Shown: positions 1 to 64,000 of the stretch, one piece after another
How the letters are laid out: the number at the start of each line of letters is the position of its first letter
Numbering within the stretch: the first letter of the stretch is position 1
NCBI RefSeq assembly: GCF_024159085.1
Contig: NZ_JAMZDE010000007.1
Coordinates: 62,001 to 126,000 of the forward strand
Origin: Idiomarina rhizosphaerae
GTDB taxonomy: Bacteria > Pseudomonadota > Gammaproteobacteria > Enterobacterales > Alteromonadaceae
DNA: 64,000 bases
Reading direction: 5' to 3'
Position numbers and translations under genes: made by a program
The notes under the pieces: generated by a model
Databases searched by the model: none
The model's input: the letters and a program-made list of their open reading frames with translations, nothing else
Told to the model about the DNA's origin: nothing

Positions 1-244
1 CCCATTCAGTAACCAGCTCAGGGTGATGTTTTTCTTCCTCAGCAAGGTCGCCTACACGGTTAGTAAATGCCAGCGCCTGCTTAAAGTTTTTAAACTTAAA
101 TTCGCGCTGCAACATCATAACGTTGTCTTTTGTTACCGGCGTCCAGTCAGGTATCTCACGCATCAACTCTTTCAGTTCTTCATCGCTGACTTGTGGTGCG
201 TCTGCATGACACGCTTCACAACGTGCATTTTCCAAGTTTGACAT
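1..244 (-). CDS. phhB: Pterin-4a-carbinolamine dehydratase PhhB, partial
   Basis: This gene recycles the pterin cofactor of phenylalanine hydroxylase by dehydrating 4a-hydroxytetrahydrobiopterin. The start lies inside the window (ATG at 244) and the C-terminus is lost beyond the left edge. About 81 residues are visible, beginning [21 protein letters not shown] tryptophan (DWTPV) is followed by the [10 protein letters not shown] stretch and the family's KHHPE active-site histidine pair. It lies 19 bp behind phhA on the same strand, the usual phhAB arrangement, which supports the call. The N-terminal CEACH segment is typical of bacterial PhhB proteins. Confidence 0.9.
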
Positions 245-263
245 TCTTTAATACTCCTTTGCC

Positions 264-1058
264 TTAAGCTGCATCTTTTGGTGGAAATTTTGGTTCAAAC
301 AACCCTAGCTCCATAGCTTCATGAACCAGCGACATAATATCCATATCGGATATCTTAAACAGCTCGTCCACACTCTCTATGGTGTAGTAGATAGGTTGAA
401 TGATATCAATTCGGTACGGTGTACGTAGCGCATCCAATGCTTTGAGTGGTTTGCGCTCTGGCGTATCGCTATTAACAGCGTATTCCGTTTCAGCGGGAGA
501 CGATAAAATACCGCCGCCATAAATTCGGATACCCTCTTCAGTTTTTAATAATCCGAATTCTACGGTAAACCAATACAGACGAGCCAGATAAACCCGCTCT
601 TTGGGTGTGGCCGCCAAACCTAACTTACCGTATTGATGTGTAAAGTGCGCAAACGCAGGGTTCGTTAATAATGGACAATGCCCAAATATTTCGTGAAAAA
701 TATCCGGTTCTTGTAAATAATCAAACTCTTCGCGCGTACGAATAAAGGTAGCCACCGGAAACTGTTTGTTTGCCAGTAGACGGAAAAATTCATCGAATGG
801 AATTAACGCCGGAACCTGAGCAACCTGCCAGCCAGTTTCACGTTCCAGTACTTCGTTAACTTCATGCATTTGTGGCAAGCTATCCTTCGGCAAGTCGAGT
901 AATTCCAGTCCCTTCATATACTCATCGCAAGCTTTACCCGGTATGCATTCTAACTGACGTTCAACAAGATCTTTCCAAATCCCGTTTTCCTCATCACTCC
1001 AGTGAATAATTCCGTTTTCATCCGGTTGCCTTGATACGTATTGACTTTGTTTACCCAT
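264..1058 (-). CDS. phhA: Phenylalanine 4-monooxygenase
   Basis: This 264-residue cytoplasmic enzyme hydroxylates phenylalanine to tyrosine using iron, tetrahydropterin and O2, the first step of phenylalanine degradation. It is the short, catalytic-domain-only bacterial form without the animal regulatory domain. The iron-binding motif is seen in PDIFHEIFGHCPLL (two histidines), with the third ligand expected in the later WFTVEFGL segment (Glu). The ATG at 1058 has an AAGG Shine-Dalgarno sequence about 10 bases upstream. phhB follows directly and presumably regenerates the pterin. The enzyme upstream on the same strand is a methionine gamma-lyase, so the three genes may form an amino acid catabolism group. 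Confidence 0.96.
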   Translation of the reverse strand: MGKQSQYVSRQPDENGIIHWSDEENGIWKDLVERQLECIPGKACDEYMKGLELLDLPKDSLPQMHEVNEVLERETGWQVAQVPALIPFDEFFRLLANKQFPVATFIRTREEFDYLQEPDIFHEIFGHCPLLTNPAFAHFTHQYGKLGLAATPKERVYLARLYWFTVEFGLLKTEEGIRIYGGGILSSPAETEYAVNSDTPERKPLKALDALRTPYRIDIIQPIYYTIESVDELFKISDMDIMSLVHEAMELGLFEPKFPPKDAA

Positions 1059-1127
1059 AATTCAGCCTTGTTGCTTCCTCATTAATGTTAGATCGTTATT
1101 GTTATTTTTAGTTCATCTTTCGCAGAA

Positions 1128-2354
1128 TTACGCGGACTTCTGCCACTGCACACGGCAGGCCTCCAGCGCCTGTTCAAGATCTGCAATAATATCGTCTGCT
1201 GCTTCTAAGCCTACAGCAATTCTAATCAATGTATCCGAAATTCCCGCTTTAAGACGAGCCTCTGGCGTATACGGAGAATGCGTCATTGATGCCGGGTGCT
1301 GAATCAGTGTTTCAGCATCACCCAGACTTACCGCCAGGGCTATCATTCGCAATTGATTAAGAAAATAACGCGCTTTGGCTTCATCGCCTTCCAGTTCAAA
1401 AGCGATAACCGCTCCGTTGCGGCTCATCTGCTTACCCATTAAAGCTTGTGCCTCGTGGTCAGGCGCTCCGGGGTAGTATATTTTCTTAATATCGTTACGC
1501 GCGGCCAGAAAATCATAAACCGCATCGGCGTTTTCGCAGTGGCGCTGCATGCGCACATCTAAAGTTTTCAGACCACGCAGTATAAGCCAGGCGTCGTGTG
1601 GACTAATGGTGGCGCCCATGTCTTTTAAGGTTGTACTTTTAATGGTGTTAATATCATCGTCACTGCCACAAATAATGCCAGCGACCACGTCACCATGGCC
1701 ATTCAGGAACTTAGTTGCACTGTGCACAACAATATCGGCACCATGCCGTTTAGGCTGCTGCATCAGTGGCGTCATAAACGTATTATCCACCACCAGACGA
1801 ATGTCTAAGTCAGCAATTACGGCATGAACTTTTTCAATATCAACCACTTTTAAGTGAGGGTTAGCCGGCGTCTCCAGAAAAACCAAACGGGTATTTTCGC
1901 GCAAGGTTTCTTTTAACAAGCCTTCGTTGTTTAAATCAATAAAGTCGGCTTCGACGCCGAAACGCTCAAACAACTCACTGAACAGTGCAAAACTGCAACC
2001 GTAAATGGCATCGGATACCACAATATGATCACCGCTGCGCACAAATGCCATAGTAGCAGCGGCAATAGCACCCATTCCGGTTGCCGCGGCCGCCGCGGCC
2101 TCATAACCTTCAAGCGACGCCATCCGGCGCTCTAGCTCTGCGGTTGTGGGGTTGCCTAAACGGCTGTAAATGTAGCCTTCTTCTTCGCCAGCAAAGCGAC
2201 GAGTGCCCTGCTCCGCAGAAGAAAATCGAAAAGTCGATGTCTGATAAAGTGGAGCGGTTAACGCACCATGAGGGTCGTCATGTGCGGCTCCGGCATGAAT
2301 TACCTGAGTCGCTGGCTGCCATTTATTATTATGTGTTTTTAAATCAGAAGACAT
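1128..2354 (-). CDS. megL: L-methionine gamma-lyase (PLP-dependent trans-sulfuration family)
   Basis: This PLP enzyme of the Cys/Met metabolism family most likely splits methionine into methanethiol, 2-oxobutyrate and ammonia. The PLP lysine is K215 in HSATKFLNGHGD, and ETPANPHLKV and VVDNTFMTPL are family signatures. The lyase call rather than cystathionine gamma-synthase rests on YGC (Y118, C120), the tyrosine-cysteine pair characteristic of methionine gamma-lyases. At 408 residues it is close to the usual 398. I chose the ATG at 2354. An in-frame TTG at 2393 would add 13 residues but has no ribosome site or family support. Cystathionine gamma-lyase activity remains an alternative. Confidence 0.85.
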   Translation of the reverse strand: MSSDLKTHNNKWQPATQVIHAGAAHDDPHGALTAPLYQTSTFRFSSAEQGTRRFAGEEEGYIYSRLGNPTTAELERRMASLEGYEAAAAAATGMGAIAAATMAFVRSGDHIVVSDAIYGCSFALFSELFERFGVEADFIDLNNEGLLKETLRENTRLVFLETPANPHLKVVDIEKVHAVIADLDIRLVVDNTFMTPLMQQPKRHGADIVVHSATKFLNGHGDVVAGIICGSDDDINTIKSTTLKDMGATISPHDAWLILRGLKTLDVRMQRHCENADAVYDFLAARNDIKKIYYPGAPDHEAQALMGKQMSRNGAVIAFELEGDEAKARYFLNQLRMIALAVSLGDAETLIQHPASMTHSPYTPEARLKAGISDTLIRIAVGLEAADDIIADLEQALEACRVQWQKSA

Positions 2355-2461
2355 GCGTTTTGGCTCGTTTGTCAGAAATTTGTTAACGAGCAACAGAGTG
2401 CAACGAGCTTACCTTAGTTGGCAATCTTTGCGCTGTGTCAAATCTTCAAACAACTGTAACG

Positions 2462-3451
2462 CTAGTTTTCCACTTCCTGCTCAGATGTCGCTGCAGCCTT
2501 TGTCTGACGAGATTTATAAACAAAAGGTAAAACGCTCTTTAACTGGCTTAGTAAGTCTTTTTGCAGTTTTAAATAGCCCGGCTTTTTGACCTTTTCGAAT
2601 GGCATGGGTCGACATAATTCAATCACTTGATAGCCCAGTCTGGCGGTAAGCAAACCGGCTCCTAAACCTTGTCCGGCCCGGGTTGATAAACGCGTTAATA
2701 GTTCAGCACTAACCCACTGAGCGCCTAAATCTACCGCGACTTCGCTAAGCCCTGCGTAGACAATATTGGCAAACACCTGACGCCATAAGCGAACTCTGGC
2801 CCAGTACCCCAGTTTTACGCCGTACAATTCGGCAATACGCGATATCATCCGCTGGTTACGCCACATAACGATAAGCATATCCAACAAAGCAAAGGGGCTC
2901 ACTGCAACCATAGCCGCAGCTTCTGCCGCCCAGCGACTGATAATACGGGTAGCCTGCTGGTCTATACGGCTTAAGACGTCCACTTCAAAACGTTCACGTT
3001 CTTCATCCGCAGACCAGTACGGTTGTTTAATTTGCTGCCAGCGATGTTCTAAGTCCGGATGTTGCAGAAGCTGTAATTGTTGCTCCGGCTTAGGAGCTTC
3101 AGACTGCTTTTTCCAGCGCCGTTTCAACTTTTGCAGCAACCAAGTTTCGCGCACCATAAAGCTCAATAATGCCAACGCAATAACGCCAAAACCAACAGCC
3201 CATAAACTGCCTAAAAATATGTTTTGTTGAAAACGCTCAATAACCATCAATACCGATTCAATAACGGCGGCGGTTAAAGCAACAACTAACCCCAGTGCCA
3301 GCCACTTACCCCAACGACCAGAATTTACGCCCGCAGCTGCTTGACCGGAACCCGGTTCATGTCCGGCTTGCTCAGGCATACTATCGGTATCAGAAACTTC
3401 AACTGCCGGTTCGTCCACCGAATAGTAAGTTAATTTGCGCGGATCACTCAT
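2462..3451 (-). CDS. ycjF: YcjF/TIGR01620 family inner membrane protein (DUF697)
   Basis: This 329-residue membrane protein is the partner of the YcjX GTPase in the phage-shock regulon. It has a polar N-terminus of about 45 residues and two hydrophobic segments near residues 49-70 and 80-100. A basic linker and a C-terminal DUF697-type region follow, in which PFALLDMLIVMWRNQRMI is the recognisable stretch. Its start overlaps the end of ycjX by 4 bp, so translation is probably coupled. Its molecular function is not established; a role in envelope-stress maintenance is inferred from the operon. Confidence 0.9.
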   Translation of the reverse strand: MSDPRKLTYYSVDEPAVEVSDTDSMPEQAGHEPGSGQAAAGVNSGRWGKWLALGLVVALTAAVIESVLMVIERFQQNIFLGSLWAVGFGVIALALLSFMVRETWLLQKLKRRWKKQSEAPKPEQQLQLLQHPDLEHRWQQIKQPYWSADEERERFEVDVLSRIDQQATRIISRWAAEAAAMVAVSPFALLDMLIVMWRNQRMISRIAELYGVKLGYWARVRLWRQVFANIVYAGLSEVAVDLGAQWVSAELLTRLSTRAGQGLGAGLLTARLGYQVIELCRPMPFEKVKKPGYLKLQKDLLSQLKSVLPFVYKSRQTKAAATSEQEVEN

Positions 3452-4821
3452 TTGAGTTTATCTCCCAGAACGTATTCAAGTAGCTGATCCAGCCGGATAT
3501 GCGGCAGAGGTGAATTCTGTGCGGTGAAGCCGGGATAAAACTGCGGATAAATATAGCCTTGTTGCCAGTCTGCAGCGGTTGGTATGGCATTAGGTACCTC
3601 TGGTGCACCAACCCGCACAAACTCACGGTTCTCATTAATGCCGTCCAGAACCGTCGTACCGTTACTTAATTTCTTAATTTGACTGGTGGCAATGCCGGCA
3701 ACACTAAATACCTGGTGCGGTATTTGATCAAACTGTAGCTCCTGACGCTGCTTCTGCGTCATAACACGCAGTAATTCCGTCAATTTTTGATGGTCTTGCG
3801 GGGCAATACTGTCAGCTTTCGTCGCAACCAGCGCGACTTTATCAATAACCGGCGACATCAGCCGCTTAAGCAAGCTGTTATTACCATAAGAAAAGCTCTT
3901 CATCAGTTCATTTATTGCCAACTGTAATTCGGCAAAATGATGCTCACCATTCTGCAGCGCCTGCAGGACATCAACTAACACAACCTGCCGGTTAAAGTGC
4001 TTAAAGTATTTTTGATAAAACGGAGTCACCACATGCTGCTGATAGTAACGGTATTTCTCGCGCAGACGTTTCGCCCAGGCATCGGGTATTGCTTGTGACA
4101 ACGGCCAGGGGAAAAACTCCAGCGCAGGAGCTCCTTCCAGTTCTCCCGGGAGCACCATACGTCCGGGCTGCAACAATAGTAACTTTTGCTCCCGGCACTG
4201 GCGTAAAAAAGTGCGATAACCCGATGCCAGCTCACGTAACTGCTGCTCAGCTTTATCCTCTGACGCGGCGTTCGCAGCCGTCTGCACCTTAGTCAACCAG
4301 CTCTCTGCCAGCTTATGTCGTAGCTCAGCTTTCAGTAAGCGCTGCTGTTGCTGACTCCACTCGTCATAACTGAGTTGCAATAGAGGTAAATCCAGTAGCC
4401 ATTCGCCCGGATAATCGATTAAGTCGAGCGTTAACTTGCGCGTATCAAGCACCCTGCCCGCCAACCCTCGATGCGGCTTATATTTTATTTCGACCCGTAT
4501 TTCACTCACATCGCGTGTCGACTGTGGCCACCGGGGCACATCTGTGGTTAAACAGTCTATTGCCCCTTCGTAGTCAAAACGCGAGACTTGCCAGTTACTG
4601 CTGGTGTGCAAACGACAGCCATTAAGACGCTGTTGTTGCTTCACTTTAAAATAAGGCAATTGCTGCGTTTCGTTCGCATATAATAGCTGCTCAAGTATAC
4701 CGGTGATTAACGCGGTTTTTCCCGCTCCACTTAACCCCGTTACAGCCAGACGTATATGACGATCAAACCCGCGATGAATAACGTCGCGGGTTTGATGTTG
4801 TAGCTTTTGAAAACGGCTCAC
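3448..4821 (-). CDS. ycjX: YcjX family P-loop stress protein (DUF463)
   Basis: This 457-residue predicted nucleotide-binding protein is of the YcjX family, structurally related to small GTPases. The Walker A motif is GLSGAGKT at residues 29-36. LDLIDYPGEWLLDLPLL matches the switch/Walker B region, and KVALVATKADSIAPQDH carries the TKAD guanine-specificity motif. It overlaps pspC and ycjF by 4 bp each, which places it firmly in the psp operon. In Escherichia coli ycjX and ycjF belong to the PspF regulon near pspABCDE; here they are fused to pspABC as one transcription unit. Function beyond stress association is unknown. Confidence 0.92.
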   Translation of the reverse strand: MSRFQKLQHQTRDVIHRGFDRHIRLAVTGLSGAGKTALITGILEQLLYANETQQLPYFKVKQQQRLNGCRLHTSSNWQVSRFDYEGAIDCLTTDVPRWPQSTRDVSEIRVEIKYKPHRGLAGRVLDTRKLTLDLIDYPGEWLLDLPLLQLSYDEWSQQQQRLLKAELRHKLAESWLTKVQTAANAASEDKAEQQLRELASGYRTFLRQCREQKLLLLQPGRMVLPGELEGAPALEFFPWPLSQAIPDAWAKRLREKYRYYQQHVVTPFYQKYFKHFNRQVVLVDVLQALQNGEHHFAELQLAINELMKSFSYGNNSLLKRLMSPVIDKVALVATKADSIAPQDHQKLTELLRVMTQKQRQELQFDQIPHQVFSVAGIATSQIKKLSNGTTVLDGINENREFVRVGAPEVPNAIPTAADWQQGYIYPQFYPGFTAQNSPLPHIRLDQLLEYVLGDKLK

Positions 4822-5201
4822 AGACGATTAAATTCTCGTTGAAGATTATAGTGATTTGAGGTTACGTACTTTTCCATTGATTGCAACTGTTGTTCCAGTT
4901 CATCAAACTCCCGCTTAATATCGCGAAAAGCTTCACGCGGCGGTTCTCCGCCTTGCCAGACCTTAGTCTTTACATCAACATTGTGGCGCTCTGTATTTGG
5001 TAGCTTTTTATCCAGAATTAACCAACCGGCAATATAAAGTACAAAGAAAGAGCCGTTAGTAAAAATCACTCCAGTAACAAAAGCAACTCGTATTAGCCAG
5101 GGTTCCAGGTTCAGGTAGTCTGCAATACCGGCACAGACACCTGCAATTTTTCCTCGTTCTGAATCACGACGTAACTCTCGCTTTGGTCTTCGCTCGCTCA
5201 T
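4818..5201 (-). CDS. pspC: Phage shock protein C
   Basis: PspC is an inner-membrane regulator that, with PspB, senses envelope stress and draws PspA away from PspF. The PspC domain fills residues 10-70. It has the conserved RGKIAGVCAGIADYLNLEPW start and one clear transmembrane segment near residues 38-62 ending in LILDKKLP. The C-terminal half (residues 75-127) is polar and helical, with a leucine-zipper-like stretch FDELEQQLQSMEKYV. It overlaps pspB and ycjX by 4 bp each. Length (127) is typical. Confidence 0.95.
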   Translation of the reverse strand: MSERRPKRELRRDSERGKIAGVCAGIADYLNLEPWLIRVAFVTGVIFTNGSFFVLYIAGWLILDKKLPNTERHNVDVKTKVWQGGEPPREAFRDIKREFDELEQQLQSMEKYVTSNHYNLQREFNRL

Positions 5202-5440
5202 TGTCTGTCCCTCCAGCCCGGAGCGTCAGCATCCAGAATACGTTCCAGTGTCTGTACACGCTCACGGATGCGTTTTGCCTGATTCGCCAGTAACGCCAAA
5301 GATTCCCTTTCTTCCTCGTTCAATCCCTGATTCATTTGTCGTTTACTGCGGTAATGAAGGATGATCCAGATAGGCGCGACTATAATGACAAACAAAATAA
5401 TCGGCGCCATCAACATCCCTAGTATTGCTTCAATATCCAT
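5198..5440 (-). CDS. pspB: Phage shock protein B
   Basis: This 80-residue membrane-anchored partner of PspC begins MDIEAILGMLMAPIILF, with one N-terminal transmembrane helix (about residues 6-28). A cytoplasmic coiled-coil rich in Glu, Arg and Leu follows (LLANQAKRIRERVQTLERIL). PspB is required for stress-induced release of PspF in enterobacteria. It sits 15 bp downstream of pspA and overlaps pspC by 4 bp, as expected for one operon. Confidence 0.93.
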   Translation of the reverse strand: MDIEAILGMLMAPIILFVIIVAPIWIILHYRSKRQMNQGLNEEERESLALLANQAKRIRERVQTLERILDADAPGWRDRQ

Positions 5441-5455
5441 TTTTTTAAGCCTGTT

Positions 5456-6130
5456 TTAAGAGTCTTGTTTGGTTTTTGAGCTCATACGGGCACGCAATGC
5501 TTCCAGCTCGTCATTTACTTTACTCTCGTTTTCCAGCTCTGCAAATTCGTCACGTAATGTCCGTTTACCCATATCATATGATTCAACCTGGGCTTCTAAA
5601 TCATCGATTTTGGCTTCGTAACGGTCAAACCGCTGCATCGCGTCATCGACTTTGCCACTATCGACCTGTTGTTTAACCTGCAAGCGGCTGCTGGCTGCCT
5701 TCTGGCGCATCAGAATCGCTTTTTGGCGAGACTTCGCATCAGCCAGCTTTTCCTGCAGTTGACCAATTTCGTCATTCAGCTTGTCCAGGCTTTCATTAAC
5801 ACGATCCATTTCCTGCTGTAATGAGTCAACGCCCTGCTGTGCTTTTTGCTTCTCAACTAATGCCTGGCGCGCTAAATCGTCACGCTCTTTGGTTAACGCC
5901 AGCTCAGCTTTTTTTTCCCAGTCCTGAACTTCGTTTTCCATCCGTTGCTGCTGACGCTGAATGTCCTTCTTTTCAGCTAACAGGCGCGCTGACGTAGAGC
6001 GTACTTCAACTAACGTATCTTCCATTTCCTGAATAATCAGGCGTACCATTTTTTGCGGATCTTCGGCTTTATCCAATAAAGAATTGATATTGGAGTTCAC
6101 GATATCGCTAAAACGTGAAAAAATACCCAT
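5456..6130 (-). CDS. pspA: Phage shock protein A (IM30 family)
   Basis: PspA is a 224-residue coiled-coil peripheral membrane protein. It inhibits the enhancer-binding protein PspF when unstressed and oligomerises on damaged membrane under stress. It starts with MGIFSRFSDIVNSNINSLL, the amphipathic N-terminal helix of the family, and continues as long heptad-rich helices (LIIQEMEDTLVEVRS onward). The ATG at 6130 is preceded by GAGGT. A longer in-frame extension to 6181 would add 17 unrelated residues and is rejected. It is the first gene of pspA-pspB-pspC-ycjX-ycjF and has a sigma-54-like promoter upstream. Confidence 0.96.
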   Translation of the reverse strand: MGIFSRFSDIVNSNINSLLDKAEDPQKMVRLIIQEMEDTLVEVRSTSARLLAEKKDIQRQQQRMENEVQDWEKKAELALTKERDDLARQALVEKQKAQQGVDSLQQEMDRVNESLDKLNDEIGQLQEKLADAKSRQKAILMRQKAASSRLQVKQQVDSGKVDDAMQRFDRYEAKIDDLEAQVESYDMGKRTLRDEFAELENESKVNDELEALRARMSSKTKQDS

Positions 6131-6176
6131 AATAATGACCTCATACTGGTTTAATAAACAACTCGATGATTTATTA

Positions 6177-6193
6177 TTCAAGTATCAGGCCAA
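6177..6193 (-). promoter_or_regulatory. Probable sigma-54 promoter of the psp operon
   Basis: Read on the minus strand the site is TTGGCCTGATACTTGAA. It has the invariant GG of the -24 element and 11 bases from TGGC to TTG, exactly the spacing of the sigma-54 consensus. The -12 element reads TTGA instead of TTGC, a deviation. It lies about 47 bp upstream of the pspA start, opposite pspF, the cognate activator in other bacteria. The position and spacing are seen; its use is inferred. Confidence 0.6.
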
Positions 6194-6244
6194 CTTTTAT
6201 TTTCTCTATAACAAACTGTTTTATAAATACTTTTTATGATTTAT

Positions 6245-6271
6245 ACGAATTCCGCCCTTGCGGGAGTTCGT
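6245..6271. promoter_or_regulatory. Inverted repeat between pspF and pspA, candidate PspF enhancer
   Basis: ACGAATTCCGC and GCGGGAGTTCGT form an imperfect inverted repeat around a CCTT centre. It sits about 50-80 bp upstream of the sigma-54-like promoter and about 50 bp before pspF, where upstream activating sequences of PspF are expected. No T-run follows it on either strand, so it does not look like a terminator. Its role as enhancer or autoregulatory site is an inference. Confidence 0.4.
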
Positions 6272-6320
6272 AAAATAAACTAATAATTAGCAAAAATAAC
6301 TATAATATAAGGCATTCGAC

Positions 6321-7397
6321 ATGCGCCCTGAGCGAAAACCCGACAACCTCATCGGACAATCCAACAGCTTTTCCGATGTGTTGGAACAAGTGTCGCAAAT
6401 TGCTCCTCTCGATAAGCCCGTATTAATTATAGGCGAGCGTGGTACCGGTAAAGAGCTTATTGCGGCGCGTTGTCATTACCTGTCCAGACGCTGGCAACAA
6501 CAGTACATTACCCTTAACTGTGCAGCACTGAATGAAAACTTACTCGACAGTGAGCTCTTTGGTCATGAAGCTGGTGCTTTCACCGGAGCCGCAAAAAAAC
6601 ACGAAGGTCGTTTTGAACGCGCTGACGGAGGCTCTCTGTTTCTTGATGAATTAGCCAATACGTCCTTGCGAGTTCAGGAAAAGCTGCTGCGGGTTATTGA
6701 GTACGGAGAATTTGAGCGAGTCGGTGGCCGCCATTCAGTTAAAGTCGATACTCGCCTCATTGCTGCTACTAATGAAGACCTTCCATCGCTCGCTGCCAAA
6801 GGCAAATTTCGTTCAGATTTACTGGATCGCCTGGCATTTGATGTCATCACCCTGCCGCCTTTACGCGAACGCCGTGACGACATTATGTTACTTGCTGAGC
6901 ACTTTGCTATTTCCATGGCTCGCGAAATGGAACTGGAGTTATTCAGTGGCTTTTCCGAGAAAGCACGTAAGACCTTGCTTGAATATCATTGGCCCGGTAA
7001 CGTACGCGAGCTTAAAAACACGGTAGAACGTAGCTTATATCGGCTGGGAAATGGGCATGTGCCTATTCACGACATTATCATTGACCCATTTAACAGTCCG
7101 TTCCGGCCAAAAGCTCCGGTAACAGAAAAAACGGCACCGCAACAGCCAATAGCGGATGAGCAAAGCAACGCTGAAAGTAATGAAATAATTGATATGCCGA
7201 AATTAAACGCTGAACAGCCAATAAACTTTAAGCAGAAATCGCAAGAGTACGAAATTGATGTCTTGTCACAAGCCTTACGTTTATGTCAGTTTAACCAAAA
7301 GAAAACAGCTAATTTTCTTGGACTGACTTATCATCAGTTACGGGGATACTTAAAGAAGTATCAGTTATTGGAAGGGGCTTCTGCAGCTAATGATTAA
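6321..7397 (+). CDS. pspF: Psp operon transcriptional activator (sigma-54 enhancer-binding protein)
   Basis: PspF is an AAA+ activator that drives sigma-54 transcription of pspA and is held inactive by PspA. It lacks a receiver domain, as PspF does, and starts directly with the AAA+ module. Walker A is GERGTGKE (about residues 38-45). The sigma-54 contact loop is GAFTGA (about 86-91). Walker B is GSLFLDEL, and an arginine-finger region follows (FRSDLLDRLAFDVITLPPLR). A Fis-type helix-turn-helix is at the C-terminus (KKTANFLGLTYHQLRGYL). A low-complexity linker of about 60 residues makes it slightly longer than enteric PspF (358). Its 3' end overlaps sapA by 8 bp. Confidence 0.95.
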   Translation: MRPERKPDNLIGQSNSFSDVLEQVSQIAPLDKPVLIIGERGTGKELIAARCHYLSRRWQQQYITLNCAALNENLLDSELFGHEAGAFTGAAKKHEGRFERADGGSLFLDELANTSLRVQEKLLRVIEYGEFERVGGRHSVKVDTRLIAATNEDLPSLAAKGKFRSDLLDRLAFDVITLPPLRERRDDIMLLAEHFAISMAREMELELFSGFSEKARKTLLEYHWPGNVRELKNTVERSLYRLGNGHVPIHDIIIDPFNSPFRPKAPVTEKTAPQQPIADEQSNAESNEIIDMPKLNAEQPINFKQKSQEYEIDVLSQALRLCQFNQKKTANFLGLTYHQLRGYLKKYQLLEGASAAND

Positions 7398-9015
7398 AGC
7401 GTACGCCAATGTAGCTGTTATTGCAGCAGCGTTTCTCTCAGGCTGTCAGTCCGATGAACCTGAGCCGGCTCCTCTGGCCAACGGTATTATTTACTGCTCA
7501 GAAGGCAACCCCGCTTCTTTTAATCCTCAGCTTGTTACCTCAGGCACTACCGTTGATGCCACCGCTGCTCAACTCTACGACCGGTTAATTGATTACGATG
7601 CTGAGCAACAAAAATTTGTACCAGCGCTAGCCAAGCGCTGGGAAACTTTGGATAACGGCACTCGTTATCGATTTCATTTGCGCGAAGGCGTAAAATTTCA
7701 TACCACCAGCTACTTTCAGCCTAGCCGCGAACTAACCGCTGAAGACGTTCGGTTCAGCTTTAACCGGTGGCTGGATGAAACCAGTCTTTATCATCAAGTT
7801 GGAGGGAGTTATCCCTTTTTCAGAGCCACAGGGCTGGACCAGTTAATAAATAAAGTTGTCAAAATTGATAAAATGACGGTCGATATTGTGCTGAATAATG
7901 CCGATAGTTCGTTTTTAGCGAACCTGGCGACAGACTTTGCCGTTATTTTATCCGCAGAGTACGCACAACAATTATTAATTGAAGAGCGCCCCGGACAAAT
8001 AGATGCTCTACCGATAGGAACCGGCCCCTACCGTTTCGAAAGTTATCGCAAAGACGTGTTAATACGTTACTCCCGACATCCTGGGTACTGGCGGGAAGGC
8101 CCCGGAATTGAACATTTGGTGTACTCTATTACCCCTAATGCAAACAAGCGTATGCTTAAGCTGGTTACCGGCGAATGTGACATCATTCCTTACCCGCTGG
8201 TGAGTGAGTTGCAGGCTCTCAACCGAGATCAGTTAATTGTCACTGATGAGGTGAGTCCAAATGTGTCTTTCTGGGCATTTAATACTGAGAAAGAACCTTT
8301 TGATGACCCTCTGGTTCGTCAGGCACTGAGCCACGCTATTAATCGCGAAGCGATTATTCAAACCATCTATGACGGTAATGCTGAGCTGGCACAGTCAATA
8401 CTGCCGCCGACGTCCTGGGCTTATGATGACCGAGGTATCCAGTATCAATATGATCCGGAAAAGGCTAAACGCTTATTAAAAGAAGCCGGTCATTCAAATT
8501 TAAATATAAATATCTGGGCTATGCCGGTACAGCGGGTTTACAACCCGAACGCTCGCAGAATGGCGGAACTAATGCAGTCAGACTTAGCCCAAATTGGCGT
8601 TTCTGCTAGCATTGTTTCTTATGAGTGGAACACCTTTCGCCGACGCCTTTCTCGTGGTGAACACGATACCGTCCTCATTGGTTGGTATGCCGATAATGCT
8701 GACCCTGATAACTTCTTCAGACCACTGTTGAGCTGTGCTGCCGTAGCTACCGGTGGCAACCGGGCTAACTGGTGCCACCCGGGTTTTGACCAATTGCTTT
8801 ACAGCGCCATTGCAACCACGGTTCCGGAAGAACGTAAAGCTCTGTATCAGTCAGCTCAGCACTTACTGAATCAGCAGCAACCTTTGCTGCCTATTGCCCA
8901 TTCCAAACGCTTTCAGGCACAGCAAAAAAATATCAGCGGCGTAGAGCTTCCCCCCTATGGTGGCATTAACTTTCGCCTGGCCACTAAAGATACGGCCGAG
9001 GAGGAATCACAATGA
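7390..9015 (+). CDS. sapA: SapA-type peptide ABC transporter substrate-binding lipoprotein
   Basis: This family-5 extracellular solute-binding protein of 541 residues is the binding component for SapBCDF. The N-terminus is a lipoprotein signal with lipobox LSGC (Cys19), so the mature protein should be membrane-anchored. The start of the mature domain (NGIIYCSEGNPASFNP) and the block TVDATAAQLYDRLIDYD match SapA. In enterobacteria SapA is reported with antimicrobial peptide resistance, while SapBCDF has also been described as a putrescine exporter, so the substrate is not certain. The gene overlaps pspF by 8 bp and sapB by 4 bp, suggesting co-transcription with pspF. Confidence 0.9.
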   Translation: MIKAYANVAVIAAAFLSGCQSDEPEPAPLANGIIYCSEGNPASFNPQLVTSGTTVDATAAQLYDRLIDYDAEQQKFVPALAKRWETLDNGTRYRFHLREGVKFHTTSYFQPSRELTAEDVRFSFNRWLDETSLYHQVGGSYPFFRATGLDQLINKVVKIDKMTVDIVLNNADSSFLANLATDFAVILSAEYAQQLLIEERPGQIDALPIGTGPYRFESYRKDVLIRYSRHPGYWREGPGIEHLVYSITPNANKRMLKLVTGECDIIPYPLVSELQALNRDQLIVTDEVSPNVSFWAFNTEKEPFDDPLVRQALSHAINREAIIQTIYDGNAELAQSILPPTSWAYDDRGIQYQYDPEKAKRLLKEAGHSNLNINIWAMPVQRVYNPNARRMAELMQSDLAQIGVSASIVSYEWNTFRRRLSRGEHDTVLIGWYADNADPDNFFRPLLSCAAVATGGNRANWCHPGFDQLLYSAIATTVPEERKALYQSAQHLLNQQQPLLPIAHSKRFQAQQKNISGVELPPYGGINFRLATKDTAEEESQ

Positions 9016-10040
9016 CCCGCTATCTTTTAGGCCGTTTAAGCGTTTTTATTATTGCTGTGTTTTTACTAACGGTGTTTAGCTTTAGCCTTAATTACTTGTT
9101 TCCGGGTGACCCGATAACCAATATGAGCGGCATCCGATCGTTCCAGAGCAGTTACCCATTAATGGTTGAACTGCGCGGCGGCGACCAGAACCTGGCCATT
9201 CAATACCTAAGTTACTTGCAACACCTGTTTGCCGGAGACTGGGGATTATCGCTGAGTAATGGTACACCGGTATTTGCCGATGGCATTCAACACTTTATGG
9301 CGTCAATCGAACTCATTCTTTTGGCTTTACTGGTTGCCGTATTTTTTGGTCTACCATTGGGCGTATTTGCTGCCTCCCGCTTTCGACAGCGTTCCGACCA
9401 AACCGTAATAAGTCTGGCTATGGTTGGTTACTCCATCCCGGTATTTTGGTTAGCTCAATTAATGATACTGCTGTTTGCCATAAAGCTAGGCTGGTTTCCC
9501 ATTACCGGTCAGATAAACCCATTATATGGCGTCGAACCACAAACCGGTTCAATTCTCATCGATGTCTTTTTAAGCGACTCCGAATACAAGGCAGCGGCGC
9601 TTCAGGACGCTTTGAATCATATTGTTCTACCGGTAATCATATTGGCTATCATGCCGATGATGCTGTTACTGCGCTTAATGCGAAACGCAACCCAGGAAAT
9701 GCTGCAAAAGCCTTTCGTAAAAGCCGCCCGAGCCCGCGGATTAAATGAGTTTCGAGTATTAGTAAAACACGCTATTCCAAATGCGGTGCAATCGGTGCTG
9801 CAACAAACCACCCTCATCTTCAGTTTACTGTTAACTAACAGTATTGTGGTTGAATCCATTTTTAACTGGCCGGGAATGGGCAACTGGCTTATCCGTAGTA
9901 TTTTTGAGCGTGACTATCCTACTATCCAGGCAGCTGTATTAATGTTTGCTTTCGTTATTTTGTTCTTTAACCTACTGGTCGAGCTTTACCATGGCTGGCG
10001 ATTCCCGATAGTGAGGCACGAACAATATGCCACACGTTAA
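9012..10040 (+). CDS. sapB: SapB-type ABC transporter permease
   Basis: This 342-residue inner-membrane permease is of the DppB/OppB class. It has an N-terminal helix (YLLGRLSVFIIAVFLLTVFS), further hydrophobic spans, and the EAA loop near LMRNATQEMLQKPFVKAARARGL, where it contacts the ATPases. The ending VVESIFNWPGMGNWLIRSIF is typical of dipeptide-type permeases. It overlaps sapA by 4 bp and sapC by 14 bp. It should pair with SapC to form the channel. Confidence 0.92.
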   Translation: MTRYLLGRLSVFIIAVFLLTVFSFSLNYLFPGDPITNMSGIRSFQSSYPLMVELRGGDQNLAIQYLSYLQHLFAGDWGLSLSNGTPVFADGIQHFMASIELILLALLVAVFFGLPLGVFAASRFRQRSDQTVISLAMVGYSIPVFWLAQLMILLFAIKLGWFPITGQINPLYGVEPQTGSILIDVFLSDSEYKAAALQDALNHIVLPVIILAIMPMMLLLRLMRNATQEMLQKPFVKAARARGLNEFRVLVKHAIPNAVQSVLQQTTLIFSLLLTNSIVVESIFNWPGMGNWLIRSIFERDYPTIQAAVLMFAFVILFFNLLVELYHGWRFPIVRHEQYATR

Positions 10041-10920
10041 TCTTTACCATCACGATGAAACCCCGTCGCCACTGAAGCTAGTCTGGAAGAGCTTCCGGTC
10101 AAGGTTTCTCTCCATGGCTGCCTTATATGTTCTGCTGGCAATGATACTCGTTGTGTTGCTGTCCCCGTTGCTGACGCCTTTTAATACATCAACCCAGTTC
10201 TCCGATGCCATTGCGCTTCCCCCTTCATGGGTTGAGAGCGGTAATATGAATTATTTATTTGGCACCGACGATTTAGGTAGGGATATGTTGTCGCGACTAT
10301 TAATTGGCGGACTGTACAGTTTGGGCCTACCAATACTCATGGTTGCAGTATCTTCAATAATTGGCATGAGCATAGGGGCCCTTGCCGGTATTGACCGAAC
10401 CATAAAATACCAAAGCTTGTCGCGGCTTTTTGATACCTTGCTGTCTATTCCGTCTTTCTTAATGGCTCTTATCATTATTGCGATTCTCGGTACGGGTTTT
10501 AACAACGTAGCCTTTGCCATAACACTCTCATTAATTCCGCAGTTTATCTTCGTTACCCGCAACGCGGTGCACGAAGAGTGGCATAAGGACTACGTTACGG
10601 CCTCTCGACTCAATGGTTGTTCAAAAGCCTATCTGCTCTATCGGGTAATATTACCCAACGTTACACCGACTTTGGTGATGCAGCTTACGGTGTCTCTATC
10701 GGTTGCTATTATGGATATTGCGGCTCTCAGCTTCCTTGGGCTGGGTATTCAGGCGCCAACTCCTGAATGGGGTAGTATGCTGGCGCGCAGCCTGGACGAG
10801 GTTTACTTGTCTCCCTGGTCAATGGTGCTACCGGGCATAACGTTGTTTATTACCATTATGTCCATTAACATTGTCGGAGACAGTCTGCGGCGTGCTTTAA
10901 AAGAAAGGGTCAACAGCTAA
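10027..10920 (+). CDS. sapC: SapC-type ABC transporter permease
   Basis: This 297-residue permease of the DppC/OppC class has one N-terminal helix (MAALYVLLAMILVVLLSPLL) and a periplasmic loop with the family's FGTDDLGRDMLSRLL motif. The permease domain follows, with an EAA loop near EWHKDYVTASRLNGC. It ends one base into sapD. It forms the heterodimeric transmembrane part with SapB. Confidence 0.92.
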   Translation: MPHVNLYHHDETPSPLKLVWKSFRSRFLSMAALYVLLAMILVVLLSPLLTPFNTSTQFSDAIALPPSWVESGNMNYLFGTDDLGRDMLSRLLIGGLYSLGLPILMVAVSSIIGMSIGALAGIDRTIKYQSLSRLFDTLLSIPSFLMALIIIAILGTGFNNVAFAITLSLIPQFIFVTRNAVHEEWHKDYVTASRLNGCSKAYLLYRVILPNVTPTLVMQLTVSLSVAIMDIAALSFLGLGIQAPTPEWGSMLARSLDEVYLSPWSMVLPGITLFITIMSINIVGDSLRRALKERVNS

Positions 10921-11912
10921 TGCAGTTACTCGACATACGCAACCTGACGGTAGAAATGCAGACAGCGCACGGCATCGTTCGAGTATTGGATAAAGTCAAT
11001 CTGCAGCTTACCGAGGGCGAAATTCATAGTATTGTAGGTGAATCTGGATCGGGAAAGAGCCTGCTGGCAAAAGCCATTATGGGCTTTATAAATCCAAACT
11101 GGCAGGTTACCGCCGATAGGCTCTGGTGGAACGGTCAGGATTTACTCGCAATGACGCCTAAACAGCGGCGGAAAATTACCGGGCGCGATATGGCTATGAT
11201 TTTTCAGGATCCCAATGCCTATCTGGATCCTAACAGCACAGTCGAGCAACAAATTGTGGAGGCCATTCCACAAGGGGATGTTCGCGGTACATTCATGCGT
11301 CGACGAGTTGACCGTAAAACCCGGGTTAAAAGACTGCTTCATCGAGTCGGTATTCGCGACCACGAGTCAATAATGGAAAGCTACCCTTTTGAATTGTCTC
11401 AAGGCATAGCGCAAAAGGTGAGTATTGCTATAGCCATTGCGCACCGTCCCAGGCTTCTTATTGCCGACGAACCCACTACTGCAATGGAGCCTTCAACCCG
11501 TTTACAGATCCATCGTTTGCTGGCGCGCCTGGCGGTTAGCCAAAAGATGTCCGTTGTACTTATTTCTCAGGATGTCGGCTCCATTTTGCCTGAGACCAAA
11601 CGTTTAACACTGCTCTATTGTGGGCAGTTGATGGAAACTGGGCCCGCCCACGACATTTTGTCAGAGCCGGCGCACCCCTACACCGATTCGATGCTCCGCA
11701 TGTCATTACAAACACAACAAGAGTTGCCTCACAAGGCGCGCTTACCGACTCTACCCGGTTCTATACCAACATTGCGGCATATGCCGATTGGTTGTCGTCT
11801 GGGGCCCCGATGTCCTTACGCTCAAAAAACCTGCGTTAAAGCCCCACGGGCGACTCACGATAGACAGCGTGTGTATCATTGTCATTTTCCGCTACTGGAT
11901 AGCAGCTCATGA
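10920..11912 (+). CDS. sapD: SapD-type ABC transporter ATP-binding protein
   Basis: This 330-residue ATPase subunit has Walker A GESGSGKS (about residues 40-47) and Walker B LLIADEPTTAMEP. The signature segment is ELSQGIAQKV, which departs from the usual LSGGQ as SapD proteins tend to. The C-terminal oligopeptide-transporter extension carries cysteines in CRLGPRCPYAQKTC that fit the iron-sulfur-like motif of Opp/Dpp ATPases. It overlaps sapC by 1 bp and sapF by 4 bp. E. coli SapD is also known to support Trk potassium uptake; that role here is untested. Confidence 0.92.
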   Translation: MQLLDIRNLTVEMQTAHGIVRVLDKVNLQLTEGEIHSIVGESGSGKSLLAKAIMGFINPNWQVTADRLWWNGQDLLAMTPKQRRKITGRDMAMIFQDPNAYLDPNSTVEQQIVEAIPQGDVRGTFMRRRVDRKTRVKRLLHRVGIRDHESIMESYPFELSQGIAQKVSIAIAIAHRPRLLIADEPTTAMEPSTRLQIHRLLARLAVSQKMSVVLISQDVGSILPETKRLTLLYCGQLMETGPAHDILSEPAHPYTDSMLRMSLQTQQELPHKARLPTLPGSIPTLRHMPIGCRLGPRCPYAQKTCVKAPRATHDRQRVYHCHFPLLDSSS

Positions 11913-12721
11913 GTCACTTACTGGAAGTTCGGAATCTCGGCAAAACGTATCGCTCCCGAAAAGGCTGGCCATGGACTCCTAAGTCGGTAGCGATAGAACC
12001 CTTGTCTTTCACTCTTGAGGCTGGAGAAATATTGGCTGTAATGGGCGAGACCGGATCGGGAAAATCGACCCTGGCACAAATTATTGGCGGGGTAGATACT
12101 GCAACCAGTGGCGAAATTCTGCTTAATGGCCAGAAGCTCCATAGCAATAACTATCCGCAGCTATGTAACAATATTCGTATGATATTTCAGGACAGCGAAA
12201 ACTCCCTGAATGCGCATCTCAACATAGGTAAACAACTGGAAGAACCCCTGTTATTTAATACCCAGTTAACGGCTGCCGAACGCCAGGAGCGGGTCAATTT
12301 AACCTTGCAACGCGTCGGTATGCTACGGGAACACTGGGAGTTTTATCCTCATATGCTGTCCAGTGGGCAAAAGCAAAGAGTCTGTATTGCGCGTGCCATT
12401 ATTCTGGAACCGCAGATTGTTGTCGCTGATGAGGCTCTGGTTGCACTTGACCCATCAATTAGAGCTCAAATCATTAACCTTATGCTCGATCTACAGAAAG
12501 ATATGGGTATTTCTTATATTTTAGTGACACATTCGCCACAAATAGTGAAACATATTGCCGATAAGATCTTAATTTTATATCGTGGTAAAATGATCGCGTT
12601 TGATAAAACAGACATAGTACTAGAAGACACGCAGCAAACTTATGTTCAACAATTGCTGCACGAACATTTAAAACAGAACATTCAATATAACAGCGACAGA
12701 AGCGCTAAGATCGCTGACTAA
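11909..12721 (+). CDS. sapF: SapF-type ABC transporter ATP-binding protein
   Basis: This 270-residue second ATPase of the Sap transporter has Walker A GETGSGKS, signature MLSSGQKQRV and Walker B IVVADEALVALDPS. The E-A-L after the catalytic aspartate-glutamate pair replaces the usual E-P-T, as in other SapF proteins. It is the last gene of the pspF-sapABCDF run; putP starts 23 bp later on the same strand but looks independently translated. Confidence 0.92.
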   Translation: MSHLLEVRNLGKTYRSRKGWPWTPKSVAIEPLSFTLEAGEILAVMGETGSGKSTLAQIIGGVDTATSGEILLNGQKLHSNNYPQLCNNIRMIFQDSENSLNAHLNIGKQLEEPLLFNTQLTAAERQERVNLTLQRVGMLREHWEFYPHMLSSGQKQRVCIARAIILEPQIVVADEALVALDPSIRAQIINLMLDLQKDMGISYILVTHSPQIVKHIADKILILYRGKMIAFDKTDIVLEDTQQTYVQQLLHEHLKQNIQYNSDRSAKIAD

Positions 12722-12744
12722 AAACTAAAAAACGGGAGTTTAAT

Positions 12745-14274
12745 GTGGAAACAGGTACTCTGATATCACTAGCGCTGTACTTTATTGTCATGCTAGGTAT
12801 TGGGCTTTATGCCTATAAAAAGTCTACCGACTCAGTTTCAGGCTACATGCTTGGAGGACGAGGCTTAGGCCCTGCAGTTACGGCATTATCAGCAGGTGCA
12901 TCCGATATGAGTGGTTGGATGTTGATGGGCTTACCCGGTGCAATTTACGTCTCTGGCGTGTCACAGTTGTGGATTGCAGTGGGTCTGGTCATTGGTGCAT
13001 TCTTAAACTATGTCATTGTGGCGCCCCGCCTCAGAACCTACACCGAGGTTGCTAACGACTCAATTACGATACCCGACTACTTTGCTAATCGATTTAAAGA
13101 CAAAGGTCGTCGTCTGCGTATCTTTTCTTCAGTCGTTATTATCATCTTCTTCACCTTGTACACTTCAGCCAGCCTGGTTGCGGGAGGAAAGCTGTTCGAC
13201 AGCTCCTTCGGCATGGACTACACCACGGGTCTCTGGGTAACAGCCGGCGTAGTCTGTGCTTATACCCTGTTTGGAGGCTTCCTGGCGGTGAGTATGACCG
13301 ACTTTGTGCAAGGCTGTATCATGTTTGTCGCTTTGGTCTTAGTACCTATAGTGGCCTTTGCAGAGCTTGGCGGCTATAGCAGCGTTGTTGGTCAGGTTGG
13401 AGACATTAACCCAGACTTTATTCAGTTCTTTACAGATGCCAAAACGGGCGAAATGTTAGGCTTCCTTGGCATTGTCTCATTGCTCGCCTGGGGTCTTGGT
13501 TACTTTGGCCAACCGCATATTATCGTGCGTTTCATGGCAATTCGCTCAGTGAGCGATGTTAAAGCCGCTCGTCGTATCGGTGTCTCATGGATGATAGTTT
13601 CCATCATTGGTGCCATGGCAACAGGTTTCGTCGGTATTGCTTATGTCGCTGAAACCAAGATGACCCTGCCCGATGCAGAAACTATCTTTATTATATTCTC
13701 GCAGTTCTTGTTCCATCCTTTAATTGGTGGTTTCCTGCTGGCCGCTATACTCGCAGCAATTATGAGTACTATCTCCTCACAACTGCTGGTTAGCTCAAGC
13801 TCTTTAACCGAGGACTTTTATAAAGCCTTCCTGCGTAAAGATGCCACAGATAAAGAACTGGTTCTGGTTGGCAGAATATCGGTTCTGGCGGTCTCTTTAG
13901 TTGCGATTTGGTTAGCATGGGATCCAGAAAATACCATTCTGAGTCTGGTCAGTAACGCCTGGGCTGGCTTCGGTGCCGCATTCGGTCCAGTGGTTATTCT
14001 CAGTCTATTCTGGAAACGCATGAACCGTAACGGTGCATTAGCTGGTATGTTAGCTGGTGCTATCACAGTGTTGTTCTGGATTTACGGACCAACCTTTGGT
14101 GGTGAGCACCTCTCAGCTTACGTCTATGAAATAGTTCCCGGCTTTATCCTCTCTACTCTGGCGGTTATTATCTTCAGCAAAATTACCGCTGAACCAGAAC
14201 AGGAGCTTCAGGACAAATTTGTTGAAATGGAAAGTGTCATTGATGATTACTACCATGGAGACAAAAAAGGCTAA
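12745..14274 (+). CDS. putP: Sodium/proline symporter
   Basis: This 509-residue member of the solute:sodium symporter family imports proline with Na+. About 13 hydrophobic segments are visible, the first at residues 5-23. GGRGLGPAVTALSAGASDMS and GWGLGYFGQPHIIVRFMAIR are strongly PutP-like. The start is GTG at 12745, preceded by GGGAG at a good distance. An ATG two bases earlier lies in another frame and stops after six codons. A strong terminator follows. No putA is present in the window. Confidence 0.94.
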   Translation: METGTLISLALYFIVMLGIGLYAYKKSTDSVSGYMLGGRGLGPAVTALSAGASDMSGWMLMGLPGAIYVSGVSQLWIAVGLVIGAFLNYVIVAPRLRTYTEVANDSITIPDYFANRFKDKGRRLRIFSSVVIIIFFTLYTSASLVAGGKLFDSSFGMDYTTGLWVTAGVVCAYTLFGGFLAVSMTDFVQGCIMFVALVLVPIVAFAELGGYSSVVGQVGDINPDFIQFFTDAKTGEMLGFLGIVSLLAWGLGYFGQPHIIVRFMAIRSVSDVKAARRIGVSWMIVSIIGAMATGFVGIAYVAETKMTLPDAETIFIIFSQFLFHPLIGGFLLAAILAAIMSTISSQLLVSSSSLTEDFYKAFLRKDATDKELVLVGRISVLAVSLVAIWLAWDPENTILSLVSNAWAGFGAAFGPVVILSLFWKRMNRNGALAGMLAGAITVLFWIYGPTFGGEHLSAYVYEIVPGFILSTLAVIIFSKITAEPEQELQDKFVEMESVIDDYYHGDKKG

Positions 14275-14298
14275 GCTATTTACGCCTTGTAACTGATA

Positions 14299-14330
14299 AA
14301 AAGACCAGCCCATCGTGGCTGGTCTTTTTT
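14299..14330 (+). terminator. Rho-independent terminator after putP
   Basis: The stem AGACCAGCC / GGCTGGTCT around a CATCGT loop is followed by six T residues. It ends the putP transcript 25 bp after its stop codon. Confidence 0.92.
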
Positions 14331-14379
14331 GTTTTGGAAGTCCCGCCTATAGTGGTAGAAAAACAAAAAGGTAATCACT

Positions 14380-16089
14380 ATGGCTAAATTAAATATTATT
14401 GCATCCGCGGCACTCGCATTTTCTTGCGCGGCAACAACCTTACCCAGTACTGCCGGTGACCGTATTACCGGACATCACTTTGCGACCCGCTCGGAAGCTA
14501 TGGGGCCAACGGCAATGGCCGCAACAAGCCAGCCATTAGCCACGCAAGTTGCGTTAGATATTATGCAGGAAGGCGGTAATGCAATAGATGCCGCTATTGC
14601 GGCTAATGCGGTATTAGGCTTGGTCGAGCCAACCGGAAACGGCATTGGTGGCGACCTCTACGCCATTGTCTGGGATGCTGAGGCTAAGAAACTTCATGGC
14701 CTCAATGCCTCTGGCCGTTCTCCGCAAAGCTTAACGCTCGACTATTTTAAAGAAAACGGATACGAATCAATTCCGGCTCGCGGTGTACTCCCCTTATCCG
14801 TTCCTGGGGCGGTAGATGGCTGGTTTGAGCTGCACGACCGCTTCGGTGAGTTAAGCATGGATAAAATATTACAGCCAGCTATTAACTATGCTGAATCCGG
14901 TTTTCCGGTTACTGAAGTTATTGCTTATTACATGAAGCGTAACGCCGAAGTACTGAAAGATATCCCCGGCTTTGCCGATGTCTTTATGCGTGACGGCAGC
15001 GTTCCGGATAAAGGCGAACGTTTTAAAAACCCCGATCTTGCTAATACTTACAAAACACTGGCAAAGGAAGGGCGTGACAGCTTTTATAAAGGGAAGATAG
15101 CCCGTACTATCAATGACTTTGTCGAAGAACACGACGGTTTTCTGTCGTATGAAGATTTAGCACAACACAGCTCTACCTGGGTTGATCCCGTATCCACTAA
15201 CTACCGTGGCTACGACTTATGGGAGTTACCGCCAAATACTCAAGGCATTGCGGCACTGCAAATCCTGAACATGCTTGAGCAATTTGATATCAAAGCCATG
15301 GGTTATGATAGCCCTGAGTACATTCATCACTTTGTTGAAGCTAAAAAGCTGGCGTTTGAAGACCGTGCTAAATACTATTCGGATCCAGCGTTCAATGACG
15401 TACCTGTTCAAGGCCTTATTGACAAAGAGTACGGCAAAAAGCGTGCGCAGTTGATTAATTCTGAACGCGCCGGACGCTCATATGAGCCGGGTAACCCGCC
15501 AACGGAGGGTGACACTATTTATCTGACCACTGCCGATAAAGACGGCAATATGGTGTCACTCATTCAAAGTAACTACCGCGGTATGGGTTCCGGCGTCACT
15601 CCAACTGGCTTAGGTTTCGTTCTGCAAAACCGGGGCGAGCTCTTTGCGTTAGATCCAAACCACCGTAACGTATTTGAACCAGGTAAACGCCCTTTCCATA
15701 CCATTATCCCTGCCTTCGTCACTAAAGACGGAAAGCCGATTATGAGCTATGGAGTTATGGGAGGAGCTACTCAGCCACAAATGCATGCACAAATTCTTAT
15801 CAACCTCATTGATTTTGGCATGAACCTGCAAGAAGCCGGTGACGCGCCGCGTATTCTGCATACAGGCTCGAGTCAGCCAACAGGATCGGTAATGGAAGAT
15901 GGTGGCGTTGTTAGTCTGGAAAATGGTTTCTCAAAAAACACTCGCCGTAAGCTAATAAAAATGGGGCACACATTGCAGGAAGCCGTGGGACCCTACGGTG
16001 GCTATCAGGCTATCTGGAAAGACCATGAAGAAGATGTTTATATTGGTGCTTCTGAAAGCCGTAAGGATGGGCACGCCGCTGGTTATTAA
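14380..16089 (+). CDS. ggt: Gamma-glutamyltransferase family Ntn-hydrolase, exported
   Basis: This 569-residue periplasmic proenzyme of the gamma-glutamyltransferase family has a signal peptide of about 25 residues (MAKLNIIASAALAFSCAATT). It should self-cleave before Thr379 in GDTIYLTTAD to give large and small subunits. DGNMVSLIQSNYRGMGSG follows in the small subunit. Several residues that bind gamma-glutamyl in canonical GGTs look replaced: the Arg-bearing REMAP-like block reads ASGRSP, and the SPGGSRI block reads GVMGGATQ. The family is secure, but glutathione as substrate is not. It has its own ribosome site and is flanked by terminators on both sides. Confidence 0.88.
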   Translation: MAKLNIIASAALAFSCAATTLPSTAGDRITGHHFATRSEAMGPTAMAATSQPLATQVALDIMQEGGNAIDAAIAANAVLGLVEPTGNGIGGDLYAIVWDAEAKKLHGLNASGRSPQSLTLDYFKENGYESIPARGVLPLSVPGAVDGWFELHDRFGELSMDKILQPAINYAESGFPVTEVIAYYMKRNAEVLKDIPGFADVFMRDGSVPDKGERFKNPDLANTYKTLAKEGRDSFYKGKIARTINDFVEEHDGFLSYEDLAQHSSTWVDPVSTNYRGYDLWELPPNTQGIAALQILNMLEQFDIKAMGYDSPEYIHHFVEAKKLAFEDRAKYYSDPAFNDVPVQGLIDKEYGKKRAQLINSERAGRSYEPGNPPTEGDTIYLTTADKDGNMVSLIQSNYRGMGSGVTPTGLGFVLQNRGELFALDPNHRNVFEPGKRPFHTIIPAFVTKDGKPIMSYGVMGGATQPQMHAQILINLIDFGMNLQEAGDAPRILHTGSSQPTGSVMEDGGVVSLENGFSKNTRRKLIKMGHTLQEAVGPYGGYQAIWKDHEEDVYIGASESRKDGHAAGY

Positions 16090-16097
16090 CAATAAAA

Positions 16098-16127
16098 GCC
16101 GTTTCGTCTCAGACCAGACGAAGCGGC
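16098..16127. terminator. Hairpin between convergent ggt and patatin-like gene
   Basis: GCCGTTTCGTCT pairs with AGACGAAGCGGC (12 bp with one G-U pair) around CAGACC. It is followed by CTTATCTTTT on the plus strand and preceded by a run of A on the left, giving T-rich 3' ends both ways. It lies just after ggt and before the 3' end of the opposing gene, so it can serve both. Confidence 0.8.
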
Positions 16128-16154
16128 CTTATCTTTTCAGGTGAGAGATTCCTA

Positions 16155-17129
16155 TTAACCTCTGCGCTCACGATAGAGTTCAATTTCTTCCATGATCAAA
16201 TCACGCATTCTGGTAGTTGTTTCGTAACCAAGATCAATAGCTTCCTGACCTCGATAAAACTCCATAATGCCAATATGGCCGAGCTTAGGCTGCACTAAGA
16301 TATCGGGTGGATCGCCTGCCATGCGAGCTTTAGTAATACGCTCCTGCATAATATCTATGGAGCTGGCCATAACACTGAACATACCGGGTGCTTTCTCACC
16401 ATTATTCCTAAAGCGTTCTTTAAAGCTATCCAGATACTCTTTACTGCCCGACCACATATTATCGAAAAAGCCGTTTTCGTTATCCTGAATCTCCGTATCA
16501 GCCTTTTCTTTATCCAACTGTTCAGCTTCTGTCTGAGGCGGAATACTGCGTCCTTTTCGTTGTTGCGCCTTAGAGTTCAACTGTGAGTTAAGGTGAACAG
16601 CAATAACAAAGTCGGCACCCAAAGCGCGGCATAAAGACACAGGAACCGGGTTAACTAAGCCACCGTCAATTAACCAGCGACCATCGAATGACTTAGGCGA
16701 CAAGATTCCCGGCATCGCGCAGGAAGCTCTGGAAGCATCGTAAAGGTCACCGTTGCGCAACCAAATCTCACGACCACTATATAAATCGGTAGCCACTGCT
16801 CCATAAGTAACAGGTAAGTCTTCAATATTACGTTGCCCAAATTCCTCTCGAGCACGGTTAAAGACTTTCTCTCCACCAATAATACCGCCGTGGTTAAAAC
16901 CAAAGTCCAGCAAATTAAACACTTCCCAACGGTTCATGCCCTGAACCCATTGTTCTATCTCCGCCAACCGCCCGGACGCATAACCAGCCCCCACTAACGA
17001 GCCAATTGATGTACCGGCCACCATATTAATACGGACACCCATCTCTTCTAACGCTTTGATCACTCCAATATGTGCCCATCCCCTGGCTGCCCCAGAGCCC
17101 AGAGCTAAAGCGACTTTTACTTCTGACAT
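16155..17129 (-). CDS. rssA: Patatin-like phospholipase family protein (RssA-like)
   Basis: This 324-residue serine hydrolase of the patatin class has the oxyanion segment LGSGAARGWAHIGV (residues 10-23), the nucleophile elbow GTSIG (Ser about residue 42), and the catalytic Asp in DGGLVNPVPVSLC. The Ser-Asp dyad is therefore complete. A charged insertion of about 60 residues (KGRSIPPQTEAEQLDKEKAD and following) precedes the C-terminal region. The RssA symbol rests on overall resemblance; lipid substrates are unknown. It shares an intergenic region with the divergent dGTPase-like gene. Confidence 0.88.
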   Translation of the reverse strand: MSEVKVALALGSGAARGWAHIGVIKALEEMGVRINMVAGTSIGSLVGAGYASGRLAEIEQWVQGMNRWEVFNLLDFGFNHGGIIGGEKVFNRAREEFGQRNIEDLPVTYGAVATDLYSGREIWLRNGDLYDASRASCAMPGILSPKSFDGRWLIDGGLVNPVPVSLCRALGADFVIAVHLNSQLNSKAQQRKGRSIPPQTEAEQLDKEKADTEIQDNENGFFDNMWSGSKEYLDSFKERFRNNGEKAPGMFSVMASSIDIMQERITKARMAGDPPDILVQPKLGHIGIMEFYRGQEAIDLGYETTTRMRDLIMEEIELYRERRG

Positions 17130-17209
17130 CTGTTGTTTCCTACTTTTCTTAATAATGCATCTATCGTACTATGATTACTCATTCGTCAACAACATCACTG
17201 AGCAGTTAG

Positions 17210-18532
17210 ATGATTTGGACAGAACGTCAGTCAGGTACATCGGAGCAGCGCCCTAACGATACCCGCACAAACTTTCAGCGGGACAAAGCCCGAATTCTTC
17301 ACAGTGCGGCATTCAGACGGCTGCAGGCAAAAACTCAGGTTATGTATGTTGGTATGCATGACTTCCCCCGCACACGACTGACCCATTCGCTGGAAGCCAG
17401 TCAAATTGGTGCCAGCCTGGTAGTTCATTTAAGTAACCAGCATCCGGCACTAGCTGAGCAACTAGAGCTTTCAGAACCTTTGCTCGAGTCTTTATGTCTG
17501 GCTCACGACATAGGCCATCCACCATTTGGCCACGGCGGTGAAATTGCTCTTAATTATATGATGCGCAATAACGGCGGATTTGAAGGTAACGGCCAGACAT
17601 TTCGTATTGTCACCCAGCTTGAAGCTTACACACCTGAGCATGGCATGAGCTTAACCCGAAGAACTCTGTTGGGGCTGTTAAAGTATCCGGTATTAGCCAG
17701 CGCAATCCGAAGACAAGAACTTCCCCCTGAGGTAACAAACTTTCGTCATTTACCCACTCGCGAATGGCTACCGCCAAAAGCTTTATATGATGATGACTCA
17801 GAACAGTTAAACTGGGTACTTCAGCCGCTAAGCACTAACGATAAGACAAATTTTCAGGCATTAGTGCACGAACCCGCACAAACTACCCACGGAAAAAGTG
17901 CTCTAAAAAGTATTGATGCATCGATTATGGAAGCCGCAGACGATATCGCATACGGCGTTCACGATCTTGAGGATGCCATTGTTGTCGGCCTGATCCAGCG
18001 GCATCACTGGGAAGAACACATGTTCTCCGATTTACAGCAACTTGAAGCAGAGCTTTCCAATTTTAGCGCCCAAAAGTTAACCGAAGATCTTTTTTCTGGC
18101 AGCCATCACCTTCGCAAGCAGGCAGTAGGAGGATTAGTGAACCGGCTGCTGACCTCAGCAAGGCTAAACTCTAATGAATACGATTTTGACTGTCCTTTGC
18201 TGCAATATGAAGTTCAGTTAGGAGCCGCCGAAAAAATTCTGCTCAACTCGTTAAAGCAATTTATTTTTAAATGGGTGATTCGAAAGCCCGAAATGCAGGC
18301 ACAGGAGTTTAAAGGCCAACAAATTGTTATGGAGCTATTTGAGGTTTTAGCCGTAGAGCCGGAACGCTTATTGCCTGAAAATACCCGTTTACGTTATCTG
18401 CAACAGCGACAAAAAGGTGGAAATGCTCTACGCGTAATTTCTGATTACCTTTCCGGCATGACTGACGGGTATGCCGCTAAACTTTATCAGGAGCTGTTCT
18501 CAGTAAGCTCACCCAAAAGTGCGTTTCAGTAA
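17210..18532 (+). CDS. dgt: dGTPase-like HD-domain triphosphohydrolase
   Basis: This 440-residue member of the type-2 deoxyguanosinetriphosphate triphosphohydrolase-like family converts dNTPs to nucleosides and triphosphate. The HD metal site is seen as H in RLTHSLEASQIG, HD in CLAHDIGHPPFGHGGE and a later D in EAADDIAYGVHDLED. FRRLQAKTQV is the family's N-terminal signature. Such proteins affect dNTP pools and, in some cases, phage restriction; neither is shown here. It converges on recA across a bidirectional terminator. Confidence 0.92.
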   Translation: MIWTERQSGTSEQRPNDTRTNFQRDKARILHSAAFRRLQAKTQVMYVGMHDFPRTRLTHSLEASQIGASLVVHLSNQHPALAEQLELSEPLLESLCLAHDIGHPPFGHGGEIALNYMMRNNGGFEGNGQTFRIVTQLEAYTPEHGMSLTRRTLLGLLKYPVLASAIRRQELPPEVTNFRHLPTREWLPPKALYDDDSEQLNWVLQPLSTNDKTNFQALVHEPAQTTHGKSALKSIDASIMEAADDIAYGVHDLEDAIVVGLIQRHHWEEHMFSDLQQLEAELSNFSAQKLTEDLFSGSHHLRKQAVGGLVNRLLTSARLNSNEYDFDCPLLQYEVQLGAAEKILLNSLKQFIFKWVIRKPEMQAQEFKGQQIVMELFEVLAVEPERLLPENTRLRYLQQRQKGGNALRVISDYLSGMTDGYAAKLYQELFSVSSPKSAFQ

Positions 18533-18545
18533 CTTTTGCTCATAA

Positions 18546-18575
18546 AAAAACCGGAGCAATAAGCTCCGGTTTGTT
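18546..18575. terminator. Bidirectional terminator between dgt and recA
   Basis: ACCGGAGC / GCTCCGGT forms an 8-bp stem over AATAA. A seven-base A-run precedes it (a T-run for the minus strand) and TTGTT follows. It lies between the convergent 3' ends of dgt and recA. Confidence 0.88.
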
Positions 18576-18594
18576 ATTCCAAAAAATAAATCAG

Positions 18595-19713
18595 TTATGA
18601 CAAACTGATATCATCTTTCTCGTTACCTTTCTTTTCTGTTTTCTTGTCGGCCTTAACTTCGCTATTCGCGTCTTCTCTAGCAGCAGCGCGCTCAGCTTCT
18701 CGAATTTCTTTTGTTCTCTTTTCTGGTTTCGACAACAATAATTCGCGAATACGACCTTCTAATTCATCGGCAATTTTAGGGTTGTCCTGCAAAAACTTCA
18801 TTGAGTTAGCTTTACCCTGACCAATTTTATCGCCGTTATAGCTGTACCAGGCACCGGCTTTATCAACCATCTTGTGTTTAACGCCCAGGTCAATCAGCTC
18901 ACCTTCTTTAGAAATGCCTTTGCCGTATAAAATTTGGAAATGCGCTTCTTTAAACGGTGGAGCAACCTTGTTCTTAACCACTTTTACGCGGGTTTCGTTG
19001 CCGACAACTTCGTCACCTTCTTTCAATGCACCGGTACGGCGAATATCCAGACGAACAGAAGAGTAAAACTTAAGTGCGTTACCACCCGTTGTGGTTTCAG
19101 GGTTACCAAACATCACACCAATTTTCATCCGAATTTGGTTGATGAAAATACACATGGTATTGGATTTCTTAATGTTCGAAGTCAACTTACGCAAAGCCTG
19201 AGACATTAAACGAGCCTGTAAACCAACATGGCTATCGCCCATTTCGCCTTCAATTTCAGCTTTTGGTGTCAGTGCGGCTACCGAGTCAACAATAACAATA
19301 TCGACTGCGCCGGAACGAACCAACATGTCGCAAATTTCTAAAGCCTGCTCACCGGTATCTGGCTGCGATATTAATAAGTCATCAACGTTAACACCTAAAG
19401 CTTCTGCGTAAATCGGGTCTAACGCGTGCTCAGCATCAACGAAGGCACAGGTCTTACCCATTTTTTGCGCTTCGGCAATCACTTCCAGAGTCATAGTCGT
19501 TTTACCACTGGACTCAGGACCGTAAATTTCTACAACCCGGCCAAAAGGTAAGCCACCAATACCAAGAGCAATATCCAGCCCTAACGAACCGGTTGAAACA
19601 GAATCGATATCGAGAGTCTGGTTATCGCCCAGACGCATGATAGAACCTTTACCAAATTGACGTTCGATTTGTCCGAGCGCTGCATCTAACGCCTTTTGAC
19701 GATCATTGCTCAT
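18595..19713 (-). CDS. recA: Recombinase A
   Basis: This 372-residue RecA performs strand exchange and triggers LexA self-cleavage. Walker A is GPESSGKTT (about residues 66-74), Walker B lies in [20 protein letters not shown], and the DNA-binding loop L2 region is [19 protein letters not shown]. The C-terminal tail is long and acidic/basic ([16 protein letters not shown]), a usual autoregulatory tail. A LexA box lies 40 bp upstream of the ATG. No recX follows; the next gene is convergent. Confidence 0.98.
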
Positions 19714-19752
19714 TATAAGCTCCGTTATTAATCACTGGTTTTATAAACAGTA

Positions 19753-19772
19753 TACTGTACACATTTACAGTA
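19753..19772. promoter_or_regulatory. lexA box: LexA (SOS) box of recA
   Basis: TACTGTACACATTTACAGTA matches the CTGT-N8-ACAG consensus perfectly, including the flanking TA pairs. It lies 40-59 bp upstream of the recA start codon, where it should overlap the promoter. LexA repression of recA is therefore expected. Confidence 0.92.
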
Positions 19773-19812
19773 TCAAGCGTTGTTCTTATTTTTTCACTAA
19801 AACAAAAGTAAG

Positions 19813-20319
19813 TTATTGTAATTCAATTAGATTTATAAGTTTATCCAGAACTGTATCTAAGGTTTGTAAACGCACCTGAGAGCGATCACCTGCAAATTGT
19901 TCAGACCAGCACCAACAGCTTTCACCATTTGCTATCGCCATCCACACCAGTCCCACCGGTTTATCCGCTGTGCCACCTGCAGGCCCTGCAACACCACTCA
20001 CTGCAATACTCCAATCGGCATCACATGCCACTATGGCACCAGTGGCCATTTGCTGAACACAAGCCTCGGAAACTGCTCCGTGCTTTTCCAGTACGCTGGG
20101 CTTAACCAACAACAGCTTTTGCTTAAGGGCGTTAGTATAGGTGATTAATCCACCATTAAACCAAGCAGAACTTCCAGCAACTTCGGTAATAGCGTATCCT
20201 ATCCCTCCTCCGGTACAAGATTCTGCGGTGCATAATGTCTGCTGCTTCTGCTGTAGACTCGAACCCACTTGTTCCGCGAGTTTAAAGGTTTGCGGCGCGA
20301 TTGCCGTGGTTGCTAACAT
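19813..20319 (-). CDS. pncC: Nicotinamide-nucleotide amidohydrolase (CinA C-terminal domain)
   Basis: This 168-residue protein consists only of the CinA C-terminal domain. It deamidates NMN to nicotinate mononucleotide in pyridine nucleotide salvage. The hallmarks are TAESCTGGGIGYAITEVAGSS near the N-terminus and AVSGVAGPAGGTADKPVGLV near residue 107. It is upstream of recA on the same strand, as pncC is in many gammaproteobacteria, but a LexA-controlled promoter separates them. It is divergent from mutS. Confidence 0.93.
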   Translation of the reverse strand: MLATTAIAPQTFKLAEQVGSSLQQKQQTLCTAESCTGGGIGYAITEVAGSSAWFNGGLITYTNALKQKLLLVKPSVLEKHGAVSEACVQQMATGAIVACDADWSIAVSGVAGPAGGTADKPVGLVWMAIANGESCWCWSEQFAGDRSQVRLQTLDTVLDKLINLIELQ

Positions 20320-20349
20320 AACACTGGCTCCAGATAAGAATAATCAATT

Positions 20350-22968
20350 ATGCCTGAATTCTCTGATAAACAGATCCAATCACATACCCCAATGATGCAG
20401 CAATACCTACGTATAAAAGCGGAGCATGCTGACATGCTTTTATTCTATCGTATGGGGGACTTTTACGAACTGTTTTTTGAAGACGCCAAACGCTCAGCCC
20501 AACTGCTGGATATCTCCCTCACCGCGCGGGGGCAAAGTAATGGTGAACCTATTCCAATGGCAGGTGTTCCCTATCACGCAGTAGAAAACTATCTGGCGCG
20601 CCTGGTCAATATGGGTGAATCCGTTGCCATCTGCGAACAAATTGGCGATCCGGCAACCAGTAAAGGCCCGGTTGAAAGAAAAGTCGTGCGTATTGTCACA
20701 CCGGGAACCGTCACTGACGAGTCGCTGTTAGCAGAAAAAAGACAGAATCTGTTAGTTGCTATTTGCCCGTTGAATCCGAAACAGCCAGAAGCGGAATACG
20801 CGATATCCAGTCTGGAGTTAAGTAGTGGCCGTTTCTGGCTAACCAAAGCGCATTCCAATGAACAACTGGCTGCGGAAATGCAGCGTTTAGAACCTGCCGA
20901 ACTGCTCTATCCAGAGTCTATTTCCTTAGCCGGGCTGCCTTTGGCAAAAGCAAAATGCAAACGCCGACCGGCCTGGGAGTTTGAGCAGCAAACCGCGTTT
21001 ATGCTGCTGACGCGCCAGTTTGGCACTCAGCATTTAGAAGGCTTTGGTATCAAAAATAATGAGCCTACCCTGGCAGCTGCCGGTGCTATTTTGCATTATG
21101 TAAAAGAAACCCAACGCGCTGCTCTGCCTCATATTCAGGCACTAGTAACGGAACATCCGCAAGACGCTATTATTCTCGATGCAGCAACACGCAGAAACCT
21201 TGAGCTGCAGCAAAGCATGGGCGAAGGCGATACACACCTTTCGGCGGTACTCGACAAAACCGTTTCGGCTATGGGTAGCCGTCAGTTCCAACGTTGGTTG
21301 CAACGCCCGATTCGCAATCATCAGGAACTAAACCAACGCTATGACGCTGTCGACGCGTTAAAAGAAAATCTGAATTTTGAAAATATACAGCTAACATTAA
21401 AACAATTAGCCGATATTGAACGTATTGTTGCCCGTGTGGGCTTACGAAGCGCGCGTCCGAAAGACTTTGCCCGTTTGCGCGACAGTCTGGCTAGAATACC
21501 GGAAGTCAGAGCATTTTTGTCTCACCGTTCGCTGAGTTATCTGCACGACATCATTGAACCCTTTCCAGAAGTTGTCGACTTACTGGCTAAAGCCGTTATT
21601 GAGCAGCCACCTTTATTGATCCGCGACGGGGGAGTTATTGCCGAAGGGTATGATAAAGAACTTGATGAACTGCGCGACCTTGCAACCGGTGCTACCGACT
21701 ATCTGAAACAACTGGAACAGCGCGAGCGTGAAAGAAGTGGCATTGCTACATTAAAAGTTGGCTATAACAGAGTTCACGGTTACTTCATTGAGGTCAGCCG
21801 ACAGTCATCAGAAGCAGTACCCGATGATTATCAGCGCCGCCAGACACTGAAAAATACAGAGCGCTATATTATTCCTGAGCTAAAAGAGCACGAAGACAAA
21901 GTTCTGAATGCTCAGGCTCGTTCTCTGGCGAGAGAAAAATGGCTTTACGACCAACTCTTTGAGCACTTATTGCCACAGGTAAACGCGCTGCAAAAAAGCG
22001 CTTCAGGCCTGGCTCAACTCGATACTTTATGTTGTTTTGCCAAGTTGGCCGACAATTACCGTTATTGTCGCCCACAATTGCAAAAGGAAACCAGCTTAAT
22101 TGAATTGGAAGCCGCCCGTCACCCGGTTATCGAACAGTTGAGCGATGCCCCCTTTATTGCAAACCCTATGTCGCTGACACCGCAGCAACGTATGCTGATG
22201 ATTACGGGTCCCAACATGGGGGGAAAATCAACTTACATGCGACAAGCCGCGCTAATCGTTATTCTGGCGCACATGGGCTGCTATGTACCGGCTGATAAGG
22301 CAATTATTGGCGACATCGATCGTATCTTTACCCGTATTGGAGCCTCTGATGATTTGGCCTCAGGCCGTTCAACTTTTATGGTAGAAATGACAGAAACAGC
22401 AAACATTCTGCATAATGCCACTGCAAAAAGTCTGGTGCTTATGGATGAGATTGGCCGCGGTACTTCAACCTATGACGGCTTATCATTGGCGTGGTCTTGT
22501 GCAGATTACCTGTCCCGACAGCTCCAGTGTCTGACCTTATTTGCCACTCATTACTTTGAGTTAACGGAATTGGCAGAAGAGTTACCAGCCACGGTAAACG
22601 TTCACGTCGATGCGAAAGAACATGGCGATACTATCGCCTTTTTGCATAAAGTCAGTCCAGGAGCAGCCAGTCAGAGCTTTGGTTTACAAGTAGCTAAATT
22701 GGCCGGAGTGCCGGATCATGTCATTCATAAAGCAAAACAAAAGTTATCAGAGCTGGAGCATACTCACCACGGTGTTTTAAACGAACCTAAACAAACCACC
22801 ATGGAGCTCACCCCTCCACCTGAAACCACCATGCCGTCTCATGCAGAAAAACGCGACCCACTGCTTGATGAGCTGGAACAACTGGATATTAATGATCTGA
22901 CGCCGAAACAGGCGTTGGATATTCTGTACCAATGGCAGCAGAAACAAAAAGGCTCAACACAAAGTTGA
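20350..22968 (+). CDS. mutS: DNA mismatch repair protein MutS
   Basis: This 872-residue mismatch-recognition ATPase has the Phe-X-Glu mismatch wedge in [16 protein letters not shown] (residues about 34-49). The core lever and clamp domains follow, and the ATPase carries Walker [14 protein letters not shown] and the Walker B region [16 protein letters not shown]. The C-terminal tail ([20 protein letters not shown]) is the tetramerisation/beta-clamp region. It is divergent from pncC with only 30 bp between starts. The terminator hairpin lies within its last codons. Confidence 0.98.
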
Positions 22969-22975
22969 GCCTTTT
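22946..22975. terminator. Bidirectional terminator overlapping the mutS stop codon
   Basis: GGCTCAAC / GTTGAGCC forms an 8-bp stem over a short ACAAA loop, with AAAAA before and TTTT after. The left arm and loop encode the last residues of MutS and the stop TGA lies in the right arm. Read on the minus strand it ends in TTTTTG and serves rpoS. Confidence 0.88.
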
Positions 22976-23008
22976 CAGTACGTTAAGTACTTTCATTAAC
23001 TGTTGTGT

Positions 23009-23977
23009 TTACTGAGCAGTAAATAGTGAATCTAATGTTAGGCCTTGCTGCTTTAACGAATCGCGTAATTTACGCAGGGCTTCCACTTGTATCTGTCGTA
23101 CTCGCTCCCGTGTAAGCCCTATTTCACGCCCAACATCCTCCAGGGTCGAAGGCTCATAGCCCATCAGTCCAAAGCGGCGAGCCAACACCTCTCGTTGTTT
23201 CTGATTTAACGACTGCAACCATTCAGTGATATTCCCTTTTAGGTTTTCATCCTGCAAGACACCTTCAGGTCCGGTATCAGCATCATCGGTCAGAATATCC
23301 AACAAGGCTTTGTCGTTATCGCCGCCTATCGGTGTATCTACCGAACCAATGCGTTCATTCAGACGCAACATTTTGGTGATATCGCCTACTGGCTTATCGA
23401 GGCTTTTCGCAATATCTTCGGCGGTTGGCTCGTGATCCAGTTTATGCGCAAGTTCACGGGCAGCACGAAGGTACACATTAAGCTCTTTAACGACGTGAAT
23501 CGGCAACCTAATGGTGCGCGTTTGATTCATAATAGCGCGCTCAATAGTTTGTCGTATCCACCAGGTAGCGTAAGTTGAGAAGCGGAATCCGCGTTCAGGG
23601 TCGAATTTTTCAACCGCCCGGATAAGCCCCAGGTTACCTTCTTCAACTAAATCTAATAAAGGCAGTCCGCGATTAGAATAACGGCGGGCAATTTTAACAA
23701 CCAACCTCAGATTACTTTCAATCATACGACGGCGAGCTGCTTTGTCACCCTTCAATGCGCGGCGGGAATAAAAGACTTCCTCTTCAGCAGTCAGTAACGG
23801 AGAGAAACCTATTTCCCCCAGGTATAACTGCGTCGCGTCCATTTTCTTTTGATATTGGGTTGAAGACGACGATAACGCCTCTTCCAACTCTTCTGCAGCA
23901 CTGTCCGTGCTATCTACAATAGACTCTTCTTCATTAGCTTCGACGTTTTCAACTGCTTCTTCCTTTATGCGGCTCAT
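23009..23977 (-). CDS. rpoS: RNA polymerase sigma factor RpoS
   Basis: This 322-residue stationary-phase and general stress sigma factor shows region 1.2 as [20 protein letters not shown] and region 2 as [20 protein letters not shown] with [17 protein letters not shown]. Region 4 ends with [19 protein letters not shown]. The acidic, serine-rich N-terminus (residues 1-45) is longer than in E. coli, while the total length is similar. It lies 78 bp downstream of nlpD on the same strand, the conserved nlpD-rpoS arrangement in which the main rpoS promoter is often inside nlpD. Confidence 0.97.
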
Positions 23978-24055
23978 AACAAGCTCCTGTTATACTGAAC
24001 ACCGTGTTACAACACACGTCGACTTCCTTATCTTGTTATTATTATTCCCACATGA

Positions 24056-24973
24056 CTAGCGAGATTTGGGTAAGTAATGCCTCGGATTGACCGACTTACC
24101 ACGGAAACGAACTTCAAAATGTAATTTCACACGAGAACTACCAGAATCTCCCATACGTCCGATAGTCTCTCCTACGTCCACCCATTCTTTTTCCTTCACC
24201 AGAATGTCTTCGTTGTGAGCGTAGGCAGTAATAAAATCATCGTTATGTTTCAAAATGATTAAATTACCAAACCCGTGTAATGCGCTTCCAACATAAACCA
24301 CTTTTCCTGCCGCCGCAGCGTTAACTGAATCTCCCCTGCTACCGGCAAAATCTATTCCTTTATTGCCTTGTTCACGCAACGAAAAGTCAGCTATTATTTT
24401 TCCCGATGAAGGCCAGCGCCAAATAATATTGTTATTGCTCGGCTGCGCCACTTCAGGCCGTTCAATTCGCTGTATCGGTTGGCTCTTGCTACCCTTATCG
24501 GTTTGTTTTGCAACCGTTTTTCTTGTGCTCGTTTTTTGACCATACCCTTTCTGTTTCTTATTAGCAACGGGCGTTTTTATATTATTTTGTGTGTAATCAG
24601 AGTCTTCTTTATTCTGTTTAGCACTAGCTGTTCGCTGCGCCTTTCTGGCTGTGGTGGCGCCCCGATGCGGTGCGCTCTCCAGACTCAACTTTTGTCCCGG
24701 ATAAATAGTGTAAGGTTTGTGTAAATTATTGATTTGGGCAATATCCTGGACATCCAGGTTAGCCCGGAAGGCGATTGAATAGAGTGTTTCTCCGGGCTGA
24801 ACTTCATACTCATTGTCGTTAATCGAGTTGGCTTCAAAATCGAGGTAAGTTTTTCCGGTATAAAGCTCTTCGACCGGTGCAGGTGCTGACCGGCCACTGC
24901 AGGCCTGCAGTAGAATTATGGCAAACACCAATAATACAGATTGCTTAATTGCCCCGGACGATACCAACATCAT
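24056..24973 (-). CDS. nlpD: NlpD-type LysM/M23 lipoprotein, amidase activator
   Basis: This 305-residue lipoprotein (lipobox LLQAC) has one LysM domain (about residues 57-101, VQPGETLYSIAFRANLDVQD). A basic, Lys/Gln/Thr-rich linker and a C-terminal M23 domain follow. The metallopeptidase site is degenerate: the usual HxGID reads NKGID and the HLH motif reads KLH. This is as in enteric NlpD, which activates the amidase AmiC instead of cutting peptidoglycan. The start abuts the yqaA stop codon (TAAATG), so the genes are translationally coupled. Confidence 0.93.
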   Translation of the reverse strand: MMLVSSGAIKQSVLLVFAIILLQACSGRSAPAPVEELYTGKTYLDFEANSINDNEYEVQPGETLYSIAFRANLDVQDIAQINNLHKPYTIYPGQKLSLESAPHRGATTARKAQRTASAKQNKEDSDYTQNNIKTPVANKKQKGYGQKTSTRKTVAKQTDKGSKSQPIQRIERPEVAQPSNNNIIWRWPSSGKIIADFSLREQGNKGIDFAGSRGDSVNAAAAGKVVYVGSALHGFGNLIILKHNDDFITAYAHNEDILVKEKEWVDVGETIGRMGDSGSSRVKLHFEVRFRGKSVNPRHYLPKSR

Positions 24974-25558
24974 TTATACCAACTGCGCTATTACGTACCC
25001 AATAATAACCAGTATTACCAGTGTCCAGCCAATGCGGTCAACATATTCACGAAGTTTTATGCCCATTTCGGGACCACCGGTACGTAACAACCAGGCGACC
25101 AAATAAAAGCGCATACCGCGGCTGATAGCCGATGCAATAACAAAAGGGAAAAACGCTATCTGCATAACACCGGCCGTTACTGTAAATAATTTATAAGGAA
25201 TGGGAGAAAAGCCTGCAATAAACACTATCCACACACCCCAGTCCGAAAACCAGCCCTGAACAGTAACCAGTTTCGATTCGTAGCCAAGTGCCTCAACCGC
25301 CGGCAGAACCAATGATTCATAGGCCCAATAGCCGAGAAAGTAGCCTAAAATTCCGCCTGCAACTGAAGTAACTGTCGTCAGAAATGCTAATCGCCACGCC
25401 CTTTTAGGCTGAGTCATAGCCATTGGCGCCAGCATGACATCGGGTGGAATAGGAAATATCACCGACTCTGCAAAACTCAACAGGCCAAGGATAATGTCTG
25501 CTCTGGGATGCTGAGTCCAGGATAATACTTTATCGTACAGCGCGGAGAACAGCTTCAA
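24974..25558 (-). CDS. yqaA: YqaA family membrane protein (DedA/VTT superfamily)
   Basis: This 194-residue inner-membrane protein is related to the DedA/SNARE-associated family. About five hydrophobic segments are visible; VIFPIPPDVMLAPMAMTQP and GFSPIPYKLFTVTAGVMQ are the paired re-entrant-loop motifs of the superfamily. It overlaps pcm by 4 bp and abuts nlpD. Genes of this type are common between pcm and nlpD in marine gammaproteobacteria. Lipid transport is a possible role by analogy with DedA proteins, not shown. Confidence 0.88.
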   Translation of the reverse strand: MKLFSALYDKVLSWTQHPRADIILGLLSFAESVIFPIPPDVMLAPMAMTQPKRAWRLAFLTTVTSVAGGILGYFLGYWAYESLVLPAVEALGYESKLVTVQGWFSDWGVWIVFIAGFSPIPYKLFTVTAGVMQIAFFPFVIASAISRGMRFYLVAWLLRTGGPEMGIKLREYVDRIGWTLVILVIIGYVIAQLV

Positions 25559-26199
25559 ATGACATCTCCTTTAACCAAAGGCACGAAACGTACATCACCA
25601 ATACGCTGTTGTTCCAGAGAATCACCAAAACGGCGCATAACTACCAAGCTCTGCGACTGGTTCTGCTCGCCGACCGGAATAATCATCACGCCGCCATCGG
25701 CAAGCTGATCAACTAAATCCTGAGGTATATCACTGGCGGCTGCGGTAACAATAATGCCGTCGAACGGACCTTTGCTGCGCCAGCCTTTCCAGCCGTCGCC
25801 ATGACGCATGGCGACATTATGTAAATCCAACTGCCGCATACGTCGCTTGGCCTGGTACTGCAATGTGGCAATACGCTCAACACTGAAAACTTTATCAACC
25901 AGCTGAGCCAGAACCGCCGTCTGATAACCCGACCCTGTGCCTATCTCCAGCACATTTTTACAATGGTGCTGCATTAATAACTGCGTCATTGTTGCCACCA
26001 TTAATGGCTGCGAAATAGTCTGTCCGTTACCAATAGGTAACGCCGTATTTTCATAGGCTTTGTGAGCTAACGACTCGGGCATAAACAGATGTCTTGGGGT
26101 TTCAGATATCACCCGCAAAACCTCTTTGTTGGTAATGCCGAGATCTTCTAATTGTTGAATCAGTCGCTTAACCCGCGACTGCCCATTACTAATCATCAT
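25555..26199 (-). CDS. pcm: Protein-L-isoaspartate O-methyltransferase
   Basis: This 214-residue SAM-dependent repair enzyme methylates isoaspartyl residues in aged proteins. The SAM-binding motif I is VLEIGTGSGYQTAVLAQL (about residues 80-97). The family's PIGNGQTISQPLMVA substrate segment lies just before it, and GPFDGIIVTAA matches motif II. It overlaps surE and yqaA by 4 bp each, as in the conserved surE-pcm-nlpD-rpoS survival cluster. Confidence 0.96.
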   Translation of the reverse strand: MMISNGQSRVKRLIQQLEDLGITNKEVLRVISETPRHLFMPESLAHKAYENTALPIGNGQTISQPLMVATMTQLLMQHHCKNVLEIGTGSGYQTAVLAQLVDKVFSVERIATLQYQAKRRMRQLDLHNVAMRHGDGWKGWRSKGPFDGIIVTAAASDIPQDLVDQLADGGVMIIPVGEQNQSQSLVVMRRFGDSLEQQRIGDVRFVPLVKGDVI

Positions 26200-26948
26200 T
26201 TTTGTTGTTCTAACCAGTCTGTCAGTGTATCGGTGTGTCGTTGCGCGGTCATATCCAGGCTTAACGGTGTAATAGAGACATAACCTTCATGAATCGCGGT
26301 AAAATCGGTATTAGCCTCATCACTTGCATGATGCCCAATTGGACCATACCAAAAAATTTCGCTGCCAAAAGGGTCCCGGTCGTGAACCATGGTCTCTGCG
26401 CGATGCCGACGTCCCAATTTAGTCACCCAGGTGCCTTTTAGCTTATCGTAAGTCGTGTAAGGCACATTGATATTCAGTACTGTATCAAGTCGCAGCGGAT
26501 CGTTTTCCATATTAGCGACAATTTCTGCCACGACCCGCCCGGCGGTATCATAGTAGTCGTGTCCACGACCACCCATTGACACAGCAATAGCAGGCAGCCC
26601 CATAAAGCGCCCTTCCATTGCGGCTGCCACTGTACCCGAGTAAAGCACATCGTCACCCATATTAGGGCTGTCATTAATACCGGACACGACTAAATCTACG
26701 TCTTCAGCCATCGGCGAATTTGTGCCTAAATGAACACAGTCTGTGGGCGTACCATTAACAGAATAGAAACCATTATCCAGCCGACGCACCCGCAAGGGAT
26801 TATGTAAGGTTAATGAGTTACTGGCACCACTGCAGTTACGGTCCGGAGCTATCACTCTTACGTCTGCCACTTCCTTTAAAGCCTGGTACAACGCGAGAAT
26901 ACCCGGAGCGTGTACGCCGTCGTCATTACTTAATAAAATTTTCATCAT
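26196..26948 (-). CDS. surE: 5'/3'-nucleotidase SurE
   Basis: This 250-residue metal-dependent nucleotidase begins with ILLSNDDGVHAPGI, holding the Asp-Asp metal ligands. Asn and Ser ligands are expected in CSGASNSLT and VSGINDSPNMGDDVLYSGTV. Two adjacent ATG codons (26948, 26945) are possible starts; the second matches the usual MKILLSNDDG beginning. The start overlaps truD's stop. Stationary-phase survival is the classical phenotype. Confidence 0.96.
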   Translation of the reverse strand: MMKILLSNDDGVHAPGILALYQALKEVADVRVIAPDRNCSGASNSLTLHNPLRVRRLDNGFYSVNGTPTDCVHLGTNSPMAEDVDLVVSGINDSPNMGDDVLYSGTVAAAMEGRFMGLPAIAVSMGGRGHDYYDTAGRVVAEIVANMENDPLRLDTVLNINVPYTTYDKLKGTWVTKLGRRHRAETMVHDRDPFGSEIFWYGPIGHHASDEANTDFTAIHEGYVSITPLSLDMTAQRHTDTLTDWLEQQK

Positions 26949-27997
26949 CTGGATTCACCACTTAAGTCCACAATTTCATTTAATACGGTTGTTGCATAAG
27001 CACCGGACGGAAGCGTAAAACGAAGTTCTGCGTCCTTGCCCTGCCAACTAACTTCTGGTTTTTCTACGCGCAACAGAATAGCCCGGCGAGCCGCGTCTAC
27101 GCGCAACTTTCTCAGTGCCTGTAACCAGCTATCAAAAGGTTGTAATAAGCTTTGTTCAAAGGCGTCGGCTTCTCCCTTCACTAAGGGCTTATTTGTGCTT
27201 CCTGCTAAAGGTGCCGTTAAGTAAATATTATTATTTGCCAGCCGCTGTTTAAGTTCATCATCCCATTGCTCTACGGTAAAAACCGACTGCGAGCCTTCCA
27301 GCATGACACAATCACCTGCCAAAGTGCCTTCTACACCAAACTGACGTATTCGCTCAGCCACTATCTCGTTAAATAAATAGCTGCGCAGTGCAGACAAATA
27401 GAGGCTTCGCTTAGTGCGGCTGATCCGCGGAGGGCGGCTCGCCATAAGCCAGCGCTCTGCCTGGGCAACGTTATCTCCGTTACGGCCAAAGCGCTGCTCG
27501 CCAAAATAATTTATTACGCCCCGCTCACTCACTCCTTGCCAGAGTTGTTCCAGCGCCTCTCGGGAGCTGACATTAGCTAACCGAATAACGAAGCGGTTCG
27601 CGCGGTGAAAACCCGTCTTTAACTTTTTAGTTCTGCGTATCACTCGCTCAACCGACATTTCTTTATCGTTTAACTCATTCCAGTTAAGCGTTTCTTTGCC
27701 GGGTAGCTGAATGGAAAACCATTGCCAGGTCACTGCCTGACGATCTTTTAACCCGGAATAACTGACATTTCTTTCTGATGCTCGGGCAAAACGGGCAATT
27801 TTTTCCGCACAAAAATTTGTATTAGCTCCGGTTTTCCTAACCCAAAGCCACTGGTGCTCACCTTCACCGTCATCGGCAACATCCAGCTGTTCAATAACCT
27901 GAAAATCTTCCGGCGTCTGTTTAAATTCGGCCTGCGGTCTGTCGCCTTTATGTAAACGTGGTAGCTCAGCTAAAGACACTTGTGAGGGTGCCAACAT
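26945..27997 (-). CDS. truD: tRNA pseudouridine(13) synthase TruD
   Basis: This 350-residue enzyme makes pseudouridine 13 in tRNA-Glu. The conserved YSGLKDRQAVTWQWFSI block holds the catalytic Asp (residue about 81), and NYFGEQRFGRNGDNV is the other family signature. The residues FKQTPEDFQVIEQLD at the N-terminus match the family start. It overlaps ispF by 1 bp (TAATG) and surE by a few bases. Confidence 0.95.
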   Translation of the reverse strand: MLAPSQVSLAELPRLHKGDRPQAEFKQTPEDFQVIEQLDVADDGEGEHQWLWVRKTGANTNFCAEKIARFARASERNVSYSGLKDRQAVTWQWFSIQLPGKETLNWNELNDKEMSVERVIRRTKKLKTGFHRANRFVIRLANVSSREALEQLWQGVSERGVINYFGEQRFGRNGDNVAQAERWLMASRPPRISRTKRSLYLSALRSYLFNEIVAERIRQFGVEGTLAGDCVMLEGSQSVFTVEQWDDELKQRLANNNIYLTAPLAGSTNKPLVKGEADAFEQSLLQPFDSWLQALRKLRVDAARRAILLRVEKPEVSWQGKDAELRFTLPSGAYATTVLNEIVDLSGESR

Positions 27998-28476
27998 TAA
28001 AATGACTCCATCAGAACTACGGCATGACAGGCAATACCTTCTTCACGCCCGACAAAGCCAAGCTTCTCTGTCGTTGTCGCTTTGACATTCACATTATCGA
28101 TGCAGGTTTTTAAACACTGGGCGATGCTGGCCCGCATATCGTCAATATGAGGAGCCATCTTGGGAGCCTGAGCGACAACGGTTACGTCAATATTACCGGT
28201 CTTAAACTCTTTCTCCTGACATAGACTTACCGCATGACTCAGTAATTCGGCACTATCCGCACCAGCATAGCGCTCATCGGTATCAGGAAAGTGCTGACCA
28301 ATATCACCCAAAGCTAAAGCACCTAATACCGCGTCAGTGACAGCGTGCAGAACAACATCTCCGTCAGAATGAGCGATAAGTCCCTGGTGATGTTCTATTT
28401 CAACGCCCCCTAAAATCAAAGGCTTATCAGAACCCCAACGATGAACGTCATAACCATGACCAACACGGATTTTCAT
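27997..28476 (-). CDS. ispF: 2-C-methyl-D-erythritol 2,4-cyclodiphosphate synthase
   Basis: This 159-residue fifth enzyme of the non-mevalonate isoprenoid pathway has the zinc ligands in GYDVHRWG (Asp, His) and [17 protein letters not shown]. The C-terminal [19 protein letters not shown] is diagnostic. It follows ispD with a 14-bp gap and is separate from it, not fused. Confidence 0.97.
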
Positions 28477-28490
28477 GAACGATGTCCTCT

Positions 28491-29261
28491 TTAATTTTTA
28501 TGATCATTATTGTTCGCTAATAACCAGTCGCGAACACATTCAAAATCTTCCGGGTGAGTCACTTTTAAGTTGCGGATAGAGCCGGGAATCAGCGCCGGCT
28601 GGAAACCACACCACTGCATAGCAGAAGCTTCATCAGTTAACTGAGGGTTTAACGCACCCATGTGCTCAATGGCCTGTTGTAAACGCTCTGCATTAAAAAC
28701 TTGCGGTGTCTGTGCCTGCCACAATGCTTCACGGTCAACACTGGATTCTATATGGGTAACACCGGCTTCATCATTGACAGAGATAACTGCGCGTTTTAAG
28801 GAATCCCTTACCGGAATGGCAAGAATTGCACCTTGAGGGTCCTTTAATCCGGTATTAATAACAGCTGTTAATGCCGTTTTCGGTAAGCATGGGCGTGCCG
28901 CGTCATGCACCAGCACATGGGTAGCCCCTTGCGAAACAGCAACTTTAACTCCTGACAATACGGATTCGGCGCGGCTATTGCCACCTTTAACAAAATGAAC
29001 CTTTGTTGGCAGGCTTTTTTTAAGTTCAATAAGGTATTCAGCATTAGGGTCAGAAACCGCAACGAAAACCTGTTCAACCCGCGCATCGTTCAATACGGCT
29101 TCTATGCTGTACTCCAGCAAAGTCCGGTTAGCGACCGTGAGAAACTGCTTAGGGATGTTTGCCTGCATCCGGCTTCCGTTGCCAGCCGCAGGGATCACAG
29201 CCATTAACGAATCAAGCGGGCTGTATGCGTGGCTTTCTGACTCACTCTTCATCTCGCTCAC
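28491..29261 (-). CDS. ispD: 2-C-methyl-D-erythritol 4-phosphate cytidylyltransferase
   Basis: This 256-residue CTP-dependent enzyme of isoprenoid synthesis has the N-terminal nucleotide-binding loop [28 protein letters not shown] (metal/substrate site) and the final VTHPEDFE also match the family. The first 17 residues ([17 protein letters not shown]) are a polar extension absent from most IspD, so translation could begin later at M20 (MAVIPAAG). It lies 9 bp after ftsB. Confidence 0.95.
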
Positions 29262-29270
29262 CCGCTCAGG

Positions 29271-29552
29271 CTATGGATTACGATCAGGCACAAGACGAAA
29301 GAAAATTTCATCCTTTTTTACCATCCCTAATTCGTTACGGGCACGCTCTTCCAACGCATCTTCCCCTTCGCGCAAATCTTCAATATCTGCGTAAATGAGT
29401 TGATTACGTCTTTCCAGATTTTCATTTGTATTTTTCTGATTGCTGACTTCTTGCTGCAACCGCCAATAATCCGGTAGGCTGTTTTTGCCAAACCACAGAC
29501 GGTATTGTAACGCAAGGAACAAGGCCAACAACACGACCAGAGTCACCCGCAT
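29271..29552 (-). CDS. ftsB: Cell division protein FtsB
   Basis: This 93-residue bitopic divisome protein works with FtsL and FtsQ. It has a short cytoplasmic start (MRVT), one transmembrane helix (residues 4-21) and the marker YRLWFGKNSLPDYWRL, then a coiled coil (LERRNQLIYADIEDL). The ATG at 29552 is preceded by GGAGC. A longer open frame to 29735 adds 61 residues with no membrane or family sense and is rejected. It is the first gene of the ftsB-ispDF-truD-surE-pcm run. Confidence 0.93.
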   Translation of the reverse strand: MRVTLVVLLALFLALQYRLWFGKNSLPDYWRLQQEVSNQKNTNENLERRNQLIYADIEDLREGEDALEERARNELGMVKKDEIFFRLVPDRNP

Positions 29553-29644
29553 GCTCAGCTCCGTTGTTTTTCCTGTTATCATTATGAAGACTATTGGCGT
29601 GACTGAAAAGCCGTTTTCAGCATTATAAGACAAAAGAGGTTCAT

Positions 29645-30367
29645 TTGGAGTATTTCGCTGCCGCAATAGTATTTTTCTTCGCAGCTTTGGTTCAGGGGGT
29701 AAGCGGTTTTGGCTCCGGTTTATTAGCCGTCCCAATTCTGGCGCTGTGGTTCCCTATTAGCGTACTTACGCCCGCACTGTCTGTCATTAATATCGTGATT
29801 GGCGGCTGGATCTATTGGAAAAACAGGGAGGCGGCTCGCCCGTCTCAATGGAAGTGGCTAATTTTGTCAGGTGTCATTGCCTCTCTGGTATCGGGATCTT
29901 TACTGTTAACCGTAAACGAGCAGTTTATTAAACTGGTTCTTGGTTTCGTTATACTCGCTGTTGCACTCGCTTTAGCCAGCGGTAAACAACTACCAACGGC
30001 TGAACATGCGCCCGGACATATTGCGGTGGGTACCGGCTCTGGCTTGCTCAACGGGCTAATGACATTAGGCGGGCCTCCTATTGTTTTATTTCTGGCCAAT
30101 GCCCGTATTCCCAAACAGCAGTTTCGCGCTACGCTCAGTCTGTTTTTCTGCTGCATTGCCATGGCAAACGTCGCGAACTTCTCGCGTCAGTCTATTTATG
30201 CCGAGCCCCATCTTTATCTGGTGCTTACCTTACTACCCTGCGCGCTCATTGGCGCCAGCGTCGGGCAAAGACTCCAACAGCATGTGTCAGAGCAACGTTT
30301 TAGGCAATTTACACTGGTACTAATGATACTTTCGGGACTCAGTGTCGTAGTGCAAAGTATTAAATAG
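29645..30367 (+). CDS. TSUP (TauE/SafE) family sulfite exporter-like permease
   Basis: This 240-residue inner-membrane protein has about eight hydrophobic segments and the two repeated TSUP motifs, GFGSGLLAVPILALWFPISV at the N-terminus and GSGLLNGLMTLGGPPIVLFL in the second half. Members of the family move sulfite, sulfoacetate or other organosulfur anions; the substrate is not predictable here. The start is TTG at 29645 behind an AGAGG site; no ATG fits. It is divergent from ftsB and followed after 40 bp by a c-di-GMP protein gene. Confidence 0.85.
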   Translation: MEYFAAAIVFFFAALVQGVSGFGSGLLAVPILALWFPISVLTPALSVINIVIGGWIYWKNREAARPSQWKWLILSGVIASLVSGSLLLTVNEQFIKLVLGFVILAVALALASGKQLPTAEHAPGHIAVGTGSGLLNGLMTLGGPPIVLFLANARIPKQQFRATLSLFFCCIAMANVANFSRQSIYAEPHLYLVLTLLPCALIGASVGQRLQQHVSEQRFRQFTLVLMILSGLSVVVQSIK

Positions 30368-30407
30368 TTTTAGTATTCCAGCCAACGGCTCTGGTAAAAT
30401 TAAATTT

Positions 30408-32897
30408 ATGCTTGAAACCCTGTACGCATTTTTCGATTTGGGTCAATTTACCCAACTCCCTATAAATGGCTCCCATAACCCAGGGCTAGTCGTACTCTCC
30501 TATTGTGTCGCACTGCTTGCTTCTTATACCGCGATACTCACACTGGAACGTGTACAAATATATCAGTCTAAGGTTGCTCGCTATAGTTGGCTAGTTGTCA
30601 GCGCCGTCATTTCAGGCATTGGTGTCTGGAGTATGCATTTTATTGGCATGCTGGCTTTTGAGCTTCAACTGCCCATGAGTCATGGCGTGTTGTTAACTCT
30701 TATTTCAGTTATTCCAGCCATTGTCGGCAGCTTTATTGCCATGAAGATTCAAGTGTCCTTGTCGTCGGTTAGCGCGACTCTGGTTGCAGGCACCGTTTTA
30801 GGCGCAGGTATTGGTCTGATGCACTATACCGGAATGGCTGCAATGGAAATGCCAGCCCACCTTCGTTATGACCCTCTCTGGTTTGTACTTTCGGTGGTTG
30901 TCGCCGTATCGCTGGGCATTATTGCTTTATTGGCATATCGTCATTATAAAAAGTCGGAAAGAACCAATTGGTTCAAACGAAGAAGTGCACAAATTGTTGT
31001 TGCCGCCATTATTGCTCTGGCTATTTCTGGTATGCACTATACCGCCATGATAGCAGCCAATTTTTACCCCACCCGGGAGCCCGATGCGGTCTTCACCGGC
31101 CATGGTAACTGGCTGGCTTACGTTGTCGGAGTTGGCTCCTGTTTAACCGCTCTCATGGCCATTATAGCCTCTCAGATAGACAGACGCTTACAGCAACAGC
31201 AAAAGTTAGCTCAAATGTCGGCAGAGCAACTTTATGAGGTTATTAGCGCCATAGATGACGGCTTGTTGCTATTCGACGAACACAATCGTGTTTTGTTAGC
31301 TAACCAGGCGTTTACGCGACTCACCGGAGATGACCTGGATCGGATAAAAGGAAGTAAACTCAATATTGAAGACTATATTGAGCACGCCGATAAATTACTG
31401 GAGAATATTAAGAACACACTAGCCCGCAGAGTTGCCTGGCAAGGTAAGGTTAATGTGAGAAAGCGCTCTGGTAAAACTTTCCCTGTCCGTTTAAGTATTT
31501 CAGAAGTACGCTACAACCAACAAAAAGAACGACATTTTGTAGCAACGATCACAGACATTAGTGCAGAAGTTGAGTCCAGTGAGCGTATCCGTTACCTGGC
31601 TTACAACGATGCGTTAACCGGATTAGCGAACCGCCGCTCTTTGTTGGATCATTTACAGGATCAGCTCGCAACTTATAAAGAAGACGGACAAAACGGTGCA
31701 TTAATTCTATGCGATATCGATAAATTTAAAATACTGAATAACACCCTGGGTTCGGACATGGGTGATTTGCTGCTAAAACGCGTGGCAGAAAGGCTGAAAA
31801 GCTCAACCAAAGCCAACTCATTCCTGGCACGTTTGAGCGCGAACGAATTCGCTGTTGTGCTAACCGGTCTTGAGCGTGGTAATTCAGTCAACATAAAACA
31901 GCAATTGCTAACCCGAATTTATCAATTACAGGATCAACTGCAGCAGCCCTATCAGCTAAACAGCTACACGCACCTTTGCTCATTTAGCGCAGGAGCTTCC
32001 CTGTTTGGCGACAGCGAATCGAATGCTGAAACCTTAATGACACAGTCAGGCCTTGCGTTATCCCACTCGAAACGCAAAGGCACCGGAGAAGTCTCACTGT
32101 TTCGTCAGGACTTTGCCGATGCGGTCAGCAAACGAGTGAAACTGGAAGAGCAATTACGTAATGCAATAAAACAGAACGAATTCGAACTTTATCTGCAACC
32201 TCAGGTAAATGTTGAGTCAAAACCCACCGGAGCTGAGGCACTCATCCGTTGGAGACAGAGTGATGGCCGCTTTGTTTCTCCTGCTGATTTCATTCCTTTA
32301 GCCGAAGAAACCGGTTTGATTGTTCCTCTGGGGTACTGGATTACTGAGCGCGCCTGCCAAATTCTCCAGCAATGGCAACAGAACCCGGACAAAGCAAAGA
32401 TGCAACTGTCGATTAACGTCAGTGCCAAACAGTTTCAGCAACCCGAGTTTGTCGAGCAGGTTCAACTTCTGGTAGAGAAGTACAAAATACAGCCTCATCG
32501 GTTAAAGCTGGAACTCACTGAAAGCTTATTGATGGATGACATTTCCAGCGTCACCAATAAAATAAAACGCTTGAAGCGTCTTGGTATTGAGTTCGCTCTG
32601 GATGACTTCGGTACCGGTTACTCGTCTCTTTCTTATCTTATGCAAATTCCGTTCGATACTCTGAAAATTGATGTATCTTTCGTACGTAACATGCTGGATA
32701 GCAGGGAAAAAGCTCAGATTGTTCACACCATTATCCAGTTAGGAGAAAGCCTGAAACTGAACATCGTTGCTGAGGGAGTGGAAACCGAAGAACAGTTTAA
32801 CTATCTGACGCGACTAAATTGCGATACCTTTCAAGGCTACCTGTTCAGTAAGCCTGTACCTGAGTCTGAATTTCTGGCAGATAAGACAGCCCCATAG
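30408..32897 (+). CDS. MHYT-PAS-GGDEF-EAL membrane protein, probable c-di-GMP phosphodiesterase
   Basis: This is an 829-residue signalling protein. The N-terminal MHYT sensor (residues 1-255) has seven transmembrane helices with three histidine-methionine motifs (SMHFIGM, MHYTGM, MHYTAM), thought to bind a metal and sense gas or redox. A PAS domain (about 275-390) is followed by a GGDEF domain (about 400-560). The GGDEF motif reads SANEF near residue 477, so cyclase activity is unlikely. The EAL domain (about 575-825) has EAL at 610, ELTES, DDFGTGYSS and AEGVETEEQ intact, which predicts hydrolysis of c-di-GMP. Confidence 0.93.
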   Translation: MLETLYAFFDLGQFTQLPINGSHNPGLVVLSYCVALLASYTAILTLERVQIYQSKVARYSWLVVSAVISGIGVWSMHFIGMLAFELQLPMSHGVLLTLISVIPAIVGSFIAMKIQVSLSSVSATLVAGTVLGAGIGLMHYTGMAAMEMPAHLRYDPLWFVLSVVVAVSLGIIALLAYRHYKKSERTNWFKRRSAQIVVAAIIALAISGMHYTAMIAANFYPTREPDAVFTGHGNWLAYVVGVGSCLTALMAIIASQIDRRLQQQQKLAQMSAEQLYEVISAIDDGLLLFDEHNRVLLANQAFTRLTGDDLDRIKGSKLNIEDYIEHADKLLENIKNTLARRVAWQGKVNVRKRSGKTFPVRLSISEVRYNQQKERHFVATITDISAEVESSERIRYLAYNDALTGLANRRSLLDHLQDQLATYKEDGQNGALILCDIDKFKILNNTLGSDMGDLLLKRVAERLKSSTKANSFLARLSANEFAVVLTGLERGNSVNIKQQLLTRIYQLQDQLQQPYQLNSYTHLCSFSAGASLFGDSESNAETLMTQSGLALSHSKRKGTGEVSLFRQDFADAVSKRVKLEEQLRNAIKQNEFELYLQPQVNVESKPTGAEALIRWRQSDGRFVSPADFIPLAEETGLIVPLGYWITERACQILQQWQQNPDKAKMQLSINVSAKQFQQPEFVEQVQLLVEKYKIQPHRLKLELTESLLMDDISSVTNKIKRLKRLGIEFALDDFGTGYSSLSYLMQIPFDTLKIDVSFVRNMLDSREKAQIVHTIIQLGESLKLNIVAEGVETEEQFNYLTRLNCDTFQGYLFSKPVPESEFLADKTAP

Positions 32898-32898
32898 C

Positions 32899-33165
32899 TT
32901 AACGTAACTGGCTGTCTTTACTTCCCCGCCGGTTAAAGCCCGCTTTGTTTGAGTCCTGCTTGTCGAGTTCCGCCTGGCATTCCACACACAAACGAACACC
33001 CGGAATCGCTTTGCGTCGGGCTTCTGGAATAGGCTCGCCACATTCTTCGCAAAACTCCAGACTTTCCCCGCCGGCAAGCTTGCTGCGTACACGCTTTACT
33101 TCATCTTCAGTACTGGCATCAATTTGTTCCTGTACGGCACCATCGTGCGACCAGCCACCCGCCAT
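32899..33165 (-). CDS. ybiI: DksA/TraR-type C4 zinc finger protein (YbiI-like)
   Basis: This 88-residue small protein runs from MAGGWSHDGAV to the highly conserved end NRRGSKDSQLR. The zinc finger is CEECGEPIPEARR...CVEC. It lacks the coiled-coil acidic tip of DksA, so a DksA-like action on RNA polymerase is not expected from sequence alone. The ATG at 33165 follows AAGGAG; a frame opening 33 bp earlier is rejected. Its stop lies 1 bp from the stop of the convergent c-di-GMP gene, with no terminator between. Confidence 0.9.
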   Translation of the reverse strand: MAGGWSHDGAVQEQIDASTEDEVKRVRSKLAGGESLEFCEECGEPIPEARRKAIPGVRLCVECQAELDKQDSNKAGFNRRGSKDSQLR

Positions 33166-33274
33166 ATACAACTCCTTAGAAAAAAATGGAGAACACAAAC
33201 AGACGCTGAGTCTGATACATTAACTATAACGTAAAAATTAACTGCTATTCAGGTTTTACCTATAAGAAACGCCT

Positions 33275-33577
33275 ATGAAACTTATTTATACCCATGAAAA
33301 CAAACTATTAGTGGAGAACGCCCGTAATCTATTGCAAATGGAAGGCATTGAAACGGTTATGAAAAATGAGTTTTCCAGTGGCGCCGCGGGTGATTTAGCA
33401 CCATTAGATACCTGGCCTGAATTATGGCTTGTTGAAGATGCTCAACTCGCTGTCGCAACAACACTGATTGAAAAAATGGAAGAACAGGCTAACGGAGCGG
33501 ACTGGCGTTGCAATAATTGTCAGGAAATTAACGGAGCCGCTTTTGAAGTCTGCTGGAGTTGCGGAACCCCGGCTTAA
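33275..33577 (+). CDS. DUF2007 protein with C-terminal zinc ribbon
   Basis: This 100-residue protein has two parts. Residues 1-70 match the DUF2007 putative signal-transducing fold (MKLIYTHENKLLVENARNLL, with PELWLVEDAQLAVA later). Residues 77-98 form a compact zinc ribbon with CNNC and CWSC pairs. The function of the family is unknown; a PII-like ferredoxin-fold binding role has been proposed for DUF2007. It precedes the MAPEG gene by 31 bp on the same strand. Confidence 0.82.
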   Translation: MKLIYTHENKLLVENARNLLQMEGIETVMKNEFSSGAAGDLAPLDTWPELWLVEDAQLAVATTLIEKMEEQANGADWRCNNCQEINGAAFEVCWSCGTPA

Positions 33578-33608
33578 CCAAATCATACGGAACAAAAGGA
33601 GACATAAA

Positions 33609-34031
33609 ATGAACGGAAGTGAAACTTATACAATGGCTTATTGGGGCGTACTTATTGCACTGGTCATTTTGCTGGTTCAGTGGGTTATTGCCAGCGGTCA
33701 AAAAGCGAAACAACCAGGTGCTGTTCCAGGCAAAATCGACGATTCACTGAGTCATTCATCTTTTGTGTTTCGAGCTCACCGTACCCTGATGAACTCGTTA
33801 GAAAACTATCCGCTGATGCTGGGCACAGTATTTCTTGCGTTCTTTATTGGTACCAGCGCCTTCTGGACAGGGCTGTTTATCTGGATTTTCGTTGTTGCCC
33901 GCTTAATTCACATGGTTCTTTACTACGCCATAGCAACGGAGAAAAACCCCAGCCCCCGCAGCTATTTCTTTATGATTGGTTTGGCAGCTAATGTTGCGTT
34001 ATTGGTCTTGTGCGGCATCACTCTCATCTAA
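33609..34031 (+). CDS. MAPEG family membrane protein
   Basis: This 140-residue protein has four predicted transmembrane helices. The MAPEG hallmark is FRAHRTLMNSLENYPLML, in which Arg/Asn/Glu residues bind glutathione in eukaryotic relatives. The ATG at 33609 follows AAAAGGAGA. Bacterial members are mostly uncharacterised; eicosanoid synthesis is not implied. It converges on the PKHD dioxygenase gene across a hairpin. Confidence 0.88.
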   Translation: MNGSETYTMAYWGVLIALVILLVQWVIASGQKAKQPGAVPGKIDDSLSHSSFVFRAHRTLMNSLENYPLMLGTVFLAFFIGTSAFWTGLFIWIFVVARLIHMVLYYAIATEKNPSPRSYFFMIGLAANVALLVLCGITLI

Positions 34032-34042
34032 ATACTCTGCTA

Positions 34043-34069
34043 AATGGGCTGATCACACATCAGCCCATT
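34043..34069. terminator. Hairpin between convergent MAPEG and dioxygenase genes
   Basis: AATGGGCTGAT and ATCAGCCCATT form a perfect 11-bp stem over CACAC. It overlaps the 3' end of the dioxygenase gene. T-runs on either side are short (CTCTT; ATTTAG), so efficiency is uncertain. Confidence 0.55.
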
Positions 34070-34709
34070 CTCTTAACAGGTTATGAAACACCTTGGTCAG
34101 GCGATCAAAGTTTTCAGACTTACCGTTTGCATCAAATTCAGCTTTCAACGATTGTTCTATATCAAAGAGTAGCTCCCTGTAATTCGGCTGTTTAACCAAG
34201 CTTTGCACCCAACCTATCATTGCCAGCCTCGAACCTTTAGTAACCGGATTAACCCGATGTAGGTAATGGCTCGGATACATGAGAATATCCCCCTGCCCCA
34301 ATCTCCAGCTCCGCTCGCCACTGGCATCCTCAATAACCAGCTCTCCACCATCAAAATCCGATAATGGCGACAAGCCCAGCGTAAAAGAAATATCAGTTCT
34401 TACACCGTTCATTAAGGAATCATCCATATGAGTACCATAATACTCACCCTGCTGATATCGGTTTATAGTCACCCGCGCCACCTGCTTTGGCCGCATAACC
34501 GATTGCACCAGAGCATTTTGCTGAAGCCTGTCCAGCAATACCTGAGTAGCCGCCTCAGACTTTTTACCCGACAGTTGCTGGTTGTTTTTTACATCTTTCG
34601 CTGCCCAGCCTGCGGTTTTTTTGCCATCACTAAACTGCCTGGCATCAAGACCCGCAACAATACTCTTTACCGTATCTGTATCAACGGCATTGCTAATTTG
34701 TATTATCAT
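34053..34709 (-). CDS. piuC: PKHD-type Fe(II)/2-oxoglutarate dioxygenase (PiuC/YbiX-like)
   Basis: This 218-residue non-haem iron dioxygenase of the PKHD-type hydroxylase family has the iron-binding H-X-D in YGTHMDDSLM, with the distal His in MYPSHYLHRVNPV. The 2-oxoglutarate Arg is expected in KGSRLAMIGWVQS. Relatives (YbiX, PiuC) are iron-repressed and lie beside siderophore receptors; their substrate is unknown. A Fur-like site lies 18 bp upstream of the start, shared with the divergent exported protein. A TonB receptor is present in this window, but 26 kb away. Confidence 0.9.
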   Translation of the reverse strand: MIIQISNAVDTDTVKSIVAGLDARQFSDGKKTAGWAAKDVKNNQQLSGKKSEAATQVLLDRLQQNALVQSVMRPKQVARVTINRYQQGEYYGTHMDDSLMNGVRTDISFTLGLSPLSDFDGGELVIEDASGERSWRLGQGDILMYPSHYLHRVNPVTKGSRLAMIGWVQSLVKQPNYRELLFDIEQSLKAEFDANGKSENFDRLTKVFHNLLREWADV

Positions 34710-34727
34710 GTTTCCACACTTCTAACT

Positions 34728-34742
34728 TGCGAATAGTTATCA
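34728..34742. promoter_or_regulatory. Fur box: Fur-like box between dioxygenase and divergent exported-protein gene
   Basis: TGCGAATAGTTATCA matches the 7-1-7 Fur consensus TGATAATnATTATCA at 11 of 14 defined positions. It lies 18 bp upstream of the dioxygenase start and 55 bp upstream of the opposite gene, so iron could control both. The match is seen; binding is inferred. Confidence 0.5.
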
Positions 34743-34797
34743 TTTCTGCAAATATACATGAGTTAACTCTCTCAAAAAAGCATACTAAGGTCTTTAT

Positions 34798-35592
34798 ATG
34801 TTTGAAAAGAAAAAAGTTTGGCTTGGTGTTGGTAGCGTTCTGGCCACCACCGTAGCAGCATCACAGGTAACAGCTGCGCCACTGACACAACCAGGCGCAG
34901 CGCCTTCTATGTTCATGGCGGCCCCTATGGCAGAAGGCGAAATGGCAGCCCCTGAAATTGATTTAAACACCAATGACACCGCTTTTCTGGCGCAGTTGGG
35001 TTTTATTCGCGGCCATTTATGGGTGGGAATGAAACTTTACGAGCAAGGTCACATTGAAATGGCCAAAACTCATATGAAACACCCGGGTGACGAGCTCTAC
35101 AGTGGCCTCACTGAGGCATTTGAAGCACGCGGCTTACCCGGATTTGCCGAACCGTTAAATACCCTGGCGGAAAGTGTCATTAATGATAAAGATGAAGACA
35201 CGGTTATGAGCAACTACAAGGCTCTGCTGGACTCTATCAGCGCTAATGAACCTATTGCTGAGATGTCAGCTAAAGACGTCATACTGAGTGTTTCATCGAT
35301 GCTAATGGTAGCCGCCGACGAATACGCTATTGGCATTCAGAATGGCGAAGTCGCTAACGTGCACGAATATCAGGACGCCATGGGCTTTAAAGAAATTGCG
35401 CTCGAACGTTTAAACCGCATTAATGATAAAGAAGCAAGCAAAGCTGAAGAAGCCATTAGCGAAACCCGCAAGGTCATCGGTAATCTAGAAAACCTCTGGC
35501 CTACCACAACTCCAGAAGGCAAATTCGAGGGTGATCCGAGTAAAATTTACGGTGCTGCCTCTCGTATTGAACTGGAAGCACGCAGTATTTAA
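34798..35592 (+). CDS. Unrecognised exported helical protein
   Basis: I do not recognise this 264-residue protein with confidence. A signal peptide (residues 1-26, ending AASQVTAA) is followed by a Met/Ala/Pro-rich linker (APSMFMAAPMAEGEMAAPE). An all-helical domain with many conserved-looking His, Glu and Asp residues follows (FIRGHLWVGMKLYEQGHIEM, then HMKHPGDELYSGL). The charge pattern and periplasmic location recall imelysin/EfeO-type helical proteins, but no signature clinches it. It is divergent from a PKHD dioxygenase with a Fur-like site between, and 135 bp upstream of the nitrite reductase operon with an NsrR-like site between. Iron or copper handling is a guess. Confidence 0.85.
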   Translation: MFEKKKVWLGVGSVLATTVAASQVTAAPLTQPGAAPSMFMAAPMAEGEMAAPEIDLNTNDTAFLAQLGFIRGHLWVGMKLYEQGHIEMAKTHMKHPGDELYSGLTEAFEARGLPGFAEPLNTLAESVINDKDEDTVMSNYKALLDSISANEPIAEMSAKDVILSVSSMLMVAADEYAIGIQNGEVANVHEYQDAMGFKEIALERLNRINDKEASKAEEAISETRKVIGNLENLWPTTTPEGKFEGDPSKIYGAASRIELEARSI

Positions 35593-35681
35593 TACCCACC
35601 AACCTGCATTAGGCTTACTTCTTTTACACATAAAGGAGTAGGCCTGAGTTACCCCTTCATTTCACTCGTAAAAGCTCATTA

Positions 35682-35704
35682 AAGCAGTATTCTAAAGGCA
35701 TCTT
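35682..35704. promoter_or_regulatory. NsrR box: NsrR-like operator upstream of the nitrite reductase operon
   Basis: The 23-base site starts AAGCAGTATT and ends GGCATCTT. It matches the NsrR palindrome (AAGATGYATTT-n-AAATRCATCTT) at all but four positions, with a perfect right half-end CATCTT. It lies 24 bp upstream of the cytochrome c start. NsrR is the nitric-oxide-sensing repressor of many denitrification genes, so NO-dependent derepression of nirK is expected. No nsrR gene is in the window. Confidence 0.65.
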
Positions 35705-35727
35705 AAGTCAATTACGAAGGTGTCGTT

Positions 35728-36120
35728 ATGAGCATTCAATCTCTTTGCAAAGTATCACTTATTGCCGTGTCATTAGCTGGCTTGTTTATGAGCCAGTCAG
35801 CCAACGCAGGCGAAGGCGAAAACGTTTACAAAAAATATTGTCAGGCATGTCATCAACCAAATGGCAAAGGCATGCAGGGCGTATTTCCTCCGCTGGCAGG
35901 AAATACAAATATCAAAGATAACCCCGACTACATAGCTAAGACAATTATCAATGGTAAGTCCGGCGCGCTAACCGTTAACGGAACAAATTACAACGGAGCT
36001 ATGCCGCCCATGGGTTATCTGAAAGACGCCGATATCGCAACCTTAGTTAACTACATCAATACCGATCTTGCAGGCGGCAGTGAGACTATCACAGCCGAAG
36101 CCGTTGCCAGTTTGCGTTAA
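35728..36120 (+). CDS. Periplasmic c-type cytochrome, probable electron donor to NirK
   Basis: This 130-residue monohaem cytochrome c has a signal peptide of about 27 residues (ending QSANA). Haem is attached at C38-C41-H42 (CQACH), and the axial Met is in GAMPPMGYL near residue 91. It is the first gene of a four-gene run with nirK, 33 bp upstream of it, so passing electrons to NirK is a reasonable inference. A GAAGGTG ribosome site precedes the ATG, and an NsrR-like operator lies just upstream. Confidence 0.92.
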   Translation: MSIQSLCKVSLIAVSLAGLFMSQSANAGEGENVYKKYCQACHQPNGKGMQGVFPPLAGNTNIKDNPDYIAKTIINGKSGALTVNGTNYNGAMPPMGYLKDADIATLVNYINTDLAGGSETITAEAVASLR

Positions 36121-36153
36121 ACCTATTTGTTATCAGTTAAAGGAAAATTTATT

Positions 36154-37311
36154 ATGAAAACTCTAAGCTTATCAATTATCAGTGCCTCTCTTCTGGCCGC
36201 TATGGCGTCTGCGTCAGCTCCGGTTAATGCTGAAGAGCTTAGCCTTAAGCACGACAGCGAGTATGTCATTGATGGTAAAATTTTTGGCTTACCAGAAGCT
36301 AAAATTTACCGTGAAGACTACAATGGTCCGGCGGTTGTTGGCGACTATCTTACTCAAGTTCCAAACATAGCCAAGCTCGACTATGAAGGTAACAAAACTC
36401 ACGATGTACGCATGGATGTGTTCTCTCAGAAAATAGAAGTTGCACCGGGAGTAACCTATTCGGCCTGGACATTCGGTGGCTCAGTACCCGGTCCTGTATT
36501 GCACGTGCGTGAAGGCGACCGTGTTATCTTCAAAATGAAAAACCGCTCTGACGAAGAAGTGACTATTACTAAGCCAGTTAAAAATGGGGCTCCGTTCATT
36601 CAGCAACTGCAGGCCAACGGTTATCAGAACAACCAGCCTGTAGTTAACCCAATGCCCCACTCTATGGACTTCCATAGTGGTACCGTCGCTGCTGAAGACA
36701 AATGGCGTACTATTTCTCCGGGTGAAACTATTGAGTTTGAATGGATAGCCAATTACGCGGGTACTTATATGTATCACTGCGGTACTTCCAGCGTACTCAT
36801 GCATACAGCTATGGGACAGTACGGCGCCGTTGTGGTTTCCCCTAAAGATGGCTACCCAACTGACAAAGACGTTGATAAAGAATTCGTTCTGGTGCAATCA
36901 GAGCACTATCTGGAAGAAGCATCTGAAGGTAACTACATCTATAACCACGGTGCAGCTTTAGACCGCCAGCCAAGTCATGTGACTTTTAACGGACATGTTG
37001 CAGCACTTAGCGATAATCCTTTACGCGCAGACGAAGGTGACCGAGTGCGCTTACATGTGTTAAACGCAGGTCCGTCAGGCACTTCCAGCTTCCACGTAAT
37101 TGGTGCCATTTTTGACCGCGTCTGGTACGAAGGTGACCCGCGCAACGAATGGTATGGCATGCAAACCGTGCTGCTGGGTGCCAGTAACAGCGCAACAATT
37201 GAATTTATTGTTCCGGAAGAAGGCATCTATAAGCTGGTCGATCACGAATTTGCTGATGCAGAGCGTGGCGCAGCTGGCGCATTAATTGCCGGTCCGCGTA
37301 AAGAGAAATAA
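36154..37311 (+). CDS. nirK: Copper-containing nitrite reductase
   Basis: This 385-residue periplasmic enzyme reduces nitrite to nitric oxide and closely follows the AniA branch of NirK. A signal peptide (ending ASAPVNAEE) precedes two cupredoxin domains. Type-2 copper ligands are H174, H208 and H364; catalytic Asp172 (HSMDFH) and His314 (SSFHVIGAIFD) are present. Type-1 ligands H169, C209 and H217 are present, but the axial Met position (C-x7-H-x4-M) is Gln222 in MHTAMGQYG; M220 is two residues early. I chose ATG 36154 behind AAAGGAAAA; an upstream TTG is rejected. The genes after it, a NirV-like protein and a Sco protein, support a maturation module. Confidence 0.93.
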   Translation: MKTLSLSIISASLLAAMASASAPVNAEELSLKHDSEYVIDGKIFGLPEAKIYREDYNGPAVVGDYLTQVPNIAKLDYEGNKTHDVRMDVFSQKIEVAPGVTYSAWTFGGSVPGPVLHVREGDRVIFKMKNRSDEEVTITKPVKNGAPFIQQLQANGYQNNQPVVNPMPHSMDFHSGTVAAEDKWRTISPGETIEFEWIANYAGTYMYHCGTSSVLMHTAMGQYGAVVVSPKDGYPTDKDVDKEFVLVQSEHYLEEASEGNYIYNHGAALDRQPSHVTFNGHVAALSDNPLRADEGDRVRLHVLNAGPSGTSSFHVIGAIFDRVWYEGDPRNEWYGMQTVLLGASNSATIEFIVPEEGIYKLVDHEFADAERGAAGALIAGPRKEK

Positions 37312-37321
37312 GGGGAAACTT

Positions 37322-38074
37322 ATGGTTAAGTGGCTTGGAGTTGCAGGTGTTTTATTATCACCGTTAGTGCTCGCCGATCCGGTTCTGATCAATGGTGGTA
37401 CTTTCGAACCTCCGGTCTTACTGGACAAAGAGCGCCTAAGTATAGAAATGGACAGTTTCATGCTGGACGCAACCCCTGTCACTAACCAAGAGTTTCTGGA
37501 ATTTGTCATTGAACAACCTCAGTGGCAGCGAGACAACATCGCTGCCCTATTCCATGATGGAAATTACCTGAAGCATTGGGACGATAATACCGGATTTGCT
37601 AAAGGCAAAGAAAATGAGCCAGTCACTTATGTTTCCTGGTTTGCCGCACGCGAATACTGCTCCGCACAAGGTGGCCGTTTGCCTGGTCTTAACGAGTGGG
37701 AGTATGCGTCGGTCAAATATCGGCAACAGCAGAACATCAGCGATGATGACTATGCCCGCAACCTGTTTGCCTGGTACAGCCAGCCACACAGTGCGAAACA
37801 ACAGACGGTAGACCCAAATGCTGACCAGTTGATGCACATGCACGACCGGGTCAACGAATGGGTAGACGACTACCAATTATTACTAACCAACGGCGATGAC
37901 GTCGATTTGCTCTCCGGTTCTTGTGGCGACGGAGCACGCTTTATGTCCAGTTTTAGTAACGCCAATTACGCCACATTTTTCCGTTATCAGTCGCGCAGTG
38001 ATTACGCCCCGCAAAGTGCTACCAGCACTATGGGTTTTCGTTGCGCGTACGACCTGGAGAACGACCATGAATAA
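37322..38074 (+). CDS. nirV: NirV-like formylglycine-generating-enzyme (SUMF1) domain protein
   Basis: This 250-residue exported protein of the FGE-sulfatase/SUMF1 fold has a signal peptide (MVKWLGVAGVLLSPLVLA). Its fold markers are DATPVTNQEFLEFV, PVTYVSWFAAREYCSAQGGR and STMGFRCAYD. The paired cysteines that make true formylglycine-generating enzymes catalytic are not obvious. NirV proteins accompany nirK in several denitrifiers, with no settled function; the position 10 bp after nirK makes this the best name. Its end overlaps the Sco gene by 8 bp. Confidence 0.82.
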   Translation: MVKWLGVAGVLLSPLVLADPVLINGGTFEPPVLLDKERLSIEMDSFMLDATPVTNQEFLEFVIEQPQWQRDNIAALFHDGNYLKHWDDNTGFAKGKENEPVTYVSWFAAREYCSAQGGRLPGLNEWEYASVKYRQQQNISDDDYARNLFAWYSQPHSAKQQTVDPNADQLMHMHDRVNEWVDDYQLLLTNGDDVDLLSGSCGDGARFMSSFSNANYATFFRYQSRSDYAPQSATSTMGFRCAYDLENDHE

Positions 38075-38711
38075 ATTGCTAAAATTGACCGCCCTGGCCT
38101 CTTTGATCTTTGCTGCCCAGTCTTTTGCGCAGGATCATTCGCATCACGATATGCACAAGAATCAGACAGCTAACGATCACAGTAATCATACGGCAATGAA
38201 CGCAGCAGAGGTCTCTCACTCCGAGTCGGTATACCAATTGAATGCGACCTGGAACACACATAAGAATAGCGAACTCAAGCTTTCAGAACTTGAAGGGCAG
38301 CCAGTTATTCTTTCCATGATTTATGGCAGTTGCACCACCGCCTGCCCAGTCTTGGTCCATGATGTAAAACGCTTATACAGCAAGCTGCACGAAGATACTA
38401 AACAACAAGTTAAGCTCGTAATGGTGAGTTTCGACACCGATCGCGATACACCCGAGGCACTCGCTGACTATGTTAAGCAATACAAGCTTAACAACGACAA
38501 CTGGCTGTTTCTGAACGGTTCGGAGCAGGATATCAGAACCTTAGCTACAGTACTTGGCGTGAGGTATCGCCAGCGTCCCGACGGTGATTTTGATCACAGC
38601 AATTTGATCACTATTCTCGATAAACAAGGACTCATTGTTGAGCGAATTGAGGGTCTGAGCCAGCCTATGGAAGAGCCTGCTGAAATTGTTAATAAGCTAG
38701 CGAAACAGTAA
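38067..38711 (+). CDS. Sco1/SenC/PrrC-type copper chaperone
   Basis: This 214-residue thioredoxin-fold protein has an N-terminal signal or anchor (residues 1-20) and a His-rich segment (DHSHHDMHK, DHSNHT) that probably gathers copper. The Sco motif is C-X3-C in GSCTTACPVLV, with the conserved His in DGDFDHSNL. Sco proteins deliver copper to cytochrome oxidase CuA or other copper sites; here the operon points to NirK. The ATG at 38067 follows GGAGAACG. Confidence 0.92.
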   Translation: MNKLLKLTALASLIFAAQSFAQDHSHHDMHKNQTANDHSNHTAMNAAEVSHSESVYQLNATWNTHKNSELKLSELEGQPVILSMIYGSCTTACPVLVHDVKRLYSKLHEDTKQQVKLVMVSFDTDRDTPEALADYVKQYKLNNDNWLFLNGSEQDIRTLATVLGVRYRQRPDGDFDHSNLITILDKQGLIVERIEGLSQPMEEPAEIVNKLAKQ

Positions 38712-38756
38712 GACTGGTTGCATTCGTTCTAAGATTTTGTTCCACTAAAAAGGAAT

Positions 38757-38858
38757 CTTGTCGGAGTGCTGGTAGCTTTTTTAATTAAGTTACCGGCTGA
38801 GACCGCAATTGCGGGATCCGTTGAACCTGATCAGGCTAATACCTGCGAAGGGAACAAG
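38757..38858 (+). promoter_or_regulatory. TPP riboswitch (THI element) of the thiamin operon
   Basis: The aptamer is recognised by GGCTGAGA (38795-38802) and by CCTGATCAGG followed by CTAATACCTGCGAAGGGAA. The closing stem P1 pairs CTTGT (38757-38761) with ACAAG (38854-38858). It lies 95 bp upstream of thiC and should turn the operon off when thiamin diphosphate is plentiful. Confidence 0.95.
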
Positions 38859-38860
38859 AG

Positions 38861-38917
38861 AGCACCAGCATGACACAACCGTCGTTTCTGCGCTGGTGTT
38901 CCTTTCAACACTCCTGA
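38861..38917 (+). promoter_or_regulatory. Riboswitch expression-platform hairpin with a 15-codon ORF
   Basis: AGCACCAGC (38861-38869) pairs with GCTGGTGTT (38892-38900). TGCTGGT in the 5' part of the aptamer (38768-38774) could also pair with ACCAGCA (38864-38870), giving a mutually exclusive switch. No T-run follows, so this is not a classical terminator. An ATG at 38870 opens a 15-codon frame (MTQPSFLRWCSFQHS) ending at 38917, partly inside the hairpin. Translation of that frame is unproven. Confidence 0.45.
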
Positions 38918-38944
38918 CAAGCATCTCTAACATCAACAAAATGA

Positions 38945-40659
<1,715 letters not shown>

Positions 40660-40660
<1 letters not shown>

Positions 40661-42162
40661 TGTCAGTACCTGTCGTATGGACCGTCGCTGGTTCTGACAG
40701 CGGCGGTGGCGCAGGCATTCAGGCGGACTTGCACACGTTCCGCAGTCTGAAGGTACATGGCTGCAGTGTCATAAGCACAGTGACCGCTCAGAACTCTGTT
40801 GAAACCACCGGGTTATTCCCGTTAGCTGCTGACGCCATTCGTCAGCAGCTGGAATGCCTGCAACAGGACATGCCCCCTGTTGCGATAAAAGTTGGGTTGC
40901 TCAGCAACAGACAGCATCTACAAGCGGTGGCTAACTTTTTAAAGCAGTGGCCTGATACCCTTCCCCGACCTTTCATGGTTTGGGATCCAGTGGTTGTCAG
41001 CACTCAGCAGGATCAGTTGTCTGAACTCAAACCAGAACACTGCGCGAAGTTACTCCCACTGGTTGATATTATCACCCCAAATTTGAATGAGCTCAGTTGG
41101 TTGAGTGGCTTGAGTGTTAACGATGAGAGTTCAATGTGTCGCGCCGCAGAACAACTCTTTCATGCCGGGCTGCCCCGAATTCTGGTAACAGGCTCCGATT
41201 TTGGTCGCGCCGATGAAATATCTGACTATTACCTTAGCACTAATGAGCATATTCAGTACATTCAGCAGAAGTTGAAAACAAAACACAGCCACGGAACAGG
41301 TTGTACTTTGTCTTCTGCTATTGCGGCGGTATTAGCGCATGATTATCCACTTGAGGATGCCATTACGGTAGCTAATGCTTATGTGCATCAAGGCTTACTT
41401 CAAGCCAAAGGTATAGGCCGCGGACCCGGTCCGGTGGCTCATACACACTGGCCACAGCAAATTAAATATTTTCCAAAAATTGAAACGCCAGAGTTGCCCT
41501 ATATCTATGGGGAATTCCCGAGGTTAAACCAAAACCCAGGACTCTATCCCGTAGTAGATTCTTATGAGTGGATAGAAAAGCTTTTAAAACTCGGTATTAA
41601 AACGCTTCAGCTGCGTATTAAAGATGTAGATGACCCGCAGCTAGAAACCGCTATTAAAAAAAGCATTCAGCTGGCAGAGCAATATTCAGCACAGCTGTTT
41701 ATTAATGACTACTGGCAATTAGCCATTAAGCACAACGCTTATGGCGTTCATTTAGGCCAGGAAGACTTAACGGAAGCCAACCTTAACGCTATTCAGCAGG
41801 CGGGTCTGCGGCTGGGCATTTCCACTCACAGCTACACCGAGTTATTGATCGCCAACGCCTATAAGCCCTCTTACATCGCGTTAGGTCATATCTTTCCAAC
41901 TCAGACCAAGGCGATGCCCTCTAAACCGCAAGGTTTGGAGCGACTACGCCGCTATGTGTCGTTACTGGCGCCAACGACTATACCGACAGTCGCTATTGGC
42001 GGTATTTCTTTAGAGCGCGTAGCTACCGTAACAGCTACCGGCGTTAACGGCATAGCGGTTGTTAGCGCGATTACTGCTGCGAACGATGTCGAACAAGCTG
42101 TTCATCAATTACTGACTGCAATGGACGCTAAAGTTGAAGTCGGGGTCGCTCATGCTAAATAA
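40660..42162 (+). CDS. thiDE: Fused HMP-P kinase / thiamin-phosphate synthase (ThiD-ThiE)
   Basis: This 500-residue bifunctional enzyme joins two thiamin steps. Residues 1-265 are ThiD, with [20 protein letters not shown] and the anion-hole [14 protein letters not shown]; they phosphorylate hydroxymethylpyrimidine phosphate. Residues about 290-495 are ThiE, with [27 protein letters not shown] and the phosphate loop VAIGGIS; they couple pyrimidine and thiazole. A linker of about 25 residues lies between. It overlaps thiC by 1 bp and thiF by 11 bp. Confidence 0.95.
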
Positions 42163-42910
42163 CGAGCAACTTCTGCGCTACAGCAGTAACCTTCTGATGA
42201 AAGAAATAGGCGAAGTTGGACAACAGCGTTTGCTCAAAAGCCATGTTTTAATTATTGGTTTGGGCGGTCTTGGTTGCCCAGCGAGTCAGTATCTGGCGTC
42301 ATCGGGCGTTGGGCAAATCACACTGGTCGATCACGACACCATAAGCCTCAGCAACTTACAGCGGCAAACACTCTATTCCAGCGATGATATTGGCTTGTCC
42401 AAGGCGCGGCAAGCTGGTCATTCTTTGTCGCAGTTAAACCCGGACATCCGTATAACCGCTCTTGAAGAGCAAGCCTGTGAAGACAACCTGGATGCACTCA
42501 TTAAACAGGCCGATTTAGTCCTCGACTGCACCGACAATCGCGAGACCCGATACCTGATCAACCACAGCTGCTACCGACTGAATACGCCGCTAGTTTCTGC
42601 TGCGGCACGCGGCTTTAACGGGCAAATTATCGCGTTAAACCCGGAGCATTCGCACGGCTGTTATCAGTGTCTCTATCCCGACAATGTTAATGAACCTCTG
42701 AACTGCAGTAATGCCGGCATTGCAGGTCCTGTTGTCGGCATTATGGGGGCCAGTCAGGCACTACAGGCAATTAATTATTTTACCGGGCATGAGCTTAACT
42801 GGGGTTACCTGCAAACCTTCAATGGCTTATCGCAAAACTGGCAACAACTCTCTTTACCCCGGACCGCTTCGTGCCCTGTATGCGGAGGTAAAAATGCGCG
42901 TTCAAGTTAA
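42152..42910 (+). CDS. thiF: Sulfur carrier protein adenylyltransferase ThiF
   Basis: This 252-residue E1-like enzyme adenylates the C-terminus of ThiS. It has the nucleotide loop [19 protein letters not shown] and the arginine motif NLQRQTLYS. Asp is present in [11 protein letters not shown], and two zinc-binding pairs are CYQC and CPVC. The ATG at 42152 lies within the end of thiDE; an earlier TTG is rejected. Its end overlaps thiS by 17 bp. Confidence 0.94.
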
Positions 42911-43094
42911 TGACAAACATTTTGAAATCACAGAAAAAACCAATTTATCGCAGCTATTGTCCGCTCAGAATATCGATACCTCGGCCGTTGCCGTCGCCAT
43001 GAACGGACAGATTATACACCGCGAACAATGGCAACAGACTGAGCTTAAAGACAACGATACTATCACCCTTGTTCAGGCCGTTGCCGGAGGTTAA
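42894..43094 (+). CDS. thiS: Sulfur carrier protein ThiS
   Basis: This 66-residue ubiquitin-fold sulfur carrier ends in the required VAGG, whose terminal Gly is thiocarboxylated. The ATG at 42894 follows a strong GGAGGT within thiF. It feeds sulfur to ThiG. Confidence 0.95.
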
Positions 43095-43096
43095 CC

Positions 43097-43867
43097 ATGC
43101 TGAGAATAGCCGATCGTAATTTTCATTCCCGCTTACTCATAGGTTCTGGCAAATACAGTAGCGCGGATATTATGCAGAAATCCCTTGCAGCTTCCGGTAG
43201 CGAGTTAGTAACGCTGGCGTTAAAGCGCGTTGAGCTTGAACGACCTACTGACGACATTGTCACGCCCATAAAAAATTTGGGTTTACAGCTACTACCCAAT
43301 ACCTCCGGTGCAAAAACCGCACAAGACTCTATTTTTGCTGCGCGCCTTGCCCGTGAAGCTTTAGACACCCACTGGCTTAAACTGGAAATACACCCCGACC
43401 CCAACTATTTGCTACCGGACCCGATAGAAACCCTAAAAGCCGCGGAGGCTTTGGTAAAAGAGGGCTTTACGGTACTACCCTACTGCGGTGCTGATCCGGT
43501 ATTGTGTAAACGCTTAGAGGAAGTTGGCTGCGCGGCAGTTATGCCGTTAGGTGCGCCCATAGGTTCAAATCAGGGGTTGTTAACACGGGATTTTCTGCGA
43601 ATTATTATCGAACAGGCATCGGTACCGGTCATTGTCGATGCAGGCATTGGAGCACCAAGCCACGCCGTTGAAGCCATGGAAATGGGCGCTGACGCCGTAT
43701 TGGTAAATACCGCGATAGCTACTGCGAATGATCCTGTCGCTATGTCAAAAGCCTTTCGCGATGCCGTTATTGTTGGACGCCAGGCCTTTGAAGCAGGCTT
43801 AAGTCAAAATGCTTCATTAAAAGCCACAGCGTCCAGCCCGTTAACGGAATTTCTGGAGTCATTATGA
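43097..43867 (+). CDS. thiG: Thiazole synthase ThiG
   Basis: This 256-residue TIM-barrel enzyme makes the thiazole phosphate of thiamin from deoxyxylulose phosphate, dehydroglycine and ThiS-thiocarboxylate. Its blocks include [51 protein letters not shown] and [20 protein letters not shown]. It starts 2 bp after thiS and overlaps thiH by 4 bp. Confidence 0.97.
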
Positions 43868-44956
43868 GCTTTTACACTGTCTGGGAGCAAACCAACTGGG
43901 ATGATACCCGCCTGCAGCTTTACAGTAAAAACGCCGCTGACGTTGAAACCGCTTTAAACAAGAAGCATCTGAATACCGGTGATTTTATGGCTTTATTGTC
44001 GCCGGCAGCAGAGCCTTATCTGGCCCTTATGGCAGAGCGTTCGCAGCAACTAACCCGGCAGCGTTTTGGTAATACCCTGCACCTGTTTATTCCGCTGTAT
44101 TTATCAAACCTGTGTGCTAACGATTGCAGCTACTGCGGCTTTTCCATGAGTAACCGCTTAAAGCGAAAGACCCTGTCGCCAGCTGAAATCGAGCAGGAAT
44201 GTCAGGCCATAAAAGCCAAAGGTTTTGATACCTTGCTGGTGGTTACCGGCGAGCATGAAACCAAGGTAGGTATTGATTATTTTCGTCAGGCGCTACCTAT
44301 TATCAAACGCTATTTCAGCTATGTGATGTTTGAAGTGCAACCATTGGCTACCCATGAATACGCAGAATTACGCACGTTGGGTCTGGACGCGGTTATGGTC
44401 TATCAGGAAACTTATCAGCCCGCTACGTATGCTAAACACCACTTAAAAGGAAGAAAACGTGATTTCCGCTGGCGGCTTGAAACACCCGACCGTCTAGGGA
44501 AATGCGGTATCGATAAAATTGGCCTGGGATCGCTGATTGGGCTGGAGGACTGGCGTATCGACAGCACCTTTACCGCCATGCATATGGATTATCTGCGACG
44601 ACGTTACTGGCGCAGCCGTTACTCGCTGTCATTTCCAAGGCTACGTCCTTGTGCCGGAGGTGTCGATAACGCACTCACCATTTCCGATAAACAACTGGTT
44701 CAGTTAATTTGCGCCTACCGGTTGCGGTTCCCGGATGTAGAGCTCAGCCTTTCGACACGCGAACAGCAAGCGCTTCGTGATGGGTTATTCCGTTTAGGTG
44801 TAACTTCAGTCAGTGCTGAATCAAAAACTCAGCCAGGCGGTTACGCCAACGAGCAACAAGAGCTGGAACAGTTTTCGATAGACGATGACAGACCAGTCAG
44901 TGAAGTGGCACAAGCAATAAAGGCGAGAGGATTACAACCGGTATGGCAGGACTGGC

Positions 44957-46904
<1,948 letters not shown>

Positions 46905-46919
46905 TCATTAGCCGGGTTA

Positions 46920-48572
<1,653 letters not shown>

Positions 48573-48697
48573 TCAGGTCAAATTTGGGATTGCATTCAGA
48601 CGGGAAAGTAGTATACCGAAAGACGGCTCTAACAACAAATAAAAGCTGTCGTCACCTACTTCTAAAAGCTAGTAATCGGCATCAAACAGTTTCTCTT

Positions 48698-49162
48698 TTA
48701 TTCAGATTTAAACTCAAAAGGCCCTTTCGATTCGCTGCGAACCACTACGGTACCGGCCAATATATCGTGCCATGCCTGTTTTTTGTCACTGAACGCTATC
48801 CAGAAAAAGCCTAAAAATATAGGTAGTGCCGAGGGAATGTAAGCAAAATAACGGCCGATGGCTTTCCCTATACTCAGGCTTCCTCCGGTATGCTCATCCA
48901 CCACCCGTAAGTTCAATATCATTTTACCGGGTGTGCCTAAAAACTTAATCCAGAAAAAGATAGTCAGTATGGCCGGTATAACGTAGTTAATCAGTACGTC
49001 CCAGAAGCCGTATATCAGCTTTTCACCTTGCCAGTATTCCTGACCGTAGATAAATCCAACGGGTATTGAAAACAAAATCACCAAGATAACAACGTCAATT
49101 AACATCGCTGCAAAGCGAATTCGGAACCCAGCGTACTTAGCGTATTCTTTTTTATCTTCCAT
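48698..49162 (-). CDS. RDD family membrane protein
   Basis: This 154-residue protein has about three to four transmembrane segments. The RDD pattern is seen as Arg in FRIRFAAMLIDVVI with the Asp, and a second conserved Asp lies in AWHDILAGTVVV. Function is unknown; some RDD proteins act in Na+/H+ exchange. The adjacent 78-residue membrane protein lies 37 bp upstream on the same strand. Confidence 0.87.
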   Translation of the reverse strand: MEDKKEYAKYAGFRIRFAAMLIDVVILVILFSIPVGFIYGQEYWQGEKLIYGFWDVLINYVIPAILTIFFWIKFLGTPGKMILNLRVVDEHTGGSLSIGKAIGRYFAYIPSALPIFLGFFWIAFSDKKQAWHDILAGTVVVRSESKGPFEFKSE

Positions 49163-49199
49163 TATCGTCCCTTTCCAACCCGTTTTTAATTATGGAAGC

Positions 49200-49436
49200 C
49201 TAATCATCAAACCGCTTTAAATAATGAAACAGGACATATGTCCAAATAACAGCTGCGGGTATCAGACTAAAAGCAAGTTGAGAGTACATTTCAGAATTGC
49301 CGGTAAACTCAACCATACTTATGGCCAACCCTAGTCCCACACCGAAAAGTAAACTTAGAACGGAAAATAAAATGGTAAAGGTTTTGCGGTCGAATTTAGT
49401 TTTGCTAGCAGCTAATGCCTTCGCGCCTGAGTTCAT
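49200..49436 (-). CDS. Small two-helix membrane protein of unknown function
   Basis: This 78-residue protein has a basic N-terminus (KALAASKTKFDRKTF) and two hydrophobic helices at about residues 21-42 and 52-71. The ATG at 49436 has an excellent GGAGGT site, which supports it as real. I cannot assign a family. It probably shares a transcript with the RDD gene. Confidence 0.75.
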   Translation of the reverse strand: MNSGAKALAASKTKFDRKTFTILFSVLSLLFGVGLGLAISMVEFTGNSEMYSQLAFSLIPAAVIWTYVLFHYLKRFDD

Positions 49437-49513
49437 GGTACCTCCTTAATAATCGGAACTTATTGTTTTAATCATGTTAATAAAAGCAAACTAACTTGTT
49501 AAGAGTAAATCAA

Positions 49514-49543
49514 TAAAAAAGCGCGCTCAAAATGAACGCGCTT
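49514..49543 (-). terminator. Terminator of the czc-type operon
   Basis: On the minus strand AAGCGCG pairs with CGCGCTT across an 11-base TTCATTTTGAG loop and is followed by six T. It lies about 20 bp after the stop of the RND pump gene. Confidence 0.88.
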
Positions 49544-49563
49544 ATTCGGAGGCATTAATAAAA

Positions 49564-53607
<4,044 letters not shown>

Positions 53608-53611
<4 letters not shown>

Positions 53612-54855
53612 TGCTGTTCTCCTAAAAATGCTTGTCCGGTCATACGTTCCAGCTGAATGACATCGCTGTATATGGCGTGCTCCCGCGAAACTCGTTGATA
53701 CTCGAGCTGAGCTAGCTCATTCTGCGCATCCAGCACCTGCAATAGCGAATGCGTACCGCGCGCATATCCCTGGTTAGTTTGTTCGACCAGTTGCTGTGCC
53801 AGTGGCAATAGAGTGTCTTTCACTTTTTGTCGGTAGTTTTGGTGGGTTTGCAGGCTGTTTATTAGCGCCAGTGCCAGCGAGCGCAACTGAGTTCGCACCA
53901 GCTTTTGCTGCTGCAGGTTCGATTGATGCAACACCCGACGCTGCTGAATACGCCCAATATTAGGATCTTGCAGCTGCAACGGCATCGACGCCTCAACCAC
54001 AAATCCTGTATCATCCGACTGATTGTTGTAACGCACGCCAAATCCCAGACTTAAGTCTGAGGTGGAGTCTGCTTCCAACGCTTTTGCCTGAGCCTGCAAT
54101 AAGCGCTCGGAATCTAACAGGCGTAAATATTCAGGCGCCTTATTTACTGCATTTAGAACGTCGGCCTGTTCCGGTAAATTTAAAGGGAAATAAAAAGTGC
54201 CCGAAACTTGGTTAAAGTTCGGCTGCTCAGCCCACATTGCGCTGAGCTTTGCCTGCGCTTTAGCCAACTGGCCTTTCAGTTCCTCTATATCAGCCCGTTG
54301 GCTCTCGCGCTGAAGTTGAATACGGGTTACCTCAGAGTTTGCTACAGCGCCGGCATTTGCCCGCTCCTGTGCTGTTCGTAGCAGACTCTCCGTACGATGT
54401 AGCTGCTGCTTGCTAAGACGAATAAACTCCTGCAACTTAAGTACCCGGTAAAAGCGCTGTGTTGTTTGTGCCAGCACCTCAATACGCTGATATTCAAACT
54501 CCGCCTGTTGCACTTTCTCTTCGGCTGTTGCCGCATTCATTCGCTGCTGGCGTTTCTCTCCTAACTCAATGACCTGAGAGAAGGACAGCGTCATCTGCGC
54601 ATTATCCAGACCGGAGCTTTCACCAGAGCCGGCAAAGTTTTCAACTTCCAGTCCAACTCTCGGGTTAGGTGAAAACCCAGCCTGCAGAGTCAGTGCCTCG
54701 GCGGCCTGCTTTTGATAGTCGTACTTTTGTAAATCGGGGTTGCTCTTCAGTGTGCGATTTAGTGCATCACTTAAAGTTAAATCTGACGCGGCAGCACTAA
54801 CCGGAAATACCAATATGGCACCCAGAAAGACCACCACGAAGCTCAAACGCTTCAT
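53608..54855 (-). CDS. czcC: CzcC-type outer membrane efflux protein (TolC family)
   Basis: This 415-residue outer-membrane channel has a signal peptide (ending PVSAAASD) and the two OEP repeats, seen as SDALNRTLKSNPDLQKYDYQ and, later, YRQKVKDTLLPLAQQLVEQT. Long coiled helices lie between. It completes the CzcCBA tripartite pump and is the first large gene of the operon, 49 bp after a small His-rich gene. Confidence 0.93.
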
Positions 54856-54904
54856 GTTTTTTCTCCAATTGTTCGCTATTTAAAAATGACGGTAGAAATG
54901 GAGA

Positions 54905-55231
54905 TTAAGCGTTTGGTGGGGGAACCGGCGGTTGATGGGCTAAACCCTTATCAAAAATTACGGCGGTAGGTTGAGCTTCGGTAATAATGGGACAAGCAGA
55001 GACACTAATGCCATAACCAGTAATGCAACTCACGTGCGCATGAAACTGGTGGTCGTGCCCCTGCTCAAGATCTAAAGATGAAGAATTCGGGCTATGTTCC
55101 AAACCATGGTTGACATCAAAAACAACATCCACACTGCTGTGGCTTGCGTCTTCCATATGGCCAACCACAGACGCACAGGTAAAAAAGCTGTGTATCAGGA
55201 TGACTGTAATGAGTAACCATGGGATTTTCAT
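54905..55231 (-). CDS. Small His-rich exported protein (CzcI-like)
   Basis: This 108-residue protein has a signal peptide (MKIPWLLITVILIHSFFTCA) and many metal-binding residues: His in GHMEDASHSS, NHGLEH, GHDHQFHAHVSC, and several Cys. It ends in a proline-rich HQPPVPPPNA. Small exported His-rich proteins named CzcI precede czcCBA in Cupriavidus; this one is alike in place and style, so a metal-sensing or buffering role is inferred. ATG 55231 is preferred over a TTG 30 bp upstream. Confidence 0.75.
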   Translation of the reverse strand: MKIPWLLITVILIHSFFTCASVVGHMEDASHSSVDVVFDVNHGLEHSPNSSSLDLEQGHDHQFHAHVSCITGYGISVSACPIITEAQPTAVIFDKGLAHQPPVPPPNA

Positions 55232-55290
55232 GCCCGCTACTTTATCGAACTTAAGCCGCAAACGCTAGCGCAGAACAAAGAAGCTATAAG

Positions 55291-57261
55291 CTACTTTGCG
55301 TTCTGCGTGCCAGTAGAATTCAAGTCAATATCTACGTCATAGTCGATAAATTTAGCCTCCCCCATATACCAAACTTCAAAGGTTTCGGGCTCGCCATAAA
55401 AATAGTAAACATCTACCGGTGGCTTGTTCCGACCATGAGCATACACAAAAGACTGCCTCGTTATTTCCTTTAGGTATCCCCTGCTGTCCTTAACAAAAAC
55501 CTCATTCCGACGACGCTCTTGTTCATACGCTTTTCTTTTTATCGTTTCGCGCGGCTCAAACTCTGCATAATCAATAATTAACCGATTTCCTTTCAGGCTG
55601 ACACCTGGCGGCAGTTCGTCTTTAGCATAACTTTCTTTCGTCAGATTAGGTGCAATAAGCACCGGAAGCGCAGCTTTAAAGCGAGCAGGTTTAGTTGTGA
55701 ACCTTTTTGGATAATAATCAATACTGTGCGCTTTAAAGTCATAAGCAAATTCAATGCTCTCTAAGTCCGTGTTTTCGAGGTTCCCACTTTTCTTTAACTC
55801 AACTTCAGCGGCATCCTGCACTGGCTCATTATTTTCATCAAAGAACTTATGACCGGCCATTGCAGATGCCGCGACCCGGTAGCCACTTTCAATAAACACA
55901 TCGCTTTGTACATTGGGGTAAAACCACCTTATAACTCCCGGGGTTTCAACATCCTGTCTTTTCGGGTCGTCGAACTCATATCCCCGGAAATGTAGTAATG
56001 TCATTAAATCTGAAATTTCTTGTGCATTTAACTCGGTACGTGATGCTGTAACAGGCAGACGATCATTGTAAACCGGAGCTGTTAGCTCAATCTCTGGTAT
56101 ATCACCCAGGCTAATCTCGTAAGTCCGGGAATATGGCATATCAAGCACAGGAAGATCTAACTCACGTTCCAATTTTTTACTTTCTTCACCGTACACTAAT
56201 AGCGTTAACAATCCTTTGTCTACTTGTCCGTTAAAGGCCCTGCCTAAGTAAATTTTACCGGCGCGCGCCTCTTTACTGTCTTTTTGCCAGGCCTCAAAAT
56301 CCTTTTTCACAGCTTCTAAATCGATATTTCCCTGTTTAGCCTTTGCTATTACCTCTTCCAGCAAGTCGTTTTCCTGATAAACCTCAGACATAGGCCGACG
56401 TCGCGTTGACCGCCAGGCAAGGTAATCACCATTGGCTGTAACGGCCTCAGCAAGAACATCTTCATTTCCGAACAATTTAGAAGGGTCGGTGCCGTCTTCA
56501 GTACTAATTTCAACTACGTAATAGTCTTCTCCAAACTCCAGCACGTTAATTAAAAAGCCGTCCCGCTCCAGAGTTTCGCCAACATCTTCAGCGTCGAGTT
56601 CAAATGTAATCATCTGCTCTGGCAATTCTGCATAAAACTCTCCTTTTACAGCAACTGGTCTGGGAGACTTCTCATCGCGTGCATCGGTGAAACAAAATTC
56701 TTCACGCGTATCGACAATATCGCCCAATGCCTGCCTATTATTTGCCATATCAGGAAAGCTTGCATATTCAGGGAAGTCCAGGGTATCACCGTTGTCCAAA
56801 ACCAACTTGGTGTATGTCAGGCCGTAACGAAACGGAAACTCAAAGCCTGGCTTCAGAGTAAAACCCTGTTCGTTTGAATATTGCATGCAAGAGAGGTGTT
56901 TCCAACTGTTTACCGCTACCAGGCTCTGCAAGTACGCTTCAGTCATCGAGTTTGAGTCACTGTATTGATTAAAGTGGAAGAGCTCTGGCTGAGCGTATTC
57001 AACTTTTTCTATTCCGGCATAAAAGACAAAAACGTCCATCATCCATTGGAAGTTAGACATTTCCTGACCGTACAATGCACGTCCGAGCTCTTCGTCCTCC
57101 AGCCCTTTTAATATTTCGAAACGGGCGTCGTGAAGTTCATCGCGTTGCTGAATTTGCTCATACACAGTTCGACCCTCCTGCTTAGCTTCCTTGCTTTCTG
57201 CACAACCCGCGCTCAGCATTGCGCTAACGACGGCAACACCCAAAACTTTGTATATATTCAC
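55291..57261 (-). CDS. Large lipoprotein of unknown function
   Basis: I do not recognise this 656-residue protein. The start is GTG behind TAGGGAA. The signal peptide ends in the lipobox LSAGC (Cys19), so it should be membrane-anchored. The body is polar, acidic and rich in Tyr/Phe/Glu, with no repeats or membrane spans. Several duplicated-looking segments deal with aromatic-charged patterns (GEDYYVVEIS; VDVYYFYGEPETFEVWYMG). It is the last gene of a four-gene minus-strand run of unknown proteins. An immunity, cell-surface or sensing role cannot be told apart. Confidence 0.82.
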   Translation of the reverse strand: MNIYKVLGVAVVSAMLSAGCAESKEAKQEGRTVYEQIQQRDELHDARFEILKGLEDEELGRALYGQEMSNFQWMMDVFVFYAGIEKVEYAQPELFHFNQYSDSNSMTEAYLQSLVAVNSWKHLSCMQYSNEQGFTLKPGFEFPFRYGLTYTKLVLDNGDTLDFPEYASFPDMANNRQALGDIVDTREEFCFTDARDEKSPRPVAVKGEFYAELPEQMITFELDAEDVGETLERDGFLINVLEFGEDYYVVEISTEDGTDPSKLFGNEDVLAEAVTANGDYLAWRSTRRRPMSEVYQENDLLEEVIAKAKQGNIDLEAVKKDFEAWQKDSKEARAGKIYLGRAFNGQVDKGLLTLLVYGEESKKLERELDLPVLDMPYSRTYEISLGDIPEIELTAPVYNDRLPVTASRTELNAQEISDLMTLLHFRGYEFDDPKRQDVETPGVIRWFYPNVQSDVFIESGYRVAASAMAGHKFFDENNEPVQDAAEVELKKSGNLENTDLESIEFAYDFKAHSIDYYPKRFTTKPARFKAALPVLIAPNLTKESYAKDELPPGVSLKGNRLIIDYAEFEPRETIKRKAYEQERRRNEVFVKDSRGYLKEITRQSFVYAHGRNKPPVDVYYFYGEPETFEVWYMGEAKFIDYDVDIDLNSTGTQNAK

Positions 57262-57293
57262 TGTTTCCCTACCTATTTAAGTTATATCGTCAA

Positions 57294-57548
57294 TCAGCCC
57301 TGTGAGAGTTCACTTCCAAACCGAGTTTGCAGTTTTAACAATAAATCGTCTGCGCCTGTCAGTTCCCACTCAAACCAGTTATTCCATTCCAGCAACAACT
57401 TATGCTCGTATAAAACCAGTTCATACCGGTCATAATCGATGCCTTTATCAAAAGCTAGCGGGCTGTACTGAGATTTTATCTTCCAGCCTTCAGAGCGAAG
57501 GGTTTCAAGGAGTTCATTCCCTTTACTGGTAGTGAATTGAATTTTCAT
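57294..57548 (-). CDS. Small protein of unknown function in the unknown operon
   Basis: This 84-residue soluble protein starts MKIQFTTSKGNELLETLRSE. It contains YELVLYEHKLLLEWNNWFEW and ends ADDLLLKLQTRFGSELSQG. It is aromatic-rich and alpha/beta in look. No motif was recognised. Its start overlaps the end of the upstream ORF by 26 bp; an in-frame TTG 12 bp earlier is possible. Small proteins of this style are frequent among polymorphic-toxin immunity proteins, which is only a hint. Confidence 0.7.
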   Translation of the reverse strand: MKIQFTTSKGNELLETLRSEGWKIKSQYSPLAFDKGIDYDRYELVLYEHKLLLEWNNWFEWELTGADDLLLKLQTRFGSELSQG

Positions 57549-57999
57549 CAAGCTGACCAAGCTCCCAGCCTACAAATTTAACGCCAAGCCCATGTTCTTG
57601 TTCCCACTTAGACCAGAACCCCATACCGAATTCACCGGGCCCTTCAGAGTCCTGAATAAACAGTGTCTGATATATCAGTAATGGAGCTAATTCACGTATA
57701 TCGCTAATTACCGGAGCCAGCTCATCGGGGTTTTCACCCCAACTCCCAACGGCCCGGCGATAACTGAATAATGACGCGCGATATTCTGCGTAAATAGCCT
57801 CGGCAACAACCGAATGAATAGCCTCTGAATTGTTTAAATAGCCGTTTAAGGTTTCAAGCTGAATTGGGCTCGGCGAACTTCCTTTCTGAATAAAGCAAAC
57901 TTCCACCTTTGTGGTAACTCCGAGAAAAGACAGATTTAACTCGCCTATCAAAAGGTCGTCTTCTCTTTTAAGGTTTTCATTCCAAGCCACTAAGTCCAT
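57523..57999 (-). CDS. DUF6985-like protein
   Basis: This 158-residue soluble protein resembles, by eye, the DUF6985 family often seen in toxin-immunity neighbourhoods. It shows a beta start (ELNLSFLGVTTKVEVCF), the PSPIQLETLNGYLNNSE segment and AEAIYAEYRASLF. The later part (GMGFWSKWEQEHGLGVKFVG) ends in a beta strand. It lies 9 bp after the 236-residue gene and overlaps the next by 26 bp. No toxin gene is visible nearby. Confidence 0.72.
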   Translation of the reverse strand: MDLVAWNENLKREDDLLIGELNLSFLGVTTKVEVCFIQKGSSPSPIQLETLNGYLNNSEAIHSVVAEAIYAEYRASLFSYRRAVGSWGENPDELAPVISDIRELAPLLIYQTLFIQDSEGPGEFGMGFWSKWEQEHGLGVKFVGWELGQLDENSIHYQ

Positions 58000-58008
58000 T
58001 GTCGAGCG

Positions 58009-58719
58009 CTACCCTTTAATTTGAAACCACCAGGACAAATACGGATATTCTTCTAAAGCTTCCGGTGGCGGTTGCTGTAAAAAGCCATGCCCCGGGTCAA
58101 GATCAAGCGCCCCGGTTTCCTGAACAATGTCTCTAATTGCATTAATGGATGCATCCGACTTAGCCTCTTCCAGCTGCGCCTCCTCGTTAAAAGACCATAA
58201 ATATAAGCCTAATGCCGAATACCACAGGCTGATTAATTCAGGGTTATTCTGCTCTTTTGCCTCAACAATGACTTCTTTTGCCATATCCTGAATAGCCATT
58301 TCCACCGGCGGCAATGCATCGTCGCCCGTCAGCAAGCCGGCTTCGACAAACTTCTGCCAGAGCGGTGAGCCAGCATCGCAATATAGGTAAGGTGGTTCAA
58401 TGTAACCGACAGTAGGGTTCGTCTCGCCGTTCCACTTTTCTTCAGGGTGAAGTCCAACAAAAGTAAACTCGCGGACGCTATCGAAAAAGGCTTTATGCGC
58501 GGCGTAGTCAGGGTGTTGAGTGAGTTTAAATTGGTAAACAAAGTTGTGTTTCAACAAAGTGTCAATAACACGAAGATGAGTGAAACCAGTATCCCAACAT
58601 TCCTGAAATTGATAGAGGTTCCAGAACAGCGAGCGCAGTTCCTGGCTCGTCTTTGTGTTCGACTGAGCCAGACAGTTAACCGACGACTCAACAAGGTCTT
58701 CAAACTCGTGCATCGACAT
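58009..58719 (-). CDS. Protein of unknown function, first gene of the unknown operon
   Basis: This 236-residue soluble protein starts MSMHEFEDLVESSVNC and ends EEYPYLSWWFQIKG. No signal peptide or membrane helix is seen, and no family was recognised. The middle part is helical (VEMAIQDMAKEVIVEAKEQN). ATG 58719 follows AAGGA. It heads a tight run with three downstream unknown genes, gaps 9 bp, overlap, and 32 bp. Confidence 0.75.
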   Translation of the reverse strand: MSMHEFEDLVESSVNCLAQSNTKTSQELRSLFWNLYQFQECWDTGFTHLRVIDTLLKHNFVYQFKLTQHPDYAAHKAFFDSVREFTFVGLHPEEKWNGETNPTVGYIEPPYLYCDAGSPLWQKFVEAGLLTGDDALPPVEMAIQDMAKEVIVEAKEQNNPELISLWYSALGLYLWSFNEEAQLEEAKSDASINAIRDIVQETGALDLDPGHGFLQQPPPEALEEYPYLSWWFQIKG

Positions 58720-58874
58720 GGGACATTTCCTTATTAGTAATAGCGCGGATCTTCACAATACAGCTAACGGAAGAAAACTTACTATGCACCTTCCATTGGC
58801 ACCGTGTTGTCATTTTGTAAACTGAGTTTACCCAACTTAATACCCAGCTCCAATACGGGTGCCGACACCTTTAC

Positions 58875-58896
58875 AGAAACTTAACCCTAAGTTTCT
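58875..58896. terminator. Inverted repeat after the SecD-head-like gene
   Basis: AGAAACTTA and TAAGTTTCT form a perfect 9-bp repeat over ACCC, 20-41 bp past the stop of the minus-strand gene at 58916. The T-run is weak (GTAAAGG follows on that strand), so its role as terminator is uncertain. Confidence 0.4.
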
Positions 58897-58915
58897 ACAT
58901 AACTGCCTGGAGGAA

Positions 58916-59335
58916 CTAACGTATGCGACGAGCGCCCTCGTCCATTCCTGTCACTCTAAACTTCTTTCCAAGAGGAGCTCTGACAACGGGGCTTGATATC
59001 AATTCATCACCACAATAAATCAGCATACTTAAACCAATATGGTCAGCACTTGCAGCTTCCCATTTAGCAAGAGCGTGATCAGCCACTTCTATTGTCCATT
59101 GAACCGTATTATTGTCGGTAGTTGCATTTAACGAACTAAGGTCAGAACGCTCTAACAGTATGGTATCCGGAGCTCTCTCACTCTTTGCTGGTAAATATAA
59201 GTTAAAATCACAGTGCTTTTCTTTGTGCTCTATCTTTTTTTGTTCTGCTCTATCCTCTGCGACCGCAGTATCGTCCGCATACGTGAAGCTAGTTACCAAC
59301 ACAGCAAGAATCAGAGGGTATTTAAAGTCGGCCAA
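58916..59335 (-). CDS. Small exported protein resembling the SecD periplasmic head
   Basis: This 139-residue protein has a signal peptide (residues 1-20, ending SFTYA) and a single domain whose last 60 residues resemble the SecDF P1 head subdomain: WEAASADHIGLSMLIYCGDE, then ISSPVVRAP and FRVTGMDEGARRI. It has no membrane helices and so is not a translocase subunit. The start is TTG at 59335, supported by AGGAG six bases upstream. It follows the HAD phosphatase gene by 9 bp on the same strand. Function is unknown. Confidence 0.75.
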   Translation of the reverse strand: MADFKYPLILAVLVTSFTYADDTAVAEDRAEQKKIEHKEKHCDFNLYLPAKSERAPDTILLERSDLSSLNATTDNNTVQWTIEVADHALAKWEAASADHIGLSMLIYCGDELISSPVVRAPLGKKFRVTGMDEGARRIR

Positions 59336-59344
59336 GTTTTGCTC

Positions 59345-59959
59345 CTATTTTATATGCAATTTAGCAGAGGATATACGCTGCCACCTAAAGTACTTTTCAT
59401 GCGCTAATGCCAACATGGGTACGTCTTCTTCGGTATCACCATAGGCAAATATAGTTTCAAACGCGGACAAATCGAGGGTGCTTTTAATCGCTTTTACCTT
59501 ATTATCCAGACTGCAGTCTCCGGAGACATAACGCCCTGTCAACTTATTGTTTTTAAGCTCCAGTTCACTGCATATGAACTTAATACCCAGAGCCTTACAC
59601 CAAAAAGATAAATATGAATTTAACGATGCTGACACCACATAAATTTCGTCGCCACGCTCTTTATGCCATTTAATTTTTGCAAGCGCTTCTTCTCTCATAA
59701 CACTCGGGAGGTAGTGCGTAGCAAATTCTTTCGCTGACTTTAAAACTTCAGGCTCACGACGATTCCAGAATACAATTCTGGATAACGCAGGCCTCGTTCG
59801 TGAGGCTTTTAAAAGCCCCAGTTTATAAAGAATAATAATTGGTGAGGCTAAAATCAGAGTTGCTATAACGCGGTGCTTAGGGGTTGCGTAAAACAGGAAC
59901 TTTGTGTAGGTGTCCTGGTTAGTTATTGTGCCGTCAAAGTCAAAGAGGGCTAAGTTCAT
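59345..59959 (-). CDS. HAD-IB family phosphatase
   Basis: This 204-residue phosphohydrolase has motif I DFDGTITNQDT at residues 7-17 (Asp nucleophile), motif II in YVVSASLNSYLSFW and the later Lys in LDNKVKAIK. Motif III is AYGDTEEDVPMLA. The layout is like SerB and related HAD-IB enzymes, but the short cap (about residues 20-80) contains a hydrophobic segment (VIATLILASPIIILYKLGLL) that suggests membrane association. This feature recurs in HAD-IB proteins tied to lipid metabolism. The substrate is unknown. Confidence 0.88.
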   Translation of the reverse strand: MNLALFDFDGTITNQDTYTKFLFYATPKHRVIATLILASPIIILYKLGLLKASRTRPALSRIVFWNRREPEVLKSAKEFATHYLPSVMREEALAKIKWHKERGDEIYVVSASLNSYLSFWCKALGIKFICSELELKNNKLTGRYVSGDCSLDNKVKAIKSTLDLSAFETIFAYGDTEEDVPMLALAHEKYFRWQRISSAKLHIK

Positions 59960-60068
59960 TGAGTTAGGCTATCCCGAATCCACTTTCATCAATCAATTTT
60001 TTGCAAGTTTGGCTCTAAAGCGTTGTCACGATAATCTAAATACCGTTGAAGCAATCACCGCGCAGTTA

Positions 60069-60287
60069 TTATTCGAAGGCTTCATCTAGACTCAGCTCTT
60101 TGCTGCTTAGAGTCTTTTCAGACAACTTGACCAACTTAAGTAAAGCCATGATTTCCTGCTGAAACTCGTAATCAGAATATGATTGCACCATATAGGCGGG
60201 CTTACCTTTTTTAGTTACCAGTAAGTCTTCTTCTAGCTCAAGCGAGTTAGCATGCTCTTTTAAATAGGTAACCGTTTCCGTTTTCAT
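60069..60287 (-). CDS. Phd/YefM-type antitoxin-like protein, no toxin nearby
   Basis: This 72-residue protein starts MKTETVTYLKEHANSLELEE and has LLVTKKGKPAYMVQSYSDYE, the antitoxin N-terminal DNA-binding fold of the Phd/YefM family. The C-terminal helix (LSSKELSLDEAFE) would grip a RelE or Doc-type toxin. No toxin ORF follows in the next 109 bp; the next gene is a phosphatase. It may be an orphan antitoxin or regulator. ATG 60287 is preferred over a TTG two codons earlier. Confidence 0.78.
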   Translation of the reverse strand: MKTETVTYLKEHANSLELEEDLLVTKKGKPAYMVQSYSDYEFQQEIMALLKLVKLSEKTLSSKELSLDEAFE

Positions 60288-60346
60288 AACCAACCTTAAA
60301 AGGCTTTTTCAAGACTGTTTCAACTGTAGCAGGTTACGAATTAACC

Positions 60347-60712
60347 TCAAACCCAAACATTGTTCTTCGCCTTAAGCTCACCACCGGCTTCACCTGTATT
60401 GATAACGCCACTTGGTTCAATCAGGAGTACCTGGCATTCGCTCTCGGCAAAGGGTTTATGCTCTACACCTTTAGGCACCACATACATTTCGCCTTCCGCT
60501 AGCTGCACAACGCTATCTCTGAACTCAATACCCATTTTTCCCTTGAGTACCAGAAAAACTTCATCAGTATCTTTATGATCGTGCCAGACAAACTCACCCT
60601 GAATTTTAACGACCTTAATTTGATAGTCGTTCATTTCAGCAACCACCCGCGGCGACCAGTGTTCAGAAAACTTACTCAATTTTTCGGCAAAATTAATGAC
60701 CTTTGATGACAT
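60347..60712 (-). CDS. Cupin domain protein
   Basis: This 121-residue single-domain cupin has motif 1 in [20 protein letters not shown] (two His and a Glu) and motif 2 in [15 protein letters not shown] (His). The metal site therefore looks complete. The role is unknown; small cupins of this kind are often linked to sugar or mannose-type enzymes or act as metal sensors. Its ATG follows AAAAGGGAA. Confidence 0.88.
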
Positions 60713-60908
60713 TGATGTTCCCTTTTTTTGGCTGTTCCATAGCTACTCAGCTTCAATTGCAACAAGCACACTATCGATTACGCGGTCTGGATCGGCTTAT
60801 GGGTTGGCCGCTACTGAACACTGCATGCAATGCTCAATCTTTTCAGCAATACCTTTCCTACCTCAGGCCAAAACGCAATTATACGTACGGCGTTTTTCTA
60901 ACTGAGTC
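60713..60908. other. Intergenic region without a supported gene
   Basis: This 196-bp space between the cupin start and the TonB receptor stop has a plus-strand frame (60703-60912) encoding LQLQQAHYRLRGLDRLMGWP and further helical-looking sequence. It has no ribosome site and overlaps the receptor's stop, so I do not call it a gene. A decayed fragment is possible. No terminator hairpin was found. Confidence 0.4.
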
Positions 60909-63026
60909 TTAAAACCTATATTTTAATCCAACTTGATAATTAATCGGTGCGCCAGGCATTGTCCAGAGTGCAGAATAAGAGCTCTCGTAATAATGTTCGT
61001 CGAACAGGTTATCAATATTAACTTTTAACGAAAGATCATCGCTCAACGCTATATCGCTAAAGAAACGAACCAAGCTATACGATGGTAAAATATAATTCGG
61101 ATCGATAGTTTCGCCAAGCCTGTCACCGACGTAATTTGCACTTACACCGACTAACGCCTGGCGTCCGAATACTGACAAGTCATGCTGCAGGGTAATATTC
61201 GCAGTATTTTTTGCGATATTAATTAAACGACTTCCCGCTTCAATCTGAACGCCCCAATCGCTATTTACTACATCATTTTTAGTGTACGCATCGGTATAAG
61301 CATAAGCCAGGGACAAACTTGTATCTTTACTAAGGTTCGCAAGTAAATCCAGCTCGACACCTTTACTCTCTGCCTCGCCTAATGGCGCCGAAAAACCAAC
61401 ATGTTCCATATCTGTTGTCAAAATATTACTTTTTTGCGCTTTGAAAAAGGCGAGTGTACCGGTAAATGAACTCTTTAACGCAGACCATTTAACACCCACT
61501 TCGTACGATTTACTCTGTTCGGGGTCAAACGCTTCATTGTTGTAGCTAATACCTGAGTTCGGTCTAAAGCCTTCAGAGTAACTGGCATATAGATTAATTG
61601 AATCGTTTGCATTATAAACGATACCGAATCTCGGGCTCGTTGCTGTTTGCTCCTGTTTCGTAATACTACCTGTCAAATTATTACTGACATCTTGAGAAAA
61701 TTTATCAATACGAATTCCAAACAGAGCTTTCCAATCTTTGTTGAGGTCGACTTGATCTTGAACGTAAGCGCCTACCGATTGCTGTTTATCGGTTTCATTT
61801 CGAAGCGGAGACATATCCGGAGCCTGTTGCCCATATTCAGGGTTAAATAAATTAATTGAATATGTTGTATCATTTTCACCGAAAGCCGTACGCCATCTGT
61901 TTTGTACTTTATCCAGTTGATAATCGTAAGCATCGACACCAACCAAAATATGATGCTTTAATTGCCCTGTCGTCAATTGACCACTTAGTTCTAGCCTTCC
62001 CGATAAGTCACTAGCGTCGAAGTCTCTATCAACCCGAAGGCGGGTAACGGTTTCACCATCAACGTAAAGCAGTTGTCTTCCGGCAGATAAATCGACTTCC
62101 GTGCCGAATCCTTCAAATGAAGACTCGCGAAAACTTAATCCAGCCTGAAGATCCCAGTTTTTGTTTAATTCATGCTGTAACACAAGCTGATGACCTAATG
62201 CTTCTATGGTCATATTACCGTCATCCGGCTCACCTAAAAAGCGTGATACCGGAACCGTATCGAAGTCATTATTTAAAACCACAACCCCACGATCAAACGG
62301 AGTATCCTGATCTAATATTTCAAGCTCATAACTAAGGCTGGTATTGTCATTAAATTGGTAAATAAATGAGGGTGATAAGTTGATATCTTTTGTTTTCACG
62401 GTATCACGAAAACTTCCGGCATCCTCATACGAACCATTTATTCTAAAAGCCGCATTCGAATTAATGGCATTGGTATAATCACCTTCCAGACGATATGTAT
62501 CGTAATTACCGCCCGAAACTTGCAAATAGCCGTACTCATAAAACTGCGGCTTCTTGGTAATAATATTAATAGTCCCTCCGGGCTCACTCCGGCCATATAA
62601 AGCGGACCCTGGACCTTTTAATACTTCAATACTTTGAATGTTGGCAGTATTTCTCCGGCCACTAAAACCGCGCCCGGCATTAAATCCATTGACAATGTAG
62701 CCTGAAGGAAGGTTTTCATCTCCAGCAAATCCACGAATCGCAAAACTGTCCCACATGCCACCAAAGTTATTTTGTCTAATCACACCACTAGTAAAATCCA
62801 GAGCATTCTGGAAATCGTTAATACCAGCGTCATTTAGCAGCTCACCAGAAACAATGCTAACTGCCTGAGGAGTTTGGTTAAGAGGAACATCACCACGATA
62901 TGGTTGTTTATGATGCACTACCTTAAGTGTTTCAATATCAGAAGAAACATCTTGCGCACTAACGTGAAATGCAAGTGAAATGGATGTAGCTAATAAAGTA
63001 CGACAAATTGCAGAACTCGTTTTCAT
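60909..63026 (-). CDS. TonB-dependent siderophore receptor
   Basis: This 705-residue outer-membrane receptor has a signal peptide (about residues 1-24, ending FHVSA), a likely TonB box (ETLKVV) and the plug domain (about residues 50-165; NQTPQAVSIVSGELLNDAGI, GSALYGRSEPGGTINIITKK). A 22-strand barrel follows, ending in the C-terminal YQVGLKYRF with terminal Phe. The overall form is that of ferric-siderophore receptors of the FhuE/FpvA group. A good Fur box lies 69 bp upstream. No siderophore synthesis or ABC importer genes accompany it here. Confidence 0.93.
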   Translation of the reverse strand: MKTSSAICRTLLATSISLAFHVSAQDVSSDIETLKVVHHKQPYRGDVPLNQTPQAVSIVSGELLNDAGINDFQNALDFTSGVIRQNNFGGMWDSFAIRGFAGDENLPSGYIVNGFNAGRGFSGRRNTANIQSIEVLKGPGSALYGRSEPGGTINIITKKPQFYEYGYLQVSGGNYDTYRLEGDYTNAINSNAAFRINGSYEDAGSFRDTVKTKDINLSPSFIYQFNDNTSLSYELEILDQDTPFDRGVVVLNNDFDTVPVSRFLGEPDDGNMTIEALGHQLVLQHELNKNWDLQAGLSFRESSFEGFGTEVDLSAGRQLLYVDGETVTRLRVDRDFDASDLSGRLELSGQLTTGQLKHHILVGVDAYDYQLDKVQNRWRTAFGENDTTYSINLFNPEYGQQAPDMSPLRNETDKQQSVGAYVQDQVDLNKDWKALFGIRIDKFSQDVSNNLTGSITKQEQTATSPRFGIVYNANDSINLYASYSEGFRPNSGISYNNEAFDPEQSKSYEVGVKWSALKSSFTGTLAFFKAQKSNILTTDMEHVGFSAPLGEAESKGVELDLLANLSKDTSLSLAYAYTDAYTKNDVVNSDWGVQIEAGSRLINIAKNTANITLQHDLSVFGRQALVGVSANYVGDRLGETIDPNYILPSYSLVRFFSDIALSDDLSLKVNIDNLFDEHYYESSYSALWTMPGAPINYQVGLKYRF

Positions 63027-63094
63027 GCGACCTTCTCTTTATTTATCCGCAACAAGATTTAAGAGCCGCATAAGATATCACACGAAAAGCTTAA

Positions 63095-63109
63095 TGAGAA
63101 TGATTTTCA
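63095..63109. promoter_or_regulatory. Fur box: Fur box upstream of the TonB-dependent receptor
   Basis: TGAGAATGATTTTCA matches the 7-1-7 Fur consensus TGATAATnATTATCA at 12 of 14 defined positions, with a perfect AAT-n-ATT core. It lies 69-83 bp upstream of the receptor start, within the promoter region, so iron repression is expected. Confidence 0.8.
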
Positions 63110-63130
63110 ATTCTAACCATTATATTGCCG

Positions 63131-64000
63131 TTACTTGCTTTCCAACAACTCTCGTAACGCCGCAGGAAGCACCGCACGCGATTTTTTGGTAATAGCTTTT
63201 TCATGCTTTTGCCAGAGAATACCTAAGTAAATAATCCCCAAACCAATAGCCGTTAAAGCGGCCGGAAATAGCCAGCTGTCCTGGAAAACGTCCTGAGCTA
63301 AGTAGCCAAGATAGAAGCAACTGCCAAGAGCTCCAAGTACCACAAATACCCGGCGAACCAGTAATACACCAACACCTATCATCAGAAGGTTTACGCAGAA
63401 ATAGACAAATTTTGACAGTTCACTGTCCGATTCCATAAAGGATAGACCGCCCCAAAAAGCCAAAGCACCGAAGATATAAATCCAGAAAGCATAGTCGGCG
63501 GTATCGCGCGAACGAATGTCCACCCAGAATGCAAGACCTATCATTAATAACCCGGTGTACAGCGATACGAATTTTCTTAGTTCCCAACTGATGTCACCGC
63601 CAGCAATCATGACGGTAATATCCATAGTCATATACCAAAGTGTCACAGCTATAGGTATAACTAAAAACGGATATTTGTACTTCCACGCCATAATAACACC
63701 GACAGCCAGGGTAGCCAGTTCCATGTATATCCAGTGCCACTTTATGTACCGGTGATACTCACGATAGACAGTTTCGTCGGGCCACACTCCCAACCATTGC
63801 TGGAGGCCATAAATAGCCAACGGCGTTAAGCAGACCACAAAGGTGGCACAGATTCCTGCGGGAATAGATAAGCTTTTAGCGGAGAAAACATGAGTAAGCT
63901 TTAAGCCAATAGCGGCATAAAGAACAGATATCAGAACAATGCCGGCACCACCGAAAGATTCCCACCCCAGGTTCATAAACAGCGTCATTGCGCCAATAGC
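63131..64000 (-). CDS. Multi-spanning membrane protein, 5' end beyond the window
   Basis: At least 285 residues are visible, with eight or more hydrophobic segments and short charged loops (IRSRDTADY; QKHEKAITKKSRAVLPAALR at the C-terminus). The frame is open up to the right edge, and hydrophobic sequence continues before the first ATG at 63988, so the true start is probably outside. WVDIRSRDTADYAFWIY and similar blocks do not match a family I can name. It is read toward the receptor gene, with the Fur box in between. Confidence 0.75.
   Translation of the reverse strand, partial: AIGAMTLFMNLGWESFGGAGIVLISVLYAAIGLKLTHVFSAKSLSIPAGICATFVVCLTPLAIYGLQQWLGVWPDETVYREYHRYIKWHWIYMELATLAVGVIMAWKYKYPFLVIPIAVTLWYMTMDITVMIAGGDISWELRKFVSLYTGLLMIGLAFWVDIRSRDTADYAFWIYIFGALAFWGGLSFMESDSELSKFVYFCVNLLMIGVGVLLVRRVFVVLGALGSCFYLGYLAQDVFQDSWLFPAALTAIGLGIIYLGILWQKHEKAITKKSRAVLPAALRELLESK

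Follow-up and report, generated by a model that had tools for sequence, protein, structure and literature searches.

A predicted NirK-type copper nitrite reductase of Idiomarina rhizosphaerae with glutamine at the axial position of its type-1 copper site

Stellacyanin-type cupredoxins have a low potential and are single-domain electron carriers, not enzymes. The axial ligand of their type-1 copper is a glutamine (PMC4059628). A glutamine site is also already known, and functional, in a copper nitrite reductase: in the NirK of the hot-spring bacterium Thermus scotoductus SA-01 (TsNirK, PDB 6hbe), the oxygen of Gln130, five residues after His125, is on the core type-1 copper, and the enzyme is described as active and blue (597 nm), with a turnover of 65 per s and a KM of 27 µM (PMC6400189). 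Although usual for NirK, an axial methionine is thus not defining. The nature of this ligand is linked to the type-1 potential, which matters for the driving force of nitrite reduction. In a laccase, the M460Q exchange is reported to lower the type-1 potential from 357 to 258 mV (PMC6487685), and PMC13324648 cites a rise of 96 mV for a Met-to-Leu exchange in AxNiR.

We describe here a nirK gene of the marine bacterium Idiomarina rhizosphaerae, found in a stretch of 64,000 nucleotides (hereafter the window, meaning the whole of the DNA that was analysed), the product of which has a glutamine in place of the axial methionine. A published account of the glutamine of the clade to which it belongs, or a measurement on any member of that clade, was not found in the open-licence literature.

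Copper-site residues and predicted fold

The gene (36154-37311, + strand, as for all genes and residues given below) encodes 385 residues from an ATG, with a signal-peptide-like start, and the motif in its translation is HCGTSSVLMHTAMGQYG. By sequence, the nearest solved relatives of the protein are the Geobacillus NirKs (best E 1.4e-63). The alignment with one of them (3wkq) is ungapped over the type-1 loop, which reads CGTSSVLMHTAMGQYG here and CGTKPVLQHIANGMHG in Geobacillus, so that Gln222 (codon CAG, 36817-36819) occupies the position of the axial Met. Cys209 and His217 follow the spacing C-x7-H, Met220 and Gln222 lying three and five residues after His217, respectively.

Conservation was read from an alignment of 51 rows, composed of 49 of the best 80 loci of a one-genome-per-species search (see below), a second Fodinibius gene and the window gene. 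The equatorial ligands of the type-1 copper, His169 (36658-36660), Cys209 and His217 (36802-36804), are invariant in all 51 rows. So are the type-2 triad of His174, His208 and His364 (37243-37245), the last of which would, by analogy with NirK structures, be provided to the neighbouring subunit of a presumed trimer, and the catalytic residues Asp172 (AspCAT) and His314 (HisCAT, 37093-37095). Asp172, Phe173 and His174 are encoded at 36667-36675, and His208 and Cys209, which make up the His-Cys bridge, at 36775-36780. At position 222, the usual axial Met of NirK is missing, with Gln in 33/33 rows of the clade and Met in 18/18 other rows. The preliminary description of this DNA had noted that C209 and H217 fit the expected spacing with a Gln at axial position 222, and that H174, H208, H364, D172 and H314 are retained; the first point is confirmed by both alignments and the second holds in every aligned row, with H169, unlisted there, as the first type-1 His. 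It had also suggested looking at whether the Gln is conserved in a clade, and this is indeed the case, for all 33 aligned rows and for 42 Gln loci that fall in one clade. A sequencing error or chance can be ruled out as the origin of Gln222, the Gln being conserved at 42 loci of other genomes.

The AlphaFold2 model of the protein (mean pLDDT 90.8) has the two-cupredoxin fold of NirK, as seen by superposition on the Geobacillus structure 9kws. The 50 best rows are all NirKs, whether by Foldseek, where Geobacillus comes first, or by VIA-align, where Geobacillus 9kws, with an rmsd of 1.4 over 269 residues and a Z of 36.1, is tied with AniA 5ue6 (rmsd 2.7 over 291 and Z 37.0).

Distribution and phylogeny of the glutamine site

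The host genome (2.87 Mb, 9 contigs) has a single match to the NirK query. In a sample of its family, 22 of 196 genomes have a match, and the 24 places listed there consist of eight of its own type, all with Gln and including the gene itself, 14 Met NirKs and two that are not NirK-like at the site. Even within the genus the gene is patchy, being present in three genomes and missing from five listed ones of the family sample. Widening the sampling to the order (295), class (369) and phylum (398), with a threshold of E 1e-40, brought in one further Gln gene, in G752. A wider search of one genome per species (84,980 species) gave 210 relatives, the best 80 of which were analysed: by motif, 42 loci have Gln and 37 have Met, and the 80th (L151), missed by the motif, has Met. 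As more distant relatives lie outside these best 80 of 210, the counts do not give the frequency of Gln in NirKs as a whole. By title, the Gln loci of the best 80 belong to Idiomarina, Pseudidiomarina, Aliidiomarina, Rheinheimera, Marinimicrobium, Wenzhouxiangella and Alkalilimnicola, and also to Balneola, Gracilimonas, Fodinibius, Aliifodinibius, Rhodohalobacter, Trueperaceae and a Gemmatimonad; several members of the clade are named strains.

A quick tree was computed from 132 rows (86 Met, 45 Gln and 1 Leu), after dropping identical rows and removing by hand L003, L005, L033 and L040 as near or same copies, L001 being the window's own place and L022 and L024 not being NirK-like at the site. 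A branch with an SH-aLRT support of 100 (no bootstrap) has all Gln rows on the same side, and the Gln clade contains no Met protein. The adjoining rows are Met proteins, many of which have longer reading frames, and three of these neighbours (L043, L044 and L058), viewed whole or in part, have a cytochrome c-like CxxCH domain at their C-terminus. The one Leu row of the 132 is a NirK-like protein (L047, match 1501-2163) whose axial residue is Leu (HISHGLYG).

The relation with the Thermus glutamine site was addressed by a second tree of 66 rows, made of 61 hand-thinned rows of the 132 and five plasmid rows (three Thermus near-copies, one Deinococcus and one Halobaculum). A Thermus thermophilus plasmid protein aligns with TsNirK at 850 bits over 443 residues and shares with it the motif HTMGGQ. 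The Gln clade is recovered with a support of 99/95 and the three Thermus rows fall apart from it, so that Gln requires two changes. Forcing all Gln rows together, and thereby placing the clade with TsNirK-like proteins, is rejected by the AU test (p-AU 0.00808), a value to be read with the long-branch warnings, with the group having been named after the first tree was seen and with an order of changes that depends on the root. From these sequence comparisons, Gln in this clade probably has an origin separate from that of Thermus.

Two further features accompany Gln. The residue directly after the type-1 His, Thr218 (36805-36807) in the window gene, is Thr in 45 of 48 Gln rows, the three near-identical Thermus rows included, and in 0 of 88 Met rows. 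The exceptions are two Trueperaceae (L106 and L108), with Val, and the earliest branch of the Gln clade (L114), with Met. Since this earliest branch is without Thr, Thr may postdate Gln; it could help to position the Gln side chain. The other feature is a clade-specific insertion just before the first type-1 His (36562-36648, borders approximate): the spacing between N130 and H169, 8-18 residues in the 18 Met rows, is 38-67 in the 33 Gln rows, 27 of which have a spacing of 39, the insertion making the Gln proteins typically about 21-31 residues longer in this region. A helix is predicted inside it, at residues 147-154 of the AlphaFold2 model. In RpNiR, two residues just before the first type-1 His are described as contacting the donor haem, their mutation being without significant effect on activity (PMC13324648). 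By analogy with these contacts, the insertion may lie near the donor face.

Gene neighbourhood, likely electron donor and expected pathway

Directly upstream of nirK lies a gene for a monohaem cytochrome c (35728-36120, PF13442), the likely electron donor; in the PDB it is matched best by the cytochrome domain of 2zoo, a three-domain NirK, and then by the 3ziy group. That a free cytochrome c should be closest in the PDB to a fused NirK cytochrome domain looks as if such an operon had received a different NirK core. Downstream are a gene for an FGE/SUMF1-domain protein (37322-38074, PF03781, ATG start), NirV-like in that we take NirV to be an FGE-type protein, and one for a SCO1/SenC copper chaperone-like protein (38055-38711, PF02630). 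Farther downstream, 38954-45006 presumably holds thiamine biosynthesis genes (a thiC-like gene and the ORFs that follow it). NirV is reported in about 61% of NirK genomes (PMC4770552), and an FGE/NirV-like neighbour is therefore commonplace.

The putative donor is not the same throughout the clade. Searching the 42 Gln loci with two query proteins detected a cytochrome c gene upstream at 19 and downstream at one (L112), an azurin-like gene at seven, and no donor-like gene close by at 15. The azurin-like cupredoxin genes are downstream of the Gln NirK gene (L098-L101, L104, L114 and L115; for instance L100:9143-9694 and L114:7224-7715), and their products could be alternative donors.

Upstream of the cytochrome c gene, 34798-35592 encodes a secreted-looking protein of 264 residues, for which the Pfam and NCBIfam searches gave no match; relatives of it are found beside nirK at five of 91 loci, some of which are the same place (L064, L065, L075, L077 and L078). 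A possible FNR-type box near these genes was also considered and rejected: the window contains three one-mismatch matches (at 396, 34152 and 55708), for 2.6 expected by chance, and the nearest is about 640 bases before the 264-residue ORF and 1,560 before the cytochrome gene.

The host genome also encodes a relative of the quinol NO reductase (qNor), 75% identical to the qNor found beside the Gln gene of Rheinheimera, which was the query (PF22085 and COX1 families). Matches to qNor near a Gln gene were obtained in Rheinheimera (L070/L110) and, at 50%, in G752 (L071), and qNor is near the Gln gene in just one of the 42 named loci. Neither narG nor a true nosZ was found in the host genome, the lone weak nosZ match (18.7 bits) falling inside this nirK. 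As narG was not found, nitrite would come from outside or from another route.

Alternative readings and comparison with known systems

Three readings of the protein itself compete with that of a nitrite reductase with a Gln-ligated type-1 copper. A shifted loop could bring Met220 (36811-36813), or another Met, to the copper and make of it an ordinary Met site, and a copper-bound M220 was the case that the preliminary description had named against its own proposal. Met220 is indeed common in the Gln clade (31 of 33 rows of the 51-row alignment) and rare in the Met rows (1 of 18). However, two Wenzhouxiangella loci have Gln at 220 and still have Gln at 222, a Met-type relative (L121) has Met at both positions, the type-1 loop is ungapped in the alignments (3wkq and 51 rows), and TsNirK uses the Gln at His+5 and has a Gly at His+3. 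Binding of M220 is thus unlikely on the evidence of the Wenzhouxiangella and L121 sequences, which led us to reject it as a replacement ligand, and an ordinary Met site as a whole seems extremely improbable. Alternatively, Gln222 might not bind at all and leave the type-1 copper three-coordinate or water-bound; this is very unlikely, as an unconstrained residue should vary over time, whereas Gln222 is invariant in the clade (33/33), and as the Gln of TsNirK binds copper at the matching place. Finally, annotation could suggest a two-domain oxidase or another copper protein, and not a nitrite reductase: Pfam matches multicopper oxidase domains only, and the TIGR02376 score (189.7 bits) is below the NCBIfam equivalog annotation threshold (296.3). 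This cut-off is no fair boundary, since the Thermus relative of the active TsNirK scores only 154; five other Gln members score 179.8-201, two Met-type relatives 183 and 193, and the Fodinibius Met copy 352.3. Against an oxidase stand the single type-2 His triad with AspCAT and HisCAT in 33/33 clade rows and the absence of the His-x-His pairs of a trinuclear cluster, a single His being seen by eye in each motif of the 51-row alignment (SMDFHSG, YMYHCG and LVDHEF). The NirK identity of the 50 best structural rows by both methods, FGE-Sco neighbours resembling those of Met-type nirK loci and the qNor of the genome point the same way, and we hold another function to be highly improbable. Gln-type nirK genes may nevertheless be labelled merely as multicopper oxidases, and automated annotation may miss such nitrite reducers.

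A further reading concerns the cause of the substitution and not its nature. The preliminary description had proposed that the paired cytochrome c and Sco protein could reflect the Gln, which would then be an adaptation to these partners. Among the best 80 of 210 relatives, FGE and Sco genes follow nirK at 36 of 38 Gln-clade loci with room and at none of the 33 nearest Met loci, once loci with fewer than 1500 bases downstream (4/42 Gln and 5/38 Met) are set aside and a weak FGE-like match, upstream and on the other strand at the Met locus L141, is left out of the count. This link, strong at first, was undone by further Met loci and by Fodinibius. Of 52 further Met/Leu loci, viewed with flanks of only about 1500 bases and including one place twice (L013 and L040), 24 have an FGE match, all of them Met, and 19 of these also have Sco. 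Fodinibius roseus (L100) has both a Met NirK-cytochrome c fusion (2516-3952) and a Gln NirK (5983-7113), each with its own FGE and Sco, and offers a natural pair for comparison. Conversely, L112 and L114 have a Gln NirK with neither FGE nor Sco beside it, and the donor-like gene differs between lineages of Gln loci. Since Met loci share these neighbours and donors vary, Gln is tied to neither Sco, FGE nor one type of donor; an adaptation to the cytochrome c and Sco pair is quite unlikely, and that part of the preliminary description is not supported.

We thus favour, with high confidence, a periplasmic two-domain NirK with a type-1 copper ligated by Gln222, reducing nitrite to NO with electrons from a cytochrome c; the conversion of nitrite into nitric oxide is in itself very likely. 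The type-1 copper would be held by H169, C209, H217 and, axially, by the side-chain oxygen of Q222, in a stellacyanin-like manner as in TsNirK. The small cytochrome c encoded upstream would supply electrons to this copper, and the bridge formed by C209 and H208 would carry them on to the type-2 copper. The ligands there would be H174, H208 and, from the adjacent subunit, H364, and protons would come from D172 and H314. The NO formed could be reduced to N2O by the quinol NO reductase, whose gene lies elsewhere on the genome. With Gln as the axial residue, the type-1 potential would be lower, a decrease of about 100 mV being plausible by analogy with the laccase and AxNiR exchanges, and the protein would be blue rather than green. 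Gln would then be a fixed property of the copper site of the clade, and would not have arisen in response to one donor or to Sco.

When compared with known systems, the Idiomarina protein is closest in sequence to the Geobacillus NirKs (3wkq, 9kws and 3wi9), which are also close structural matches, have two domains and share the other ligands and AspCAT; they differ by their axial Met, and the 3wkq alignment shows no such insertion. AniA and the three-domain RpNiR and PhNiR (5ue6, 1kbv, 3ziy and 2zoo) match the structure as well as Geobacillus does, and the free cytochrome c finds its best match in the fused cytochrome domain of 2zoo/3ziy; these proteins have an axial Met too, and RpNiR and PhNiR carry their cytochrome as part of the same chain. 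With stellacyanin, the likeness is limited to the axial Gln of the type-1 copper and the predicted low potential, a single-domain carrier being compared with an enzyme.

TsNirK shares with the Idiomarina protein the NirK core, the His2-Cys-Gln type-1 site with Gln at His+5, and the Thr right after the His, a match of positions from which the same ligation is predicted here. It differs in having a Ser in place of AspCAT and a Val in place of IleCAT, in its C-terminal cupredoxin domain and in its Cys-x9-His spacing, whereas the Idiomarina protein combines Asp and Ile with two domains, a Cys-x7-His spacing and the insertion before the first type-1 His. The reading frame of the latter stops at residue 385, past the second domain, and lacks the third domain of TsNirK, and the Ser is confined to the three Thermus rows, all 45 other Gln rows having Asp. 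This two-domain, AspCAT-keeping NirK is apparently a new form, of separate origin, of the already known Gln-ligated NirK. The broader proposal, for which we see roughly even chances, is that a stellacyanin-like Gln type-1 site evolved twice, here together with AspCAT and the insertion, mostly in salt-loving bacteria, with a lower potential and different donors, and with Thr after the copper His in most members of both lineages. TsNirK is the only characterised Gln NirK that we found. In this enzyme the change of ligand comes with the loss of the catalytic Asp and with an additional domain, so that it does not show what the ligand does by itself. The clade described here swaps the ligand and keeps the other catalytic residues. 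If the two-origin reading is true, it would provide a clean natural system in which the axial ligand could be studied apart from the loss of AspCAT that accompanies it in TsNirK.
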